DNA of 57,939 nucleotides from Bacteroidia bacterium (GTDB taxonomy: Bacteria > Bacteroidota > Bacteroidia > M30B66): positions 1 through 57,939 of the forward strand of contig JAGYKL010000021.1 of assembly GCA_018401705.1 (NCBI GenBank), written 5' to 3'. Below, in pieces: positions 1-57,939 of the stretch; the stretch's first letter is position 1; every line of letters starts with the position of its first letter. The translations under genes were made by a program, and so were the position numbers. Below the pieces are notes generated by a model. The model was not told the origin of the DNA. It worked only from the letters and a program-made list of their open reading frames with translations, and searched no databases.

Positions 1-381
1 CCCATCATTAAAAGTCAAAGATAAATCCAAGCTTTTATTGCATCAGAAAAAGATAAATCTTTATATCTGGACCATTATTTTGATCGTTTCAAACAAGTAA
101 AGAACATTGCAACCATCTGCTTCTTCAAAGGTGGAAAAAAATTGGTTTCAGGCAAGAAAAAACACACTGTACTTTTCAACCTGATTTGAACAGAGTTATG
201 AACCTGAGACTCAGTCTGAATGACTTGCCATAGTCAAATAATCAATTTTTAGCCTAGCTTATTAACCGGCTGTTAATAAACTGAAAGTGAATAAGTCCGT
301 GGTATTAAATCATTTAAGAATGCATTTTCTTCCCAATTTAATCTCTCATACCTTTGTAAACAGAATCAAAACACAATTCGT
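1..381. other. Upstream region without a recognisable gene
   Basis: No convincing coding frame is seen on either strand; the longest open stretch is about 32 codons at the very left edge (positions 2-100) and has no family signature, although it could be the tail of a gene lying outside the window. An 11-bp direct repeat AAAGATAAATC occurs at 17-27 and 49-59. The right end holds the ybaB promoter box, listed separately. Because other parts of the window carry indel patches, a damaged gene here cannot be excluded. Confidence 0.5.
349..356 (+). promoter_or_regulatory. Bacteroidota -7 box (TACCTTTG) for ybaB
   Basis: TACCTTTG matches the TAnnTTTG consensus of the Bacteroidota housekeeping sigma factor and lies 25 nt before the ybaB ATG. 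No clear -33 TTG is present at the usual spacing. Confidence 0.55.
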
Positions 382-672
382 ATGTTCGACAAATTGAATG
401 CAATGAAGCAGCAGATGGAAGATTTGAAATCTCAAATGGATAATCTGAGCATTACTGAATCTGTCCAAAATGGTGATGTTCAAGTTTCTGCAAACGGCAA
501 CGGTAGAATTATTGGTATTTCTCTTAATCCAGAGTGGCTAAAATCCTGCGAAGCTGAAGAAGCTGAAGAAATTATTCTTTTAGCAGTTAATAGAGCTGTT
601 GAGAAAGCATCAGCTGCTCATGCAGCGGAAATGCAGAAAATGGCTGGTGGATTATTGCCTGGAATGTTCTGA
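382..672 (+). CDS. ybaB: YbaB/EbfC family nucleoid-associated protein
   Basis: A 96-residue protein with the YbaB/EbfC build: an N-terminal helix rich in Gln/Met/Lys (FDKLNAMKQQMEDLKSQMDN), a central sheet with the typical N-G-R-I-I-G-I-S-L pattern, and a C-terminal helix ending in a Met/Gly-rich tail (KMAGGLLPGMF). The family forms small dimers that bind DNA and associate with the nucleoid. Length is normal. A TAnnTTTG box sits 25 nt upstream, so the gene is probably transcribed alone; the usual partners dnaX and recR are not seen in the window. Its last 21 bp overlap the 3' end of the convergent glycosyltransferase gene. Family assignment is firm; the cellular role is inferred from homologues. 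Confidence 0.9.
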   Translation: MFDKLNAMKQQMEDLKSQMDNLSITESVQNGDVQVSANGNGRIIGISLNPEWLKSCEAEEAEEIILLAVNRAVEKASAAHAAEMQKMAGGLLPGMF

Positions 673-1962
673 TATTTCATTCATAAACTCAGCAAGAATC
701 TTTGCTTGCTTTTGCCGGCTGAAAAGAGAAGTGTAATGCTCATCTGGTTTAATCTCTGAATACTCTCCTTTAAGGTATTTCGAAAAGAGCTTATTTAGAA
801 CCTCAAAAGCTTGTGAATTACTGTATGCAATATGACCTAAGTTATAGGGCTCAAACGTACGATCTAAAATGTCTTTATCGCCAGGACAAATAAGAACCGG
901 TTTTCTTAATCCAAGATATTCATAGATTTTACTCGATGGAATACCAATAGCTCCTTTATGCGAAACCATCAGAAGAAGATGCGCTTTTGCTTGAATTTCT
1001 AATACCTCCTTGCGGGATATTCTTTCGGTTAATTCCATAACATCCTCATAGCCTTTCATGTATTCCATTACACGTTCTGCCACATGCTTGAGAAATAGAA
1101 TTCCAGGGAATCGCATTTTGATTCTGTTACGATTGTCTGGATTTTCATCAACAAGCTTCTTGAATGCATCCAGAAACACTTCAATCTCCTGCGATGGATA
1201 AAGCATCCCGTTGTAAACAACGGTGAAATCTTCTTCAAGCTTTAAGTCCCTGAAAACCTTTAGGTCTTCTTCAAAATAACCATTTAGAATAACCGTCCCC
1301 GGTTTACCGGTAAACTCAGAAATCTTTTTTACATAATAAGGTGAAACAGAAGTTATTGCTTCAGCTGTTCCTACCCACTTTTTTTCACTTCTAATCTCAA
1401 GTTTTTTCAATAAACCATCGGCAAAGCCTCTGCTATGGTTCACTTCACTTGTATTCCAATCATCACGATAATCGGCAATCCATTTAATTCCTGTGTTTTT
1501 ATGAAGCAAAGCACCAAACCTAAATAGCTCAAAAGGATTTCCAGTCACAATTATCATGTCAACATCCTTATGCTTTTTGCAAAATTCGAGTGAATAATCG
1601 TAAAGGTTTGAATAAGCAATTACTCTATTTGTAAAGTGATGAAGCAGTAATTCTGCAAGTGATAAAAATTTTCTAGCTAGATTATACTTGTTCTTTCCAT
1701 GACGTGAGAACATTCTGTCGCGCAAATTCCCCTTAAAAGGTAAATAATGAGCTTCATAATCTTCGTTTTTATCAATCACCAAATCTTTTCCTGAATCATG
1801 ATGCATATCGTCTGGCCCTCCAATATGATGCTCCCAGTTTCGGGTAATCACAATAGGATCCCAGCCTTCTGCTTTAAGACATTTTGCCCAGCCAAAACTT
1901 CTCTGTGATGCAGTAAGTTGACAAGGAGGGAAGAAATAAGAAAGAATAACTACCTTTTTCAT
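652..1962 (-). CDS. Glycosyltransferase (GT4-like)
   Basis: A 436-residue cytosolic protein that starts with the beta-strand and loop of a GT-B fold (MKKVVILSYFFPPC), has an acceptor-side motif around ADYRDDWN, and ends with a donor-side segment PSSKIYEYLGLRKPVL in which the nucleotide-sugar-binding Glu lies in the IYEYL stretch. This matches GT4-type transferases of envelope polysaccharide synthesis. Its start codon overlaps the stop of the upstream glycosyltransferase by 4 bp (ATGA), so the two are co-transcribed and likely act on the same glycan. Its 3' end overlaps ybaB on the other strand by 21 bp. Donor and acceptor sugars cannot be read from the sequence. Confidence 0.85.
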   Translation of the reverse strand: MKKVVILSYFFPPCQLTASQRSFGWAKCLKAEGWDPIVITRNWEHHIGGPDDMHHDSGKDLVIDKNEDYEAHYLPFKGNLRDRMFSRHGKNKYNLARKFLSLAELLLHHFTNRVIAYSNLYDYSLEFCKKHKDVDMIIVTGNPFELFRFGALLHKNTGIKWIADYRDDWNTSEVNHSRGFADGLLKKLEIRSEKKWVGTAEAITSVSPYYVKKISEFTGKPGTVILNGYFEEDLKVFRDLKLEEDFTVVYNGMLYPSQEIEVFLDAFKKLVDENPDNRNRIKMRFPGILFLKHVAERVMEYMKGYEDVMELTERISRKEVLEIQAKAHLLLMVSHKGAIGIPSSKIYEYLGLRKPVLICPGDKDILDRTFEPYNLGHIAYSNSQAFEVLNKLFSKYLKGEYSEIKPDEHYTSLFSRQKQAKILAEFMNEISEHSRQ

Positions 1963-3026
1963 TGCTCAAATAGCGCTAAGAAGTTTTGACTATTTGATTG
2001 CACTGAATAAAAGTTTTCGATTTTTATTCTGGTGTTTTTGCTCACTTCTTCTAAAAGTGTTTGATTACTCATGAGTTCTTCAAGTGCGCTTTTCCAATCT
2101 TCGGGACTTTGACAAATGAAGCCATTTACTTTATTATCTACCACTTTTGTATTTACTCCAACAGGTGAAACCAATGCTGGTATGCCCAAAGACATATATT
2201 GAAGTGCCTTAAATCCACATTTTCCTTTCGCCCATTTATCATCTAAAAGTGGCATTACTCCAACATTAAAACTGAGTAAATCTTCAATCTCCGTTTCTTT
2301 TTTCCATTTAACGAACCTTAGAGATTCTAATTCCATATCAGGCGGCAAATCAGAAATTACCCTGAACTCAAATTTAAAATTCGATTCTAGCTCCTTCAGA
2401 ACCGGCAGTATTTCATTTATATACCTAACTGTAGAATGAGAGCCAGTCCAGCCAATTACAAATGGCTTATCAGCTTGGTCTTTTTGTTTATTGTGAAGAT
2501 TTAAGGTGTCGATAGTTGTTGGATTATAAACAACCGATTTATTGTATTGCTTGGCATATTCGCATAAGTAATCATTACCGCAAGAGACTTTCCATGCCAA
2601 TTTGCAAATTCTTTTCACGTTTGAATATCCCTTCAGAAATGAAAAAAAACTATTTGCTTCCGAATAATTGGGAATCCAGATTGCATCATCAAAATCGTAA
2701 ACTATTTTTTTCTTCAACCAGCGAGAAGCAAAGTATTCGAAAAATGCCGGGCCAATTGGAGTTGCTTCTCTATGAATAAATATGTAATCAAAAGACTTAA
2801 GCTTGAAAAGTAAAAGAAAGCGCTTGCAAATGCCACCTATAATTCCGGCTGCTTTCTTATGAAATTTCCCAGGTAAGTATAGGATATCCCAAATTTCATT
2901 CGATAAAAATGGCTTTATCTCATAATCAATGCCTTTTTCTTTAAGCAGATTATAATACTGCTCAAAGCGAAAGCGCTGACTAGCCGCTTTGCCTGTTGGA
3001 TAGGGAACTACAAAAAGAATCTTCAT
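1959..3026 (-). CDS. Glycosyltransferase, first gene of a two-gene unit
   Basis: A 355-residue GT-B type protein. The N-terminus MKILFVVPYPTGKAASQRFR is a typical first Rossmann strand, YDFDDAIW (around residue 110) is a signature of a Bacteroidota glycosyltransferase group, and FKALQYMSLGIPALVSPVG is the C-terminal donor-binding region. The gene has its own promoter, TTG-N18-TAGGTTTG at 3043-3071, and overlaps the next glycosyltransferase by 4 bp. The divergent neighbour encodes a nucleotide-sugar dehydratase, so all three probably serve one surface polysaccharide. Substrate unknown. Confidence 0.85.
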   Translation of the reverse strand: MKILFVVPYPTGKAASQRFRFEQYYNLLKEKGIDYEIKPFLSNEIWDILYLPGKFHKKAAGIIGGICKRFLLLFKLKSFDYIFIHREATPIGPAFFEYFASRWLKKKIVYDFDDAIWIPNYSEANSFFSFLKGYSNVKRICKLAWKVSCGNDYLCEYAKQYNKSVVYNPTTIDTLNLHNKQKDQADKPFVIGWTGSHSTVRYINEILPVLKELESNFKFEFRVISDLPPDMELESLRFVKWKKETEIEDLLSFNVGVMPLLDDKWAKGKCGFKALQYMSLGIPALVSPVGVNTKVVDNKVNGFICQSPEDWKSALEELMSNQTLLEEVSKNTRIKIENFYSVQSNSQNFLALFEQ

Positions 3027-3042
3027 ACCAATTTCGGCTGTG

Positions 3043-3071
3043 CAAACCTAAAGAATTTACGGTAAGCACAA
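3043..3071 (-). promoter_or_regulatory. Promoter TTG-N18-TAGGTTTG of the glycosyltransferase pair
   Basis: Read on the minus strand, TTG (3071-3069) is followed after 18 bp by TAGGTTTG (3050-3043), a full match to the Bacteroidota -33/-7 promoter. The ATG at 3026 lies 16 nt beyond the box. Confidence 0.65.
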
Positions 3072-3153
3072 TCATTTACTTGTCTAAGTTTACAATTGTC
3101 TGATAATGTTTAACTTGATATTTAATGTGTATAATTCTAGCTTGAAAATTAAT

Positions 3154-3161
3154 TATCTTTG
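3154..3161 (+). promoter_or_regulatory. -7 box TATCTTTG directly before a start codon
   Basis: TATCTTTG matches TAnnTTTG and ends only 5 nt before the ATG at 3167, so transcription would start at or next to the A of the start codon. No good -33 TTG is seen at normal spacing. Confidence 0.5.
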
Positions 3162-3166
3162 CATTC

Positions 3167-5041
3167 ATGCCTTTTAGCAAGCACAACACGCCGGTCTGGA
3201 TAATATTTCTTGGCGATATGTTTTTATCGTTTATGGCAATCTGGATAGCATATTTGCTCAGATTCAATTTCAACATTCCCTATGCTGAAGTAAAAACTTT
3301 GCCCTTAATTATAACACTGGTTTTAATTGGTAGAGCAATTAGTACACTCGTCTTTCAAACTCATCGTGGTATTATTCGATTCACAAATACTAAAGATGTA
3401 GAAAGAATATTCATATCAGTTGCACTTGTCTCTGCGCTCTTTTTGATAATTAATCCTGTCATGTTTTGGATTAGACAGGTTTACTTAATTCCTTATTCAA
3501 TTATCATTATCGACGGAATCCTTTGTGTTTTCCTTATGGTTACTGCTCGATTTGTTGTTAAAGCTTTTGTTCAAGAGCTTAATACAGGTAAAAAGGAAAA
3601 GTTTAAAGTGCTAATTTACGGTGCCGGTGATACAGGATTACTTGCAAAACGAGCTATTGAACGCGATGCTGGTGCTAAGTACAAAGTCCTTAATTATATC
3701 GACGATAATCCTCAGAAAGTTGGTAAAAAGGTTCAGGGTATTTTTATAAAATCTGGAGCTGATCTCCAGGAAATGCTCATTCATCAAAATATTAAACTTC
3801 TAATTCTTGCAACAGAGACAATTGCCCCAGCAAAAAAGCAGCAGGTTATTGATATTTGTCTAGCTAACAATACCAGAATTTATAATGTTCCTCCTGTGAA
3901 AAGGTGGATTAATGGAGAGTTAAGTTTCAAGCAGATTAAGAAAATTGATGTAAAGGATTTACTTGAAAGAGACCCCATTAGGCTTGACACTAAACTTATA
4001 GAAGAGAATTTAACCGGTAAAACAGTTATTGTTACAGGAGCTGCTGGCTCTATTGGCAGTGAAATGGTTAGGCAGATCCTTCCTTTTAAACCTGCCAAAC
4101 TTGTTTTACTGGATCAAGCCGAGAGTCCGCTCTATGAGCTTGAAAGAGAGCTGCTTGATGAAAGAAATGTTTCTTGTGTAGAAGTGGTGATTGGGGATAT
4201 TAGAAGCAAGGAGCGCATGGAAAGGGTGTTTGCTCATTTTAAGCCAAAAGTGGTTTTTCATGCAGCCGCATATAAACATGTGCCTCTTATGGAAAGTAAT
4301 CCTTCCGAAGCTCTTCTTACAAATGTGCATGGAACACGTGTTCTGGCTGACTTGTCTTGCCAATTTAAGGTTGAAAAGTTTGTAATGGTTTCTACTGATA
4401 AAGCAGTGAATCCAACCAATGTGATGGGCGCTTCTAAACGAATTGCAGAGATTTATGTGCAGTCTCTTGGTCAGGTTTGCGAAACCAAATTTATTACCAC
4501 ACGTTTCGGAAATGTGCTTGGCTCTAATGGCTCTGTAATTCCAATTTTCAAAAAACAAATTGAAAGAGGAGGCCCTGTAACGGTTACACATCCAGATATT
4601 AACCGGTTCTTTATGACCATTCCAGAAGCATGTCAATTAGTGCTTGAGGCTGGAACTATTGGGGAAGGAGGGGAAATATTTCTGTTTGATATGGGACAAT
4701 CTATCAAGATTGTTGATTTAGTGAGAAAGATGATTAAACTCTACGGTTTAACCGTAGGAAAGGATATTGAGATCATTTACACAGGTTTAAGGCCAGGGGA
4801 GAAGCTTTATGAAGAATTGCTAAATGATGCTGAAAATACTATTCCAACTCACCATCCTCAAATTATGAAGGCTAGAGTTCAGGAGCAGGATCATGAAATG
4901 GTGAAGCTTCTTATTAATGATTTAATTAATATGTTCCCTGCTCAAGATAACGCCGGAATTGTTAAGAAAATGAAAGCTCTGCTTCCTGAATACAAAAGTA
5001 ATAATTCAATCTTCGAAGAGTTGGATAGGCCTTCATTATGA
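3167..5041 (+). CDS. FlaA1/CapD-type nucleotide-sugar 4,6-dehydratase, membrane-bound
   Basis: A 624-residue long-form polysaccharide biosynthesis protein (PglF/WbpM class). Residues 1-135 carry about four membrane helices. A first Rossmann region has YGAGDTG near 151-157, and a second complete SDR domain starts with VTGAAGSIG near 289-297. The active site STDKAVNPTNVMGASK (409-424) has Met-x3-Lys in place of the usual Tyr-x3-Lys, as in WbpM-like UDP-GlcNAc 4,6-dehydratases. FGNVLGSNGSV and RPGEKLYEEL are further family signatures. It likely makes a UDP-4-keto-6-deoxy sugar at the inner membrane for capsule or O-antigen. It overlaps the next gene by 4 bp and is divergent from two glycosyltransferases. 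The exact sugar is inferred. Confidence 0.9.
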   Translation: MPFSKHNTPVWIIFLGDMFLSFMAIWIAYLLRFNFNIPYAEVKTLPLIITLVLIGRAISTLVFQTHRGIIRFTNTKDVERIFISVALVSALFLIINPVMFWIRQVYLIPYSIIIIDGILCVFLMVTARFVVKAFVQELNTGKKEKFKVLIYGAGDTGLLAKRAIERDAGAKYKVLNYIDDNPQKVGKKVQGIFIKSGADLQEMLIHQNIKLLILATETIAPAKKQQVIDICLANNTRIYNVPPVKRWINGELSFKQIKKIDVKDLLERDPIRLDTKLIEENLTGKTVIVTGAAGSIGSEMVRQILPFKPAKLVLLDQAESPLYELERELLDERNVSCVEVVIGDIRSKERMERVFAHFKPKVVFHAAAYKHVPLMESNPSEALLTNVHGTRVLADLSCQFKVEKFVMVSTDKAVNPTNVMGASKRIAEIYVQSLGQVCETKFITTRFGNVLGSNGSVIPIFKKQIERGGPVTVTHPDINRFFMTIPEACQLVLEAGTIGEGGEIFLFDMGQSIKIVDLVRKMIKLYGLTVGKDIEIIYTGLRPGEKLYEELLNDAENTIPTHHPQIMKARVQEQDHEMVKLLINDLINMFPAQDNAGIVKKMKALLPEYKSNNSIFEELDRPSL

Positions 5042-5457
5042 ATAAACATTCAACAAACATTCAAATTAGATTTGCCGATTGTGATATGCTTGGCCATGTG
5101 AATAATGCAAAATTTGCGACTTACATGGAAATAGCCCGCGTTCAAATGGTTGAAGATTGGATTGAAACTGCAAAGGACTGGTCTGAAACCGGTATTTTAC
5201 TCGCATCAATTACAATCAACTTTCTCTCACCAATCTTACTCAACGATAAGTTAAGAATAGATTCTTGTGTATCTAGCATTGGTAACAAAAGCTTTAAGAT
5301 GGATTACGACTTTGTGGTGGATAGCCCTGAAGGTGATGTTATTAAAGCATCTGGCTCAACCATTTTGGTATACTTTCATTATCAGAAGAAAGTAACGATT
5401 CCAGTACCCGATGAGTGGAGACAAAAAATTAATCTCCTTCAAGAAACCAATTTTTAA
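5038..5457 (+). CDS. Acyl-CoA thioesterase, 4HBT hotdog family
   Basis: A 139-residue single hotdog domain. RFADCDMLGHVNNAKFATYM near residues 11-30 is the conserved 4HBT/YbgC-FadM motif, with the catalytic Asp in DMLGHVNN. The following GILLASITINFLSPI and SIGNKSFKMDYDF stretches fit the central helix and beta-sheet. Such enzymes hydrolyse acyl-CoA thioesters in the cytosol; the acyl chain is not predictable. The ATG overlaps the stop of the dehydratase gene by 4 bp, so translation is probably coupled, but a functional link to sugar synthesis is not obvious. Confidence 0.85.
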   Translation: MNKHSTNIQIRFADCDMLGHVNNAKFATYMEIARVQMVEDWIETAKDWSETGILLASITINFLSPILLNDKLRIDSCVSSIGNKSFKMDYDFVVDSPEGDVIKASGSTILVYFHYQKKVTIPVPDEWRQKINLLQETNF

Positions 5458-5521
5458 TCTCAATCATTCGCATTTAAAACATTTGTTGCTTGTTTTTGTT
5501 AATTCCAAATATTCTAAAAAA

Positions 5522-6091
5522 ATGAAGTTATATTTAATTACAATTCTAACTGTAGCTGCTTTAATCAGTTGCGCTAGAGTAGAAAGTAGGCCAGCTAACT
5601 TATCAACTGATACTATGAATACAAGTTCTTTTTATGACTTTTCAATGAAATCCATAGATGGTGATGTAATTGATTTCAGTCAATTTAAAGGAAAGAAAGT
5701 CTTAATCGTGAACACTGCATCTAAATGTGGTTACACTCCGCAATACAAAGAATTGCAGGAGCTTCATGAAAAACATGGCGATAAGCTTACAATTATTGGT
5801 TTTCCGGCCAATGATTTTGGCGGTCAAGAGCCAGGCTCAAATGAAGATATAAAGAGCTTTTGCTCAAAAAATTACGGTGTTACTTTCCTAATGATGGAGA
5901 AAATTAGTGTTGCCGGAGGAGATATGCCACCGCTTTATAAATGGTTAAGTCAAAGACAGCTTAATGGTTGGAATGATGAAGCTCCTTCTTGGAATTTCTG
6001 TAAGTATTTGATTAGTGAAGATGGTAAACTTCTGAACTTCTTCAATTCTTCAGTTAAGCCTATGAGCAAGTCTATTCTTGACGCTATTTAA
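5522..6091 (+). CDS. Glutathione peroxidase-type thiol peroxidase, predicted lipoprotein
   Basis: I place the start at 5522, not at an upstream in-frame start at 5411, because it gives a clean lipoprotein signal (MKLYLITILTVAALISC) with the lipobox Cys at residue 17; the mature enzyme would sit in the periplasm on a membrane. The GPx tetrad is present: peroxidatic Cys in NTASKCGYTPQY, Gln in FGGQEPG, and Trp-Asn in SWNFCKYL. The common FPCNQF segment reads FPANDF, so that Cys is absent; a Cys in SFCSKNYG may be the resolving residue. It reduces hydroperoxides, in bacteria usually with thioredoxin-like donors. Length (189 aa) is normal. Confidence 0.9.
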   Translation: MKLYLITILTVAALISCARVESRPANLSTDTMNTSSFYDFSMKSIDGDVIDFSQFKGKKVLIVNTASKCGYTPQYKELQELHEKHGDKLTIIGFPANDFGGQEPGSNEDIKSFCSKNYGVTFLMMEKISVAGGDMPPLYKWLSQRQLNGWNDEAPSWNFCKYLISEDGKLLNFFNSSVKPMSKSILDAI

Positions 6092-6108
6092 TAGTACACT
6101 TTCATATA

Positions 6109-8538
6109 ATGAGTTCCCGTTTTTCTGAGGTAAATAAGTGGTTTGCTCAGAAAAATTGGAACTCATTTCCTTTTCAGCAAGATTGCTGGAATGCAATTCT
6201 ATCCTCCGAACAAGGCTTGTTGAATGCGCCAACTGGAAGTGGAAAGACCTATGCTTTGTTTATAGGTTTCTTGCTTAAAGCAAGTCAACTAAAGTCAAAT
6301 AGTAAAGGACTCAAAGTAATTTGGATTACGCCTCTTCGTGCCTTATCGGCGGATATTGCCGCGGCTATGACCGAGGCAGTTCTAGCCCTGCAGCCCACTT
6401 GGACTGTTGCCCTTAGAAACGGTGACACAAAAGCTTCTGAGCGAGCCAAACTCAAAACCAATCCGCCCGACGTTCTTGTAACTACACCTGAAAGTCTACA
6501 TTTAATGTTGGCTTCTAAAAACAACGGGCTCACGTTTAAGCATTTAGAAGCAATTGTAATTGACGAATGGCATGAGTTGGCAGCAGGGAAAAGAGGTGTT
6601 CAAGTAGAACTTGCTTTGAGTAGGTTAAGATCGCTTCGGCCTCAACTTAGAACTTGGGGTATTTCAGCCACCATCGGGAATCTTGAAGAAGCTGCAGCAG
6701 TTTTATTTGGCTCAAGTGAAGCTTACAGGATAATTAAAGCTGATATTCATAAGATACCAGAAGTATTACCTGTAATTCCCAATGAAATTGAGCGTTTCCC
6801 ATGGGCTGGTCATCTTGGAATTCACCTTTTGCCAAAAGCTCTGGAAATCATAGAAGAATCTGAGAGTGTTTTGATTTTCACAAATACTCGATCACAGGCA
6901 GAGATTTGGTATCGCGAATTGCTTGAAGCTGGCCCTCACCTGGCTGGCCTTATTGCCATGCACCATGGCTCTATTGATAAAGAATTAAGACTTTGGGTTG
7001 AGGACGCTTTGCACAAAGGAATGCTCAAAGTTGTAGTTTGCACTTCAAGTCTCGATTTGGGTGTTGATTTTCACCCTGTCGATACAATTATTCAAGTAGG
7101 TAGCCCCAAAGGTGTAGCACGGTTTCTTCAACGAGCAGGTAGGTCAGGTCATAGACCGGGTCAAACGAGTAAAATTTGGTTTTTGCCAACTCATGGACTT
7201 GAATTAATAGAATGTGCCGCTTTGCGGGAAGCTATCATAAGTAACAAGATGGAAGCCCGTAAACCTCTCAAAATGAGCTTTGATGTTTTGGTTCAATATC
7301 TTGTTACTCTTGCTGTTGGCGATGGATTTTATCCAGATGAAGTATTTCAGGAAGTGAGGTCCACTTCCTGCTACAGAAACATTACTATTGAAGAATGGAA
7401 TTGGGTGCTGAGTTTCATTTCCACCGGAGGTGAAGCTCTTCAGGCTTATCCTGAATATGCTCGAGTCGAAATAGATGAAACAGGCAAGTTCCTCGTTACA
7501 AACCGCAGAACGGCTATGCGGCATCGAATGCATATAGGCACTATCGTTGGCGATGTTCTCATGAAAGTAGGTTATCGAAATGGAGGAACTTTAGGCCATG
7601 TTGAAGAGTCATTTATTTCGAAACTCAAACCGGGTGATGTTTTCTGGTTTGGAGGAAAAGCACTCGAATTGCTTCATGTAAGAGACATGAAAGCTGTGGT
7701 TCAAAAGGCAAAATCTCAAAAGGGCGTAGTTCCGCAGTGGATGGGTGGCCGGATGTTATGGTCATCAGAGCTTTCTGCTGGAGTTAGGTCAAAATTGGGC
7801 GAAGTCAATCGTAAGGAAATTCACGATGAAGAACTCATTCACTTAAAACCTCTGTTTGATGTTCAAAGACTAAGATCAAGGATTCCAAGCGAAAATCAAT
7901 TTCTGATTGAGCAGCTTAAAAGTCGCGATGGTTATCATTTGTTTTTTTATCCTTTCGAAGGAAGATATATTCACGAAGGCCTTGCTGCTCTTATCGCTTG
8001 GAGGATTTCTCGTTTGACGCCTATTTCTTTTTCCTTAGCTATGAATGATTATGGTTTTGAATTGCTAAGCAATCAGCCGGTGCCTCTCATGGAAGCCTTG
8101 GAGGAAGACCTGTTTCGGGTTGATAATCTTCATGAAGATATTGAACAGAGTGTAAACGCCACCGAATTGGCTCGACGCGTGTTTAGAGATATTGCTTCCA
8201 TCTCAGGCCTTGTCTTTAAAGGTTTTCCAGGAAAATTGATTGGAAACAAGCACTTACAAAACTCCTCGAGATTGATGTTTGATGTTTTCTCTTCGTATGA
8301 TGAGGGTAATCTACTGCTCAAACAAGCCTATCAAGAAGTTTATAGCTCGCAGCTTGAAGAACAGCGACTTTTTGATGCACTAAAGAGGATTAACTCACAA
8401 GAAATAATTCTTGTTGAGCTCGAAAAACCAAGTCCTTTCTCTTTCCCAATCTTGGTAGATCGTTTAAGAGGTTCACTTAGCAGTGAAACTTTAGAAGATA
8501 GAGTGAAAAGAATGCAAGTGAATTTGGAAAAGAATTAA
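6109..8538 (+). CDS. Ligase-associated-type DEXH box DNA helicase (Lhr-like)
   Basis: An 809-residue superfamily 2 helicase. Walker A is APTGSGKT near residue 40-47, motif II is DEWH (152-155), motif III is SATIGN (186-191), and the second RecA domain ends with QRAGRSGHRPGQ (motif VI). The C-terminal half is the Lhr-core-like region. Length and architecture fit the bacterial ligase-associated DNA damage response helicase, a relative of archaeal Hel308/Lhr that usually sits beside an ATP-dependent DNA ligase, an exonuclease and a phosphoesterase. None of those partners is adjacent here. The gene follows the peroxidase by 17 nt. Its stop codon shares a TTAA palindrome with the stop of the convergent downstream gene. 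Confidence 0.88.
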   Translation: MSSRFSEVNKWFAQKNWNSFPFQQDCWNAILSSEQGLLNAPTGSGKTYALFIGFLLKASQLKSNSKGLKVIWITPLRALSADIAAAMTEAVLALQPTWTVALRNGDTKASERAKLKTNPPDVLVTTPESLHLMLASKNNGLTFKHLEAIVIDEWHELAAGKRGVQVELALSRLRSLRPQLRTWGISATIGNLEEAAAVLFGSSEAYRIIKADIHKIPEVLPVIPNEIERFPWAGHLGIHLLPKALEIIEESESVLIFTNTRSQAEIWYRELLEAGPHLAGLIAMHHGSIDKELRLWVEDALHKGMLKVVVCTSSLDLGVDFHPVDTIIQVGSPKGVARFLQRAGRSGHRPGQTSKIWFLPTHGLELIECAALREAIISNKMEARKPLKMSFDVLVQYLVTLAVGDGFYPDEVFQEVRSTSCYRNITIEEWNWVLSFISTGGEALQAYPEYARVEIDETGKFLVTNRRTAMRHRMHIGTIVGDVLMKVGYRNGGTLGHVEESFISKLKPGDVFWFGGKALELLHVRDMKAVVQKAKSQKGVVPQWMGGRMLWSSELSAGVRSKLGEVNRKEIHDEELIHLKPLFDVQRLRSRIPSENQFLIEQLKSRDGYHLFFYPFEGRYIHEGLAALIAWRISRLTPISFSLAMNDYGFELLSNQPVPLMEALEEDLFRVDNLHEDIEQSVNATELARRVFRDIASISGLVFKGFPGKLIGNKHLQNSSRLMFDVFSSYDEGNLLLKQAYQEVYSSQLEEQRLFDALKRINSQEIILVELEKPSPFSFPILVDRLRGSLSSETLEDRVKRMQVNLEKN

Positions 8539-10172
8539 TCTTTCTTGAGCCTGTCAAGAACAATGATTTTCTCTTTTGTAAAAGTTCCTTTTTCCTTTGA
8601 TTTAAGCAATAGCTCAAAGCGATAAGGCTTGAAATTCTTATCATCTATTTGAATTTCATAGGTATGATCTCCTTCTAGAGTTATGAAATATTCGCCGTTT
8701 TCATCGCTGCTTACTGTAACCGTAGAACCATCATCTTTGCTCACAATTTTCAATTCTGTTTCTACAATTTCTCCGGCATTAGAATCGAGGACTTTACCGC
8801 TTAAAATTGAAATAGGTGGACCTTTTGGTTCTTCTTGACTAGACTCTTGTTCTGCATCAATAATAGCTGAGAAATCGATTTCCCAAATGTCTAAATCGCC
8901 TTCAGTTCCTTCTCGATCTGAGCTGAACCAAGCTGTTCTACCATCCGTGCTCACAGCAAAAAATCGTTCATCACCAGTTGTGTTAATTGGGTAACCTAGA
9001 TTTTCAGGAGGGCTGCAATTTCCTTTTTTATCTATGGTAGTTTTAAAAATGTCATATCCCCCAAGACTTTGGGGTGAATTGGATGCAAAATAGAGCGTTT
9101 TACCATCTGGGTGCATGAATAGGCCAATCTGATCATATTCATCATTTACTACAGAACCAAGATTCACGGCTTTTCCGAAACCATATTTGCCTTCCTTTTT
9201 GGCCATGTAAATATCGCCCATTCCAAATCCGCCCCTCGGGCGTTCACTAACAAAATATAGAGTTTTGCCGTCTGGTGAAATCGTTGCAGAACTTTCAAAA
9301 TAGGAAGAATTTACATCTCCTTCAACTTTCTTTGAAACACTCCATTTTCCTGAAGACTTTGATTTTTTAGAATAGTATAGCTCACCTGAACCACGAATGC
9401 CCATATTCCTGTAAACGAAAATCATACTTCCGTCGGGACTTAATGTCATATTTGCATCATGACCTTCGGTATTTAATTTTCCGGGAACAGGTTGAGCTTC
9501 AGACCATTTGCCAGTAATGCTATCACGTTCAGAGTAAAATACATCTTCAAAAAATTTCCCATCATTCGGGTCTATTTCTGTTCCCGTTCCATCTCTTCTT
9601 CGCGAGGTGAATATCATCAAATTCCCATCCGCAGAAATAGAAGGATTGTACTCTGGATATTCTGAATTGATGTTTCCTCCAATATTTGTGATAGTAACAT
9701 TTACTGGATGCTCCATCATTTCAATAGCCTTTCGGCATTGTGTAAGATATTCTGCAGCTTCTTCCAATTCGTCAGCTTTCTTCGTAGCTTTCTCAATGTA
9801 TGTTTGGTACTGAGGAATAGCCTCTTTTAATAAACCAATTTGCTGATTCGTTCTTCCTAAATAGAAATATTTCTCTGGATTTTCATTTGGATCCAAAGTG
9901 ATAGAATGGATTAGCTTTTCCTTTGCTTCGGCATAATTCTTCAAGTGGAAATTACATTCTCCGCTCATGAAAAATACTTCAGCCGATGAGCTATCTGTTT
10001 TCTCCATTTCTCTTAAAGCACGCCATGCAGCAGCATATTCTCCGCCCAACATCATGTTTTTAATCCTGAGCAATTGAATCTTGCTCGGACCTTTGTCATA
10101 GGCCTCAAATGAATAGGCTTCTGGTAAAATGAAGCTAATTAGAAGTAGAAATGAAATCAATTTTGCAGGCAT
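8535..10172 (-). CDS. Secreted TPR / PD40 beta-propeller / carboxypeptidase-regulatory-domain protein
   Basis: The start is placed at the ATG at 10172, giving MPAKLISFLLLISFILPEAYS as signal peptide; an in-frame TTG at 10196 only adds charged residues. After the signal there are two or three TPRs, then PD40-type WD-like repeats with patterns such as ISADGNLMIFTSRR, LSPDGSMIFVYRN, ISPDGKTLYFVSERP, MHPDGKTLYFASN and VSTDGRTAWFSSD. The C-terminal 90 residues look like a carboxypeptidase regulatory (Ig-like) domain. This is the PorE-like periplasmic/outer-membrane architecture common in Bacteroidota, but the C-terminal OmpA peptidoglycan-binding domain is absent. Role unknown; an envelope scaffold or T9SS-linked function is only an inference. 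Confidence 0.8.
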   Translation of the reverse strand: MPAKLISFLLLISFILPEAYSFEAYDKGPSKIQLLRIKNMMLGGEYAAAWRALREMEKTDSSSAEVFFMSGECNFHLKNYAEAKEKLIHSITLDPNENPEKYFYLGRTNQQIGLLKEAIPQYQTYIEKATKKADELEEAAEYLTQCRKAIEMMEHPVNVTITNIGGNINSEYPEYNPSISADGNLMIFTSRRRDGTGTEIDPNDGKFFEDVFYSERDSITGKWSEAQPVPGKLNTEGHDANMTLSPDGSMIFVYRNMGIRGSGELYYSKKSKSSGKWSVSKKVEGDVNSSYFESSATISPDGKTLYFVSERPRGGFGMGDIYMAKKEGKYGFGKAVNLGSVVNDEYDQIGLFMHPDGKTLYFASNSPQSLGGYDIFKTTIDKKGNCSPPENLGYPINTTGDERFFAVSTDGRTAWFSSDREGTEGDLDIWEIDFSAIIDAEQESSQEEPKGPPISILSGKVLDSNAGEIVETELKIVSKDDGSTVTVSSDENGEYFITLEGDHTYEIQIDDKNFKPYRFELLLKSKEKGTFTKEKIIVLDRLKKD

Positions 10173-10209
10173 AATGGATTCTGTTTTCAATGACAAGGTA
10201 CATAATTCA

Positions 10210-10974
10210 TTAAAATACCTCGTGACTTAATGTACTAAGCTTTGTTAAAAAAGTTTCCAAGCCCTTTCGCTTATCCATATCTAGCTTGTAAGAAATTCTG
10301 TTTCTCAGATAATTCTCAATAGGGTAGTGGGCCGGATATGTTTTCTTCGCTTCTTCAATAGCAAACTCAATATTATGCAAGCCATCCTGCAAAGCAGATT
10401 CAAATCGTTTAACTTCAATAACATTTAAACTTTTAGAAGTTGCCCAAACAGCAAAAACAAATGGTAATCCTGTCCACTTTTGCCACTGTTCACTTAAATC
10501 AAAAACATATTTGAACCTCCTAGCATGATCAAAAACACGGTCCCCAATCAAAACTCCTGCGGTACGGCCACGCACATTTTCAAGTGTTTTTGAACTTGCT
10601 TGAATATAGTTAGGATTGATTTGCCAATAATCTCTTGCCAGCAAACGACACAGATTTACAGAAGTTCTTGATTCACTATCTAAAACTATTGTATCTATTT
10701 CAGAAAGAGGAACATCACTCAATAAAACAACTGAATCAACCTCCCCAACAGCTCCTATACAGGTGCTGCCAATGATTTCATAAGAAGGCAAGGAAGGAAG
10801 GATAGCGACAGGAACAAGTCCCAAATCAACCTTGCCATTTATAAGTTTTTGTGCGCAAATTGAGGGAATATCCCGCGATAGCGTTATTAATCCTTCTTTT
10901 ATTAACCTCGAATTGTTGAGGCCAAACATAAAAGGAGCCGTGTTTAAATACGAAACAATTGAAACGTTTAACAT
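10210..10974 (-). CDS. mqnA: Chorismate dehydratase, futalosine menaquinone pathway
   Basis: A 254-residue periplasmic-binding-protein-fold enzyme. The start VSIVSYLNTAPF is the family hallmark, followed by INGKVDLGLVPVAILPS and the later VLIGDRVFDH and FVFAVWATSK stretches. MqnA converts chorismate to 3-enolpyruvylbenzoate, the first committed step of the alternative (futalosine) route to menaquinone. Related MqnD proteins share the fold, but the SYLNT motif and AVWA segment favour MqnA. No other mqn genes are in the window. It lies 37 bp upstream of, and on the same strand as, the TPR/PD40 gene and is divergent from the MarR-led efflux operon. Confidence 0.85.
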   Translation of the reverse strand: MLNVSIVSYLNTAPFMFGLNNSRLIKEGLITLSRDIPSICAQKLINGKVDLGLVPVAILPSLPSYEIIGSTCIGAVGEVDSVVLLSDVPLSEIDTIVLDSESRTSVNLCRLLARDYWQINPNYIQASSKTLENVRGRTAGVLIGDRVFDHARRFKYVFDLSEQWQKWTGLPFVFAVWATSKSLNVIEVKRFESALQDGLHNIEFAIEEAKKTYPAHYPIENYLRNRISYKLDMDKRKGLETFLTKLSTLSHEVF

Positions 10975-11060
10975 TGGGAGCGCAATTTCATTTTTTCTTT
11001 CTAAGTGCCAAGTATATGTGAATAAATTGATGGCCTATTGTCAACAATTTGTATAGACTT

Positions 11061-11079
11061 TAGTTTACTTTGCAAACTA
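11061..11079. promoter_or_regulatory. Candidate MarR operator over the efflux operon promoter
   Basis: TAGTTTACTTTGCAAACTA is a 19-bp inverted repeat (6-bp arms TAGTTT/AAACTA, 7-bp spacer). It contains TTACTTTG, one mismatch from the -7 consensus, and lies 23 bp before the marR ATG. Size and placement fit autoregulation by the MarR dimer encoded just downstream. Confidence 0.45.
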
Positions 11080-11102
11080 TTTCTAATTCAAATAATATTT
11101 AA

Positions 11103-11597
11103 ATGGAAAATGGCGATTGCCTTGACATGCCATTAGGAAGACATTTTGCTGTTCTGGCAAAGTTTTATTTTGGAGCACTCACTAATAAACTCAGTCAAAT
11201 TGAATTAGACAGATATTATTCAATTTTACTTCTGGTGCATAATTCAACTGAGCCTGTAACGCAACAAATGATTAGTTGCAAGCTACATATAGATAAGACT
11301 TCGATGGTTAGGATAATTGATAATCTGGTCGAAAAAAGCTACTTGAAAAGAGAAGCTAAACCCGGAGATAGAAGATGTCATCAAATTGAATTGACAGAGC
11401 AGGGGAATATGATTATCCCTGAAATTCAAGCTGCAATTGATGAGCTCAACAACCAAATGATGCAAGGCATTTCTATGGTCGACAGAGGGCAGTTCATAAA
11501 AGTCTTGTCGATTATTACGAGAAATCTTCAGGGTTTACCTGGTGATGAAATTGAATTTGAATATCAAAAGAAAAAACCCAACACAAATAATTCATGA
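11103..11597 (+). CDS. MarR family transcriptional regulator
   Basis: A 164-residue winged-helix regulator. The DNA-recognition region is visible as TQQMISCKLHIDKTSMVRIIDNLVEKSYLKRE, and the wing as PGDRRCHQIELTEQG. This is the standard MarR arrangement. It is the first gene of an operon with an adaptor, an RND pump and an outer membrane factor; its stop overlaps the adaptor start by 4 bp (ATGA). A MarR protein in this position normally represses the pump genes and is released by a small toxic ligand; the ligand is not known. An inverted repeat upstream (11061-11079) is the likely binding site. Confidence 0.88.
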   Translation: MENGDCLDMPLGRHFAVLAKFYFGALTNKLSQIELDRYYSILLLVHNSTEPVTQQMISCKLHIDKTSMVRIIDNLVEKSYLKREAKPGDRRCHQIELTEQGNMIIPEIQAAIDELNNQMMQGISMVDRGQFIKVLSIITRNLQGLPGDEIEFEYQKKKPNTNNS

Positions 11598-12661
11598 GAA
11601 GTATTTTCTTCATTATTGCTTTCATCCTAGTGCTGGTTGTATTGCGATTAACTCTTTTTTCAGGAAACGAAGCTGCAAAGCCTTCTGCAAATGGTGTGAA
11701 ACCAGCTATTCCTGTTAAGGCTATTGTTGCTTCGTACGAGAATTTGGAACAAACAATTCCTACTACAGGAAGTCTTTTGGCTTTTGAAGATGTTAACTTA
11801 ATGCCTGAAATGGCAGGGAAAATCACATCCCTGAATATCAATGAAGGTAAAAGAGTTGCAAAAGGTGAATTACTTGTAAAATTAAATGATCAGGAATTAC
11901 AGGCTAGCCTTAAGAAAACAGAGGCAAACATAACTTTGCAACAAGATGTTTTAAAGCGGCAAAATGAATTATTAAAGATTCAGGGTGTTAGTCAGGAAGA
12001 GCGTGATAAAACCCAGCAATCTCTTGATGCGGCAATGGCTGATGCCGAATATTATAGAGCTCTCATTAATAAAACTGAGCTCAGAGCTCCATTTAGCGGT
12101 GTTTTAGGACTTAGAAATGTAAGTGAAGGAGCATTTGTAGGCAACAACACAAACATCTGCTCATTATTTAAGATTGATGAGTTGAAACTCGACTTCAGTC
12201 TTCCCGAAAGGTACATTGCATCGCTTAAACTACCATTAGAAGTACAATTTACAGTTCAGGGAAGTGAAAAGACTTATTTGGCAAATGTCTTTGCTATCCA
12301 ACCTGCGGTTGAAGAAAGTACCAGAACAGTCAGACTTCGCGCCAGTGTTGAGAATACATCTGGAGAATTGATGCCTGGAAGGTTTGCCAATGTAATAGTT
12401 CCCTTGGTAAATAATGATCAAGCAATCATGATTCCAACTCAGTGTATTGTTCCGGTTCTTAAAGGACAACAAGTTTGGGTTTCAAGAAATGGCTTAGCCC
12501 AAGCACAGAAGGTAGAAGTAGGTTACCGTACAGAGAAACTTGTTGAAATTACTTCAGGGCTAGCGCCCGGAGATACAATTATAACTAGCGGAATTATGTC
12601 GCTCAGACCCGACGCTTCGCTTAAGATTACTTCATTAGAAACAACAAAAGCAGGTAAATGA
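11594..12661 (+). CDS. RND efflux periplasmic adaptor (HlyD/AcrA family)
   Basis: A 355-residue membrane fusion protein. An N-terminal membrane anchor (MRSIFFIIAFILVLVVLRLTL) is followed by the first half of the lipoyl domain (ITSLNINEGKRVAKGELLVKL), a coiled-coil hairpin (about 95-145), the second lipoyl half (LRAPFSGVLGLRNVSEGAFV), a beta-barrel and a membrane-proximal domain. It bridges the inner-membrane pump and the outer membrane channel. Start and stop both overlap neighbours by 4 bp, so marR, adaptor and pump form a tight translationally coupled unit. Substrate range unknown. Confidence 0.9.
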   Translation: MRSIFFIIAFILVLVVLRLTLFSGNEAAKPSANGVKPAIPVKAIVASYENLEQTIPTTGSLLAFEDVNLMPEMAGKITSLNINEGKRVAKGELLVKLNDQELQASLKKTEANITLQQDVLKRQNELLKIQGVSQEERDKTQQSLDAAMADAEYYRALINKTELRAPFSGVLGLRNVSEGAFVGNNTNICSLFKIDELKLDFSLPERYIASLKLPLEVQFTVQGSEKTYLANVFAIQPAVEESTRTVRLRASVENTSGELMPGRFANVIVPLVNNDQAIMIPTQCIVPVLKGQQVWVSRNGLAQAQKVEVGYRTEKLVEITSGLAPGDTIITSGIMSLRPDASLKITSLETTKAGK

Positions 12662-15600
12662 GTACTCTTTCAGAAATAAGCGTTAAAAGACCTGTTCTAA
12701 CAATTGTTTTAAATTTAGTCATCATGCTTTTTGGCATGATTGGATACAGCTATTTGGGAGTGAGGGAGTTTCCTTCTATTGACCCTCCTGTAATTACAGT
12801 TAGAACTGGATATGCAGGAGCTAACGCAGATGTTGTTGAATCGCAGATTACCGAACCTCTTGAAAAAGCACTTAACGGAATTGAAGGAATTAGAAGTATT
12901 TCCTCTGCCAGCAATTTAGGTAATAGCTCAATTACAGTTGAGTTTAATCTCGGTTCAGACTTAGAAGCTGCTGCCAATGATGTGCGAGATAAAGTATCGC
13001 AGGCAGTCAGAAATTTACCTCAGGATATTGATGCATTGCCAACTGTTTCTAAGGCCGATGCTAACTCTAATGCAATTTTGAGCCTCACCGTTCAAAGTGA
13101 TACACGTTCTCAACTTGAAGTAAGCGATTATGCCGAAAATGTAATTGGAGAAAGATTGCAAACAATTCCGGGAGTAAGCGCGCTTCAAATTTGGGGACAA
13201 AAGAAATATGCCATGAGATTATGGATGGATCCCAAGCGAATGGCCGCATTAGGTGTTACTGCAACTGATATTCAGATGGCGCTCAACGAGCAAAACATTG
13301 AATTACCTGCTGGTAAAATTGCGGGTGATAAAACAGAACTTAGTGTTAAAACTGTTGGGCGCTTAAGATCGGTTCAGGAGTTTGAGAATATGATTATTCG
13401 CTCAGAAAATGGGCAAATTGTCCGTTTTTCAGATATTGGAAGAGCAGAGTTAGGTCCTGAAAATGAAGAAACAATCCTTCGTCAAAGTGGAACACCCATG
13501 GTGGGAGTGGCTCTCATTCCTTTGCCTGGAGCTAATTACCTCGAAATTGCTGATGAGTTTTATAAAAGGGTAGAGGAGATAAAACTTGATATTCCCGAAG
13601 ATTTTCAGTTGGGAATTGCGCTCGATAGCACCACTTTCATTAGGCAAAGTGTTATAGAAGTTCAGGAAACACTTCTGATAGCCATCATTCTGGTTATCCT
13701 AATTATTTATTTGTTCTTCAGAGATTGGCTAATCGCTCTTCGCCCGCTCATTGATATTCCCGTATCTCTACTAGCCGCTTTTTTCATTATGTATTTGATG
13801 GGTTATTCAATTAATGTACTAACTCTTTTGGCTATTGTCTTGGCAACAGGGCTTGTTGTAGATGATGGTATCGTTGTTACAGAAAATATTTATAAGAAAA
13901 TTGAAGGTGGAATGAATCCTGTGGAGGCGGCTATAAAAGGTTCCAGAGAAATTTTCTTTGCAGTTATTTCTACATCATTAACGCTCATTGTCGTATTCAT
14001 GCCAGTAATTTTCCTTGAGGGATTTGTTGGTCGTTTATTTCAGGAATTTGGTGTTGTTCTTGCCGGAGCGGTTGCAGTTTCTGCATTTGTTTCACTTACC
14101 CTAACTCCAATGCTAAACGCAAGAATGGTTAGGAAAGACGCTTCGAAAAAAAGCAAATTCTATATTGCAACCGAGCCTTTCTTTAGGGGAATGGAACAAA
14201 AATACCGAAGTACACTTGAGTCTTTTATGCGTAAGAAATCGTTTGCCTGGATATTAGTTTTAGGCTCTCTCGCTATGGTTGCCGGTATATATCCTTTGTT
14301 GCAGCAGGAGTTATCTCCTTTGGAGGATAGAAGCTCATTGAGATTCTCTGTTACTGCTCCCGAGGGCGCTTCTTACGAATATACAGATGCCTTCATGCTT
14401 AAGTTGGTAGACTTTGTAAATGATTCAATTCCTGAGAAATCGGTTTTTCTAACAGTAACAGCCCCTGGTTTTTCAGGCTCAGGTGCAGTAAACACAGGCT
14501 TTCTCGTTTAACATTGAAGAGCCTGAGGATAGAAAGTCAGGTGGATTAACGACAAGTGCTGATTTTATCACCTGTTAAAGGAAGTTTCTGAGCCAAAGCC
14601 TTTGTGATTCAGCAACAAACTAACTCAACCGGAGGTTTCGGTGGCTGCCGGTTCAGTTTGTTTTGCAAGCTCAAACTTTGAAAAATTAAAGGAAAACCCT
14701 CTTTTATAGAAAAAGCCAATCAGCACCCAGCGTTCCAGATGGTAGATGTAAATCTTAAGTTCAATAAACCTGAATTGAATATTACTATAGAGCGCGACAA
14801 GGCTAATCTCATGGGTGTATCAGTTCAGGATATAGCACAAACTCTTCAACTGTCGTTGAGTAGCGGAAGAATGGCTTATTTTACGCTTAATGGTAAACAG
14901 TATCAGGTTGTTGGTCAAGTGAGCAGGGAAAATCGTGATGAACCTTTAGATTTAAAGTCATTAAACGTAAGAACCGCCTCCGGCGGGATGGTTGCGCTTG
15001 ATAATTTGGTAAATGTTGAGGAGGTTAGCAGTCCACCGCAACTGTATCATTACAATAGATATCAATCAGCAACTGTTTCTGCAGCTTTAGCTCCCGGTAA
15101 AACGATAGGAGATGGAATAGATGCTATGAATGAGATAGCTAAAGAGATTCTTGATGATTCTTTCTCAACAGAACTCACTGGTTCTTCGAGAGATTTTGCC
15201 GAGCTCCTCAAACACACTTTTTGCCTTTTTACTCGCTCTTCTACTTGTTTATTTAGTTCTCTCAGCTCAGTTCGAGTTTTAGAGATCCCTTTAATTATTA
15301 TGATAACAGTTCCACTTGCTCTTGCAGGCGCTGTTTTTTCACTTTGGTTATTTCATCAAACACTAAATATTTTCTCACAAATAGGAATTATTATGCTTAT
15401 TGGTTTGGTAACTAAAAATGGAATTTTAATTGTTGAGTTTGCCAATCAGTTGCAAGAACAGGGAAAAGAGAAAGCTACTGCAATTCTGGAGGCTGCCACA
15501 GCTCGTTTAAGACCAATTCTTATGACAACGCTAGCTACGGCTCTGGGAGCATTGCCAATTGCTCTTGCACTAGGTGCGGGTGCTAAAAGTAGAATGGGAA

Positions 15601-15740
15601 TGGGGATTGTGATTATTGGTGGATTAATGTTTTCATTAATACTCACGCTCTTTGTAATTCCTGCTATATATTCTTTTTTAGCTGCACATAAATCAACTTA
15701 CTCTACAAAAAATAAAACGAGCAATGAGGAAGAAATTTAA
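12658..15740 (+). CDS. RND multidrug efflux permease (HAE1 type), frame broken in this sequence
   Basis: An AcrB-like inner-membrane proton/drug antiporter of about 1,027 residues if frames are joined. The first 617 residues are intact: the family start ISVKRPVLTIVLN, PSIDPPVITV, and TM4 with the paired Asp of the proton relay (GLVVDDGIVVTENIY). The tail from 14739 is also readable (TKNGILIVEFANQLQEQGK, RLRPILMTTLATALGALP). Between 14503 and 14738 the frame changes several times, yet protein similarity continues across frames (EEPEDRKS, AFVIQQQTNSTGG, PVQFVLQAQT, FIEKANQHPAFQ). A second stretch at about 15205-15285 is shifted and then restored; in the alternate frame it reads TLFAFLLALLLVYLVLSAQF, as expected. 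Conserved residues surviving in alternate frames point to sequencing errors, not decay. Confidence 0.85.
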
Positions 15741-17050
15741 TTATTCAAGTCTTAGTTCGTTAAAGGCCTGTTTATTGCGCTTTTCTTTGTCATTTAACAT
15801 TTACAGTAAGGAGCAATTAACTGAGCAAAAAGCTGTGGCAAAATGCACTTAAGTTTAATTATTCAATTTTAATCGCTAAAATGATTCTGCCATAGCAAGT
15901 GAAGCCGCTACCAGAGGCAATGCCGGTATGTTGCCAAGATTAGATTTAAATGCAGGTGGTAATATTCAAGGTACTACCATAAATCAACGATTTTCAAATG
16001 GTCTTGAAGTGAATACAAGCGGTGTTCGTGGCAATGGCTTAAATGCATCTGCAGATTTAGGTTGGACATTATTCGATGGAGGAAGAATGTTTATTAATTA
16101 TAATTCACTTAAGGCTAATAGCACACTAAGTAATATTCAATTAAACTAGCTGCTGAAAATATTACAAAGGCAGTTTTAATAAATTACTACGACCTACTTA
16201 GAAGGTCTCAGGATATTAAGGCATCAGAAATAGCTCTTGATTTAGCTAATGAACAATTGTTAATTCTTGAAAAAAAGCTTGAAATAGGTTCTGCCTCCCG
16301 GCAGAAAGTGCTTCAGGCGAAAATTGATAGAATGAAGCCACCTCAATCTTAATGACTCAAAACTGACTTAGCAATGTGGTAAAACCCAGCTCAATAGATT
16401 GATGGGTGAGTATTAATTCTGAGAGTTTCTTTATGCTGAAGACACACGAACTAGCTTTGATAAAAGTATTGAAGATATATCTAAACAAGCAGAGGACGCG
16501 AATACAAACTTGCTTTTAATTAAAAATCAAAGGATTTTAAATGAATATAATTTAAAATCAATTAAAGCAGAAAGATTACCTGCCTTAAATTTAAATGCCG
16601 CTTATTCATTTAATAGAACAAGCAGTACAGCAGGTTTTGCTTTATTTAACCAAAGTTCTGGGCCCAATGCAGGACTTGGATTAACCTGGAATTTATTTAA
16701 TGGTTCGCAATTAAACACCAGAATAAAACAATCAGAATTTCAATTGAGAAATGCAGAGTTAATAATTAGTGATGCACAATTAAATTTAAAATCAGAATTA
16801 TTAGTTGCTTATCGTCAATTAATAAGATTTAAAGAATTAGTGGAACTTGAACGAGAGAGTGCAGCTTTTAGCAGAAGAAAATTATAAATAGCTTTAGAAC
16901 GTTTGCGTTTTAGGACAGACGGGTATATTATCTGTTAAAGAAGCGTCTAAGTTATGCAAATGCAAATTCAAGATTTTTCAAATGCTCGTTTTCAATCCAT
17001 TCAAGCAGAAGTAGAGCTGCTCCAGACTTGCAGGCATTCTGGTGAAATAA
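15724..17050 (+). pseudogene. TolC-family outer membrane factor, many apparent frameshifts
   Basis: Joined across frames this is a TolC-like outer membrane efflux protein completing the tripartite pump. The ATG at 15724 overlaps the end of the pump gene by 17 bp. Readable blocks in order: ALKFNYSILIAK and EAATRGNAGMLPRLDLNAGG (about 15845-15960), DLGWTLFDGGRMFINYNSLK, LAAENITKAVLINYYDLLRR (16145-16205), an alpha-barrel segment to about 16350, then 16500-16887 with SIKAERLPALNLNAAYSF and LGLTWNLFNGSQLNTRIKQS, and finally YKIALERLRF and LAGILVK, with a stop at 17048-17050. At least six frame changes occur. The repeat symmetry and the conserved Gly-Leu-x-Trp-x-Leu-Phe-(D/N)-Gly motifs are preserved, so the gene is probably functional in the organism and the breaks are likely consensus errors. 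Confidence 0.75.
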
Positions 17051-17128
17051 AATTTATTCGATAATTCAATATTATCAATGAAATTAAATGTGAGTAGAAT
17101 TCCTCATCCTACTCACATTATTTTTAAG

Positions 17129-17516
17129 TGGAGCCGGCGGGAGTCGAACCCGCGTCCAAACAAGGAATTTGCAAGCTTTCTACATGCTTATTTCATCATT
17201 GATTTTCGAGTAAAAACCGGAGAAGAACACACCTGTTATTACCTTATTCCCGATTAATTTCGAAGTATTATCAGGATCCTAATACTTCTATCTCAAACTT
17301 TACGATGCCTCATAAGGAGCGACTTGAGAAAACTCCCCTAAGAGACAACTAGGGTTTACCTATTAGGCAAACAGGCGTAATCCAATTGGATTAGGCAGCT
17401 AGTGCGTAGTTGTTTTCGCCATTTATAGGCTCGTGGATTGTATTTACGGGTTAACCTCACAACACCCGGCATGCTTACTTACCTATTGCACATGCTGTCA
17501 AAACCTTGACGGCCCC
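17129..17516 (-). ncRNA. ssrA: tmRNA (transfer-messenger RNA)
   Basis: On the minus strand the RNA starts GGGGCCGTCAAGGTTTTGAC and ends CGGGTTCGACTCCCGCCGG followed by CTCCA. The two ends form the acceptor stem of the tRNA-like domain with a T-arm GGTTCGACTCC; the terminal CCA is not encoded. The tag reading frame lies at 17420-17391 and reads GENNYALAA then stop, with the usual C-terminal ALAA that directs tagged proteins to Clp-type proteases. tmRNA with SmpB rescues ribosomes stalled on broken mRNA. Length is about 388 nt, normal for a one-piece tmRNA. Confidence 0.95.
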
Positions 17517-17536
17517 AAATACAAAGAACTAGAGTG

Positions 17537-17544
17537 CAAAGATA
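17537..17544 (-). promoter_or_regulatory. -7 box (TATCTTTG) of ssrA
   Basis: On the minus strand TATCTTTG ends 20 nt before the mature 5' end of tmRNA, leaving room for a short 5' leader removed by RNase P. No TTG at ideal spacing. Confidence 0.55.
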
Positions 17545-17596
17545 CGAATATTAAAGGCAATACTAAATTTCTAAAACTTGTGAAGATTGAATTCTA

Positions 17597-17604
17597 TACT
17601 TTTG
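17597..17604 (+). promoter_or_regulatory. -7 box TACTTTTG immediately before an ATG
   Basis: TACTTTTG ends 4 nt before the ATG at 17609; a TTG at 17578-17580 lies 16 bp upstream of the box. The transcript would begin at or next to the start codon. Confidence 0.55.
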
Positions 17605-17608
17605 CCCC

Positions 17609-18808
17609 ATGGCAGTTATAGGATTAATACGTGAAGGCAAAAAGCCTTTCGATAAAAGGGTTGCGCTCAGCCCTGAACAATGTTTAGAAATTATAGAGCA
17701 TTTTCCAGGTACTCAAATAATTGTACAATCATCCTCTCACAGGTGCTTTAAGGATGAAGAGTATTCTGAATTAGGAATTGAAGTCAAAGAAGATATTTCT
17801 GAATGCGACATCCTCTTTGGTGTCAAAGAAGTTCCTGTGGATGAGCTTATACCTTGTAAAACATATTTTTTCTTTTCTCATACTATCAAAAAACAACCTT
17901 ATAACAGGAACTTGTTGAGGACCGTTTTACAGAAAAATATACGACTTGTTGATTATGAGACTCTTGTTTGGGAAAACGGGAATAGAGTTCTCGGTTTTGG
18001 TCGCTTTGCTGGCATTGTTGGTGCTCATGAAGGTTTAGCTGCCTGGGGGAAAAAAACAGGCAAATTTGAGCTTAAGCCAGCCTGGCAATGCGCTACCTAC
18101 AAGGAAATGATCGATCAATATGAAAATATCAAACCTGGACCATTAAAAATAGCAGTTTGCGGAGATGGGCGTGTTGCACACGGATGCATTGAGGTGCTAA
18201 AGAAATTAAACTACAGGGAGGTAACTTCACAAGAGTTTTTAGAAGAAAGCTACAGTTCTCCTGTGTATGTTCATCTATTGGCAGAAGACTTCTACACTCA
18301 TAAGGATGGTTTAGTGTGGGACAAATCTAACTTTTATCATGACCCTGAATCATATGAATCGTCCTTCGCTCCTTATACAGAGAAGTGCGATTTAATGATG
18401 AATGCAATATTCTGGAACGAACGTATTCCGAGGTTTTTTTCAATTGAAGATATGAAGAGCCGGAAGTTTAATATCAAAGTAATTGCTGACATAAGCTGTG
18501 ATATTAATGGTTCAATCCCAGCCACATTAAAGGATACCACTATCGACAATCCCGTTTTCGGATATCATCCATTTTCAGAAACCATTGAAGCTCCATATCA
18601 ATCAGATACTATTGATATAATGGCTGTTAGCAATTTGCCATGCGAATTGCCTCTGGATGCTTCTGAATCATTTGGAGATCAACTCATTCGTCATGTAATG
18701 GGTGAACTCTTGAAAATAGAGAATTCAAGAATGATTACTGATGCTACAATTGCAAAAGACGGAGCTTTAACTAAGAAATATTTTTATTTGTCAGATTATG
18801 TAGCTTAA
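17609..18808 (+). CDS. NAD-dependent alanine/saccharopine dehydrogenase-like enzyme
   Basis: A 399-residue protein whose N-terminus (MAVIGLIREGKKPFDKRVAL and LSPEQC) is the alanine dehydrogenase/transhydrogenase N-terminal domain: the R-E-x-K-P-x-D-x-R-V-A-L-S-P pattern is its signature. LKIAVCGDGRVAHGCIEVLK near residue 185 is a Rossmann-type nucleotide-binding motif, and VIADISCDINGSIPATLKDT resembles the later substrate region of lysine-2-oxoglutarate reductase/saccharopine dehydrogenases. It is probably a cytosolic amino-acid dehydrogenase; substrate is uncertain. Its promoter leaves almost no 5' leader. The stop shares TTAA (18805-18808) with the stop of the convergent kinase gene. Confidence 0.75.
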   Translation: MAVIGLIREGKKPFDKRVALSPEQCLEIIEHFPGTQIIVQSSSHRCFKDEEYSELGIEVKEDISECDILFGVKEVPVDELIPCKTYFFFSHTIKKQPYNRNLLRTVLQKNIRLVDYETLVWENGNRVLGFGRFAGIVGAHEGLAAWGKKTGKFELKPAWQCATYKEMIDQYENIKPGPLKIAVCGDGRVAHGCIEVLKKLNYREVTSQEFLEESYSSPVYVHLLAEDFYTHKDGLVWDKSNFYHDPESYESSFAPYTEKCDLMMNAIFWNERIPRFFSIEDMKSRKFNIKVIADISCDINGSIPATLKDTTIDNPVFGYHPFSETIEAPYQSDTIDIMAVSNLPCELPLDASESFGDQLIRHVMGELLKIENSRMITDATIAKDGALTKKYFYLSDYVA

Positions 18809-21800
18809 AGCTTCTTGTCATTTACAGTTTTACCGTATTGCATTAAAAGCCTTCCAACCTGATTAACGTCGATAGGCTTACTAACGTAATCATCCATGCC
18901 CGAATCGATGCATTTTTCTCGATCGCCTTTTAAAGCGTTTGCAGTCATTGCTATAATCACAGGCTGGACTGTTAAATCAAGCTTTCTTATATTTTTTGTA
19001 GCTTCAAGACCGTCCATTTCTGGCATCATTACATCCATGAAAACTAAATCATAAGATCCGCTACTAATTTCTTTAACGGCCTTCTGTCCGTTGTCAACAA
19101 TTGAGATTTTATATCCAAACATGCCAAGCACCTGCTCTGCAAGTTTTTGATTTATTAGATTATCCTCTGCAAGCAGAATATTTAGAGGGTATTGATTAGC
19201 AATATTATTTATTTCACCCTTTTTTATTCCATCCTCTTGATCAGTGTTTAAATCATTATTGCCAAGAATCTCACTCATTTTTTTAAGTAAAATATCATGC
19301 CTGATTGGTTTACTCACATGAGCTTTAAAGTATTTATTTATTTCAGCTCTTGAGAGCATGTGACCAATAGAAGAATACAAAATCAATGGTAATTCTTTTG
19401 AAGAGCCTAGATTCTGTAATGTTTTTGCAAATTCAATACCATCCATCTCCGGCATTTTCATGTCGATAAGTCCAAGATCATATTTGTTGCTTTGAGATAA
19501 TATGTTTAATGCAATTGTAGGACTATCAAACGATTCAACCTTCATTCCATTTTTAGAGAATAGTTGCTCAAGGATTAATCTATTTGTGCGATTGTCATCT
19601 ACAATAATTATACGTTTCCCCTTGAGTGTTTCAACGTTATGAGTCCTTTTTTCTTCAAGTTCGGCTTCTTCAAGAGTCATACTAAAAAAGAACCTCGTGC
19701 CTTTGCCAATTATGCTTTCTACTTGTAAATCTCCTCCCATTAAGCTAACCAAACGTTTGACTAATAGCCAAGCCTAATCCTGTTCACCATATTTTCTAGT
19801 GGTTGAATTATCTACCTGAGAGAATGGTTTAAATAGTTTATTTAATTTTCTTTTCGGAATGCCTATTCAGTATCTATGACGCTTAACGTTAATTCAATTT
19901 ACCTTTCTTTCTGGTGTGACAATTTTACGTCAGTACTACTTCTCCTTTTTCTGTGAACAGTACATTTCCAATCAAGTTAACGATTACTTACCTAAGTCTG
20001 AAAACATCTCCTCTAAACTGAAGAACTTCGCTATTGGTAACTCTGTAGAAAAGTTCAATTTGTTTTTCTGGCTCTGCCTGAGAATAAATTCATGACTTCC
20101 TCAATACACGAATTAAGATCAAATGCCGAGTTCTCAATTCTAAAGCTCCAGCTTCAATTTTACTAAAGTCAAGAATGTCGTTTATTATATTTAATAAATG
20201 CTCTCCAGACACTTTTATCGTTTCAACAAAATCCATTTGTTGAGCTGTTAGCTGGGTATCTGCTAAAAGACTCGTCATGCCAATAACTCCATTCATTGGC
20301 GTTCTAATCTCATGACTCATAGTAGCAAGGAAATCAGATTTTGCTCTTGTTGCACTTTCTGCTATTTCTTTAGACTTTAAAATCTCCTTTTCGTATTCTT
20401 TGATATGTGTAATATCTCTTATAGCCCCGTCATAATAGACATTTCCTTCAGGGTCAATTGAACGCATTGAAGATAATAATCCCCAAAACGGAGTTCCATC
20501 TTTTTTTCTAAATCTAACTTCTTCATTATTAAATGAACCAAACTCTTCAATAAGTCTAACAAGTCTGTTTCTTCCATCAGCATCGTCATAGAGGCTTCCT
20601 GAAGGTGCGGCTAAAGCCTCCGATTCAGACTCAAAGCCAAACATCTCAACAAAAGCCTGATTTACATATATCATTCCTCTTGAAGGAGTGCTTCTGTATA
20701 AACCTTCTTTAATATTTCTGTTAATTGAAGAAAGTAATAATTGATTTTGATGAATTATATCTTCTGATTTCTTTTGCTCCGTGCAATCTCTTACAAATAT
20801 TGAAACTCCCGATATTATTCTTGTATTGCTTCTAATTGGAAAGAATTTAATTTCTGAGATTGATTCATAATACCCTAGATTAATTTTGTCGTAGTAAGTT
20901 CTTTGTTGACCTAATAATGCTTTGTCAATACGATCTTTCATTTTAGCCGCCAAATCATTATATTCAGGAGGCATCATTGAAAATAGATTTCTTCCCTTTT
21001 CAACAAATACACCATAACGTGCGTAGAAATTATTTTCAAAATTATTGTTGTAATCAATTAGTTCGTATCTGTTGTTAATAAGGTAGATTTCATCATCCGT
21101 ATTATCTAAGATCGATCTTAAATTAGTTTCTTTAGTTGTAATTTCTTGGGTATGCTCATCAACTTGATTTTCAAGTGTCTGATTTGTGTATAATGCTTTT
21201 TGATATGCATCATCCATATCATTCTTTAAGACTTTAATCCCCTCAAATAAAAGGTTAAATGGATCATCTTCACTTAAAGCTAGCTCTTGATATAATTCTT
21301 CATCCCATTTTGATTGATTTATTGCCTTTGCAAGGGCTTCAATTTTTCTCTCAATCTCTGTTTGATCAATCTTAGTTTCCTTGTCGATCTCGTCATAAAA
21401 TGTTTCCTTTTTTTCTAATCTCAGGTATGCTTCTTCAATCGATTTTACCAGTCTCAGCGACTTAAATAAGTTTCCTTGAGTTAATTTGTATGTGTTGAAG
21501 ATAGATTTGGCATAGCCTTCAATAATCCAGAATGTATTTTCAAATTTAAATATGAATTCCTTTTCGAATTGAAGAAGTATTTTTCTTGCATCTCTACTGA
21601 TATTTTTTATGCCTGATAAATCAATAATTGCATAATTTAAGTCGCCCTTAAGTCTCGTTGCAGCTTCCTTTTTGCAGTTAATAAGTGCAATTGCCTGAAC
21701 ACTGCTTATATTTCCCCGAACAAAACCAGTTAATATATGATTATTGATTATATCAAAATGACATTCAAAGTCATCCTCGTCATCATTGTAAGACCACTCC

Positions 21801-22369
21801 TCATTTGATTCGACTTTATTTGTTTCAAGCGAATTAATGCTCTGAAAGTAGTTCTCCTTTTTACTGCCTTTTAAGTTAAAGTTAAGTCTATAATTCTCTG
21901 GCGCCGATTCAATATCACGAAGTGCCTCTTGTAGGTTTTTATATACTTTTAGTTTTGATTTACCTGCTGCCAGAAGGACTAAGCGAGCTTTTATTCGCCA
22001 CCACCATTCTGTTAAAATTATTGATATTTCAGAAAAAATCTCACGAACAGCTAAACTCTTCATTTTGTCGAGTAACAAAAGCCTTGAATTTTCGCCTACT
22101 TCTTCAACGCCGCTTGTGTCGAAGATAATTTTTAAGTTTTTAGATGAATTCTTGAAAGTTACCAAACTCTCAAAAAACTCACATATTCTAATCGTTGTTC
22201 TGTCGTTAAGCTTGCCTTCAAGTTTTATTTGCAACACTGTATTCATGGGCTGTTGCATATATACAGCTAGCCCCTCACTTTTAAGTGAAGCGTTAAGCTC
22301 TTTGTGGAGCTCTTGAATAGCTGGATAATATAAAAACATGCGTCCTTTTGATATTTCTAACTGAAACAT
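18805..22369 (-). CDS. Large hybrid sensor histidine kinase with two receiver domains; ATPase region frame-broken
   Basis: Reads from 22369 down to 18805, about 1,185 residues when frames are joined, with no membrane segment. Order: two STAS-like modules (about 35-155 and 205-325; core motifs [16 protein letters not shown] and [16 protein letters not shown]), a coiled coil near 390-420, two PAS domains (about 425-540 and 550-670), HisKA with the phospho-His in [16 protein letters not shown], a HATPase_c domain, then two receivers with phospho-Asp in [11 protein letters not shown] and [11 protein letters not shown]. From about 20140 to 19750 the ATPase region is in shifting frames, but its blocks can still be read ([20 protein letters not shown] as the G1 box, GLAI). 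The last 315 residues and first 740 are clean. It likely works in a cytosolic phosphorelay; signal unknown. Confidence 0.85.
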
Positions 22370-22413
22370 AAAATGACGACTTTTATCTTATCATAAATTT
22401 TAAACTATATGTT

Positions 22414-22430
22414 TTACATTACACATGTAA
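22414..22430. promoter_or_regulatory. Inverted repeat upstream of the hybrid kinase gene
   Basis: TTACATTACACATGTAA has 6-bp arms (TTACAT/ATGTAA) and a 5-bp spacer, 45 bp before the kinase start. It could be an operator, but short palindromes arise easily in AT-rich DNA. Confidence 0.25.
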
Positions 22431-22553
22431 GAATTCTTTTAATTTATATCAATGAATTCTTTAAGCTCTATATATCAGGTATTTAATATATTATCTATAA
22501 GTCAATGTTAGCTTATTTAATAGTAAAGATTTCAATTTAGTGCTTTAATCGAA

Positions 22554-23183
22554 TTAGTGGAATTTTACCTCAATCTTCTTAAGTATTTGAATACTTTCTG
22601 GGCCTTGCTGAAAAAGAAGGTCGTACATACTCAAGAATTTTCTCATTTCTGGTAATGTGCTAAAGTTTGTGAGATACTCATTTTTTTCGACGGAGGTATT
22701 CTTGTTTTTTGGCTGGAGTGCATGCCTTAAGTCAGTTCCACTTGCGGTAGACCATTCATCAGTCAATTTAGGTGTATCTATTTTTAATATTTTACAGAAA
22801 ACACTTAATATGTTATAGTTGAAATCAAATAAGAACTTCTCCTTTTTATGGTAGAATTCGGCAAAAAAATAATCATAAAAAAGAAAGAAAGGAGAGCTTC
22901 TGTAACATGTGTTAATACTTCTCCAATGTTGTCTTTGCCAGTTTTCTTGATAAGAAATTTTGATATCTCTAATAAATGAAATCTCGTTATGTTCAATAGG
23001 AATATTTAGTTTTTGAATTCCTTGAGCACTTAAGATATGGCATCGATTTCTGAAACTTTGTTTTTGGTAGTTTTCATTTGCCTCTATTGCACACTTGGTA
23101 TTCGTTACCAGAAAGTGAAAATACTCAATTGGAGGAGCATATGCGGTGCTTAAAAGCAATGGCTTCTCAAGATTCTCACTCAT
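22554..23183 (-). CDS. WbqC family protein
   Basis: I choose the ATG at 23183, which overlaps the lepB stop by 4 bp (ATGA), over the in-frame start at 23210. The protein of 209 residues shows the WbqC pattern: LLLSTAYAPPIEYFHFLVTN at the start, the NYQKQSFRNRCHILSAQGIQ stretch, LNIPIEH, and later NWQRQHWRSINTCYRSSPFF. WbqC proteins are linked to O-antigen or surface polysaccharide loci in some bacteria and to lepB in Bacteroidota; no biochemical activity is certain. Co-transcribed with signal peptidase I. Confidence 0.82.
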   Translation of the reverse strand: MSENLEKPLLLSTAYAPPIEYFHFLVTNTKCAIEANENYQKQSFRNRCHILSAQGIQKLNIPIEHNEISFIRDIKISYQENWQRQHWRSINTCYRSSPFFLFYDYFFAEFYHKKEKFLFDFNYNILSVFCKILKIDTPKLTDEWSTASGTDLRHALQPKNKNTSVEKNEYLTNFSTLPEMRKFLSMYDLLFQQGPESIQILKKIEVKFH

Positions 23184-24229
23184 CTTATCATTTTGAATAA
23201 CCGGTTCCATCTAATTCCTTTATCAGATTCATAGGAAAAGAAGGTCATCCATCCTTTGCCAATGATGTGGGTTTCTGGGATGAACCCCCATGATCTAGAA
23301 TCTGCAGAAAAGTCTCTGTTATCTCCCATTCCAAAATAATAGTTGTATTTGAAGGTGTATTCATTTTTCTCTTCGCCATTAATGTAAATCCTGCCTCCAG
23401 TAATCTGCAACTCATTTTCTTCGAAATCTCTGATTACTCTTTCATATAGAATAATATTAGAATCGTTTAATTGAATTGTAGCGCCCTTGGCAGGAATAAT
23501 TACAGGACCCCAATAATCATTATTGAATTGAAATTTCCTTGAATGAGGGAAAATATATGCCTGATATTCTTTTCGTTTGTCAAGTCGCATCTGAATCCCA
23601 TAAACTGTTGAATCATGTAGTATAGCACGAGTTAAGGAGTCAGTTAATGGGAATTCATAATCAAGCATATTAGAAACCAAGCCACCTTCAGAAATTCCCA
23701 TTGAGTCAATCCATTCTTGACTCAACGCTTTTGTGGATTTTAATTTCCTAACAAATTGATAGCTAGGTAGATTGTTGAGAGTATCCCCGTTTATTATTAC
23801 CTGCTTTGCAAAAATCTCTAATGTGTCTCCTGGCAAGCCAATACATCGCTTTACATAAAAAGTTCTTTTATCAATGGGTCTTTCTAATTCCATCGGATAG
23901 TTAAAAACAAGAACATCTTCTCTTTTTATATCACTAAAACCAGGGAGTCGGAAATAGGGTAAATGGATTAAATCTGAATAAGCAGGTTTACTTTCACTAA
24001 ACGGCATAGTTTGATGCATGAAAGGAATTGCCAATGGTGTTATTGGAGTTCTTGCACCATACTGCCATTTGCTTATGAAAATAAAATCACCCGATAAAAG
24101 CGATTTTTCCATACTTTGTGTTGGGATAAATGCACCCTGAATAAGGAATGTTCTTATTATCCAAATGACAAAAAAAGCCCAGAAGAATGCTTTTAGCCAA
24201 TCTTTTAAGTGATGAATGATTGCTTTCAT
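23180..24229 (-). CDS. lepB: Signal peptidase I
   Basis: A 349-residue type I signal peptidase. An N-terminal membrane helix (LKAFFWAFFVIWIIRTFLIQ) precedes the catalytic Ser box IPTQSMEKSLLSGD (Ser near residue 39); the catalytic Lys lies in FYVKRCIGLPGD near 128; GDNRDFSADSRSWGFIP near 305 is the conserved box E. The enzyme cleaves signal peptides on the periplasmic face of the inner membrane. A long insertion (about 145-290) between boxes D and E is usual in Bacteroidota. It leads an operon with wbqC. Confidence 0.95.
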   Translation of the reverse strand: MKAIIHHLKDWLKAFFWAFFVIWIIRTFLIQGAFIPTQSMEKSLLSGDFIFISKWQYGARTPITPLAIPFMHQTMPFSESKPAYSDLIHLPYFRLPGFSDIKREDVLVFNYPMELERPIDKRTFYVKRCIGLPGDTLEIFAKQVIINGDTLNNLPSYQFVRKLKSTKALSQEWIDSMGISEGGLVSNMLDYEFPLTDSLTRAILHDSTVYGIQMRLDKRKEYQAYIFPHSRKFQFNNDYWGPVIIPAKGATIQLNDSNIILYERVIRDFEENELQITGGRIYINGEEKNEYTFKYNYYFGMGDNRDFSADSRSWGFIPETHIIGKGWMTFFSYESDKGIRWNRLFKMIR

Positions 24230-24353
24230 GCTTAATACGAATATACGTACAGAGCTTGTTGGCAGTTGCGGATGTTTAGTATTTCTTTTAACAACCTTGC
24301 TTTAGTATTAATTTTCAATGTCTTTAATTTGCCTAAAATCTGAATATAGAATC

Positions 24354-24968
24354 ATGAAAAGGACATTGTTATTGGTTTTGATTTCCCTGTTCATTATTAA
24401 CCAAAAATTGAATGCACAATTTAGCTCTGAGCTTTTGCAGGTTGCAAAGTTAATGCAAGGGGAATTTAGTAGTGAAAAACAGGCGAAGAATGACAGTGAT
24501 TTTTATGATATTAGATTGAAAATTTTACCAATCTGGAAAGAAAGAACTGATGCTATCTGGTTTTATGTTGAACAAGCAGTTGCCAGTATGTTGGATAAAC
24601 CTTACAGGCAGCGTGTATATAGATTAACCGAGATTAGTAAGGATAGCTTCGAAAGTGCAGTTTATACCTTAGATAATCCACTCCGATTTGTTAAGCATGT
24701 AGAATTACTTCAAGATCTTAACCCAGATTCTCTTTCATTAAAAGATGGATGCTCAGTATTTCTTAAAAAGGTTGGAAAAAAGCAGTATGAAGGAGGAACA
24801 GGCGTTAAAACTTGCGCCAGTGATATGCGAGGTGCAAGCTATGCAAGTTCAATCGTGACGCTAACTCCCAAATACTTATTAAGCTGGGATAGGGGATACA
24901 ATAAAGAAGGAGAGCAAGTTTGGGGAGCAGAGAGAGGAGGCTACATGTTCAGGAAAATTAAGAAGTGA
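24354..24968 (+). CDS. CpcT/CpeT-like secreted protein
   Basis: The start at 24354 is preferred to the in-frame ATG at 24318 because it directly gives a signal peptide (MKRTLLLVLISLFIINQKLNAQ). The 204-residue protein carries the CpcT/CpeT pattern: LMQGEFSSEKQAKNDSDFYD, then IWFYVEQAVASMLDKPYRQR, and CASDMRGASYASSIVTLTP. In cyanobacteria this family attaches bilins to phycobiliproteins; here, with no phycobiliproteins, the fold is probably used for another ligand. The 3' end overlaps the convergent epimerase-like gene by 11 bp once that gene's frameshift is corrected. Confidence 0.78.
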   Translation: MKRTLLLVLISLFIINQKLNAQFSSELLQVAKLMQGEFSSEKQAKNDSDFYDIRLKILPIWKERTDAIWFYVEQAVASMLDKPYRQRVYRLTEISKDSFESAVYTLDNPLRFVKHVELLQDLNPDSLSLKDGCSVFLKKVGKKQYEGGTGVKTCASDMRGASYASSIVTLTPKYLLSWDRGYNKEGEQVWGAERGGYMFRKIKK

Positions 24969-25760
24969 ATTTTTCAATGGGAAACTCAAGTGGGTCCTCA
25001 AATTTGAATTTGAACCCTTGGTTTTGAATTTTTTCTGATGAAATTGTTCTATTGAGAGGCTTGTTAGCCGTTTTGCTTAAGACTTGATTTGAACCTAATT
25101 TTTAAATATTAAATTATAATATTCACCCCTATTGGGATGAATGGGAGCGACAAGATTAAAAATTCCTGATAAATTATTCTCTAGAATAAAGGAGATAGCA
25201 CTCAGGATATCATCTTTAAAAACCATGTTTACAGGCTCATTGACTACTAAATCGGGAGAGGGGCTTCGGTTGCCCGGATGACGATCTATTCCGGCGAGTC
25301 CTCCAAGTCTTATGATGCAGGAAGAAATAGAGCTATCAAATATCACTTTTTCAGCATCAAGAATATTTTTTGCTCTTATACTTGCTGATTTTGGAGAAGA
25401 TTCATCATAAATCCCTGACTCTTGAAGATAGACACCTGTGCTAGAAGTGAAAATGACTTTTGAGGGTCGATTTCCTATTTCTTCAAGAATCTTTTTGATA
25501 ATGCTACTATAGTTTCCATCCTTTGCCGAGGAAGGAGGCAAAGTAATTATAATAATGTCTTTCTTAAGTTCATCGGGCAATTTGTTGCTTTCTAAAGCAT
25601 CAAAAACTATCCCTTTAATTCGACACTCTTTTAACTCGATAACACCTTCAATGCTTGTGCGGCTTCCAATAACGTCATAACCCAGTTCTTGCAAATAAAT
25701 AGCGAGATCCTTTCCAAGCCAGCCAACTCCAATAATACTAACAGAATTTATTGAGCTCAT
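24958..25760 (-). CDS. NAD-dependent epimerase/dehydratase-like protein, one frameshift near its 3' end
   Basis: An SDR-type protein. INSVSIIGVGWLGKDLAIYL is the nucleotide-binding start (GxGxxG), with IIITLPPSS, VIFTSSTGVYLQ and an NLVAPIHPNRGEYY stretch further on. As sequenced it stops at 25095 after 221 residues. In the next frame the protein continues with GSNQVLSKTANKPLNRTISS and then EKIQNQGFKFKFEDPLEF, the usual C-terminus of YeeZ-like proteins, to a stop at 24958. The shift lies in a run of A's (minus strand) around 25098-25106, so a missing base is likely. Restored length is about 267 residues. It overlaps the GT4 gene by 4 bp. Confidence 0.75.
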
Positions 25761-26851
25761 TTATTTAAAACCTGATTATACATTTCTAATACCTTGGTAA
25801 CTGTATTTTCGGTATTCAAAACCGTATCAATTCTTTTTCGAGCTTCTTTAGCCATTGATTTCCTTTGACTTTCAGTCAAAGAATTGAATTTTAGTATTCC
25901 TTCTTTTAATGAATGCGCGTTTTTAGATTTTACTACAATGCCACTTTTTCCATCTTCAACCAATTCAACATTCCCCGGTATGTCTGTTATTATAGGTGGT
26001 ATTTCTAGTGACATGGCTTCAATAACAGCTTTTGTAATTGATTCTCCTGTTATTGAAGATAAAACAAAGGCATCAGCACTTGCAACAAGCGATAAAGCAT
26101 CACTCCTGAATCCTGTAAAGTGCACTCGGCTTTCCATATTTGCATTCCTCAGAATTTCAAGATTTTCTGGGGTATCCATGTCTCTGCCAACTAAGATTAA
26201 ATGCACTGGAATGCTCTTGTCAATACTTGCAATAGCTTTCAATAAAAAGGGGATTCCTTTCATCTTTCGGTTATTGGCAACGTTTATTAAAACTAGAGAA
26301 TCTTGAGGTAAATTAAACTCCTTTCTCAAATCAATTGCTTCAACATCTCTGTACCAATCACTTTTATGCCCTTTATTTATTGCAAAAGCTTTTTCTTTTT
26401 TGAAAAAGAGCTGCTTTGTGAAAAGATTAGCAACTCCAATCGAATTGCATTGAATAGCATCAACTGCAGGATGAAGGTATTTAAGATACATAGATGGATC
26501 ATACCAATGAATATTGCCCGTATAACCTCGATAAAGAATTATTTTAGTTTTTAAATTTTTAGCTGCCTGTATTCCATTGATAATAGCTTTGCTGTTAAAT
26601 AAGTGTATAACATCAATTTGTTTCTCAATGAGATACTTCTTGATAAAACTAATTTCTCCTGAATCAAATTTCTTTTCAGGATGAAAGTCAATTACTTCGA
26701 TGCCAGCTGCTTCAAATCTTTTCGCATACTCGCTTTCTGAATACGTCATTATTGTTACGTGTATTCCCTTTTTTGCAAGACCAATAAAAATTTCCGCTTC
26801 AGGCCGCACTGTATGAAATGATCTGTAATCACTAATCACTAACACTCGCAT
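25757..26851 (-). CDS. Glycosyltransferase family 4
   Basis: The ATG at 26851 is chosen because it begins the Rossmann strand (MRVLVISDYRSFHTVRPEAE) and has a -7 box 16 nt upstream; an in-frame start at 26932 would lie upstream of that promoter. The 364-residue protein has an acceptor domain with VIHLFNSKAIINGIQAAKNL, a donor domain LPQDSLVLINVANNRKMKGI, and the E-x7-E region SSITGESITKAVIEAMSLEI. It probably transfers a sugar in surface glycan synthesis in the cytosol. A 4-bp overlap couples it to the epimerase-like gene. Confidence 0.85.
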   Translation of the reverse strand: MRVLVISDYRSFHTVRPEAEIFIGLAKKGIHVTIMTYSESEYAKRFEAAGIEVIDFHPEKKFDSGEISFIKKYLIEKQIDVIHLFNSKAIINGIQAAKNLKTKIILYRGYTGNIHWYDPSMYLKYLHPAVDAIQCNSIGVANLFTKQLFFKKEKAFAINKGHKSDWYRDVEAIDLRKEFNLPQDSLVLINVANNRKMKGIPFLLKAIASIDKSIPVHLILVGRDMDTPENLEILRNANMESRVHFTGFRSDALSLVASADAFVLSSITGESITKAVIEAMSLEIPPIITDIPGNVELVEDGKSGIVVKSKNAHSLKEGILKFNSLTESQRKSMAKEARKRIDTVLNTENTVTKVLEMYNQVLNK

Positions 26852-26867
26852 CTTATCAATTTTATTG

Positions 26868-26875
26868 CAAAAGTA
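26868..26875 (-). promoter_or_regulatory. -7 box TACTTTTG of the GT4/epimerase unit
   Basis: TACTTTTG on the minus strand, 16 nt before the ATG at 26851. It is back to back with a second box at 26934 facing the other way. Confidence 0.5.
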
Positions 26876-26933
26876 GCTTAATTGCCCAAAACAGTAATTT
26901 ATGCCGATCAAAGTGATGCAGCGAGAATACACT

Positions 26934-26941
26934 TACATTTG
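26934..26941 (+). promoter_or_regulatory. -7 box TACATTTG of the LPG-synthase-like gene
   Basis: TACATTTG ends 20 nt before the TTG start codon at 26962 and supports that start. Confidence 0.5.
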
Positions 26942-26961
26942 CAAAAACCAACGCCTCTGTT

Positions 26962-27813
26962 TTGCGCAAGAAAAGCATCAAATTGCTATTGAGATTGCTG
27001 TTTAGTGCAGCTGCTATTTTTATTATTACAAGAAAGGTCGACATCAATTTAGCTGCCGATTATCTTAGTAAAGCTAACTTTTTCTTTATTTTTCTTGCTC
27101 TAATATCTTATTCTGGTTCAAAAATTTTAGCAGCATATAGAATAAATTCTCTTTATCAAACACAGGGATTAAATCTTCCCAATAACTTAAATATAAAACT
27201 CACTTTTTTGGCAATGTTTTATAATTTATTCATTCCATTAGTTGGGGGGGAAGGGTATAAAACATTTTGGATAAATAAGCGATATAATACTTCTGTGAAG
27301 TCGCTTATTTGGGCTGCATTGTTAGATCGAGGGAGTGGACTTGCAGGTTTAGGGATTGTTACTGTCTTGGTTTTTCAATTTAGTGAATTTATATTTCCAT
27401 ACTCTGGGTTCTCACTGCTGTTAATTCCTCTTGTTTTGATAGCTCATTGGCTTGTGAATAAGTTCCTTTTTCCTTCCTTTCTTAGCGCTTGGATAAGCAC
27501 AACCGTTTATTCTTTGCTCATTCAAGTTTTACAAGCATTAACGTCATTTCTAGTTGTATTAGCATTAGGCATTGACGTATTGCAAATTGAATATGTATTC
27601 GTTTTTATGCTGGCTAGTTTTGCTTTTGTGATTCCAATTATAGGAGCTAGAGAAATGGCTTTTGTTTTTGGTTCTCAACAATTGGGGCTAGATATGGAAT
27701 TATCTCTTGCTATAGGGTTGTTGTTTTACCTTGCACTTGCAATTAGCTCTTTGAGTGGTTATTGGTTCGTGCTTTTTCCCGACTCGCTTAACAAGGAAGT
27801 TAAAGGGGAGTAG
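26962..27813 (+). CDS. Lysylphosphatidylglycerol synthase TM-region family protein
   Basis: A 283-residue integral membrane protein with about seven hydrophobic segments, of the LPG_synthase_TM/UPF0104 flippase-like family. Typical stretches are LLRLLFSAAAIFIITRKVD, the polar SYSGSKILAAYRINSLYQ loop, NLFIPLVGGEGYKTFWIN with the family Gly-Gly-x-Gly, and LIWAALLDRGSGLAGLG. No ATG is available in frame; TTG at 26962 is used and fits the promoter box upstream. Such proteins often accompany glycosyltransferases and may move lipid-linked intermediates. Its last 55 bp overlap the 3' end of the convergent GT39 gene. Confidence 0.78.
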   Translation: MRKKSIKLLLRLLFSAAAIFIITRKVDINLAADYLSKANFFFIFLALISYSGSKILAAYRINSLYQTQGLNLPNNLNIKLTFLAMFYNLFIPLVGGEGYKTFWINKRYNTSVKSLIWAALLDRGSGLAGLGIVTVLVFQFSEFIFPYSGFSLLLIPLVLIAHWLVNKFLFPSFLSAWISTTVYSLLIQVLQALTSFLVVLALGIDVLQIEYVFVFMLASFAFVIPIIGAREMAFVFGSQQLGLDMELSLAIGLLFYLALAISSLSGYWFVLFPDSLNKEVKGE

Positions 27814-29426
27814 TAAAATAGTATGTAATTTTGCTTTTGCCAATTGTCATGCATTTCATACAATACCTTAACATCTAGAGTGTCGGTAAGTCTTTTGTCT
27901 GATAAATAATAAGTTCCTCGTTTTAATACAGGATGGAACTCCATAATCTTGCTGGTTGACCTGCTCATGTAATAAGGAATGCGATAATTCATAAGAGGTG
28001 CGGTAGTTAAACTAACTTTAGATAATTCAATAGGTCCGATTGAAGCATCACTTTCGAAGTAATGAGGTTTTCCATGGAAACAAATCTGCTTACCACCTGA
28101 AATCTGGAGCATCTGTTTCACCGAAGAACGGTAATAAGCTACGCTTGGATCGTTTTGCCAGGAGGGCAAATAGAAAATATTAAATCCAAATCTGGCTATG
28201 GCAAGTAATACCACTAAAGCGAAAATCCATTGTGGTGATTTTGTGAAAATGCGCGCAGCTATTATTGTTAAGACTAAGAAAACAGAAATTCTTAATATTT
28301 TGTAATCGAGATGTATAGGCAATTTCACAAATAGGGCCACAATGCATGCAAGAGGTAGCGCCCAGGCCACAAATAGAAAAACATATCTCAAAATTGGTAA
28401 AGAGCGAGCTTCCTTTTGTTCGGCAATCTCAACTAGTCTAGCTGTGATTAAAGCGAATGCAGCTAAAAAAACATAGTAGTATCTCGCTTTGAAATCGCCT
28501 GATAACATATAAATGGGAATGTTTACCAGAATAAATAATATCCAGAATTTGATGAACTTTTGTTTTAGAATTTCCTTTCTTCCTAATAGGCCAAATACAA
28601 TTAAGAATAAAGACCAAGGAAGCATCAGTTTTAAGAGTCTCGGTATAAATAATAAGGCTCCTTCTAAAGTGTTTTCTGTTTCTAGACCGGTTCGCATTGC
28701 TGCTTCTTTGTACTGTCTAACTAAGAAGCCTTGAATATCATCGTAGAGACTATAGTTATAGAAATATGCCACGGTAACTAATAGAAATACAGATATCCCC
28801 GCGAAATGAGCTGGATGAAAAAGCGTTTTTATTCTTTTGTTATAGGCTAGCCAAGCAAATAAAGTAAGGCCCTGAAATGCTACAGAAGGAAGTCCTTTAG
28901 TGAGAAAACCTACTGCAGCCAGAAGGTAGGAAATTGTAAACAAAAGCCAAGGTCGGTTTACTTTATCATAATGAAATATGGCCAGAACTTGTAAGAATGT
29001 TATTAAAGAAAAGAACAAATCAATTTCTCCGGAAGTGATACTTCCGAAAAATAGAATTTCACCAAAAGTGATATAAATAAAGCCGGCTAAAATTGCAGTT
29101 TCGCGCTTAAAATAATAACTACTTACTTTATAGATGATAAAAGCATGTATACATGCTGAAATCAAAGAAGGAAATCGCACAACCCATTCTTCAAGAGAAT
29201 TGAAAAGCGCAAAGCAAATTGCAATGAGCCAGTTAAAAAAAGGTGGTTTATTATAATATGACCAGCCATTAATTTTAGGAATACCCCAATCTCCTGTAAT
29301 AAACATTTCTAAAGAGACAATTGCTCTTCGAGGCTCTTCAGCCCTCAGTTCCATCACATTTTGCCATAGAAATAAACATGGCAATAAAATACATAAAGAA
29401 AGAATGATTAACTGTCGGCGTTGCAT
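27759..29426 (-). CDS. GT39/ArnT-like membrane glycosyltransferase
   Basis: A 555-residue protein with about ten to twelve membrane helices. ELRAEEPRRAIVSLEMFITG near residue 28 contains the acidic pair of the first periplasmic loop that defines PMT/ArnT-type C-fold transferases, and WSYYNKPPFFNWLIAICF matches the conserved Y-x-K-P-P motif. These enzymes use polyprenyl-phosphate sugars to modify lipid A, proteins or glycans on the periplasmic side. A TATATTTG box ends 4 nt before its ATG. It converges with the LPG-synthase-like gene, with 55 bp of overlap. Confidence 0.82.
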   Translation of the reverse strand: MQRRQLIILSLCILLPCLFLWQNVMELRAEEPRRAIVSLEMFITGDWGIPKINGWSYYNKPPFFNWLIAICFALFNSLEEWVVRFPSLISACIHAFIIYKVSSYYFKRETAILAGFIYITFGEILFFGSITSGEIDLFFSLITFLQVLAIFHYDKVNRPWLLFTISYLLAAVGFLTKGLPSVAFQGLTLFAWLAYNKRIKTLFHPAHFAGISVFLLVTVAYFYNYSLYDDIQGFLVRQYKEAAMRTGLETENTLEGALLFIPRLLKLMLPWSLFLIVFGLLGRKEILKQKFIKFWILFILVNIPIYMLSGDFKARYYYVFLAAFALITARLVEIAEQKEARSLPILRYVFLFVAWALPLACIVALFVKLPIHLDYKILRISVFLVLTIIAARIFTKSPQWIFALVVLLAIARFGFNIFYLPSWQNDPSVAYYRSSVKQMLQISGGKQICFHGKPHYFESDASIGPIELSKVSLTTAPLMNYRIPYYMSRSTSKIMEFHPVLKRGTYYLSDKRLTDTLDVKVLYEMHDNWQKQNYILFYYSPLTSLLSESGKSTNQ

Positions 29427-29430
29427 CTCG

Positions 29431-29438
29431 CAAATATA
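29431..29438 (-). promoter_or_regulatory. -7 box TATATTTG directly before the GT39 ATG
   Basis: On the minus strand TATATTTG is followed by CGAG and then the ATG at 29426, another candidate leaderless start. No TTG at the usual -33 distance. Confidence 0.45.
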
Positions 29439-29687
29439 TAAGATTGAATAACTGATTGGTTACATGCTATGCCAATGCTGCTTCAACGTAAATTCAGCAT
29501 CATCTAAATAGTTTATTAAGTCTAATGTGCTTTGCAGGCCTCTACATTGATAATTATGAATTAAATTAAACAATTAGCCAAAAATATCAAGTAGACCCCA
29601 CTTGAAATTCACAAGGTTGATTTGATTTTGAATACTATAAAAAGATGAATATATTGTGATGCTAAATCAAACTATACCAAACCAAAC

Positions 29688-30956
29688 ATGCAAAAGCTAT
29701 ACTCTGTTCTAATCTTTCTTTGTATTACAGGCTTCCTTCAAGCACAAGAAACTATAACAATTAATGTGTCTGGTGTTACGCCAGAGGTTGCACAAAAAAT
29801 GAAAGCTTCTGGCGACAGACTTAGCTGGTTTACTTCTAGAGGTTCTGATAAATTGGCTAGTAATGTTTTTGTTGAATTAAGTAATGTTGGCGAGAAAAAG
29901 ACTGATAGAGGAAGAGGCGCAGTTCAGGCAGATCCGGATGCATCGGGTATGTATTCTTTTTCGGCACCTGTTGAAGTTGAAATAAAGAAAGTAGATAAAT
30001 CAAAGCCTGTGCATTTAGAGGTTATGATTCAGACAATTTTCGGGAATGAGGTTTTTTATTTGAAAGATTTAGATTTTAGTGCCCTCTCTGAGCCAATTAT
30101 GTTAAATGGTTATATGTGGAGGGCCACAAATGAAAAGATTTCTCCAGAAAAAGATTTATGTATCGAATTCTCCTCTTACATTAATGATGCTGATTTGAGA
30201 AAAAAAGTTTCTGAAAATGAAGGAGGTTACAAGTTTGACCGCTCAGATTTCTCAGTGTTTTTGAAGCAAGATAAGAATGCTGAATGGGTTCAGCTTAAAG
30301 ATAAACTTGAGGGAGGGATTTCCAATGGTAATAGTATCAACTTAACTAATCCTATGCCTTCTTGGATTGATCCTTCTAAGGAGTTATTTGTTCGTTTTGC
30401 AGCCGAAAGTCGGCTTAAAAATTATGTTTGGGGGGAATATTCCGTTAAGCCTCATGAATATAGGAAGGAATACAGAGCCACTCATTATTCTTCAATAGCC
30501 TTTGATCCCTCTGCTAAGCCTAACACAGCTAATGCTGTTACTGAAGCAGAACCTGTAACAGTGATTAAAGAATCAATAGAAGAGGCTCCTACTAAAGAAG
30601 ACGTGAAAGCGCCGGAGAATATTGCAGATAAACCTATTGTAAAAGAAACACCCAAGGCTCAAGAAAAAGAAGCTGTGAAAGCTCCTGAAAGCAAGAAGGC
30701 AGTTGTCGTTTCGGAAACAGCAAAGCCTGTTAAAACAAGGGCTGGTGTTTCAACAAAGAATGCCTATCAAGAAACTATCACAATTGCAGATAGCCTATTT
30801 GCCGCTTTAAACTATACTGAAGCAAAATCAAAATATGAGGAAGCTTCTAAACTTAAGCCGGAAGAGAAATACCCTAAAGATCAGGCTGAAATTTGCGGAC
30901 AAAAATTATCTGCTATCAAAGCAAAAAAGTCGTCATCGAGAGGAGGGCTTAATTAA
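29688..30956 (+). CDS. Secreted protein of unknown function with Lys/Glu-rich linker
   Basis: A 422-residue protein not assigned to a family. A signal peptide (MQKLYSVLIFLCITGFLQAQ) precedes a globular region of about 250 residues with DFSVFLKQDKNAEWVQLKD and NPMPSWIDPSKELFVRFAAE. Residues about 275-355 are rich in Ala, Glu, Lys, Pro and Val and look like a flexible linker. The last 60 residues (SLFAALNYTEAKSKYEEASK) resemble a single TPR hairpin. The combination suggests an envelope protein with a tether and a small interaction module. It stands alone between intergenic DNA (261 bp upstream) and a convergent LysR gene. Confidence 0.7.
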   Translation: MQKLYSVLIFLCITGFLQAQETITINVSGVTPEVAQKMKASGDRLSWFTSRGSDKLASNVFVELSNVGEKKTDRGRGAVQADPDASGMYSFSAPVEVEIKKVDKSKPVHLEVMIQTIFGNEVFYLKDLDFSALSEPIMLNGYMWRATNEKISPEKDLCIEFSSYINDADLRKKVSENEGGYKFDRSDFSVFLKQDKNAEWVQLKDKLEGGISNGNSINLTNPMPSWIDPSKELFVRFAAESRLKNYVWGEYSVKPHEYRKEYRATHYSSIAFDPSAKPNTANAVTEAEPVTVIKESIEEAPTKEDVKAPENIADKPIVKETPKAQEKEAVKAPESKKAVVVSETAKPVKTRAGVSTKNAYQETITIADSLFAALNYTEAKSKYEEASKLKPEEKYPKDQAEICGQKLSAIKAKKSSSRGGLN

Positions 30957-30981
30957 GAATATCATCTTGATAGTTTAGATC

Positions 30982-31890
30982 TTATGGAAGTAAAAAGTGA
31001 CTTTCCTGTATAATTTGATCTTGATTAGCAATTAAATATTTAAGGAAAGCATTTGCCGCTGGTGAATGCTTTTTGTTTTTTGGCCAAACTAATTGCCATC
31101 TGGTTTTTAAAGGCAGTCCTTCGGTTTGAATAATATGGAGCTGTTGTAAAAACAACTCATTCCTAATGCCAATTTTTGGCATTATAGATTCGCCAAGTCC
31201 AGCCATTATAGCTTGTTTAACTGCCTCATTCGTGTTTAATTCGAGTTGTCGTGTCGAGTTTATTCCATTCTTGTTCAGATAGTCTTCCATCATCCGGCGA
31301 GTAGCCGAACCTTCTTCTCTGAAAATTAATTGCATTGAGCTTAATTCACTTGCCTTAATCTTCTTTTTCCTCGAGATTGAAGAAACAAGTACTAACTCAT
31401 TCTCCATAAGCTCTATACTTTCGGTTTCAAGTTTTTCTGGTTTTATAGAAACTAAAGCAAAATCCACCTCGTTTTTTTCCAGGGTTTGAAGAACACTTGC
31501 CTTATTCGTTACGTCAATGCTTAATTCAATTCCTTCATGCTTTTGGATAAAGGGTGCTAGAAGGTAAGGGATTACATATTTTCCTGTAGAAACAGAGGAG
31601 ATTTTTAATTTACCACTAAGCAGTCCCTTAAAGGCCATAGTTTTATAATTTATTGCATGAACCTCCTCCAGGATTTTGCCGGCGGCATCAGCTATTTCAT
31701 GTCCGAAATTCGTAATATGAATTCTTCGGCCAATGATTTCTGTTAAGGGAATTTCAAATTGATCCTGAAAGTTTTTTAATTGTATTGAAACCGCAGGCTG
31801 TGTAAGATGCAATTGATCTGCAGCTTTTGTAATACTTTTTGTTTCAGCTATTTTCAGGAATACCTGAAGTTGGTGAAGGGTATAGTTCAT
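30982..31890 (-). CDS. LysR family transcriptional regulator
   Basis: A 302-residue LTTR. The N-terminal winged helix-turn-helix is clear (LHQLQVFLKIAETKSITKAA then DQLHLTQPAVSIQLKNF), followed by the linker helix and a periplasmic-binding-type effector domain from about residue 90 (GKLKISSVSTGKYVIPYLLA). The sequence resembles the CbbR/RbcR branch. It is divergent from isocitrate dehydrogenase with 93 bp between the starts, the standard layout for a LysR protein controlling its neighbour. A 19-bp palindrome covers its own start codon (31887-31905), suggesting autorepression. Effector unknown. Confidence 0.88.
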   Translation of the reverse strand: MNYTLHQLQVFLKIAETKSITKAADQLHLTQPAVSIQLKNFQDQFEIPLTEIIGRRIHITNFGHEIADAAGKILEEVHAINYKTMAFKGLLSGKLKISSVSTGKYVIPYLLAPFIQKHEGIELSIDVTNKASVLQTLEKNEVDFALVSIKPEKLETESIELMENELVLVSSISRKKKIKASELSSMQLIFREEGSATRRMMEDYLNKNGINSTRQLELNTNEAVKQAIMAGLGESIMPKIGIRNELFLQQLHIIQTEGLPLKTRWQLVWPKNKKHSPAANAFLKYLIANQDQIIQESHFLLP

Positions 31891-31905
31891 AAATAATGTT
31901 TATGA
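31887..31905. promoter_or_regulatory. Candidate LysR operator (T-N11-A palindrome)
   Basis: TCATAAATAATGTTTATGA is a perfect inverted repeat with 7-bp arms and a 5-bp spacer; its core TAAA-N5-TTTA fits the LysR T-N11-A rule. It overlaps the lysR ATG (31888-31890). A further copy of TTTATGAT lies at 31931-31938 and ATTATGAT at 31924-31931, closer to icd. Confidence 0.5.
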
Positions 31906-31983
31906 TATATATTGCAAATATAAATTATGATTTATGATTATTCCAAGACACTTTTGCTGTGCTAAAAACTAAAACTTTTCTTA

Positions 31984-33420
31984 ATGGCACGTATCACAGT
32001 TGCAAAAGGGGACGGAATCGGACCTGAAATAATGGATGCTACTCTCGACATCATAAAAGCTGCGGGAGCTAATCTCCAAATTGATGAAATTGAAGTTGGT
32101 GAGAAAGTATATCTCGCCGGTAATACTTCAGGAATCTCTAAAGATTCCTGGGATGTTATCAGAAGAAATAAAGTGTTTTTAAAAGCTCCTATCACAACAC
32201 CTCAAGGTGGCGGATATAAAAGTCTTAATGTGAGCATTAGGAAAATGCTAGGCTTGTATGCCAATGTTAGACCTTGTACGAGCATGGCTCCTTTTGTTGC
32301 TACAAAGCATCCTGTAATGGATGTAGTTATTATCCGTGAGAATGAAGAAGATTTGTATGCAGGTATAGAGCATCAGCAAACCGATGAGGTAGTTCAGTGT
32401 TTGAAATTAATTAGCAGACCTGGTTGCGAGAAAATTGTTCGTTATGCTTTTGAATATGCTAAGTTATATGGACGTAAAAAGGTGACATGCTTTACCAAAG
32501 ACAATATCATGAAGCAAACTGATGGTCTTTTCCATCAAGTGTTTGATGAGATTGCAGCTGAGTATCCTCAGATTGAAAATGAGCATTGGATTATTGATAT
32601 CGGGGCTGCGAAGCTAGCTGATACACCTGAAATGTTTGATGTAATTGTAATGCCCAACTTATATGGAGATGTGTTGTCGGATGTTGCAGCCCAAATTGCC
32701 GGATCGGTGGGCTTAGCCGGTTCTGCGAATATCGGAATGGAATGCGCCATGTTTGAAGCCATTCATGGGTCGGCACCAAGAAGAGCAGGTCAAAATGTTG
32801 CAAACCCATCAGGTTTATTGCAAGGAGCGGTTTTAATGCTTAATCACCTGGGAATGGCTGATGTTGCCGAGAAAGTGCAGAATGCCTGGTTAAAAACTAT
32901 CGAAGATGGCATTCATACTTATGATATTTACAAAGAAGGAGTTAGCACTCAGAAGGTAAGTACAAGCGACTTTGCAAAAGCTGTTATTAGCAATCTTGGA
33001 AAAACTCCTGTTACGCTAAAAACTGTTAAGTATGAGAAGGGAAGTGTGCTTTCATTCCCTGAAATTAAAAGAAAGCCAATGGCGAAAAAAGAGCTACTTG
33101 GTGTTGATGTTTTTGTTCACTGGTCAGGAACGAACCCTGATGAGTTAGCAGGAATGCTTAAATCGGTTGAAACACAAGGAGTGAAATTAAACATGATTAC
33201 CAATCGTGGAATTAAAGTTTGGCCTGAAGGATTTAGTGAGACGTTTTGTACTGACCACTGGCGTTGCAGATTTAAACCTCAATCGACAGAGATTATGGAC
33301 AAAAAAGAGATTGTAGCTTTATTGCAAAATGCCTTGAATAATAACGTGGATGCCATTAAAACAGAAAATCTTTATTCTTTTGATGGCAAAGTGTCTTATT
33401 CATTAGGTCAAGGCCAGTAA
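31984..33420 (+). CDS. icd: NADP-type isocitrate dehydrogenase
   Basis: A 478-residue enzyme of the isocitrate/isopropylmalate dehydrogenase family, of the long form seen in Thermus with an extra C-terminal domain (about residues 340-478). MARITVAKGDGIGPEIMDAT is the family start, ISRPGCEKIVRYAFEYA and the phosphosite-type SLNVSIRKMLGLYANVRP segment hold the substrate-binding residues, and VMPNLYGDVLSDVAAQIAGS contains the metal-binding Asp residues. It oxidises isocitrate to 2-oxoglutarate in the TCA cycle. The cofactor is inferred from the family. Divergent from a LysR regulator. A CACTTTTG box (31949-31956) is one mismatch from the -7 consensus. Confidence 0.9.
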   Translation: MARITVAKGDGIGPEIMDATLDIIKAAGANLQIDEIEVGEKVYLAGNTSGISKDSWDVIRRNKVFLKAPITTPQGGGYKSLNVSIRKMLGLYANVRPCTSMAPFVATKHPVMDVVIIRENEEDLYAGIEHQQTDEVVQCLKLISRPGCEKIVRYAFEYAKLYGRKKVTCFTKDNIMKQTDGLFHQVFDEIAAEYPQIENEHWIIDIGAAKLADTPEMFDVIVMPNLYGDVLSDVAAQIAGSVGLAGSANIGMECAMFEAIHGSAPRRAGQNVANPSGLLQGAVLMLNHLGMADVAEKVQNAWLKTIEDGIHTYDIYKEGVSTQKVSTSDFAKAVISNLGKTPVTLKTVKYEKGSVLSFPEIKRKPMAKKELLGVDVFVHWSGTNPDELAGMLKSVETQGVKLNMITNRGIKVWPEGFSETFCTDHWRCRFKPQSTEIMDKKEIVALLQNALNNNVDAIKTENLYSFDGKVSYSLGQGQ

Positions 33421-33457
33421 TTTTAATTATTTGGTAATCACTGAAAAATCAATTGAT

Positions 33458-33709
33458 ATGCAAATTCAGCTAATTGATGGGCACTTTTCTGCAAAAGATG
33501 CAATGGAGATTTTGACGAGGTTGACTCATGCTAAAATTAAATTTCATGAAGACAGAATCTCTCAGGATTCAACCGAAGAAGATGCAAAAATGAGAGAAAC
33601 AAGAATCAAAGCCCTACAAAAGGACTTATACGAAATGAAACGTTTTGTAGAGAATTCTGATTCAGGTGATATCTCAATTTATGCTGATATTAAGCTTGAA
33701 AAAGCATAG
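33458..33709 (+). CDS. Small protein of unknown function
   Basis: An 83-residue protein; I use the ATG at 33458 (MQIQLIDGHFSAKDAMEILT), 38 nt after icd, though an in-frame TTG at 33431 is possible. The sequence is predicted to be largely helical with a charged central segment (DSTEEDAKMRETRIKALQKD) and no Cys, signal peptide or membrane segment. I do not recognise the family. It lies between icd and the zinc-ribbon protein, 5 nt before the latter, and is probably co-transcribed with both. Confidence 0.65.
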   Translation: MQIQLIDGHFSAKDAMEILTRLTHAKIKFHEDRISQDSTEEDAKMRETRIKALQKDLYEMKRFVENSDSGDISIYADIKLEKA

Positions 33710-33714
33710 AACCG

Positions 33715-34569
33715 ATGGCAAGTTCATTAACTTATTTTCAAGGGCGTGAACTTGCCATTGTTACAAAACATAAAAAAGAGGAGGCGATAGTACCTGTATT
33801 TGAAAGTAAGTTGGGACTTAATTGCAGAGTTGAATCAAAAATTGATACAGACCAATTAGGGACTTTCTCAGGAGAAATTCCTAGATATTTAGATCAAATA
33901 TCGGCTGCCAGAAAGAAATGTTTACTTGCCTTTGATTTTACTGATTGTGATTTGGTTTTATCAAGTGAAGGTTCTTTTGGTCCTCATCCCTCTCTCTTTT
34001 TTATTCCTTCTGACTTTGAGGTCCTTTTTCTGATTGACAAAAAGAATAAATGGGAGTTAAAGGAATTTATACTTTCTACTGATACCAATTTTGCATCAGC
34101 TGAAATTAAAAATGAGAATGACTTAATAAAGTTCGCTGAGAAATCAGGCTTTCCTGAGCATGGCTTGATTCTGAAAGCATCAAATGGAGGAGTGAATTCT
34201 ATTTTAAAAGACTTCTCAAATCTTGATGAATTGCTCACTGCGTTCGGAAGTCTGGCTTTTAAAACTGATTCGATTTTTGTTGAGACAGATATGCGTGCGA
34301 TGAGAAATCCCACGCGGATGGAGGTGATTAAAGCTTTAGCCAATAAAATGGCCAATCGTCTATTAACTTCTTGTGAACAATGCGAGACTCCTGGTTTCGG
34401 TTTTAGCAGGATAGTAAGTGGAATGCCATGCTCTAATTGTGGTAACGCTACACGGCAGGCACTTCATGAAATTCATTCATGTATCTCATGCAAACATGAG
34501 AAAACTATCTCCTTAATTGATTCGAAAGGTTTTGCTGATCCGCAGATATGCGAATATTGCAATCCTTAA
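33715..34569 (+). CDS. DUF6671-like protein with C-terminal Cys-rich zinc-binding region
   Basis: A 284-residue cytosolic protein. The N-terminal 215 residues contain YFQGRELAIVTKHKKEEAIV, LLAFDFTDCDLVLSSEGSFG and FVETDMRAMRNPTRMEVIKA, a pattern I associate with the DUF6671 family, though I cannot verify this by search. The last 65 residues hold four Cys pairs (CEQC, CSNC, CISC, CEYC) and probably bind two zinc ions. Function is unknown. It follows the 83-residue protein by 5 nt. Its stop codon abuts the stop of the convergent secreted-protein gene. Confidence 0.65.
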   Translation: MASSLTYFQGRELAIVTKHKKEEAIVPVFESKLGLNCRVESKIDTDQLGTFSGEIPRYLDQISAARKKCLLAFDFTDCDLVLSSEGSFGPHPSLFFIPSDFEVLFLIDKKNKWELKEFILSTDTNFASAEIKNENDLIKFAEKSGFPEHGLILKASNGGVNSILKDFSNLDELLTAFGSLAFKTDSIFVETDMRAMRNPTRMEVIKALANKMANRLLTSCEQCETPGFGFSRIVSGMPCSNCGNATRQALHEIHSCISCKHEKTISLIDSKGFADPQICEYCNP

Positions 34570-35118
34570 TTATCTGAATCCTGTAAGCCTTATTTTATTG
34601 TTTTCGGCAAAAACGAATTTGCCGAATATCCATTTCTCAGGCATCAAAGCTTCGGTAAATTGGGTTTTGAAGTTTTCTGGAACAATTAATTCAATTTCCG
34701 CATCATAAAGGTATGTGGAGTCGCTCAGTGGCTTCATCATTTCGTATGAGTCATCATCAGTAGGCGGACCAAGGTATTTTTGTCCTTGAAGCAAAAGTTG
34801 AAATGTATCCAAAGGGCTTGCCTTTTCTTTAGAAAGGACTTTAACTAATTCATATTCAATTGAAGAGCCATCAGCAGGAGGGTTCGCTAATTCAATTCTT
34901 CTAACTTTTAAGTTATAATGATAACCCCATTGGAAATCAAAATTGTTTAAGTATTCTAAAGCATCTTCATCACTTTTAATGACCAGACTCTTGAAGAATG
35001 CTCCATTAGCTATTCTTTTATAGGGCAAAATATTTACCTCAATAATTTTTGATTTGTCTTGAGCAAAAAGCCCACATGAAAAAAATAGGACATAAATTAT
35101 TAGACAAATATTTTTCAT
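34570..35118 (-). CDS. Secreted DUF4377-like protein
   Basis: A 182-residue protein with signal peptide MKNICLIIYVLFFSCGLFAQ. The central stretch GYHYNLKVRRIELANPPADG followed by SSIEYELVKVLSKE matches the DUF4377 pattern (GYxYxLxV...NPPADxSSIxYxLxxVxSK), a small beta-sandwich-like domain found in Bacteroidota lipoproteins and secreted proteins. No enzymatic residues are evident. It is the last of three secreted-protein genes on this strand, 11 bp after the second. Confidence 0.68.
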   Translation of the reverse strand: MKNICLIIYVLFFSCGLFAQDKSKIIEVNILPYKRIANGAFFKSLVIKSDEDALEYLNNFDFQWGYHYNLKVRRIELANPPADGSSIEYELVKVLSKEKASPLDTFQLLLQGQKYLGPPTDDDSYEMMKPLSDSTYLYDAEIELIVPENFKTQFTEALMPEKWIFGKFVFAENNKIRLTGFR

Positions 35119-35129
35119 AGTTATTAGTT

Positions 35130-35609
35130 TTATTTATCATCACTTACGCCGCAAGGTAAGGGGTACACCTGTGAGCCGTCTATTGTTATTTTGTTGCCTG
35201 TTGGTATGTTTTCTAACTCGTTTGGCGTCATTCGCCTTACATAATTCCAATTAAAGCCAAATGCTTCCATGACCTCAGGCGAATCAATATGTCTTTTATG
35301 TTCGTTGATGTAGAGAAAAATCTCATTTGAATAACCTCTGATTAAATATGCTTCATTTATTTGTTGACCAAAGTGCAGAGTGTTGATTATCGAATCTGAA
35401 ACAATGGCAGGATTTTGATAATCTTTAAATAGGCCTGAAAACAGTAGTCTTGTATCAATTTTCCACAACTGCTTGTCAAGCATTAGAAAAAGGCTATTTG
35501 ATGATGCTGATTTGACTTTCTGTCCCTCTGGAAATTGAATCTCCTGAGACTTAAGTATTCCAGAGAGAAGAAAGAAAATTATTGACAGCTTAATGATTTT
35601 ATGCGGCAT
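35130..35609 (-). CDS. Secreted hypothetical protein
   Basis: A 159-residue protein with a signal peptide (KIIKLSIIFFLLSGILKS). The C-terminal half contains HIDSPEVMEAFGFNWNYVRR and TPNELENIPTGNKITIDG, a motif type (I-x-S/N-x-E/T-x-F/M-x-A-F/L-G-F-x-W, then IP-x-G) that recurs in assorted secreted bacterial proteins; I know no confirmed function. It lies 46 bp after the 237-residue protein and 11 bp before the DUF4377-like gene, so the three probably form a transcript. Confidence 0.65.
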   Translation of the reverse strand: MPHKIIKLSIIFFLLSGILKSQEIQFPEGQKVKSASSNSLFLMLDKQLWKIDTRLLFSGLFKDYQNPAIVSDSIINTLHFGQQINEAYLIRGYSNEIFLYINEHKRHIDSPEVMEAFGFNWNYVRRMTPNELENIPTGNKITIDGSQVYPLPCGVSDDK

Positions 35610-35655
35610 GGAGTTTTAATTCTGAATCACACCTATGATGATTCAATTATATGGT

Positions 35656-36369
35656 TCAATTTTTTATATCTAAATATTTTTTTTGGGATTCAGTTTCGAT
35701 AAACGCTGATCCATTAAATGTATATTTTCCTTTTTCTGTGAAGATCTTTATGGCATCAGTTTCTTCGTACCATGTGAATTCAAATTCTAGGCTTTCATTT
35801 TTGGGATGATAGATTAAAGTTGTTTTAGTGGAGTCATCATCACCTAAATTAGAGAGGTTTGATTGACATGAGTTAATTTGTTGAATTACATTTGCATTAA
35901 AGCCACTCGAAAAGTCAATCAGACTCGCAAATAAACACCAAATGCCTTCAACTCCTCGAGGCCTGCCAGAATATTGACCCATGAACAAATACATATTCTT
36001 ATTTGAAAGACTTAAAATGCTGTCTAATTTGCCAGCTAATTCAAGATTGTGAATGTTGAGGTTTTTAGTTTCAGGTGATTGTTTAACTAATACTGATTCA
36101 TAAAATGAATTGCAATAAGCCCCGCAGCTTTCAATTTCGAACTGGAAAATTACAATTGCTTCATCTTCAGATTTCGTAAATGTGCCATCCATAACTCTAG
36201 TGCGCTCATCTTGATATTCAGTTTCAATTACATATTTGGCTAAACTGCAAATGCTATCATTGCTGATTTTTCCAAAATTATTTCTTATAACATTTGAGAA
36301 ATTAGCATCTACTTGAGCATTCAAGAGATGCATCAGGAAAATGAAGAAGCCGAAAACTTGAAATCGCAT
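35656..36369 (-). CDS. Secreted hypothetical protein
   Basis: A 237-residue protein not recognised. It has a signal peptide (MRFQVFGFFIFLMHLLNAQ), a pair of Cys in FEIESCGAYCNSFYES that could form a disulfide, and a predicted all-beta C-terminal part (EFTWYEETDAIKIFTEKGKY). It is the first gene of the three-gene secreted cluster. Confidence 0.62.
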   Translation of the reverse strand: MRFQVFGFFIFLMHLLNAQVDANFSNVIRNNFGKISNDSICSLAKYVIETEYQDERTRVMDGTFTKSEDEAIVIFQFEIESCGAYCNSFYESVLVKQSPETKNLNIHNLELAGKLDSILSLSNKNMYLFMGQYSGRPRGVEGIWCLFASLIDFSSGFNANVIQQINSCQSNLSNLGDDDSTKTTLIYHPKNESLEFEFTWYEETDAIKIFTEKGKYTFNGSAFIETESQKKYLDIKN

Positions 36370-36461
36370 ATGGCTATTTTGTGAATCAGGCTAAATTAAT
36401 GATATAGTAATTCATGAAAGCCTTGTCTTTTTATGAATCCTGAATTTGGCTTAAATAAATT

Positions 36462-36469
36462 TACCTTTG
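36462..36469 (+). promoter_or_regulatory. -7 box TACCTTTG of the SulP gene
   Basis: TACCTTTG, 36 nt before the ATG at 36506. The nearest TTG (36446-36448) is 13 bp upstream, a short spacing. Confidence 0.5.
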
Positions 36470-36505
36470 CCGCCTTTTACATGAAATATTGAGCTTAGAG
36501 CGAGA

Positions 36506-38035
36506 ATGAAAAAGTATTTTAATTTATTTGATTTAAGCCAAAAGGTTAATTACAGAACAGAAATATTATCCGGATTAACTGTGGCCTTGGCTCTTGTTCC
36601 TGAGGCAGTTGCATTTGCGCTTATCGCGGGATTGTCGCCCTTGACCGGACTCTACGCGGCTTTTGTTATGGGTTTGGTAACTTCAGTTTTAGGAGGAAGG
36701 CCGGGAATGATATCAGGGGCAACCGGAGCTGTTGCAGTTGTTTTGGTAACTCTTGTTCAATCTCATGGAGTTGAGTATGTTTTCGCAGCTGTTATATTGG
36801 CTGGAATATTTCAAATCAGTGCAGGATTACTAAGACTCGGCAAGCTAATGAGATTAGTTCCTCATCCGGTGATTTTTGGCTTTGTGAATGGTTTAGCAAT
36901 AATCATTTTTATGTCTCAGTTAGATCAATTCAAGAATGATTCAGGCGATTGGTTAAGTGGCTCAGCTTTGTATATGTTTTTGGGTTTGGTGCTAATTACT
37001 ATGCTGATTATTTGGTTGTTGCCTAAGTTAACTAAGCTCGTTCCGGCTTCTTTAACATCGATTGTTTTTATTTTTGGTTTAGTAACAATATTCAATATTG
37101 ATACTAAAACCGTTGGTGATATAGCTTCAATTAGTGGGTCATTTCCGCCTTTTAATTTGCCGGATTTACCTTTTACAATTGAAACATTGATGATAATATT
37201 ACCTTATTCTGCAATTGTTGCAGGCGTGGGTCTGATAGAGAGCTTGCTAACTCTTAATATTATTGATGAAATAACTCAAACCCGAGGGAGAGGAAACAAA
37301 GAAGCTGTTGCACAGGGAACGGCTAACATATTATCAGGCTTTTTTTCAGGAATGGGAGGATGTGCTATGATTGGTCAAAGTTTGATTAATATTTCAGCAG
37401 GAGCAAGAGCGCGTTTATCAGGGATTTTTGCTTCAATTATGCTATTGATGTTCATCATGTTTGGTTCTGCATTAATTGAGAAAGTGCCAATGGCTGCCTT
37501 AACTGGCCTGATGATTATGGTTTCAATAGGGACTTTTGAATGGGCCAGCTTAAGAACTTTTAGGAGGATGCCTGTATCTGACATTTTTGTCATGGTAGTA
37601 GTTACTTTGGTTACAGCAATTATTAAAAACTTGGCCTTGGCGGTACTTATAGGTGTTATTTTATCGGCTTTGGTTTTTGCTTGGGATAATGCAAAGCGTA
37701 TTAGAGCAAGAAAATTCTTGGATGATAATGGCATTAAGCATTATGAAATTTATGGACCATTGTTTTTCGGTTCGGTAACAGCATTCAATGAAAAGTTTGA
37801 TGTAAACAATGATCCCGATGAAGTAATCATCGATTTTGAAGAGAGTAGAGTAGTAGACATGTCGGCAATTGAAGCTTTGAATAAGCTAACCGAACGATAT
37901 CAGAATAAAGGGAAGAAGATTCATTTAAAGCATTTAAGTGCAGATTGTCGAATGCTGTTAAAGAACGCGGAAGAAATTATTGAGGTAAATATCTTGGAAG
38001 ATCCAACTTATAAAGTTGTGATAGATAAGATTTAG
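36506..38035 (+). CDS. SulP family anion transporter with STAS domain
   Basis: A 509-residue inner-membrane transporter. It begins with NYRTEILSGLTVALALVPEA, the SulP signature, has about 10-12 membrane helices, and continues with VGLIESLLTLNIIDEITQTR and SGFFSGMGGCAMIGQSLINI. The last 110 residues form a cytosolic STAS domain with VIIDFEESRVVDMSAIEALN. SulP proteins move sulfate, bicarbonate or other anions, often with Na+ or H+; which one cannot be told. Single gene, with its own promoter box. Confidence 0.9.
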   Translation: MKKYFNLFDLSQKVNYRTEILSGLTVALALVPEAVAFALIAGLSPLTGLYAAFVMGLVTSVLGGRPGMISGATGAVAVVLVTLVQSHGVEYVFAAVILAGIFQISAGLLRLGKLMRLVPHPVIFGFVNGLAIIIFMSQLDQFKNDSGDWLSGSALYMFLGLVLITMLIIWLLPKLTKLVPASLTSIVFIFGLVTIFNIDTKTVGDIASISGSFPPFNLPDLPFTIETLMIILPYSAIVAGVGLIESLLTLNIIDEITQTRGRGNKEAVAQGTANILSGFFSGMGGCAMIGQSLINISAGARARLSGIFASIMLLMFIMFGSALIEKVPMAALTGLMIMVSIGTFEWASLRTFRRMPVSDIFVMVVVTLVTAIIKNLALAVLIGVILSALVFAWDNAKRIRARKFLDDNGIKHYEIYGPLFFGSVTAFNEKFDVNNDPDEVIIDFEESRVVDMSAIEALNKLTERYQNKGKKIHLKHLSADCRMLLKNAEEIIEVNILEDPTYKVVIDKI

Positions 38036-38124
38036 ATGTTTAGTTTTAAAATCATCAGAAGGTTAGTCGTTTAGTGAGAAGAATTAAAAAAAAGTCTAAT
38101 TTTTTATTTCAAAAAAAAGAGATT

Positions 38125-39885
38125 TTATTTCACTGCAACCTCTTCCTTGAACTGTAGTTCATAAAGCATTTTATAATGGCCGTTCTGCTTTAGTAGTTCC
38201 TGGTGGTTGCCCCGTTCAATTATTTTTCCAGCTTCCATAACCAGAATCGTATCGGCTTTTTGAATGGTAGCAAGCCTGTGGGCAATAATGATAGAGGTTC
38301 TTCCTTGAGTTACTTTATCGGTAGCCAACTGAATTAATTGCTCTGTTTCAGTATCCACCGATGAGGTGGCCTCATCTAAAACAAGAATTGCAGGATTAAA
38401 TAAATACGCTCTGATAAATGCAATTAGCTGCCTTTGGCCTGCGCTAAGCATCCCGCCTCTTTCCATGACATTAAAGTCATATCCTCCTGGCAATTTATTT
38501 ATAAATACATCAGCGCCTACCCTACGGGCAGCTTCTTGAATTTCTTCCCTGGAAATGTTTGGGTTGTTAAGAGAAATATTATTTGCAATTGTGTCTGAAA
38601 ACAGAAAAACATCTTGCAAAACCACTGAAATATGACTTCTAATTGCTTGTGAACTATAGTCTCTTATATCTATATCATCAATTTCTATCGCACCTTGCTG
38701 ATAATCGTAGAAACGATTAATTAGATTAATGATAGTAGTTTTTCCAGAGCCAGTAGAACCTACTATTGCGATTGTGTCTCCAGGCTTAGCCTCAAAAGTT
38801 ACGCCTTTAAGAATCCAATCCTCAGCTTTGTAAGCCATTTTAACATCCTTGAAGCAGATTTTGCCTTTAATTGAGGTCGGACTTACGTTTCCAGTATCTA
38901 CAATATATTCATGGGTATCCAGAAGCGCAAATACTCTTTCGGAGCTAACCATTCCCATTTGCAGCGTGTTAAACCTATCAGCAAGCGTTCTTATAGGTCT
39001 AAATAGCATACTTATGTACATTGTGAATGCAACCAGATTTCCAACCGAAAAGCTGCCGGCAATAACTCCTCTGGCGCCCAGCCAGATAAGCAAACCAAGT
39101 GAAACAGCACTAAGGATTTCTACAATTGGGAGAAATATAGAATAGTGCCACACAGACTGAATATGAGCTCTGCGGTGCTCGCGGTTTATCTCGCGAAATG
39201 CTTCCATTTCTTCTTGCTCACGGTTGAATATTTGTACGATATTCATTCCTGTAATATGCTCCTGAACAAAGGCATTTAGCCTTGCAACTTGCGTTCTTAC
39301 TTCTTGAAAAGCACTTTTGATTCCGTTCTTGAAGATATTGGTTGCGATTAAGAGAAGTGGGACTGTAGAAATGGAAATTAATGTCAAGCGCCAGTCTGTG
39401 TAAAACATCACAGAAAGAACGACTGATAGTTGAAGTAAATCGCCAAATACAATTACAACTCCTTCAGTGAAAATGCTCGCAATAGTTTCAATATCGCTAA
39501 TCACTCGTGTTACGAGCGTGCCAATTGGTGTATTGTCGAAATATGAAATTCTTAATCTTGTTATGTGATTAAACACATCAAGCCGTAAATCCTTTATTAC
39601 ATGCTGCCCAAGCTGATTAGTGATAAAGTTAGAATAGAACTGTCCAAGTCCTTCAAAAATCAGAATCCCAATCATAATTAAAGTCATGTTGAGAAGCATG
39701 GATGGATTAGGATCCATTATATAATGATCGACAGTATACTGAATAAGTAAAGGCCTCACAGGCGATAAAAAAGCCATGATAATGGTTAATGCAACCGAAG
39801 ACCAGAGCCATTTTTTGTAAGGTTTAACGTAGCTTACAACACGTTTTAGTAAGGAGAAATCGAAAGCTTTACCTGAAACACTCAT
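38125..39885 (-). CDS. ABC exporter, ATP-binding/permease (MsbA-like half transporter)
   Basis: A 586-residue fused half transporter: six membrane helices (about 20-310) followed by the nucleotide-binding domain. Walker A is IVGSTGSGKTT (about 375), the signature is LSAGQRQLI, Walker B is AILVLDEATSS, and the switch His is in IIAHRLATI. It works as a homodimer or with a second half transporter to export lipids, peptides or drugs. Substrate not predictable. No partner gene is adjacent; 89 bp separates it from the convergent SulP gene. Confidence 0.9.
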   Translation of the reverse strand: MSVSGKAFDFSLLKRVVSYVKPYKKWLWSSVALTIIMAFLSPVRPLLIQYTVDHYIMDPNPSMLLNMTLIMIGILIFEGLGQFYSNFITNQLGQHVIKDLRLDVFNHITRLRISYFDNTPIGTLVTRVISDIETIASIFTEGVVIVFGDLLQLSVVLSVMFYTDWRLTLISISTVPLLLIATNIFKNGIKSAFQEVRTQVARLNAFVQEHITGMNIVQIFNREQEEMEAFREINREHRRAHIQSVWHYSIFLPIVEILSAVSLGLLIWLGARGVIAGSFSVGNLVAFTMYISMLFRPIRTLADRFNTLQMGMVSSERVFALLDTHEYIVDTGNVSPTSIKGKICFKDVKMAYKAEDWILKGVTFEAKPGDTIAIVGSTGSGKTTIINLINRFYDYQQGAIEIDDIDIRDYSSQAIRSHISVVLQDVFLFSDTIANNISLNNPNISREEIQEAARRVGADVFINKLPGGYDFNVMERGGMLSAGQRQLIAFIRAYLFNPAILVLDEATSSVDTETEQLIQLATDKVTQGRTSIIIAHRLATIQKADTILVMEAGKIIERGNHQELLKQNGHYKMLYELQFKEEVAVK

Positions 39886-40246
39886 TGGCTGTAAAGATAG
39901 AGGTTTGATTAGTTATGATCGGAAATTTTAAATAGCTCTCGGAAAGGTTCTGTTAACATTCAATTGTTTAATAGTGTTTGCAAAAGGAAAAATTCTCCTT
40001 GATTTTGGAATCATCTTGCATTCATGTATTGATTGTTAAACTTAGTTAATTACATAATGAACTTTTAAATGAATACAATAGCTTTGAAGCCAAGTCGTTT
40101 GCGCAATCATGCAGTTGATTTTTTGTTCAGTTAATTGATGCAATGAATTTTGTTTTTAAGTCAATTGCATTAACATTTTTTAAAACTATTAACCTTGACC
40201 GCGCAAACACAATGTTTTTTCTTTGCGCGTTCTTTAAATAATAAAT
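39886..40246. other. Intergenic region carrying the bat operon promoter
   Basis: 361 bp between the divergent ABC exporter and moxR. No gene is seen. The right end holds a promoter with an inverted repeat (next entry). A second TTTGCGCA sequence lies near 40098-40105, similar to the inverted repeat arms. Confidence 0.55.
40195..40229 (+). promoter_or_regulatory. moxR/bat operon promoter with overlapping inverted repeat
   Basis: TTG (40195-40197) is followed after 20 bp by TTTCTTTG (40218-40225), one mismatch from TAnnTTTG. Perfect 8-bp arms CGCGCAAA (40200-40207) and TTTGCGCG (40222-40229) flank a 14-bp loop; one arm sits just after the -33 element and the other covers the TTTG of the -7 box. 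Arm centres are 22 bp apart, about two helical turns, as in many dimeric operators. As RNA it could also form a hairpin, but most of it lies upstream of the likely transcription start. Confidence 0.5.
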
Positions 40247-41236
40247 ATGACAACAGACATCCGCGAAATAAACGAACGGATTGAACGCGAATCTGCGTTT
40301 ATTGAATTGCTTAAGCTTGAACTTGATAAAGTAATCATTGGTCAGCATTACATGCTTGATAGATTATTGATTGGGCTTTTGGCAAATGGGCATATATTAT
40401 TGGAAGGTGTTCCTGGTTTGGCTAAAACTCTTGCTATTAAAAGTTTGGCTCAAACAATTGCCGGCGATTTCAGCAGAATTCAGTTTACTCCTGATTTGCT
40501 TCCAGCCGATTTGATTGGAACAATGATTTACAATCAAAAGCAAGAAAGTTTTACGGTAAGAAAAGGGCCTATTTTCGCTAATTTCATTCTTGCAGATGAA
40601 ATTAACAGAGCTCCGGCAAAAGTTCAAAGTGCTTTGCTTGAAGCTATGCAAGAAAGGCAAGTTACAATTGGCGAAACTACACACAAATTGCCAGAGCCAT
40701 TTTTGGTTCTTGCAACTCAGAACCCAGTTGAACAGGAAGGAACTTATCCGCTTCCAGAAGCTCAGGTAGATCGATTTATGTTAAAGGTGATTATCGGATA
40801 CCCCACAAAAGATGAAGAAACAAAAATCATCAGAGCAAATCTAGCAGCTGAATATCCTAAGCCTTCACAAGTAATTCAGCCGGAGCAAATTACCAAGGCT
40901 AGAGGAATTGTGAGAGAAGTTTATATGGATGAGAAAATTGAAAAGTATATTGTAGATATAGTCTTTGCAACGCGCTTTCCAAAAGATCATCAATTAGCAA
41001 ATTTTGAGCAAATGATAAGCTTTGGAGCATCTCCAAGAGCTTCTATAAGTTTAGCTCTTGCAGCAAAAGCCTATGCATTTATCAAAAGAAGAGGTTACGT
41101 GATTCCTGAAGACATTAGAGCTGTTTGCATGGATGTGTTAAGACATAGAATTGGTCTCACTTATGAAGCCGAAGCTGAGAATATCAAAACTGAAGATATC
41201 ATTAGTGAAATACTTAACAAAGTAGAAGTGCCTTAA
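40247..41236 (+). CDS. moxR: MoxR family AAA+ ATPase
   Basis: A 329-residue AAA_3 ATPase. Walker A is GVPGLAKT (about residues 53-60), Walker B is ILADEINR, and PLPEAQVDRFMLKV holds the sensor/arginine-finger region. MoxR proteins act as chaperone-like ATPases on von Willebrand factor A proteins encoded beside them, here DUF58, BatA and BatB. It opens the aerotolerance (bat) operon. In Bacteroides this operon promotes oxygen tolerance, and in other bacteria stress resistance and envelope integrity. Confidence 0.92.
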   Translation: MTTDIREINERIERESAFIELLKLELDKVIIGQHYMLDRLLIGLLANGHILLEGVPGLAKTLAIKSLAQTIAGDFSRIQFTPDLLPADLIGTMIYNQKQESFTVRKGPIFANFILADEINRAPAKVQSALLEAMQERQVTIGETTHKLPEPFLVLATQNPVEQEGTYPLPEAQVDRFMLKVIIGYPTKDEETKIIRANLAAEYPKPSQVIQPEQITKARGIVREVYMDEKIEKYIVDIVFATRFPKDHQLANFEQMISFGASPRASISLALAAKAYAFIKRRGYVIPEDIRAVCMDVLRHRIGLTYEAEAENIKTEDIISEILNKVEVP

Positions 41237-41413
41237 TTGTAGTTATTGAGCATTAGTAATTGGGAAACTTGGATTTTCTCTCGAAAGAATGAACTATGAT
41301 ATCAAAAGTCTTTGAATGCTGCAACCCAAAGGGGAATAACTAATAGCTACTTTAATTGAAATCTCGCATTTGATAAAGCGAAAATGATAAATAACCTTGT
41401 TTATTAATTATTG

Positions 41414-42286
41414 ATGGATCAAAAAGAACTGCTTAAGAAGGTTAGAAAGCTCGAAATTAAAAGTCGAGGCTTATCGGCGCAGCTGTTTTCTGGTCAATAT
41501 CATTCCGCCTTTAAAGGAAGAGGAATGTCATTTTCTGAAGTTAGGGAATATCAGGCGGGCGATGATGTTAGAACAATTGACTGGAATGTTTCAGCAAGGC
41601 TTAACCATCCTTATGTTAAAGTTTTTGAAGAAGAGCGTGAGTTAACCATCATGCTTGTAGTAGATGTTAGTGGTTCAAAAGACTTTGGTACTCAAGGGCA
41701 GTTTAAAATTGAGTTAGTTACTGAAGTATGCGCTGTTTTGGCATTTTCTGCTATGCAGAACAATGATAAAATTGGAGTCATTTTCTTTAGCGATAGGATT
41801 GAAAAATATATCCCGCCGAAGAAGGGAAAATCTCATGTGCTAAGGATTATCAGAGAATTAATTGATTTTAAACCTGAGCATCAGGGAACTCAGGTAGGGC
41901 AGGCACTTAAGTTCCTCACTAATGTCATTAGAAAGCGCTGTACTGCATTTGTATTAAGTGATTTCTATTCACCCGATTTTGAAGATAGCATTAAGCTAGC
42001 TAACAAAAAACATGATATTGTAGCTCTTAGAGTTGCCGACCCAAGAGAGCTTAGCTTACCAGATGTAGGACTTATGAAAGTTAAAGATGCTGAAACAGGA
42101 GAATCTTTTTGGGTAGATTCGTCTGATAAAGCTTTGCGCAAATCATTTGAAATTCAAGCTAAAAAACACGAAGATCAATTGAAAACTACATTTAGCAGGG
42201 CAGGGGTAGATACAGCATTGCTTAGGACTGACCAATCTTACATTCAACCCTTAAGTAATTTGTTTAAGAAAAGAGGTGCAAAATGA
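41414..42286 (+). CDS. DUF58 domain protein (bat operon)
   Basis: A 290-residue protein starting at the ATG at 41414; a TTG just before adds one residue. It has the DUF58 hallmark GRGMSFSEVREYQAGDDVRT and IDWNVSARL near residues 35-65 and a degenerate VWA fold (LVVDVSGSKDFG, a MIDAS-like DxSGS). DUF58 proteins pair with MoxR ATPases. It lies 177 bp after moxR and overlaps the next gene by 4 bp. The gap with moxR shows no gene. Confidence 0.88.
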   Translation: MDQKELLKKVRKLEIKSRGLSAQLFSGQYHSAFKGRGMSFSEVREYQAGDDVRTIDWNVSARLNHPYVKVFEEERELTIMLVVDVSGSKDFGTQGQFKIELVTEVCAVLAFSAMQNNDKIGVIFFSDRIEKYIPPKKGKSHVLRIIRELIDFKPEHQGTQVGQALKFLTNVIRKRCTAFVLSDFYSPDFEDSIKLANKKHDIVALRVADPRELSLPDVGLMKVKDAETGESFWVDSSDKALRKSFEIQAKKHEDQLKTTFSRAGVDTALLRTDQSYIQPLSNLFKKRGAK

Positions 42287-43230
42287 TGAGAAAAGGTATT
42301 TTACTTCTTTTAGTATTTCTCTTCGCTCAACAATCATGGGCTCAAAGCGTAAGTATATCGCCCAATCACAAACGAATAAGAATTGGTGAAGAAATTAAAC
42401 TCACTTTACAGTCAAAATCAAGCGCTGATAAGCAAGTCAACTGGCCTGCATTAAAAGATTCACTCGGCGAGCATTTTACAATTTTATCAATAGATAAGCT
42501 TGATACACTAAGCGACGTAGGAGCTTCGGAATTTGTGCTGGAGCAAAATGTTTCTATTACATCCTTCGATAGCGGAAGTCATAAGCTTCCCCAATTGCCA
42601 TTTGAATTCATTTCTGGAAGTGACACCGATTTTGTCCAAACTGATCCTCTTTCGTTTTCTGTTTTAACCGTTCCGGTTGATACAACCCTTGCAATAAAAG
42701 ATATACATAACATAGTAGATGTTCCATTTGAGATAGGAGAGTATATTCCTTGGATTATCGGAGCACTCGTGCTCGTGGCAATTTTGGTTGGAGGTATTTA
42801 TTGGTATTTGCAGAAGAAAAAACCGGAGCAGCCAAAAGCTCCTCGAATAGTGGTTGTCCCATGGAAACATGCTCTGCAAGAACTTGACAGAATCGAGAAA
42901 GAAGCCGTTTGGAAGTCGGGAAAGTTGAAGCTGTACTATTCTGATGTGTCTGATACGCTAAGGACTTATTTCGAAAATCAATTTGAAGTTCCTGCATTGG
43001 AATCTACAACATATGAGATTCTAAGCCAGTTAAAAAACAGATCCTGGAATGAACAAACCATTGAGGAAATTAGGGAAATACTCTTGCTTTCTGATTTGGT
43101 TAAATTTGCCAAAGAAAATCCAGCAGAAGCTTCACAACTAAGAACATTGCAACTAGCGAGAAATGTTGTTGAAATTACGCGTCCAAAAGAGATGCCTTTG
43201 AAAGAAGGAAAGGAGGAAGGTAATGCTTGA
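42283..43230 (+). CDS. Bat operon membrane protein with periplasmic beta domain
   Basis: A 315-residue protein at the position usually held by a BatD-related/DUF4381-like gene between DUF58 and batA. Signal peptide MMRKGILLLLVFLFAQQSWA, a periplasmic beta-rich domain (about 22-150), a membrane helix (YIPWIIGALVLVAILVGGIY), and a cytosolic helical tail with LKLYYSDVSDTLRTYFENQF. It may help assemble the Bat complex; this is inferred from context. It overlaps batA by 8 bp. Confidence 0.75.
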   Translation: MMRKGILLLLVFLFAQQSWAQSVSISPNHKRIRIGEEIKLTLQSKSSADKQVNWPALKDSLGEHFTILSIDKLDTLSDVGASEFVLEQNVSITSFDSGSHKLPQLPFEFISGSDTDFVQTDPLSFSVLTVPVDTTLAIKDIHNIVDVPFEIGEYIPWIIGALVLVAILVGGIYWYLQKKKPEQPKAPRIVVVPWKHALQELDRIEKEAVWKSGKLKLYYSDVSDTLRTYFENQFEVPALESTTYEILSQLKNRSWNEQTIEEIREILLLSDLVKFAKENPAEASQLRTLQLARNVVEITRPKEMPLKEGKEEGNA

Positions 43231-44254
43231 TTTGTCTGACTTACGCTTACCTCCGCTTGGCGAATTAACTTTTGCGCATCCATGGTTCTTTCTGCTCTTG
43301 ATAATTCTGCCCATTGTAATAGTATGGTATATTTTCAAAGGCAAGAATAACAAACCAGATTTACGAGTTTCTAATACAAATTTTCTTAAATCAGGCAAAC
43401 ACTCAACCGTAGTCAAGTTAATACACCTTCCACTTATACTAAGATGCTTAGCTATTGCATTGTTGGTTATAGCTATAGCCAGACCTCAGACAAAGCTTGC
43501 CTGGCAGGATATGAGCTCACAGGGGATTGACATTGTTATGGCAATGGATTTATCGCCAAGTATGCTTGCTCGTGACTTTAAGCCTAATAGGCTTGAATCT
43601 GCTAAAGAGGTGGCAATGGAATTTATTGATGGTAGACCAAATGATAGAATAGGATTGGTTGTTTTTTCGGGTGAAGCATTTACTCAGTGTCCACTCACGA
43701 TTGATCATTCAATTCTTAAGAATTTGCTTGCCGCCGCGGCACCTGATTTTCTCCCTGATGGAACTGCTATTGGTATGGGATTGGCTACTTCTGTTAATAG
43801 ACTAAGAGAAAGTAAGGCTGCAAGTAAAGTTGTTATTCTAATTACAGATGGTGAGAATAATGTTGGCTCAGTTTCACCGCTTACAGCGGCGGAAATTGCA
43901 CAGCTTTATGGAATTCGTGTTTATACCATTGGAGTTGGTTCAAAGGGCATGGCTTATTCACCAGCTTATAGATATCCTAACGGTGAATTTGCATTTGATT
44001 ATGTTGAAGTGAGGATTGATGAGGACTTATTAAAGAAGATTGCCGAAATGACAGATGGTCAGTATTTTAGAGCAACAAATAACAAAGCCCTTGCTGATAT
44101 TTATAAGAAAATAGATGAACTTGAGAAGACACGATTTGATGTGACCGAGTTCAAGAAAATGAGAGAAGAGTTTTGGCCATTCGCTTTGCTTGCTGCATTG
44201 CTGTTGCTGGCCGAATGGTTTTTAAGAAACACATTATTAAGATCAATACCTTAA
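43223..44254 (+). CDS. batA: BatA, von Willebrand factor A membrane protein
   Basis: A 343-residue protein with two N-terminal membrane helices (WFFLLLIILPIVIVWYIF; ILRCLAIALLVIAIA), a VWA domain and a C-terminal helix (FWPFALLAALLLLAEWFL). The MIDAS motif is intact: VMAMDLSPSMLARD (DxSxS), the Thr in DGTAIGMG and Asp in LITDGENN. The VWA domain faces the periplasm and probably binds partner proteins through a metal. It is the first of two paralogous VWA genes, 3 bp before batB. Confidence 0.9.
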   Translation: MLDLSDLRLPPLGELTFAHPWFFLLLIILPIVIVWYIFKGKNNKPDLRVSNTNFLKSGKHSTVVKLIHLPLILRCLAIALLVIAIARPQTKLAWQDMSSQGIDIVMAMDLSPSMLARDFKPNRLESAKEVAMEFIDGRPNDRIGLVVFSGEAFTQCPLTIDHSILKNLLAAAAPDFLPDGTAIGMGLATSVNRLRESKAASKVVILITDGENNVGSVSPLTAAEIAQLYGIRVYTIGVGSKGMAYSPAYRYPNGEFAFDYVEVRIDEDLLKKIAEMTDGQYFRATNNKALADIYKKIDELEKTRFDVTEFKKMREEFWPFALLAALLLLAEWFLRNTLLRSIP

Positions 44255-44257
44255 ATC

Positions 44258-45304
44258 ATGTTCCAGTTTGCTCATCCATACTTTCTCTGGGGCTTGACAG
44301 CCATTCCAATCATGTGGCTTTTCTTCATATCGCGTATGCGATGGAAACGAAAAGCTATACTTAGGTATGGTAATCTATCGTTGGTTGAACGCCTAATGCC
44401 TGATTTTTCAGTTGGGAAACTTAGAGTGCGTTTTATATTAATGACAATTGCCTGGTGTTTGCTCATTTTAGGTTTGTCTGACCCAAGAATTGGGTCGAAA
44501 TATGAAGAAGTGCAGCGACAAGGCATCGACATGATTATAGCTTTGGATGTGTCTAAAAGCATGCTTGCAGAAGATTTGAAACCAAACCGTTTGGAGCGCG
44601 CCAAGCAAGCTGTAAATAAGCTTTTAGATAAGTTTGGTGACGATAGAATAGGGATTGTTGTTTTTGCTGGTGAAGCTTCCTTGCAATTGCCTTTTACTTC
44701 AGATTATGCTGCTGCAAGAATGTTCCTTTCTACGATATCAACTGAGAGCATCCAGACCCAGGGAACGGCTTTAGGAAGAGCAATTCAAATTAGTATGAGA
44801 AGTTTACCAAGAGATCGCTCGCGCTCTAAAGCTGTGATACTAATTTCGGATGGAGAAAATCACGAGGATGATGCAATTGCTCAAGCTTCTGCAGCTAAAT
44901 CGGCTGGGGTTACTGTGCATACTTTAGGAATAGGTTCAGCTCAAGGTGCTCCGATACCAGAAATGAAAGACGGAAGGCTTTTAGGGTATAAAAAGGATGA
45001 GAATGGCTCAACAGTAATCTCGAGAATGAATCCTGAAATGCTTAAAGAAGTTGCAAAGGCAGGTGGCGGATTATTCGTTCAGTCAAGTTCTGGAAATGTA
45101 GGTCTTGAAGATTTATTTACACAAATCAATGCCATGCAAAAATCAGATTTTGGCACAAAGACATTTACAGATTACGAAGACCGTTTTCAATACTTTTTGA
45201 TTCCTGCTTTAGTTTTACTTTTAATCGAGCTTTTGATTAATGATAAGCGGAGCGCCTTGTCAAAGAGAGTAGATTTATTTAATTCAAAAAAGATGAAGCC
45301 ATGA
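44258..45304 (+). CDS. batB: BatB, von Willebrand factor A membrane protein
   Basis: A 348-residue paralogue of BatA with the same layout: two N-terminal helices, a VWA domain with an intact MIDAS (IIALDVSKSMLAED; QGTALGRA; LISDGENH), and a C-terminal helix (YFLIPALVLLLIELLI). Its stop overlaps the batC start by 4 bp. BatA and BatB probably act as a pair with MoxR. Confidence 0.9.
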   Translation: MFQFAHPYFLWGLTAIPIMWLFFISRMRWKRKAILRYGNLSLVERLMPDFSVGKLRVRFILMTIAWCLLILGLSDPRIGSKYEEVQRQGIDMIIALDVSKSMLAEDLKPNRLERAKQAVNKLLDKFGDDRIGIVVFAGEASLQLPFTSDYAAARMFLSTISTESIQTQGTALGRAIQISMRSLPRDRSRSKAVILISDGENHEDDAIAQASAAKSAGVTVHTLGIGSAQGAPIPEMKDGRLLGYKKDENGSTVISRMNPEMLKEVAKAGGGLFVQSSSGNVGLEDLFTQINAMQKSDFGTKTFTDYEDRFQYFLIPALVLLLIELLINDKRSALSKRVDLFNSKKMKP

Positions 45305-45984
45305 AAGAATATCAAGCTCATTTCATAGGCATTTGCTTACTGTTTTTTGGAGGTAGTTTGATAGCTCAAACAGATGCTTCTCATTTTCGAAAAGGAAATG
45401 AAGCTTATGAAGAAGGCAAGTTCAACGACGCTGAAATTGAATATAGAAAGGGCTTGGATAAAAATGACCAAAGTTGGACGGGCCAATTCAACCTAGCAAA
45501 TGCCTTGTATAAACAAGAAAAGTATGCAGAGGCATCTGCAATATTGGATTCTTTAAAAACTAAGACATCCAATTCAAATCAAAAATCAAAAGTGTATCAT
45601 AATTTAGGAAATTCACTTCTTAAAGAGGAGCAATTTGAGAAGAGTATCGAAGCTTATAAAGAGGCTCTGAAAATAAACCCCGAAGCTGAAGATTCTCGGT
45701 ATAATCTATCTTATGCCTATAAAAAGTTGAAGCAACAGCAGCAGCAACAACAGCAACAACAGCAACAGCAAAAAGAAAAGGAGAAAGAAAAAGAACAAGA
45801 GCAAAAGAAAGATCAGAAGAAACAAAATAACGAGCAAAAGAAGGAAGAACAAAAGCAAAACATCAATCGTCAGGAAGCAGAACGAATGTTAGATGCTCTT
45901 GATAGACAAGAAAAGCAGATAAGAAAGGATCAGCAGAAGAAGGAGAAACAGGAAGGTGCCGGAGGCACCGGAAAAGATTGGTAA
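45301..45984 (+). CDS. batC: BatC, periplasmic TPR protein with Gln/Lys/Glu-rich tail
   Basis: A 227-residue secreted TPR protein. After the signal peptide (LLFFGGSLIAQ) there are three TPR units, including GNEAYEEGKFNDAEIEYRKG, AEASAILDSLKTKT and FEKSIEAYKEALKINPEAED. From about residue 143 the chain becomes low-complexity: 13 Gln in a row, then alternating Lys-Glu and Gln-Lys stretches ending in a Gly-rich tip. The tail is probably an extended charged helix. It sits between batB and batD, as in the canonical operon. Confidence 0.88.
   Translation: MKEYQAHFIGICLLFFGGSLIAQTDASHFRKGNEAYEEGKFNDAEIEYRKGLDKNDQSWTGQFNLANALYKQEKYAEASAILDSLKTKTSNSNQKSKVYHNLGNSLLKEEQFEKSIEAYKEALKINPEAEDSRYNLSYAYKKLKQQQQQQQQQQQQQKEKEKEKEQEQKKDQKKQNNEQKKEEQKQNINRQEAERMLDALDRQEKQIRKDQQKKEKQEGAGGTGKDW
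45731..45850 (+). repeat. Poly-Gln and Lys/Glu low-complexity tract in batC
   Basis: A run of 13 mixed CAA/CAG codons followed by A-rich AAA/GAA/GAG codons. Such tracts vary in length by slippage and are hard to sequence; the reading frame is nevertheless intact here. Confidence 0.8.
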
Positions 45985-45990
45985 TTTTCT

Positions 45991-47758
45991 ATGAAAAAAA
46001 TCATTCCATTAATTGCAGTTTTATTGTTATTTCTTTCTGCCAATGGGCAGGAAATATCATTTAAAGCCAGTGTCTCAAACTCTCAAATTAGCCTTGGAGA
46101 AAGATTTAGGCTCACCTATACAGTGAATGCAAACGCATCTGGATTTGAACAGCCAGACCTTTCAGCTTTTAATGTATACTCAGGTCCTAATCAAGGTTCT
46201 AATGTTCAAATTATTAATGGCTCCTTCTCGCAAACCATTAGTTATTACTACATTTTGGCCCCTAAGTCAGAAGGAACATTTACCATCGGCCCAGCAGTTA
46301 TTAGAATAGGTAATGGCAGGATTAAATCGAATGAAGTTACCATTACAGTGAGTAAAGGGTCTGCTTCACAGCAAAGCCAAGGGCAGAAGAACAATAACCA
46401 ACCTGCAAACTCATCCAATGCCGGAGATAACCTATTCATCAAGGCAATTGTAAACAAGAGTGATGTTAGTCTTAGTGAAGCTGTTTCAGTTACTTACAAG
46501 ATTTATTCTAAATACAGTCAAATCAATTTTTCGGATTTAAGATTTCCAACGTTTAATGGTTTCTACACCGAAGAAATTCCAATGAATAAGAACGATAAAT
46601 TAGAGGTAGAGCAATACAATGGAAGTAACTGGTATACTGCTGAACTTAAAAGAACATTGCTTTTCCCTCAAAAAGCGGAAGCCTGGAAATCCCATCTTTA
46701 GAAGCTACATGCTTAGTAAGAGAAAGGGCTCAAGCTCAGAGCTTTTTGATCAGTTTTTGAGGTGGATACAAGGATATTGAAGTAAAAGTAAAAAGCAAAC
46801 CTCATAAACTGAATGTTAAGTCGCATCCCACTACAGGTAAACCAGCCGATTTTCAGGCGCTGTGGGTAAGTTTGATTTATCAGCACAGTTGATAAAAGAA
46901 TGTTAAGTCAGGTGATGCAATTACATTTGAGAATTTCGAAATTTCCGGAAATGGAAATCTAAAGCTGATTGAAGCACCTGAATTTACTTTTCCTTCTGAA
47001 TTTGGTCTTATGAGCCACAGTGAAGGATAATATAAAGTTTCCAGCGTGGGAATGTCTGGTCAGAGTATTTAGCTATTTGTTAATTCCCAGGGCTGGAGGA
47101 GGAATATAGTCTGGGGCCGTTCACTATTCAGTATTTTTCAAATATTAAGAATGAATATGTTTCTGAAACGCTTCCTGCTATCAAGATAGAAGTGCAGAAA
47201 TCGGCAGGGACCCAGTCCTTGCCGGAAGGTCTGGTAGCAGCTCTGCACCTAAAAACTGTCTTCAGATATTAGGTTCATTAACTTGAATGATAGCGAATTG
47301 GAACCAATTAATGAACCTGCGTTTTTCTTATCAAAATCATTTGTATTCTTGAGTTTAATCCCTCCCTTGGGATTGGTTTTGTTGTTAGCTGTAAGACAAC
47401 GAAATCAGAAAGACGTAATAATTTGAGGTTTATAAGAAAAGAAGCTGGCGGAATTGCTCAAAACGGCTGAAGAAAGCAGGAGAATTGCTTAAGTCCGAAT
47501 AATCAGGTGCCTTTTATGAAGAGGTGTTAGAACACTTTATGGTTATTGAGCGACAAGTGAGTGATACCTACCGCTAAATTGAGTAAGAGAATATCTCTAC
47601 TGAACTTACTAAAAAGGAGTTCCTGAGACCAATATTTCTGAACTTCAAAGGATTCTTGGTCAATGCGAATTCACCAAGATATGCACCTGGCGGTGCGACA
47701 GGTATGTCAGGCCTTTAATGAAACCAAGATTTTGATTGAAGCATTGGAAAATATTTAA
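45991..47758 (+). pseudogene. batD: BatD, BatD-like Ig/oxygen tolerance protein, frame broken after residue 236
   Basis: The first 236 residues are clean: signal peptide KKIIPLIAVLLLFLSANGQ, then a BatD beta-domain with LGERFRLTYTVNANASGFEQ and DVSLSEAVSVTYKIYSKYSQ. At about 46683 one base is missing; in other frames the protein continues with EIPSLEATCLVRERAQAQSF, DIEVKVKSKPHKLNVKSHPT, NGNLKLIEAPEFTFPSEFGL, a membrane segment near 47320-47400, and the C-terminal ILGQCEFTK and KILIEALENI to a stop at 47756-47758. There are ten or so frame changes in about 1 kb. Because the alternative frames are so well conserved, this is probably an intact batD with sequence errors. Restored length is about 590 residues. 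Confidence 0.75.
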
Positions 47759-47762
47759 AGTA

Positions 47763-48515
47763 ATGAGAAGTCTATTAGTAATTTTCATTTTTAGCCTTTG
47801 GAACTCAGTCTTTATTTAGTTTCGAGTCCCCAGTTTAGTAAAGGAAATAAGGCATATGAAGAGGTAAGTTTGCTGATGCCATAATGTATTATGAGCAAAT
47901 TATATCTAAGAAAAGCTTCAATCTTGGGCTCTGTATTTTAATTTAGGGAATTCATATTATAAGTTGACTGACTACCCAAATGCAATCTTAAATTATGAAA
48001 GAGCTTTAAGACTTGCTCCAAATGAAATTGATATTCGTTATAATTTGGATTTGGCGAATGAAAAAATTGAAGATAAAATAGAACCATTGCCTCAGTTGTT
48101 TTACAAACGTTGGTTTTATTCTATAAGAAATGCTGCGGGGCAGGATGTTTGGGCTTTATTGTTTTTAGTTTGCTTCGCCGCTTCAGTTCTAGCATTGGGA
48201 CTCTTTTTCCTAAGCTCTAAATCAGGCTTTAAGAAACTTGGCTTTTATGGCTGCTTTTCATTTTTAAGTGCAGCAATTGTATTTATTTCTCTTGCATTTT
48301 CAATGCGACAATGGCAGGAAATTCAAAGGGAAGCAATCGTTTTTGCGGGAAGTGTTTCAGTAAAAAGTTCACCGGTTGAATCGGGAACAGGTCTATTTGT
48401 AGTGCATTCAGGTACTAAAGTCAAAATCACCGATGAAATAGGCGAGTGGAGGCGAGTTAAACTTGCAGATGGAAATGAAGGCTGGTTGCAAAGCGGCGAT
48501 ATTGAAGAGTTGTAA
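47763..48515 (+). CDS. batE: BatE, TPR and SH3-like membrane protein, frame broken near the 5' end
   Basis: The ATG at 47763 starts a signal peptide (MRSLLVIFIFSLWNSVFI), 4 bp after batD. Frame breaks between about 47815 and 47950 interrupt the first TPR (readable as KGNKAYEE, KFADAIMYYEQIIS, SWALYFNLGNS). From 47964 it is intact: TPR DYPNAILNYERALRLAPNEI, two membrane helices (about 48150-48305) and a C-terminal SH3-like domain (SVSVKSSPVESGTGLFVVHS then WRRVKLADGNEGWLQSGDIE). It closes the bat operon. Restored length is about 250 residues. Confidence 0.8.
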
Positions 48516-48938
48516 TATCTGAATTGAGATGAGCCTTCTTAACATTTCTGCTATTTCTGGATTAGGAATTAAGTAGCTTGTAAATTAAGCAACAAAACAA
48601 AATTAGAAGGTGTAGTTGATGCATTTGCCTTTTATTGAGAATCATTTTCTTGAATAAAGCTATATAAATGCGTTAGGGATTGTAGTGGAAATACTTTTGT
48701 GAAGTATGAGCAAAAGATTGAAGCGTAAAGCCCGCCCGAAGGGAACGCCCACATAAAATCATTCGCATTGGTCTCCTTATTTATCAAGCAAAACTTGTTT
48801 TCGAATGGTTCAGTTTTTCCCTTGACTGAATTTTTGATATGGATGCTAGTGCGTTGTCCTTACACATGTAATTTTCTCGCGCAATCTTGCTGAAAAGAGC
48901 TCAACTCTGAGCTAAGTCTTCACGTAAAGTATGGCGTG
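48516..48938. other. 423-bp intergenic region with an RNA-like element
   Basis: No coding frame with recognisable similarity is seen between batE and the SprB-repeat gene. The middle holds the structured element at 48670-48750. No clear TAnnTTTG box was found before the SprB gene. Confidence 0.55.
48670..48750 (+). ncRNA. Candidate structured RNA or repeat element
   Basis: Three pairings can be drawn: GCGTT (48670-48674) with AACGC (48744-48748); CTTTTG (48694-48699) with CAAAAG (48711-48716), an 11-nt loop; and GCGT (48723-48726) with the same ACGC (48745-48748), enclosing a CCC-GAA-GGG turn (48735-48743). Fixed-looking segments are AGGGATTGTAGTGGAAATAC and AAAGCCCGCCCGAAGGGAAC. It is far more GC-rich at its 3' end than its surroundings. 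I believe similar GGGATTG-GTGGAAATAC...AAAGCCCG...GGGAACGCCC elements recur between genes in Bacteroidota genomes, but this is memory and not checked. Confidence 0.4.
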
Positions 48939-51900
48939 ATGAAGCGATTTAGCGAACATTTGAAGAATATGATTACCTGGAGGAAGCACAGTTTCCTTGC
49001 GGTAATCTTTGTGTTGTCGTTTGTAACATTCGCCAATGCTCAACAGGAACGTTTCTTTAATTGGTATTTCGGCAATCAAGCCGGATTGTCTTTTTCGGGA
49101 GGTGCTCCAGTTGCATTAACAAACGGGGCAATGTCTACTACTGAAGGGTGTGCGTCAATTTCTGATGCAAGTGGAAACCTCATGTTTTATACAAACGGTA
49201 TCAATGTTTGGAATAGTGCTCATGCTATTATGACTAATGGAACCGGGCTTACGGGGCATCAGTCTTCAACACAATCGGCAATTATTGTTCAAAAGCCTTT
49301 AAGCAATACAATCTATTACATTTTTACAGCCGATGCTGACGTTGGTCCGAACGGAATTAGGTATTCAGAAGTTGATATGTCGCTAAGTGGCGGGCTCGGT
49401 GCAGTAACAGCAAATAAGAACATACTTTTAAGAACACCTTCTTGCGAAAAAATAACTGCTGTGAGGCACTGCAATAACAGGGATGTTTGGATTGTATCTC
49501 ACGATTGGGGAACGAATGGTTTCAGGGTTTGGTTAGTTACACCTGCCGGTGTGAATACTACTCCAGTTACTAGTTCGGCAGGTTCTGTAATTTCAGGGAT
49601 TAATCAAAGTGGTTATGGACAGTTAAAAGCTAATCCCGACGGAAATAAATTGTTGGCTGGTTATTATGGATTTGGTGCGACTAATGGGACCAACAAATTT
49701 GAGCTTTATGATTTTAACAATTCAACGGGAATTGTAAGTAATGGAATTACTCTGGCAACCGAAACCGGAGCTTATGGTTGTGAGTTTTCACCAAACGGGA
49801 GAGTTGCCTATGGAGCCACAAATCAAGGGCGTTTGGTTCAGTTTAACCTTTGTGCCGGAAGCACTGCTTCGATACAAGCATCAAAAGTTGTAATTGGAGT
49901 GCTTGGGCCATTTATTGGTTCATTACAATTAGGGCCAGATGGAAAGATTTATGTTTCAAGAAATACCACTTCATTATCTGTTATTAATAATCCCAATACA
50001 GTAGGAACAGGTTGCGGATTTGTGAATGCAGCCATTCCACTTGCAGGGAGATCATCAAGTATGGGTTTGCCTAATCTGGCATCCTTTTATATCAGATCTG
50101 AAACACCGCCTTTTACCTTTGTTTCAAATTGCACCGATGTAAGTTTTACTTCGCCTTCTGTGAATGTAAGCACAAATAGTTGTGCAAATGCAACAAATGC
50201 CATACAAGGTGCACAATGGAATTTTGGGGATCCTGCATCAGGAGCATCAAACCTTTCAACTCAATTAAACCCAAGTCACACCTTTAGCACAACCGGATCT
50301 TACAATGTTCGTTTGATATTAGATTTAGGTTGTTATTCAGATACACTCATTCAAACAGTAACTGTTACAGGATTTAATGTTGCTGTTACTTCAACACCAG
50401 CAGCCTGTGGTGCGAATAATGGAACTGCTACGGCAACACCTGCAGCTCCAGGAACGTTCACATACTTGTGGAGTAATGGCGCTACTGGAGCAACAGCAAC
50501 AGGTCTAGCGCCAGGGCTTTACACTGTAACAGCTACAGAAAGCTCAGGATGCACAGCCACTGCCAATGTAAATGTTACATCGGGCGGTTCTGCTACATTA
50601 ACTGTAAATACAACGAATGCCCTTTGTAGTGGAGCATCAAACGGAACTGCAACAGCTACAGGTTCTGGCGGTGTTGCACCGTATACATTTAGCTGGAGTA
50701 ATGGTAGTTCTGCTGCATCGGTAAGTGGCTTAGCTGCTGGTAATTATTCGGTAACAATGACTGATAATTCAGGTTGTGTAGCAACTCAAAGTTTTGTAAT
50801 TACTCAACCAAGTGCTTTAACGGCAACTGTTACAGCTGCTCCGGCATCTTGTAGCTCCCCAACCGGAAGTGCTTCTGCTACTCCATCTGGAGGAACTGCA
50901 CCATACAGTTATTTGTGGTCTGATGGTACCACTGGTACATCAGCAACGGGATTAAGCTCTGGTTCACATACCGTTACTGTTACAGATGCAAATGGATGTA
51001 CAGTTACCAGAACGGTTACAATATCGCAGCCAGCTGTAATTAGCGGAACAATTGCGGCTACTCAAATTACTTGCAATGGAGCAAATAATGGAGCTGCAAC
51101 AGTTTCGACTACAGGCGGTACTGCACCAATTACCTATTTATGGAGTAATGGAGCAACCACTGCTTCGGTAAACAATCTTTCGGCAGGTAACTACACTGTT
51201 ACTGCAACAGACGCATCCGGATGTAGCGTGCTTTTAAATACAAGTATCACGCAGCCTGCTGCTATTTCAGCAACTGTGAACGTAAATAATTCTACTTGCG
51301 GCACTACTGGAGCTTCTGCCACAATTTCTGCTTCAGGTGGCTCTTCTCCTTATTCTTATGCCTGGTCAAGCGGAAGCACTTCTGCTGCTGCAACAGGTCT
51401 ATCCTCAGGGAATTATTCTGTTACAATAACAGATGCCTCAGGTTGCTCAATTACAGAAAACTTTACAGTAAATCAACCTGCTGCATTAAGCCTTACTTTA
51501 AATGCTACAGTAATTTCATGTTTCGGAGCTAATGATGGCACCATAACATCAACTGTAAGTGGTGGAACGGCGCCTTATACATATTTGTGGAGCAATACTG
51601 CAAATACTAATCAAATTCAAAACCTAAGTCCAGGTCCTTATACTTTAACTGTTACTGATGCTGCAGGTTGTTCTGCAAACCAGTCAATAGTTATTACTCA
51701 ACCTGCTGGAATGAATTTGAATGTTACAACAGTTGCCGCAACTTGTGGAGGGACAGACGGAACAGCAACAGTTGCAGTTACTGGTGGTTTAGCTCCTTAT
51801 GCTTATTCGTGGAATACTATTCCAGCTCAAATAACAGCCAATGCGATAAACTTATCGCCTGGGGCATATTCAGTTCAGGTAACTGACGCCAATGGTTGCG

Positions 51901-54900
51901 TTTCAACAGCAAATACAAATATTGCCAACACTGGAGGAGTAAGCGTTGCTATCAATATTAATTCAATGGCTAGTTGTTTCGGTGGAAACGATGGTTCATT
52001 AACAGCTATCGGCAATGGAGGCGCAACACCTTATACGTATTCTTGGTCAAACGGAACGATAGTTCCGCTAAATAATAATTTGCTTGCAGGAACATACACC
52101 TGCACTGTTACAGACGCGAATGGATGCACTGCATCTGAAACTGCTATAATTACAGAACCGGCAGAATTGCTGGCTTCAGTTTCGAGTACACAGGTAACTT
52201 GCTATTCTTTAGCAAACGGCACTGCCACAGTTAGTGCAATCGGAGGTTTAGCTCCGTATACATATAACTGGTCGAATGGGGTTCTTGGCGCGAGCGCAAA
52301 TAATTTAGCAGCGGGTTCTTACACAGTAAACATAATAGACCAAAACAACTGTTCGATAACGAGCACAATTAATATTTCGGCACCTTCCGAATTACTTGCA
52401 GTACCAACTGCAACCGCCCTAACTTGCGCGGGTAGTAATGATGGAGCCGTTGTTTTGGCTGTTTCAGGAGGTACTCCTCCGTACTCAAGTTTATGGTCTG
52501 ACGGACAAACAGGAATTTCCAGAAATGGACTTTCTGCTGGAACGTATAATTACACAATAACTGACGGAGCTGGTTGCCAGATTAATGGCAGTGTTATTAT
52601 AAATGCACCTGTTCAATTGCAAGCTGCTTACACCGTTAATAATGCAAGTTGCTATGGAAACCTTGATGGTGAAATATTCTTAAATGTTAGTGGCGGAACT
52701 TCTCCTTTTCAAATTAACTGGAGCAATGGTTCAGTTAGTGATACGATTTCGGGACTTGCAGCTGGCAATTATGCAGCAACTATTACCGACGTGAATGGTT
52801 GTCAAACCGTTGTGAATGCAGTAGTAACATCACCAGATTCGCTATCTCTTACTTATAACCCTACTTCGTCGACCTGCAGCGGTTCTACAGGTAGCCTTCT
52901 GTTTAATGGAAGCGGTGGTCAGGGACCTTACCAATGGTCATTAGATAATGGTGTTTTTCAAAGCAACCCGTTTTTTGGTTCACTTACAGCAGGCATTCAT
53001 ATCATTGTGATGCGTGATGCAAATCAGTGCAGCATAACACGAAATGCAATAGTTGGGGCTCCAGTAACGATAGGAGTTCAGTTAAGCAATGTTACTGATG
53101 TGAACTGCTTTGGCAATTCAGATGGATCTGCACAAGCAATTGTGAGTGGCGGAACAGCTCCGTTTACCTATACTTGGTCTTCGGGAGAATCTGGAAATCA
53201 AGCTTCACAGCTAATTGCCGGTGAAAATCAAATTACAGTTACGGATGCTGCAGGATGCTCGGCCTTCTTGAGTTTTACCTTAAATGCACCAGATGCATTA
53301 GTGCTAACTTCAAGTGCTACTCCTGTTTCGTGTTATGGCGGAAGTGATGGTACAGCTCAAGTACAAGTGAGTGGTGGAAGTGGCAATTACACGTATGTAT
53401 GGGAAACAGGCGAGACTACAGCCTCAGTTCAGAATATGCCTGTTGGTTATTTTGATATAACTGTTACTGATGATTTAGGATGTTTAGTTTCTGATACGAT
53501 TTTTATTAGTCAACCAGCTCAACCGATTTTACTTCAAACAACAATAATTCCCGGAGATTGTGGAAACGGAGCAGGAGCCGCTTCGGTTTTAACAACAGGA
53601 GGCACTGCACCTTATACATATTCCTGGAATTCAATTCCTATTCAAACCACACAGGTGGCGAATAATTTACAAGCGGGTACTTATACCGTTACCGTTACAG
53701 ACGCTAATGGTTGTATTCAAACGGCAGATGCTACTTTAGAAAATTATGAGCCAGTTACTGCATTAGTTCAGAGTGTTAGTCCGGTAACTTGTTTTGGAGG
53801 CAATGATGGAGCTGTGAGTTTAACAGTTTCAGGAGGAGAGACTCCTTATGTTTATCAGTGGGGAACTGGACCACAATCTAATTTGCCAAATAACTTGCCA
53901 GCAGGTACTTACAACATGACTATTATTGATGTAAATGGTTGTACTGGATTAGTGAACTTTATAATTCCTCAACCTGATCAATTAATAGCTTCTGCGATAG
54001 CGCAGGATGTAGATTGTTTTAATGATGCTGATGGTAGAGTTATTTTAACCGTAAACGGTGGAATTGAACCTTATTCATTTGATTGGTCAAATGGACTTAA
54101 TACTCTTGCAAACGATAATCTCCCGGCGGGTGTTTATTCTTGTGTGATTACAGATTTGAATGGATGCACGGTGAATGTTCAAGCTGAGGTTGAACAACCA
54201 GAAGAGCTAGTGGCAGTTTTAGATGTTAACTCACCAGGATGTAGTGGTATTAGTGATGGAAGCCTCGAAGCAATTGCTTCGGGCGGAAGTGGATTTTACA
54301 CTTATCAGTGGAGCACAGGACAGCAAGCTCCTGCAATTGATGGACTTGCACCAGGTCAATATTCAGTAAATGTAATTGATGAGAATGCATGTATGGTGCA
54401 GTTAAGTGCCGAATTAACAGCGGCTGTAGCATTTTCAATATATCTTGAAGGAGATACTTTAATTTGTGAGGGAGATCAGAGTGTTATTGAAGCTAGCGCA
54501 AGCGGAATTCATAATGTATTTAGTTATACATGGGATCATGGTGTTACAGGACCATTATTTGCTGCTAATCCACAGGAAACTACAACGTATTATGTAACTG
54601 TTCAGGATTCTTTGGGATGTTTAGGATATGAATCAATTACAGTACATGTAAATCAAAATCCCGATTTAGAAATCTTTGCTGATGATACTTCAGGTTGCGC
54701 GCCCTTTTGTGCTAAATTACATGCAGAATCAGAGACAGCTACGTTCTATAACTGGACAATTGGTGATAGTTTATTCTTTAGCGGATCTTTTGCTATACCT
54801 TGCTTCGATACCCCAGGAATTTATCCTGTTAGATTATTGGTCAAAGACTCAGCAGGCTGTACATCACAAACAACATGGAATCAGCTGATAGAAGTATATC

Positions 54901-55433
54901 CTAGTCCTATAGCTGCTTTTGTGCCAAACCCAACGGAAACAACTTTAGATCAACCAATAATTGCTTTCACAAATGAAAGTCAGGGAGCTAGTGAGTACAC
55001 TTACTTCTTTGGCGATCCAGATGAAAGTTTAGTAATGCTTGCTAATACAGCCTTTTCATACAGAGACACTGGGTCTTTTGAGGTTACTCTACAGGTGGGT
55101 AATGAGTTTGGCTGTACAGATCAAGCTGTTAATACAATTCACATTGGAGGTTTCAAGGCCTTTTATGTTCCTAAAGCTTTTACACCAAATGCAGATGGCA
55201 TAAATGATGTGTTTTTACCTAAAGCAAGTGGCTTTGCAGCCGATGGCTTCGAAATGAGAATTTTCGACCGTTGGGGCCATGAGGTGTTTTATTCAAATTC
55301 ATGGGAAAAAGGCTGGGATGGAACTATAGATGGAGTTCCTGTACCTGTAGATCTTTACGTTTGTAAAATTCGTTACTACGATAAAGCAGGAAATGGGAAT
55401 GACCATATTGGTGCAGTAACAGTTACTGAATAA
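48939..55433 (+). CDS. Giant SprB-repeat surface protein with T9SS type B C-terminal domain
   Basis: About 2,164 residues from the ATG at 48939. A signal peptide (SFLAVIFVLSFVTFANAQ) precedes a roughly 350-residue beta-propeller-like region (QERFFNWYFGNQAGLSFSGG onward), then a PKD domain (WNFGDPASGASNLSTQLNPS near 430). Eighteen tandem SprB repeats of about 75 residues follow (479-1830), each of the form C-x-G-x-x-D/N-G...GG-x-x-P-Y-x-Y-x-W-S-x-G...L-x-x-G-x-Y-x-V-T-V-T-D-x-x-G-C. Two further PKD/Ig-like domains and a gliding-motility-type CHU_C domain (AFTPNADGINDVF, RIFDRWGHEVFYS, GWDGTIDGVPVPVDLYV) end the protein. It is likely exported by T9SS and displayed as an adhesin, possibly for gliding or surface attachment. 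Confidence 0.9.
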   Translation: MKRFSEHLKNMITWRKHSFLAVIFVLSFVTFANAQQERFFNWYFGNQAGLSFSGGAPVALTNGAMSTTEGCASISDASGNLMFYTNGINVWNSAHAIMTNGTGLTGHQSSTQSAIIVQKPLSNTIYYIFTADADVGPNGIRYSEVDMSLSGGLGAVTANKNILLRTPSCEKITAVRHCNNRDVWIVSHDWGTNGFRVWLVTPAGVNTTPVTSSAGSVISGINQSGYGQLKANPDGNKLLAGYYGFGATNGTNKFELYDFNNSTGIVSNGITLATETGAYGCEFSPNGRVAYGATNQGRLVQFNLCAGSTASIQASKVVIGVLGPFIGSLQLGPDGKIYVSRNTTSLSVINNPNTVGTGCGFVNAAIPLAGRSSSMGLPNLASFYIRSETPPFTFVSNCTDVSFTSPSVNVSTNSCANATNAIQGAQWNFGDPASGASNLSTQLNPSHTFSTTGSYNVRLILDLGCYSDTLIQTVTVTGFNVAVTSTPAACGANNGTATATPAAPGTFTYLWSNGATGATATGLAPGLYTVTATESSGCTATANVNVTSGGSATLTVNTTNALCSGASNGTATATGSGGVAPYTFSWSNGSSAASVSGLAAGNYSVTMTDNSGCVATQSFVITQPSALTATVTAAPASCSSPTGSASATPSGGTAPYSYLWSDGTTGTSATGLSSGSHTVTVTDANGCTVTRTVTISQPAVISGTIAATQITCNGANNGAATVSTTGGTAPITYLWSNGATTASVNNLSAGNYTVTATDASGCSVLLNTSITQPAAISATVNVNNSTCGTTGASATISASGGSSPYSYAWSSGSTSAAATGLSSGNYSVTITDASGCSITENFTVNQPAALSLTLNATVISCFGANDGTITSTVSGGTAPYTYLWSNTANTNQIQNLSPGPYTLTVTDAAGCSANQSIVITQPAGMNLNVTTVAATCGGTDGTATVAVTGGLAPYAYSWNTIPAQITANAINLSPGAYSVQVTDANGCVSTANTNIANTGGVSVAININSMASCFGGNDGSLTAIGNGGATPYTYSWSNGTIVPLNNNLLAGTYTCTVTDANGCTASETAIITEPAELLASVSSTQVTCYSLANGTATVSAIGGLAPYTYNWSNGVLGASANNLAAGSYTVNIIDQNNCSITSTINISAPSELLAVPTATALTCAGSNDGAVVLAVSGGTPPYSSLWSDGQTGISRNGLSAGTYNYTITDGAGCQINGSVIINAPVQLQAAYTVNNASCYGNLDGEIFLNVSGGTSPFQINWSNGSVSDTISGLAAGNYAATITDVNGCQTVVNAVVTSPDSLSLTYNPTSSTCSGSTGSLLFNGSGGQGPYQWSLDNGVFQSNPFFGSLTAGIHIIVMRDANQCSITRNAIVGAPVTIGVQLSNVTDVNCFGNSDGSAQAIVSGGTAPFTYTWSSGESGNQASQLIAGENQITVTDAAGCSAFLSFTLNAPDALVLTSSATPVSCYGGSDGTAQVQVSGGSGNYTYVWETGETTASVQNMPVGYFDITVTDDLGCLVSDTIFISQPAQPILLQTTIIPGDCGNGAGAASVLTTGGTAPYTYSWNSIPIQTTQVANNLQAGTYTVTVTDANGCIQTADATLENYEPVTALVQSVSPVTCFGGNDGAVSLTVSGGETPYVYQWGTGPQSNLPNNLPAGTYNMTIIDVNGCTGLVNFIIPQPDQLIASAIAQDVDCFNDADGRVILTVNGGIEPYSFDWSNGLNTLANDNLPAGVYSCVITDLNGCTVNVQAEVEQPEELVAVLDVNSPGCSGISDGSLEAIASGGSGFYTYQWSTGQQAPAIDGLAPGQYSVNVIDENACMVQLSAELTAAVAFSIYLEGDTLICEGDQSVIEASASGIHNVFSYTWDHGVTGPLFAANPQETTTYYVTVQDSLGCLGYESITVHVNQNPDLEIFADDTSGCAPFCAKLHAESETATFYNWTIGDSLFFSGSFAIPCFDTPGIYPVRLLVKDSAGCTSQTTWNQLIEVYPSPIAAFVPNPTETTLDQPIIAFTNESQGASEYTYFFGDPDESLVMLANTAFSYRDTGSFEVTLQVGNEFGCTDQAVNTIHIGGFKAFYVPKAFTPNADGINDVFLPKASGFAADGFEMRIFDRWGHEVFYSNSWEKGWDGTIDGVPVPVDLYVCKIRYYDKAGNGNDHIGAVTVTE
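50373..54425 (+). repeat. Array of 18 SprB repeats (about 225 bp each)
   Basis: 4,053 bp encode 18 units averaging 75 residues. The units are diverged at DNA level, so this is an old array. Each unit has two conserved Cys (one near the start, one in the D-x-x-G-C segment). Unit 12 lacks the usual W-S-x-G pattern and units 7 and 15 have W-N in place of W-S. Confidence 0.85.
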
Positions 55434-55470
55434 ACCGGCTTTCAAATTGTTTTATTGGAGGAGGTAATAA

Positions 55471-55527
55471 ATGCTAGAATTTATTTGCCATATAATCAGG
55501 CGATTAAAAATTTATTTCGATTTTTAA
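55471..55527 (+). CDS. Possible 18-residue small ORF with a strong Shine-Dalgarno
   Basis: GGAGGAGG (55457-55464) lies 6 nt before an ATG that opens MLEFICHIIRRLKIYFDF then TAA. Such a strong ribosome-binding site is rare in Bacteroidota, which mostly lack them. The peptide is hydrophobic and basic. It may be chance. Confidence 0.2.
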   Translation: MLEFICHIIRRLKIYFDF

Positions 55528-55566
55528 TATTTCTGTGTAAACCCTTTTTTAATCTTAGTCGTGTTT

Positions 55567-55592
55567 GGAGTTGAACAATAAAATTTAACTCC
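55567..55592 (+). promoter_or_regulatory. Inverted repeat just before the T9SS cargo start codon
   Basis: GGAGTT (55567-55572) and AACTCC (55587-55592) pair with a 14-nt loop, ending right at the ATG at 55593. It could form a weak 5' hairpin or serve as an operator; no good -7 box is seen. Confidence 0.3.
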
Positions 55593-57017
55593 ATGAAAAA
55601 AATTACCACCATCCTAGCAAGTTTGCTTTTAGCATTTGCAGGACTACAAGCACAAAACTGCGATTTTATTATTGAGCCAACTTCTACAGAAGGGCAGTAT
55701 TCATTTACTGGTCCTGTAAGTGATTTCTCGCCTAATATGTACACTTATTGGTGGACAATCGAAGGCAACGCCACATTCGTTCAGGGTGCTTCTGTAATCC
55801 ACACCTATAACCAAACTATGATGGATTCAGTAATCCTGGAAGTTTATAATAGCGATTCAATGCTTGTTTGTACTTCAGTTCAATCGTTGTTTGTTTTAGT
55901 AAATGATACAATCGTTGATGATTGCTATATCACTTACAGTAATTCACCGGCTAACATCAATACTTACTTTTTCGAGTCTGATGCTTCTATGTTGAACACA
56001 GTAGTATGGTCTGTTGAAGGCTCAAATATTGAGTTTATAGGCAGCTCATTTGAATATACATTTGAACAAGCAGGCGCCTATGAGGTTTGTTCATACGTTT
56101 ATTCCGATCAGGTGCTTCTTTGTTCAAATTGCGTTACAGTGCCCGTTTTTGGAGATACAACAAATGTTGGTCCTGTTTGTGACGCCAGCTTTTGGGCAAG
56201 CACCTCGGCTTTAACTGGTTATTATATTCCTGAAGGATATTATTACAATAATGCTTACGAATATGCTTGGGATTTTGGTGATGGTCAAACTTCATCTGAA
56301 ATGTATCCTTACCATATCTATGATAATGAAGGAACATATAATGTATGCTTAACAGTTTCTGATCCTGACGGATTATGCTCTGAAAGCTATTGTCAAAACG
56401 TATTTATTCCTGCTGAGAATAATTTCCCAATAGATTCTCTATGCTTTGCAGATTTCGTAATTACTCAAGACAATCCATTTGAAGTAATTGTTGTTAATGG
56501 TTCAACTGGTAATAACCTTGATTTTACTTGGACACTTACTGGTGGTGGAATTAGTATCACTTCTACAGGAGCGTTTCCAACTATAGAAGTTGAAAACACT
56601 GGAGCCTTTGAATTCTGCTTAACTGTTAGTGATGAGTTTTGCTCTGCTACATATTGTGACTCAATTGTCGTAGGTGAAAACGGAATTATTGGTGGAAAAG
56701 TTAGTTCTGCTGGATTTACAATTAATGTTATGAGCCCTCAAGCTGCTACTGATTTCCCATTAGCAATTGAAAATAATGAAGAAATTTTGTTCTCTGTATA
56801 CCCTAACCCTTTCAGCAATCTTCTAAACATCAAAACAATTAACACAGAAGCTGTTTCTTATGAAATTACTTCAATTGATGGAAGAAGAATTTCCCAAGGT
56901 AATATCTCTGGAGATAATCAAACAATTAACACTTCTGAATTAAATTCAGGCTTGTATATGTTGAGCATCTCAGATAAATCTGGAAATCGTCAGATTCAAA
57001 AGATTATCAAGAAATAA
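55593..57017 (+). CDS. Secreted PKD-domain protein with T9SS type A sorting domain
   Basis: A 474-residue protein. The signal peptide (KKITTILASLLLAFAGLQAQ) is followed by several PKD-type beta domains, the clearest being YEYAWDFGDGQTSSEMYPYH and IYDNEGTYNVCLTVSDPDG near 225-260, with many Cys pairs. The last 75 residues are a type A sorting domain: FSVYPNPFSNLLNI, YEITSIDGRRI, LNSGLYMLSISDKSGNRQIQ and a basic KKIIKK-type end. Such domains direct export by T9SS and attachment to the cell surface. It follows the giant SprB protein and is closed by a strong terminator; the two may be expressed separately. Confidence 0.88.
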   Translation: MKKITTILASLLLAFAGLQAQNCDFIIEPTSTEGQYSFTGPVSDFSPNMYTYWWTIEGNATFVQGASVIHTYNQTMMDSVILEVYNSDSMLVCTSVQSLFVLVNDTIVDDCYITYSNSPANINTYFFESDASMLNTVVWSVEGSNIEFIGSSFEYTFEQAGAYEVCSYVYSDQVLLCSNCVTVPVFGDTTNVGPVCDASFWASTSALTGYYIPEGYYYNNAYEYAWDFGDGQTSSEMYPYHIYDNEGTYNVCLTVSDPDGLCSESYCQNVFIPAENNFPIDSLCFADFVITQDNPFEVIVVNGSTGNNLDFTWTLTGGGISITSTGAFPTIEVENTGAFEFCLTVSDEFCSATYCDSIVVGENGIIGGKVSSAGFTINVMSPQAATDFPLAIENNEEILFSVYPNPFSNLLNIKTINTEAVSYEITSIDGRRISQGNISGDNQTINTSELNSGLYMLSISDKSGNRQIQKIIKK

Positions 57018-57030
57018 TTATCTTTATTGA

Positions 57031-57060
57031 GCTCTCCGCCAAAACGGCGGAGAGCTTTTT
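57031..57060 (+). terminator. Rho-independent terminator
   Basis: GCTCTCCGCC (57031-57040) and GGCGGAGAGC (57046-57055) form a perfect 10-bp stem with a 5-nt loop, followed by five T's. It lies 13 nt after the T9SS cargo stop and just before the ECF sigma gene, so transcription into that gene must mostly start anew or depend on read-through. Confidence 0.9.
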
Positions 57061-57065
57061 ATTAT

Positions 57066-57635
57066 ATGGAGAATCCGCCACTTGAGCTTTTAATAAAATG
57101 CAAAGGGAATGACCGAAAGGCTCATTTTGCGCTCTATAAGTGGTGTTTTGAAGATCTGATTTCTATTTGCAGAAGATATTACAAGCAAGAAGATGATTTA
57201 AAGTCAGCCGTCAACACCAGCTTCTTAAAAGTAATTCAGTCAATGGAAACCATAATCAGCAAATACGATGATTTGGTTTTTTATCATTGGATGAAGAAAT
57301 TAACAGTAAATCATATAATTGACGAATTCAGAAAGAATAAGAATTACAGAGATACTATCGACATTGCAGAAGAGAGGGAGATTATTGAAAAGTATGATGG
57401 AGCGGTAGATGATAGTTTTGAATTAAAAGATTCTATTGCTTCAATCCAAGCGGCAATTGATTCACTTCCCGCAATGGGAAAAACGGTCTTTAATTTATAT
57501 GCAATTGAGGGCTATAAACACGAGGAAATAGGTGCATTACTAAATATTTCAGCTAATACATCAAAAGTCCACTTTTTTAGAGCAAGAACTAAGTTGCAGC
57601 AATTGCTCAAAAATGAAAAAACACTAATGTCATGA
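57066..57635 (+). CDS. ECF RNA polymerase sigma factor
   Basis: A 189-residue sigma-70 family protein. The ATG at 57066 is used; an in-frame TTG at 57027 would start inside the terminator hairpin. Region 2 runs from about residue 15 to 85 (LYKWCFEDLISICRRYYKQE and WMKKLTVNHIIDEFRKNKNY), region 4 from about 125 (AAIDSLPAMGKTVFNLYAIE and GYKHEEIGALLNISANTSKV). No region 1 or 3, as in ECF factors. The end overlaps the next gene by 4 bp (ATGA), typical of sigma factor-membrane regulator pairs. Confidence 0.92.
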   Translation: MENPPLELLIKCKGNDRKAHFALYKWCFEDLISICRRYYKQEDDLKSAVNTSFLKVIQSMETIISKYDDLVFYHWMKKLTVNHIIDEFRKNKNYRDTIDIAEEREIIEKYDGAVDDSFELKDSIASIQAAIDSLPAMGKTVFNLYAIEGYKHEEIGALLNISANTSKVHFFRARTKLQQLLKNEKTLMS

Positions 57636-57939
57636 GTGATAAAGAAAAATATTCAGTAGATGATTTTTGGCCAGGAGCCGAAGATTTATTGGATAAGCAT
57701 TTTAAGTCAAAAAGTATCTGGCAAAGAATTCCCCCTTTTGCAAAAGGAGCTACTTTGCTGGGGTTGCTTATATCTGCTTTTCTTATTTTTAAACTTAATG
57801 ACGAAACTGCTAATTCAGTTTTAACTGAAAATACAATTGAAGAGAATGACAATCTTTCATCAATTAATAATGAATTTGATTCTCCAAGTGCAGAATTAAA
57901 CTATCATAATACGTCTTCAAATACTGATCTAACTGAAGG
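57632..57939 (+). CDS. Membrane protein downstream of the ECF sigma factor, partial
   Basis: Starts with an ATG overlapping the sigma factor stop and remains open to the window edge (102 residues seen). It begins MSDKEKYSVDDFWPGAEDLL, with a short cytosolic part, one membrane helix near residues 47-61 (ATLLGLLISAFLIFKL) and then an acidic, Asn/Ser/Glu-rich periplasmic stretch. Position and topology (small cytosolic N-terminus, one helix) fit an anti-sigma-like partner or a secreted-protein regulator, but no known anti-sigma motif is seen. Partial at the right edge. Confidence 0.75.
   Translation, partial: MSDKEKYSVDDFWPGAEDLLDKHFKSKSIWQRIPPFAKGATLLGLLISAFLIFKLNDETANSVLTENTIEENDNLSSINNEFDSPSAELNYHNTSSNTDLTE

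Follow-up and report, generated by a model that had tools for sequence, protein, structure and literature searches.

The Flavo-1 repeat between a batE-like and an SprB-like gene of a Bacteroidia bacterium: an extended, covarying fold and its reading as a mobile DNA repeat

The window (the whole stretch of 57,939 nucleotides analysed here, contig JAGYKL010000021.1 of a Bacteroidia bacterium) contains a BatE-like gene and, further along the same strand, the gene of a large SprB-repeat adhesin. The gap between the two is 420 bp long and houses a copy of the Flavo-1 repeat. No ORF of at least 60 aa is found between the batE-like stop at 48515 and the SprB-like start at 48936, in line with an earlier note on this DNA, made from the sequence alone, which placed the element correctly and saw no coding frame that explains it. 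The features of the locus are the following:

47910–48515, + strand: BatE-like gene (TPR and SH3_3), upstream of the element, with its stop at 48515
48669–48754, + strand: Flavo-1 copy in full, the extent found with the independent extended model R2 (79.7 bits, E 8e-18)
48670–48674, + strand: P1 outer stem, 5' strand GCGTT, covarying with 48744–48748
48676–48692, + strand: P2 arm, 5' side GGG-A-TT-GTA-GT-GGA-AAT (Rfam RF01705 alignment and covariation)
48679, 48682, 48684, 48687 and 48689, + strand: A.G and G.A positions of the P2 5' side
48694–48716, + strand: apical hairpin CTTTTG-(11 nt)-CAAAAG, which differs among copies
48717–48733, + strand: P2 arm, 3' side ATT-GAA-GC-GTA-AA-G-CCC (Rfam RF01705 alignment and covariation)
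48735–48743, + strand: P3 side hairpin CCC-GAA-GGG; other copies have different complementary sequences in its place
48744–48748, + strand: P1 outer stem, 3' strand AACGC, covarying with the 5' strand
48749–48754, + strand: CCACAT, the single-stranded 3' tail that ends the conserved unit; the family consensus here is CCAAAA
48936–55433, + strand: SprB-repeat adhesin of 2165 aa with a type IX secretion signal, downstream; its start lies 181 bp past the element

The copy proper runs from 48670 to 48748 on the + strand, followed by the tail. In the apical hairpin CTTTTG occupies 48694–48699 and CAAAAG 48711–48716, with A48693 bulged; this hairpin and the CCC-GAA-GGG turn had both been pointed out before, and both are in the sequence where they were placed. 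Past the element, an AT-rich region (48757–48903, + strand) forms a nested hairpin (-32.9 kcal/mol, z -1.69) and is possibly a real sprB leader or promoter region. Elsewhere in the window, a tmRNA gene (17126–17516, - strand, 154 bits) is the sole Rfam match over the cut-off.

Based on a cmscan search, Rfam family RF01705 matches 48662–48741 over model positions 1–76 of 76, with 41.2 bits and an E-value of 1.4e-7 to 3.1e-7 (the upper figure at genome scale). The Rfam gathering score of this family is 42; the window copy is 0.8 bits short of it, so the Rfam pipeline would skip it, and three further Flavo-1 copies of the source genome exceed the cut-off. To avoid circularity, the model R2 was trained only on copies from named genomes of other Bacteroidota, which were retrieved by one 22-base pattern and then aligned; its search finds the window copy as the single match in the window. 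R1, an earlier model that scores the window copy at 74.6 bits, was trained on that copy among others and is therefore not independent. The locus also shows the traits of the family: it belongs to Bacteroidota, is intergenic and multicopy, and its conserved arm contains GNA/GNA internal loops and undergoes compensatory changes. Homology thus identifies the element as a copy of Flavo-1, a repeat of Bacteroidota. The motif was first described by Weinberg et al. 2010 (PMC2864571), whose verdict was a probable RNA that is not cis-regulatory; Rfam types RF01705 as 'Gene; sRNA', and the papers found that name Flavo-1 give no function for it. The statement in the earlier note that Bacteroidota intergenic regions contain similar elements is borne out by many homologues, and its statement that no description was known is superseded by that publication and by RF01705.

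Based on the alignment of copies from relatives, the conserved unit is 80–110 bp long and larger than the Rfam arm. It is a three-way junction in which P1, the long arm P2 and P3, a side hairpin that varies, come together, and a CCCAAA-like tail follows. The arm, a GGG..CCC stem interrupted by two GNA/GNA internal loops, corresponds to the Rfam Flavo-1 motif and forms the main body of the element, which had been overlooked before; in it, Watson-Crick steps alternate with five conserved G.A-type pairs (G.A or A.G). Among 106 distinct copies, 96.1% of the pair cells are standard and all 18 of the 18 modelled pairs are changed on both sides; the covariation score is 0.559, whereas shuffles give 0.146 and slid partners no more than 0.091. 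This alignment was fitted to the model, and two less dependent tests of P1 carry more weight. With the independent 3' anchor CCC[A/T]A, P1 is fully paired in 26 of 36 copies vs at most 15 in 2000 shuffles, and the fifth P1 pair is T:A in 32 and G:C in 21 copies (concordant 53/53, Fisher 3e-15, 81 copies from named genomes). Concerning the non-Watson-Crick positions of P2, one is A.G in 95 copies and G.A in 12, with no exceptions, and at others A.G is exchanged for C.A. Such exchanges match the behaviour of sheared-type pairs, a geometry that we infer. The folding energy of the element is unremarkable (RNA z -0.95, DNA z -1.84); it is by homology and covariation, rather than by folding energy, that the element stands beyond chance. 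In several G000 copies (L010, L013, L172) P3 has grown by sequences such as TGAGCTTGTCGA, resembling the insertion of a different short repeat in the loop.

The earlier note had proposed two competing pairings that exclude one another as a switch would. The outer one, GCGTT/AACGC, lies at 48670–48674 and 48744–48748 and covaries across copies. The overlap with the inner one is literal, as GCGT at 48723–48726 and GCGTT at 48670–48674 can each pair with the ACGC (48745–48748) of the 3' strand 48744–48748, and it is this overlap that would favour a two-state RNA switch controlling sprB. The competition is not conserved. Among 70 other copies the tetramer at the inner site is ACGG in 19, GCGG in 16 and GCGT in 8, with ACGT and others also present. 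The inner GCGT is within the 3' side of P2 and pairs inside the arm, which accounts for its letters and explains the variation at this site. Since GCGT is found in 8 of 70 copies while P1 covaries in 53 of 53, mutually exclusive pairing is rejected, and the inner complementarity is a 4-bp coincidence. Also, Flavo-1 is missing from syntenic batE–sprB gaps, and copies elsewhere adjoin unrelated genes. With no conserved alternative pairing, the switch is refuted as a conserved mechanism, and control of sprB by it is extremely improbable.

The number of Flavo-1 copies per genome ranges from 0 to at least 73. The extended-model search finds 2 to 51 copies per genome in the family of the source genome, which itself has 9–10; class-wide, copies are present in 28 of 60 genomes, and two genomes reach at least 72–73. 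The counts are higher than those of the Rfam model (G006: 7 vs 48, G002: 4 vs 34, G003: 25 vs 51). Near-identical copies are found in unrelated flanks within single genomes, which shows recent copying there: 98.9% identity over 87 bp in G001, 94% over 108 bp in G005, and four copies about 90% alike over 80 bp in G003; the similarity stops at P1 and the tail. In G004 and G008, both from a different genus of the same family, the same SprB-type gene comes after batE and the gap is free of Flavo-1. Because near-identical copies lie in unrelated flanks, the similarity ends with the unit and the batE–sprB gaps of two relatives are empty, Flavo-1 is best described as a mobile repeat, as the earlier note had guessed among other possibilities. 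The order of batE and the SprB-like gene is kept in G004 and G008; other genes follow batE in G003 and G005. No base-exact empty site was found among the relatives compared, since these are too diverged.

Some insertions, and probably many, are old, as two copies of G001 have orthologues in G000. These orthologous copies are seemingly better conserved than their flanks, which could reflect host function or gene conversion. At these two sites (L170 2904–2986 and 17684–17766 of G001 vs G000 contig C13 near 36483 and 44750) the copies seem to have their 3' half in common within each genome and not across the two genomes, a pattern suggestive of concerted evolution or gene conversion in an 80-bp repeat. 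Concerning placement, 96 of 106 copies are clear of ORFs of 100 aa, and the neighbouring genes are convergent in 32 cases, antisense in 26, sense in 17 and divergent in 13; the copies favour gene 3' ends and have no sense preference. Close pairs (less than about 300 bp apart) are head-to-head in 7 of 7 cases among the matches listed. Carriage by phages was also considered and rejected, as two patterns gave 6 exact matches in viral contigs.

Under selection as RNA, a stem puts up with G.U much more readily than with A.C; a stem that acts at the level of DNA has no such reason to do so. The P1 and P2 stems give 1562 cells, of which 1526 are Watson-Crick, 9 are G.T and 8 are A.C. The helices of SRP RNA from these genomes, which are equally well aligned, contain 45 G.U and one A.C (Fisher 5e-5 for the ratio and 4e-20 for G.U among changed cells, p-values that are only indicative as the copies are related to one another). 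In tRNA stems, counted in few tRNAs, G.U amounts to 7–9%. The pattern-selected set has 31 G.T vs 7 A.C, an excess attributed to ascertainment, because the pattern fixes the 5' strand, which is rich in G and T, and G.T is then the expected mismatch. The counts agree with the transcriptome of F. psychrophilum, in which Flavo-1 matches are indistinctly sense or antisense and many are untranscribed (PMC9723704). As G.T is as rare as A.C and the transcriptome points the same way, a DNA-level role is preferred; this is an argument and not a proof, and it suggests that the fold matters in DNA rather than in RNA. That Flavo-1 is instead transcribed and works as RNA, be it a structured small RNA or an element of a UTR, is the view of Rfam in its typing and is close to that of Weinberg et al.; internal loops rich in G.A are typical of RNA, structured 5' transcribed regions contain some of the F. 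psychrophilum copies (PMC9723704), and the apparently better conservation of orthologous copies would fit. Against it stand the wobble ratio (9:8 vs 45:1), the lack of orientation bias to genes, the strand-indifferent and often silent transcriptome matches and, as weak evidence, the lack of any promoter-like site found on the + strand near the window copy. We consider this reading unlikely; of the earlier guess at a structured RNA or 3' UTR element, the structure stands and the RNA part is weakened by the same wobble, orientation and transcriptome results.

Concerning what moves Flavo-1, no mobilising enzyme was found among the RAYT/Y1_Tnp genes or the genes between wider-spaced pairs. A REP-type element that depends for its movement on a RAYT (Y1/HUH transposase) encoded in its own genome would suit the REP-like habits of Flavo-1 (extragenic, at gene 3' ends, in head-to-head pairs; cf. 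PMC3733652), and three genomes, G003, G004 and G022, have Flavo-1 close to a Y1_Tnp gene. At two of these three loci, however, the Y1_Tnp genes (L083, L056) carry their own short hairpins of different sequence, 27 of 30 Y1_Tnp loci are without Flavo-1, and the Flavo-1-rich genomes G002, G017 and G023 have no match to the Y1_Tnp or RAYT model at E 1e-4. Mobilisation by RAYT was rejected on account of these own hairpins and of the mostly Flavo-1-free loci, and we regard it as quite improbable. At L056 1300–2000 and L083 1580–2320 the hairpins flanking the Y1_Tnp (IS200-like) genes, e.g. CAACCCCGGAGGGGTTGAATGT and CCCCGAAGGGGTGACATT, are apparently the real REPs of those transposases. A bias to the lagging-strand template is expected for a single-stranded DNA transposon of the IS200/IS605 type. 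Such a bias is seen in Mucilaginibacter (complete genome, 18 of 22 copies, p 0.004) and is reversed in G029 and G041 (6 of 21 and about 3 of 10); it is inconsistent across the three genomes (27 of 53 pooled). No transposase is present between wider-spaced pairs, which enclose ordinary genes, one ABC-F ATPase and one toxin-antitoxin pair; the latter is RelE/ParE-like and lies between two head-to-head copies about 0.85 kb apart (L076 1494–2514). A further possibility is that the host keeps Flavo-1 as a DNA structure serving recombination, as a site for a nucleoid or replication protein, or as an insulator of convergent genes. The phylum-wide conservation of sequence and fold, the preference for gene 3' ends and the retention of copies at orthologous sites would agree with this; a range from 0 to at least 73 copies among genomes of one class is hard to square with housekeeping, and presence or absence at syntenic sites also speaks against it, so that we hold such a function to be very unlikely.

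The window element is a copy of Flavo-1, which is best seen as a REP-like mobile DNA repeat of Bacteroidota that is non-autonomous and would here be a passive insertion, a reading to which we give a probability of 0.62. One strand would fold as a three-way junction (P1, P2 and P3) with the CCCAAA-like tail after it, and the fold would act as a DNA structure, either as a hairpin in exposed single-stranded DNA or as a cruciform. A putative enzyme acting in trans may recognise this fold for copying or insertion. The G.A-type pairs would be unstable C.T mismatches on the other strand, and in this way could tell the enzyme which strand to use. The window copy would have been inserted passively between batE and sprB, probably as a passenger rather than a genetic switch. 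The wider proposal, that Flavo-1, although counted with the abundant small-RNA families of bacteria, is no RNA gene and instead a mobile DNA hairpin of the whole phylum, whose three-way junction and G.A-type pairs are read by a putative enzyme of single-stranded DNA folds, is tentative and in our judgement falls somewhat short of an even chance.

The window copy itself is ordinary; the result at the level of the family may not be. If the fold does act at the DNA level, what Rfam lists as an 'sRNA' family should be given the type of a mobile repeat. The annotation of Bacteroidota intergenic regions would improve, with the extended model raising the number of copies found in well-populated genomes two- to eightfold, and the mobilisation system of Flavo-1 would become searchable. 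The wobble test (G.T vs A.C) is also a simple discriminator between DNA and RNA level for other repeat-like 'ncRNA' families.

Compared with known systems, Flavo-1 shares some traits with the MITEs of Bacteroidota, e.g. those of Porphyromonas gingivalis, which are reportedly short, non-coding and dispersed, as Flavo-1 is. It differs from them in having neither simple IS-type terminal inverted repeats nor a target-site duplication in the near-identical pairs, of which few were compared. The REPs (GTAG and CGTC superfamilies) are multicopy, extragenic, mostly 3' of genes or between convergent ORFs, folded, and arranged in head-to-head dimers (PMC3733652). Flavo-1 resembles these and the BIMEs in being extragenic, folded, near gene 3' ends and in inverted dimers; the CGTC-type REPs, which form head-to-head dimers, likewise have no known dedicated transposase (PMC3733652). 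However, REPs are simple palindromes of 20–40 bp with a GTAG or CGTC tag (PMC3733652), whereas Flavo-1 is 80–110 bp long, with three helices, conserved G.A-type pairs and no such tag; also, the RAYT genes flanked by the same repeat that go with REPs have no counterpart here, Flavo-1 being near 3 of 30 Y1_Tnp genes and those at L056 and L083 having hairpins of their own. Flavo-1 as modelled in RF01705 is the same element in the same phylum, and the Rfam model (the P2 arm, 76 positions) matches the window copy end to end. The difference is that the Rfam model consists of P2 only, without P1, P3 and the tail; the window holds a new copy of a known family, and the description of this family is now fuller.
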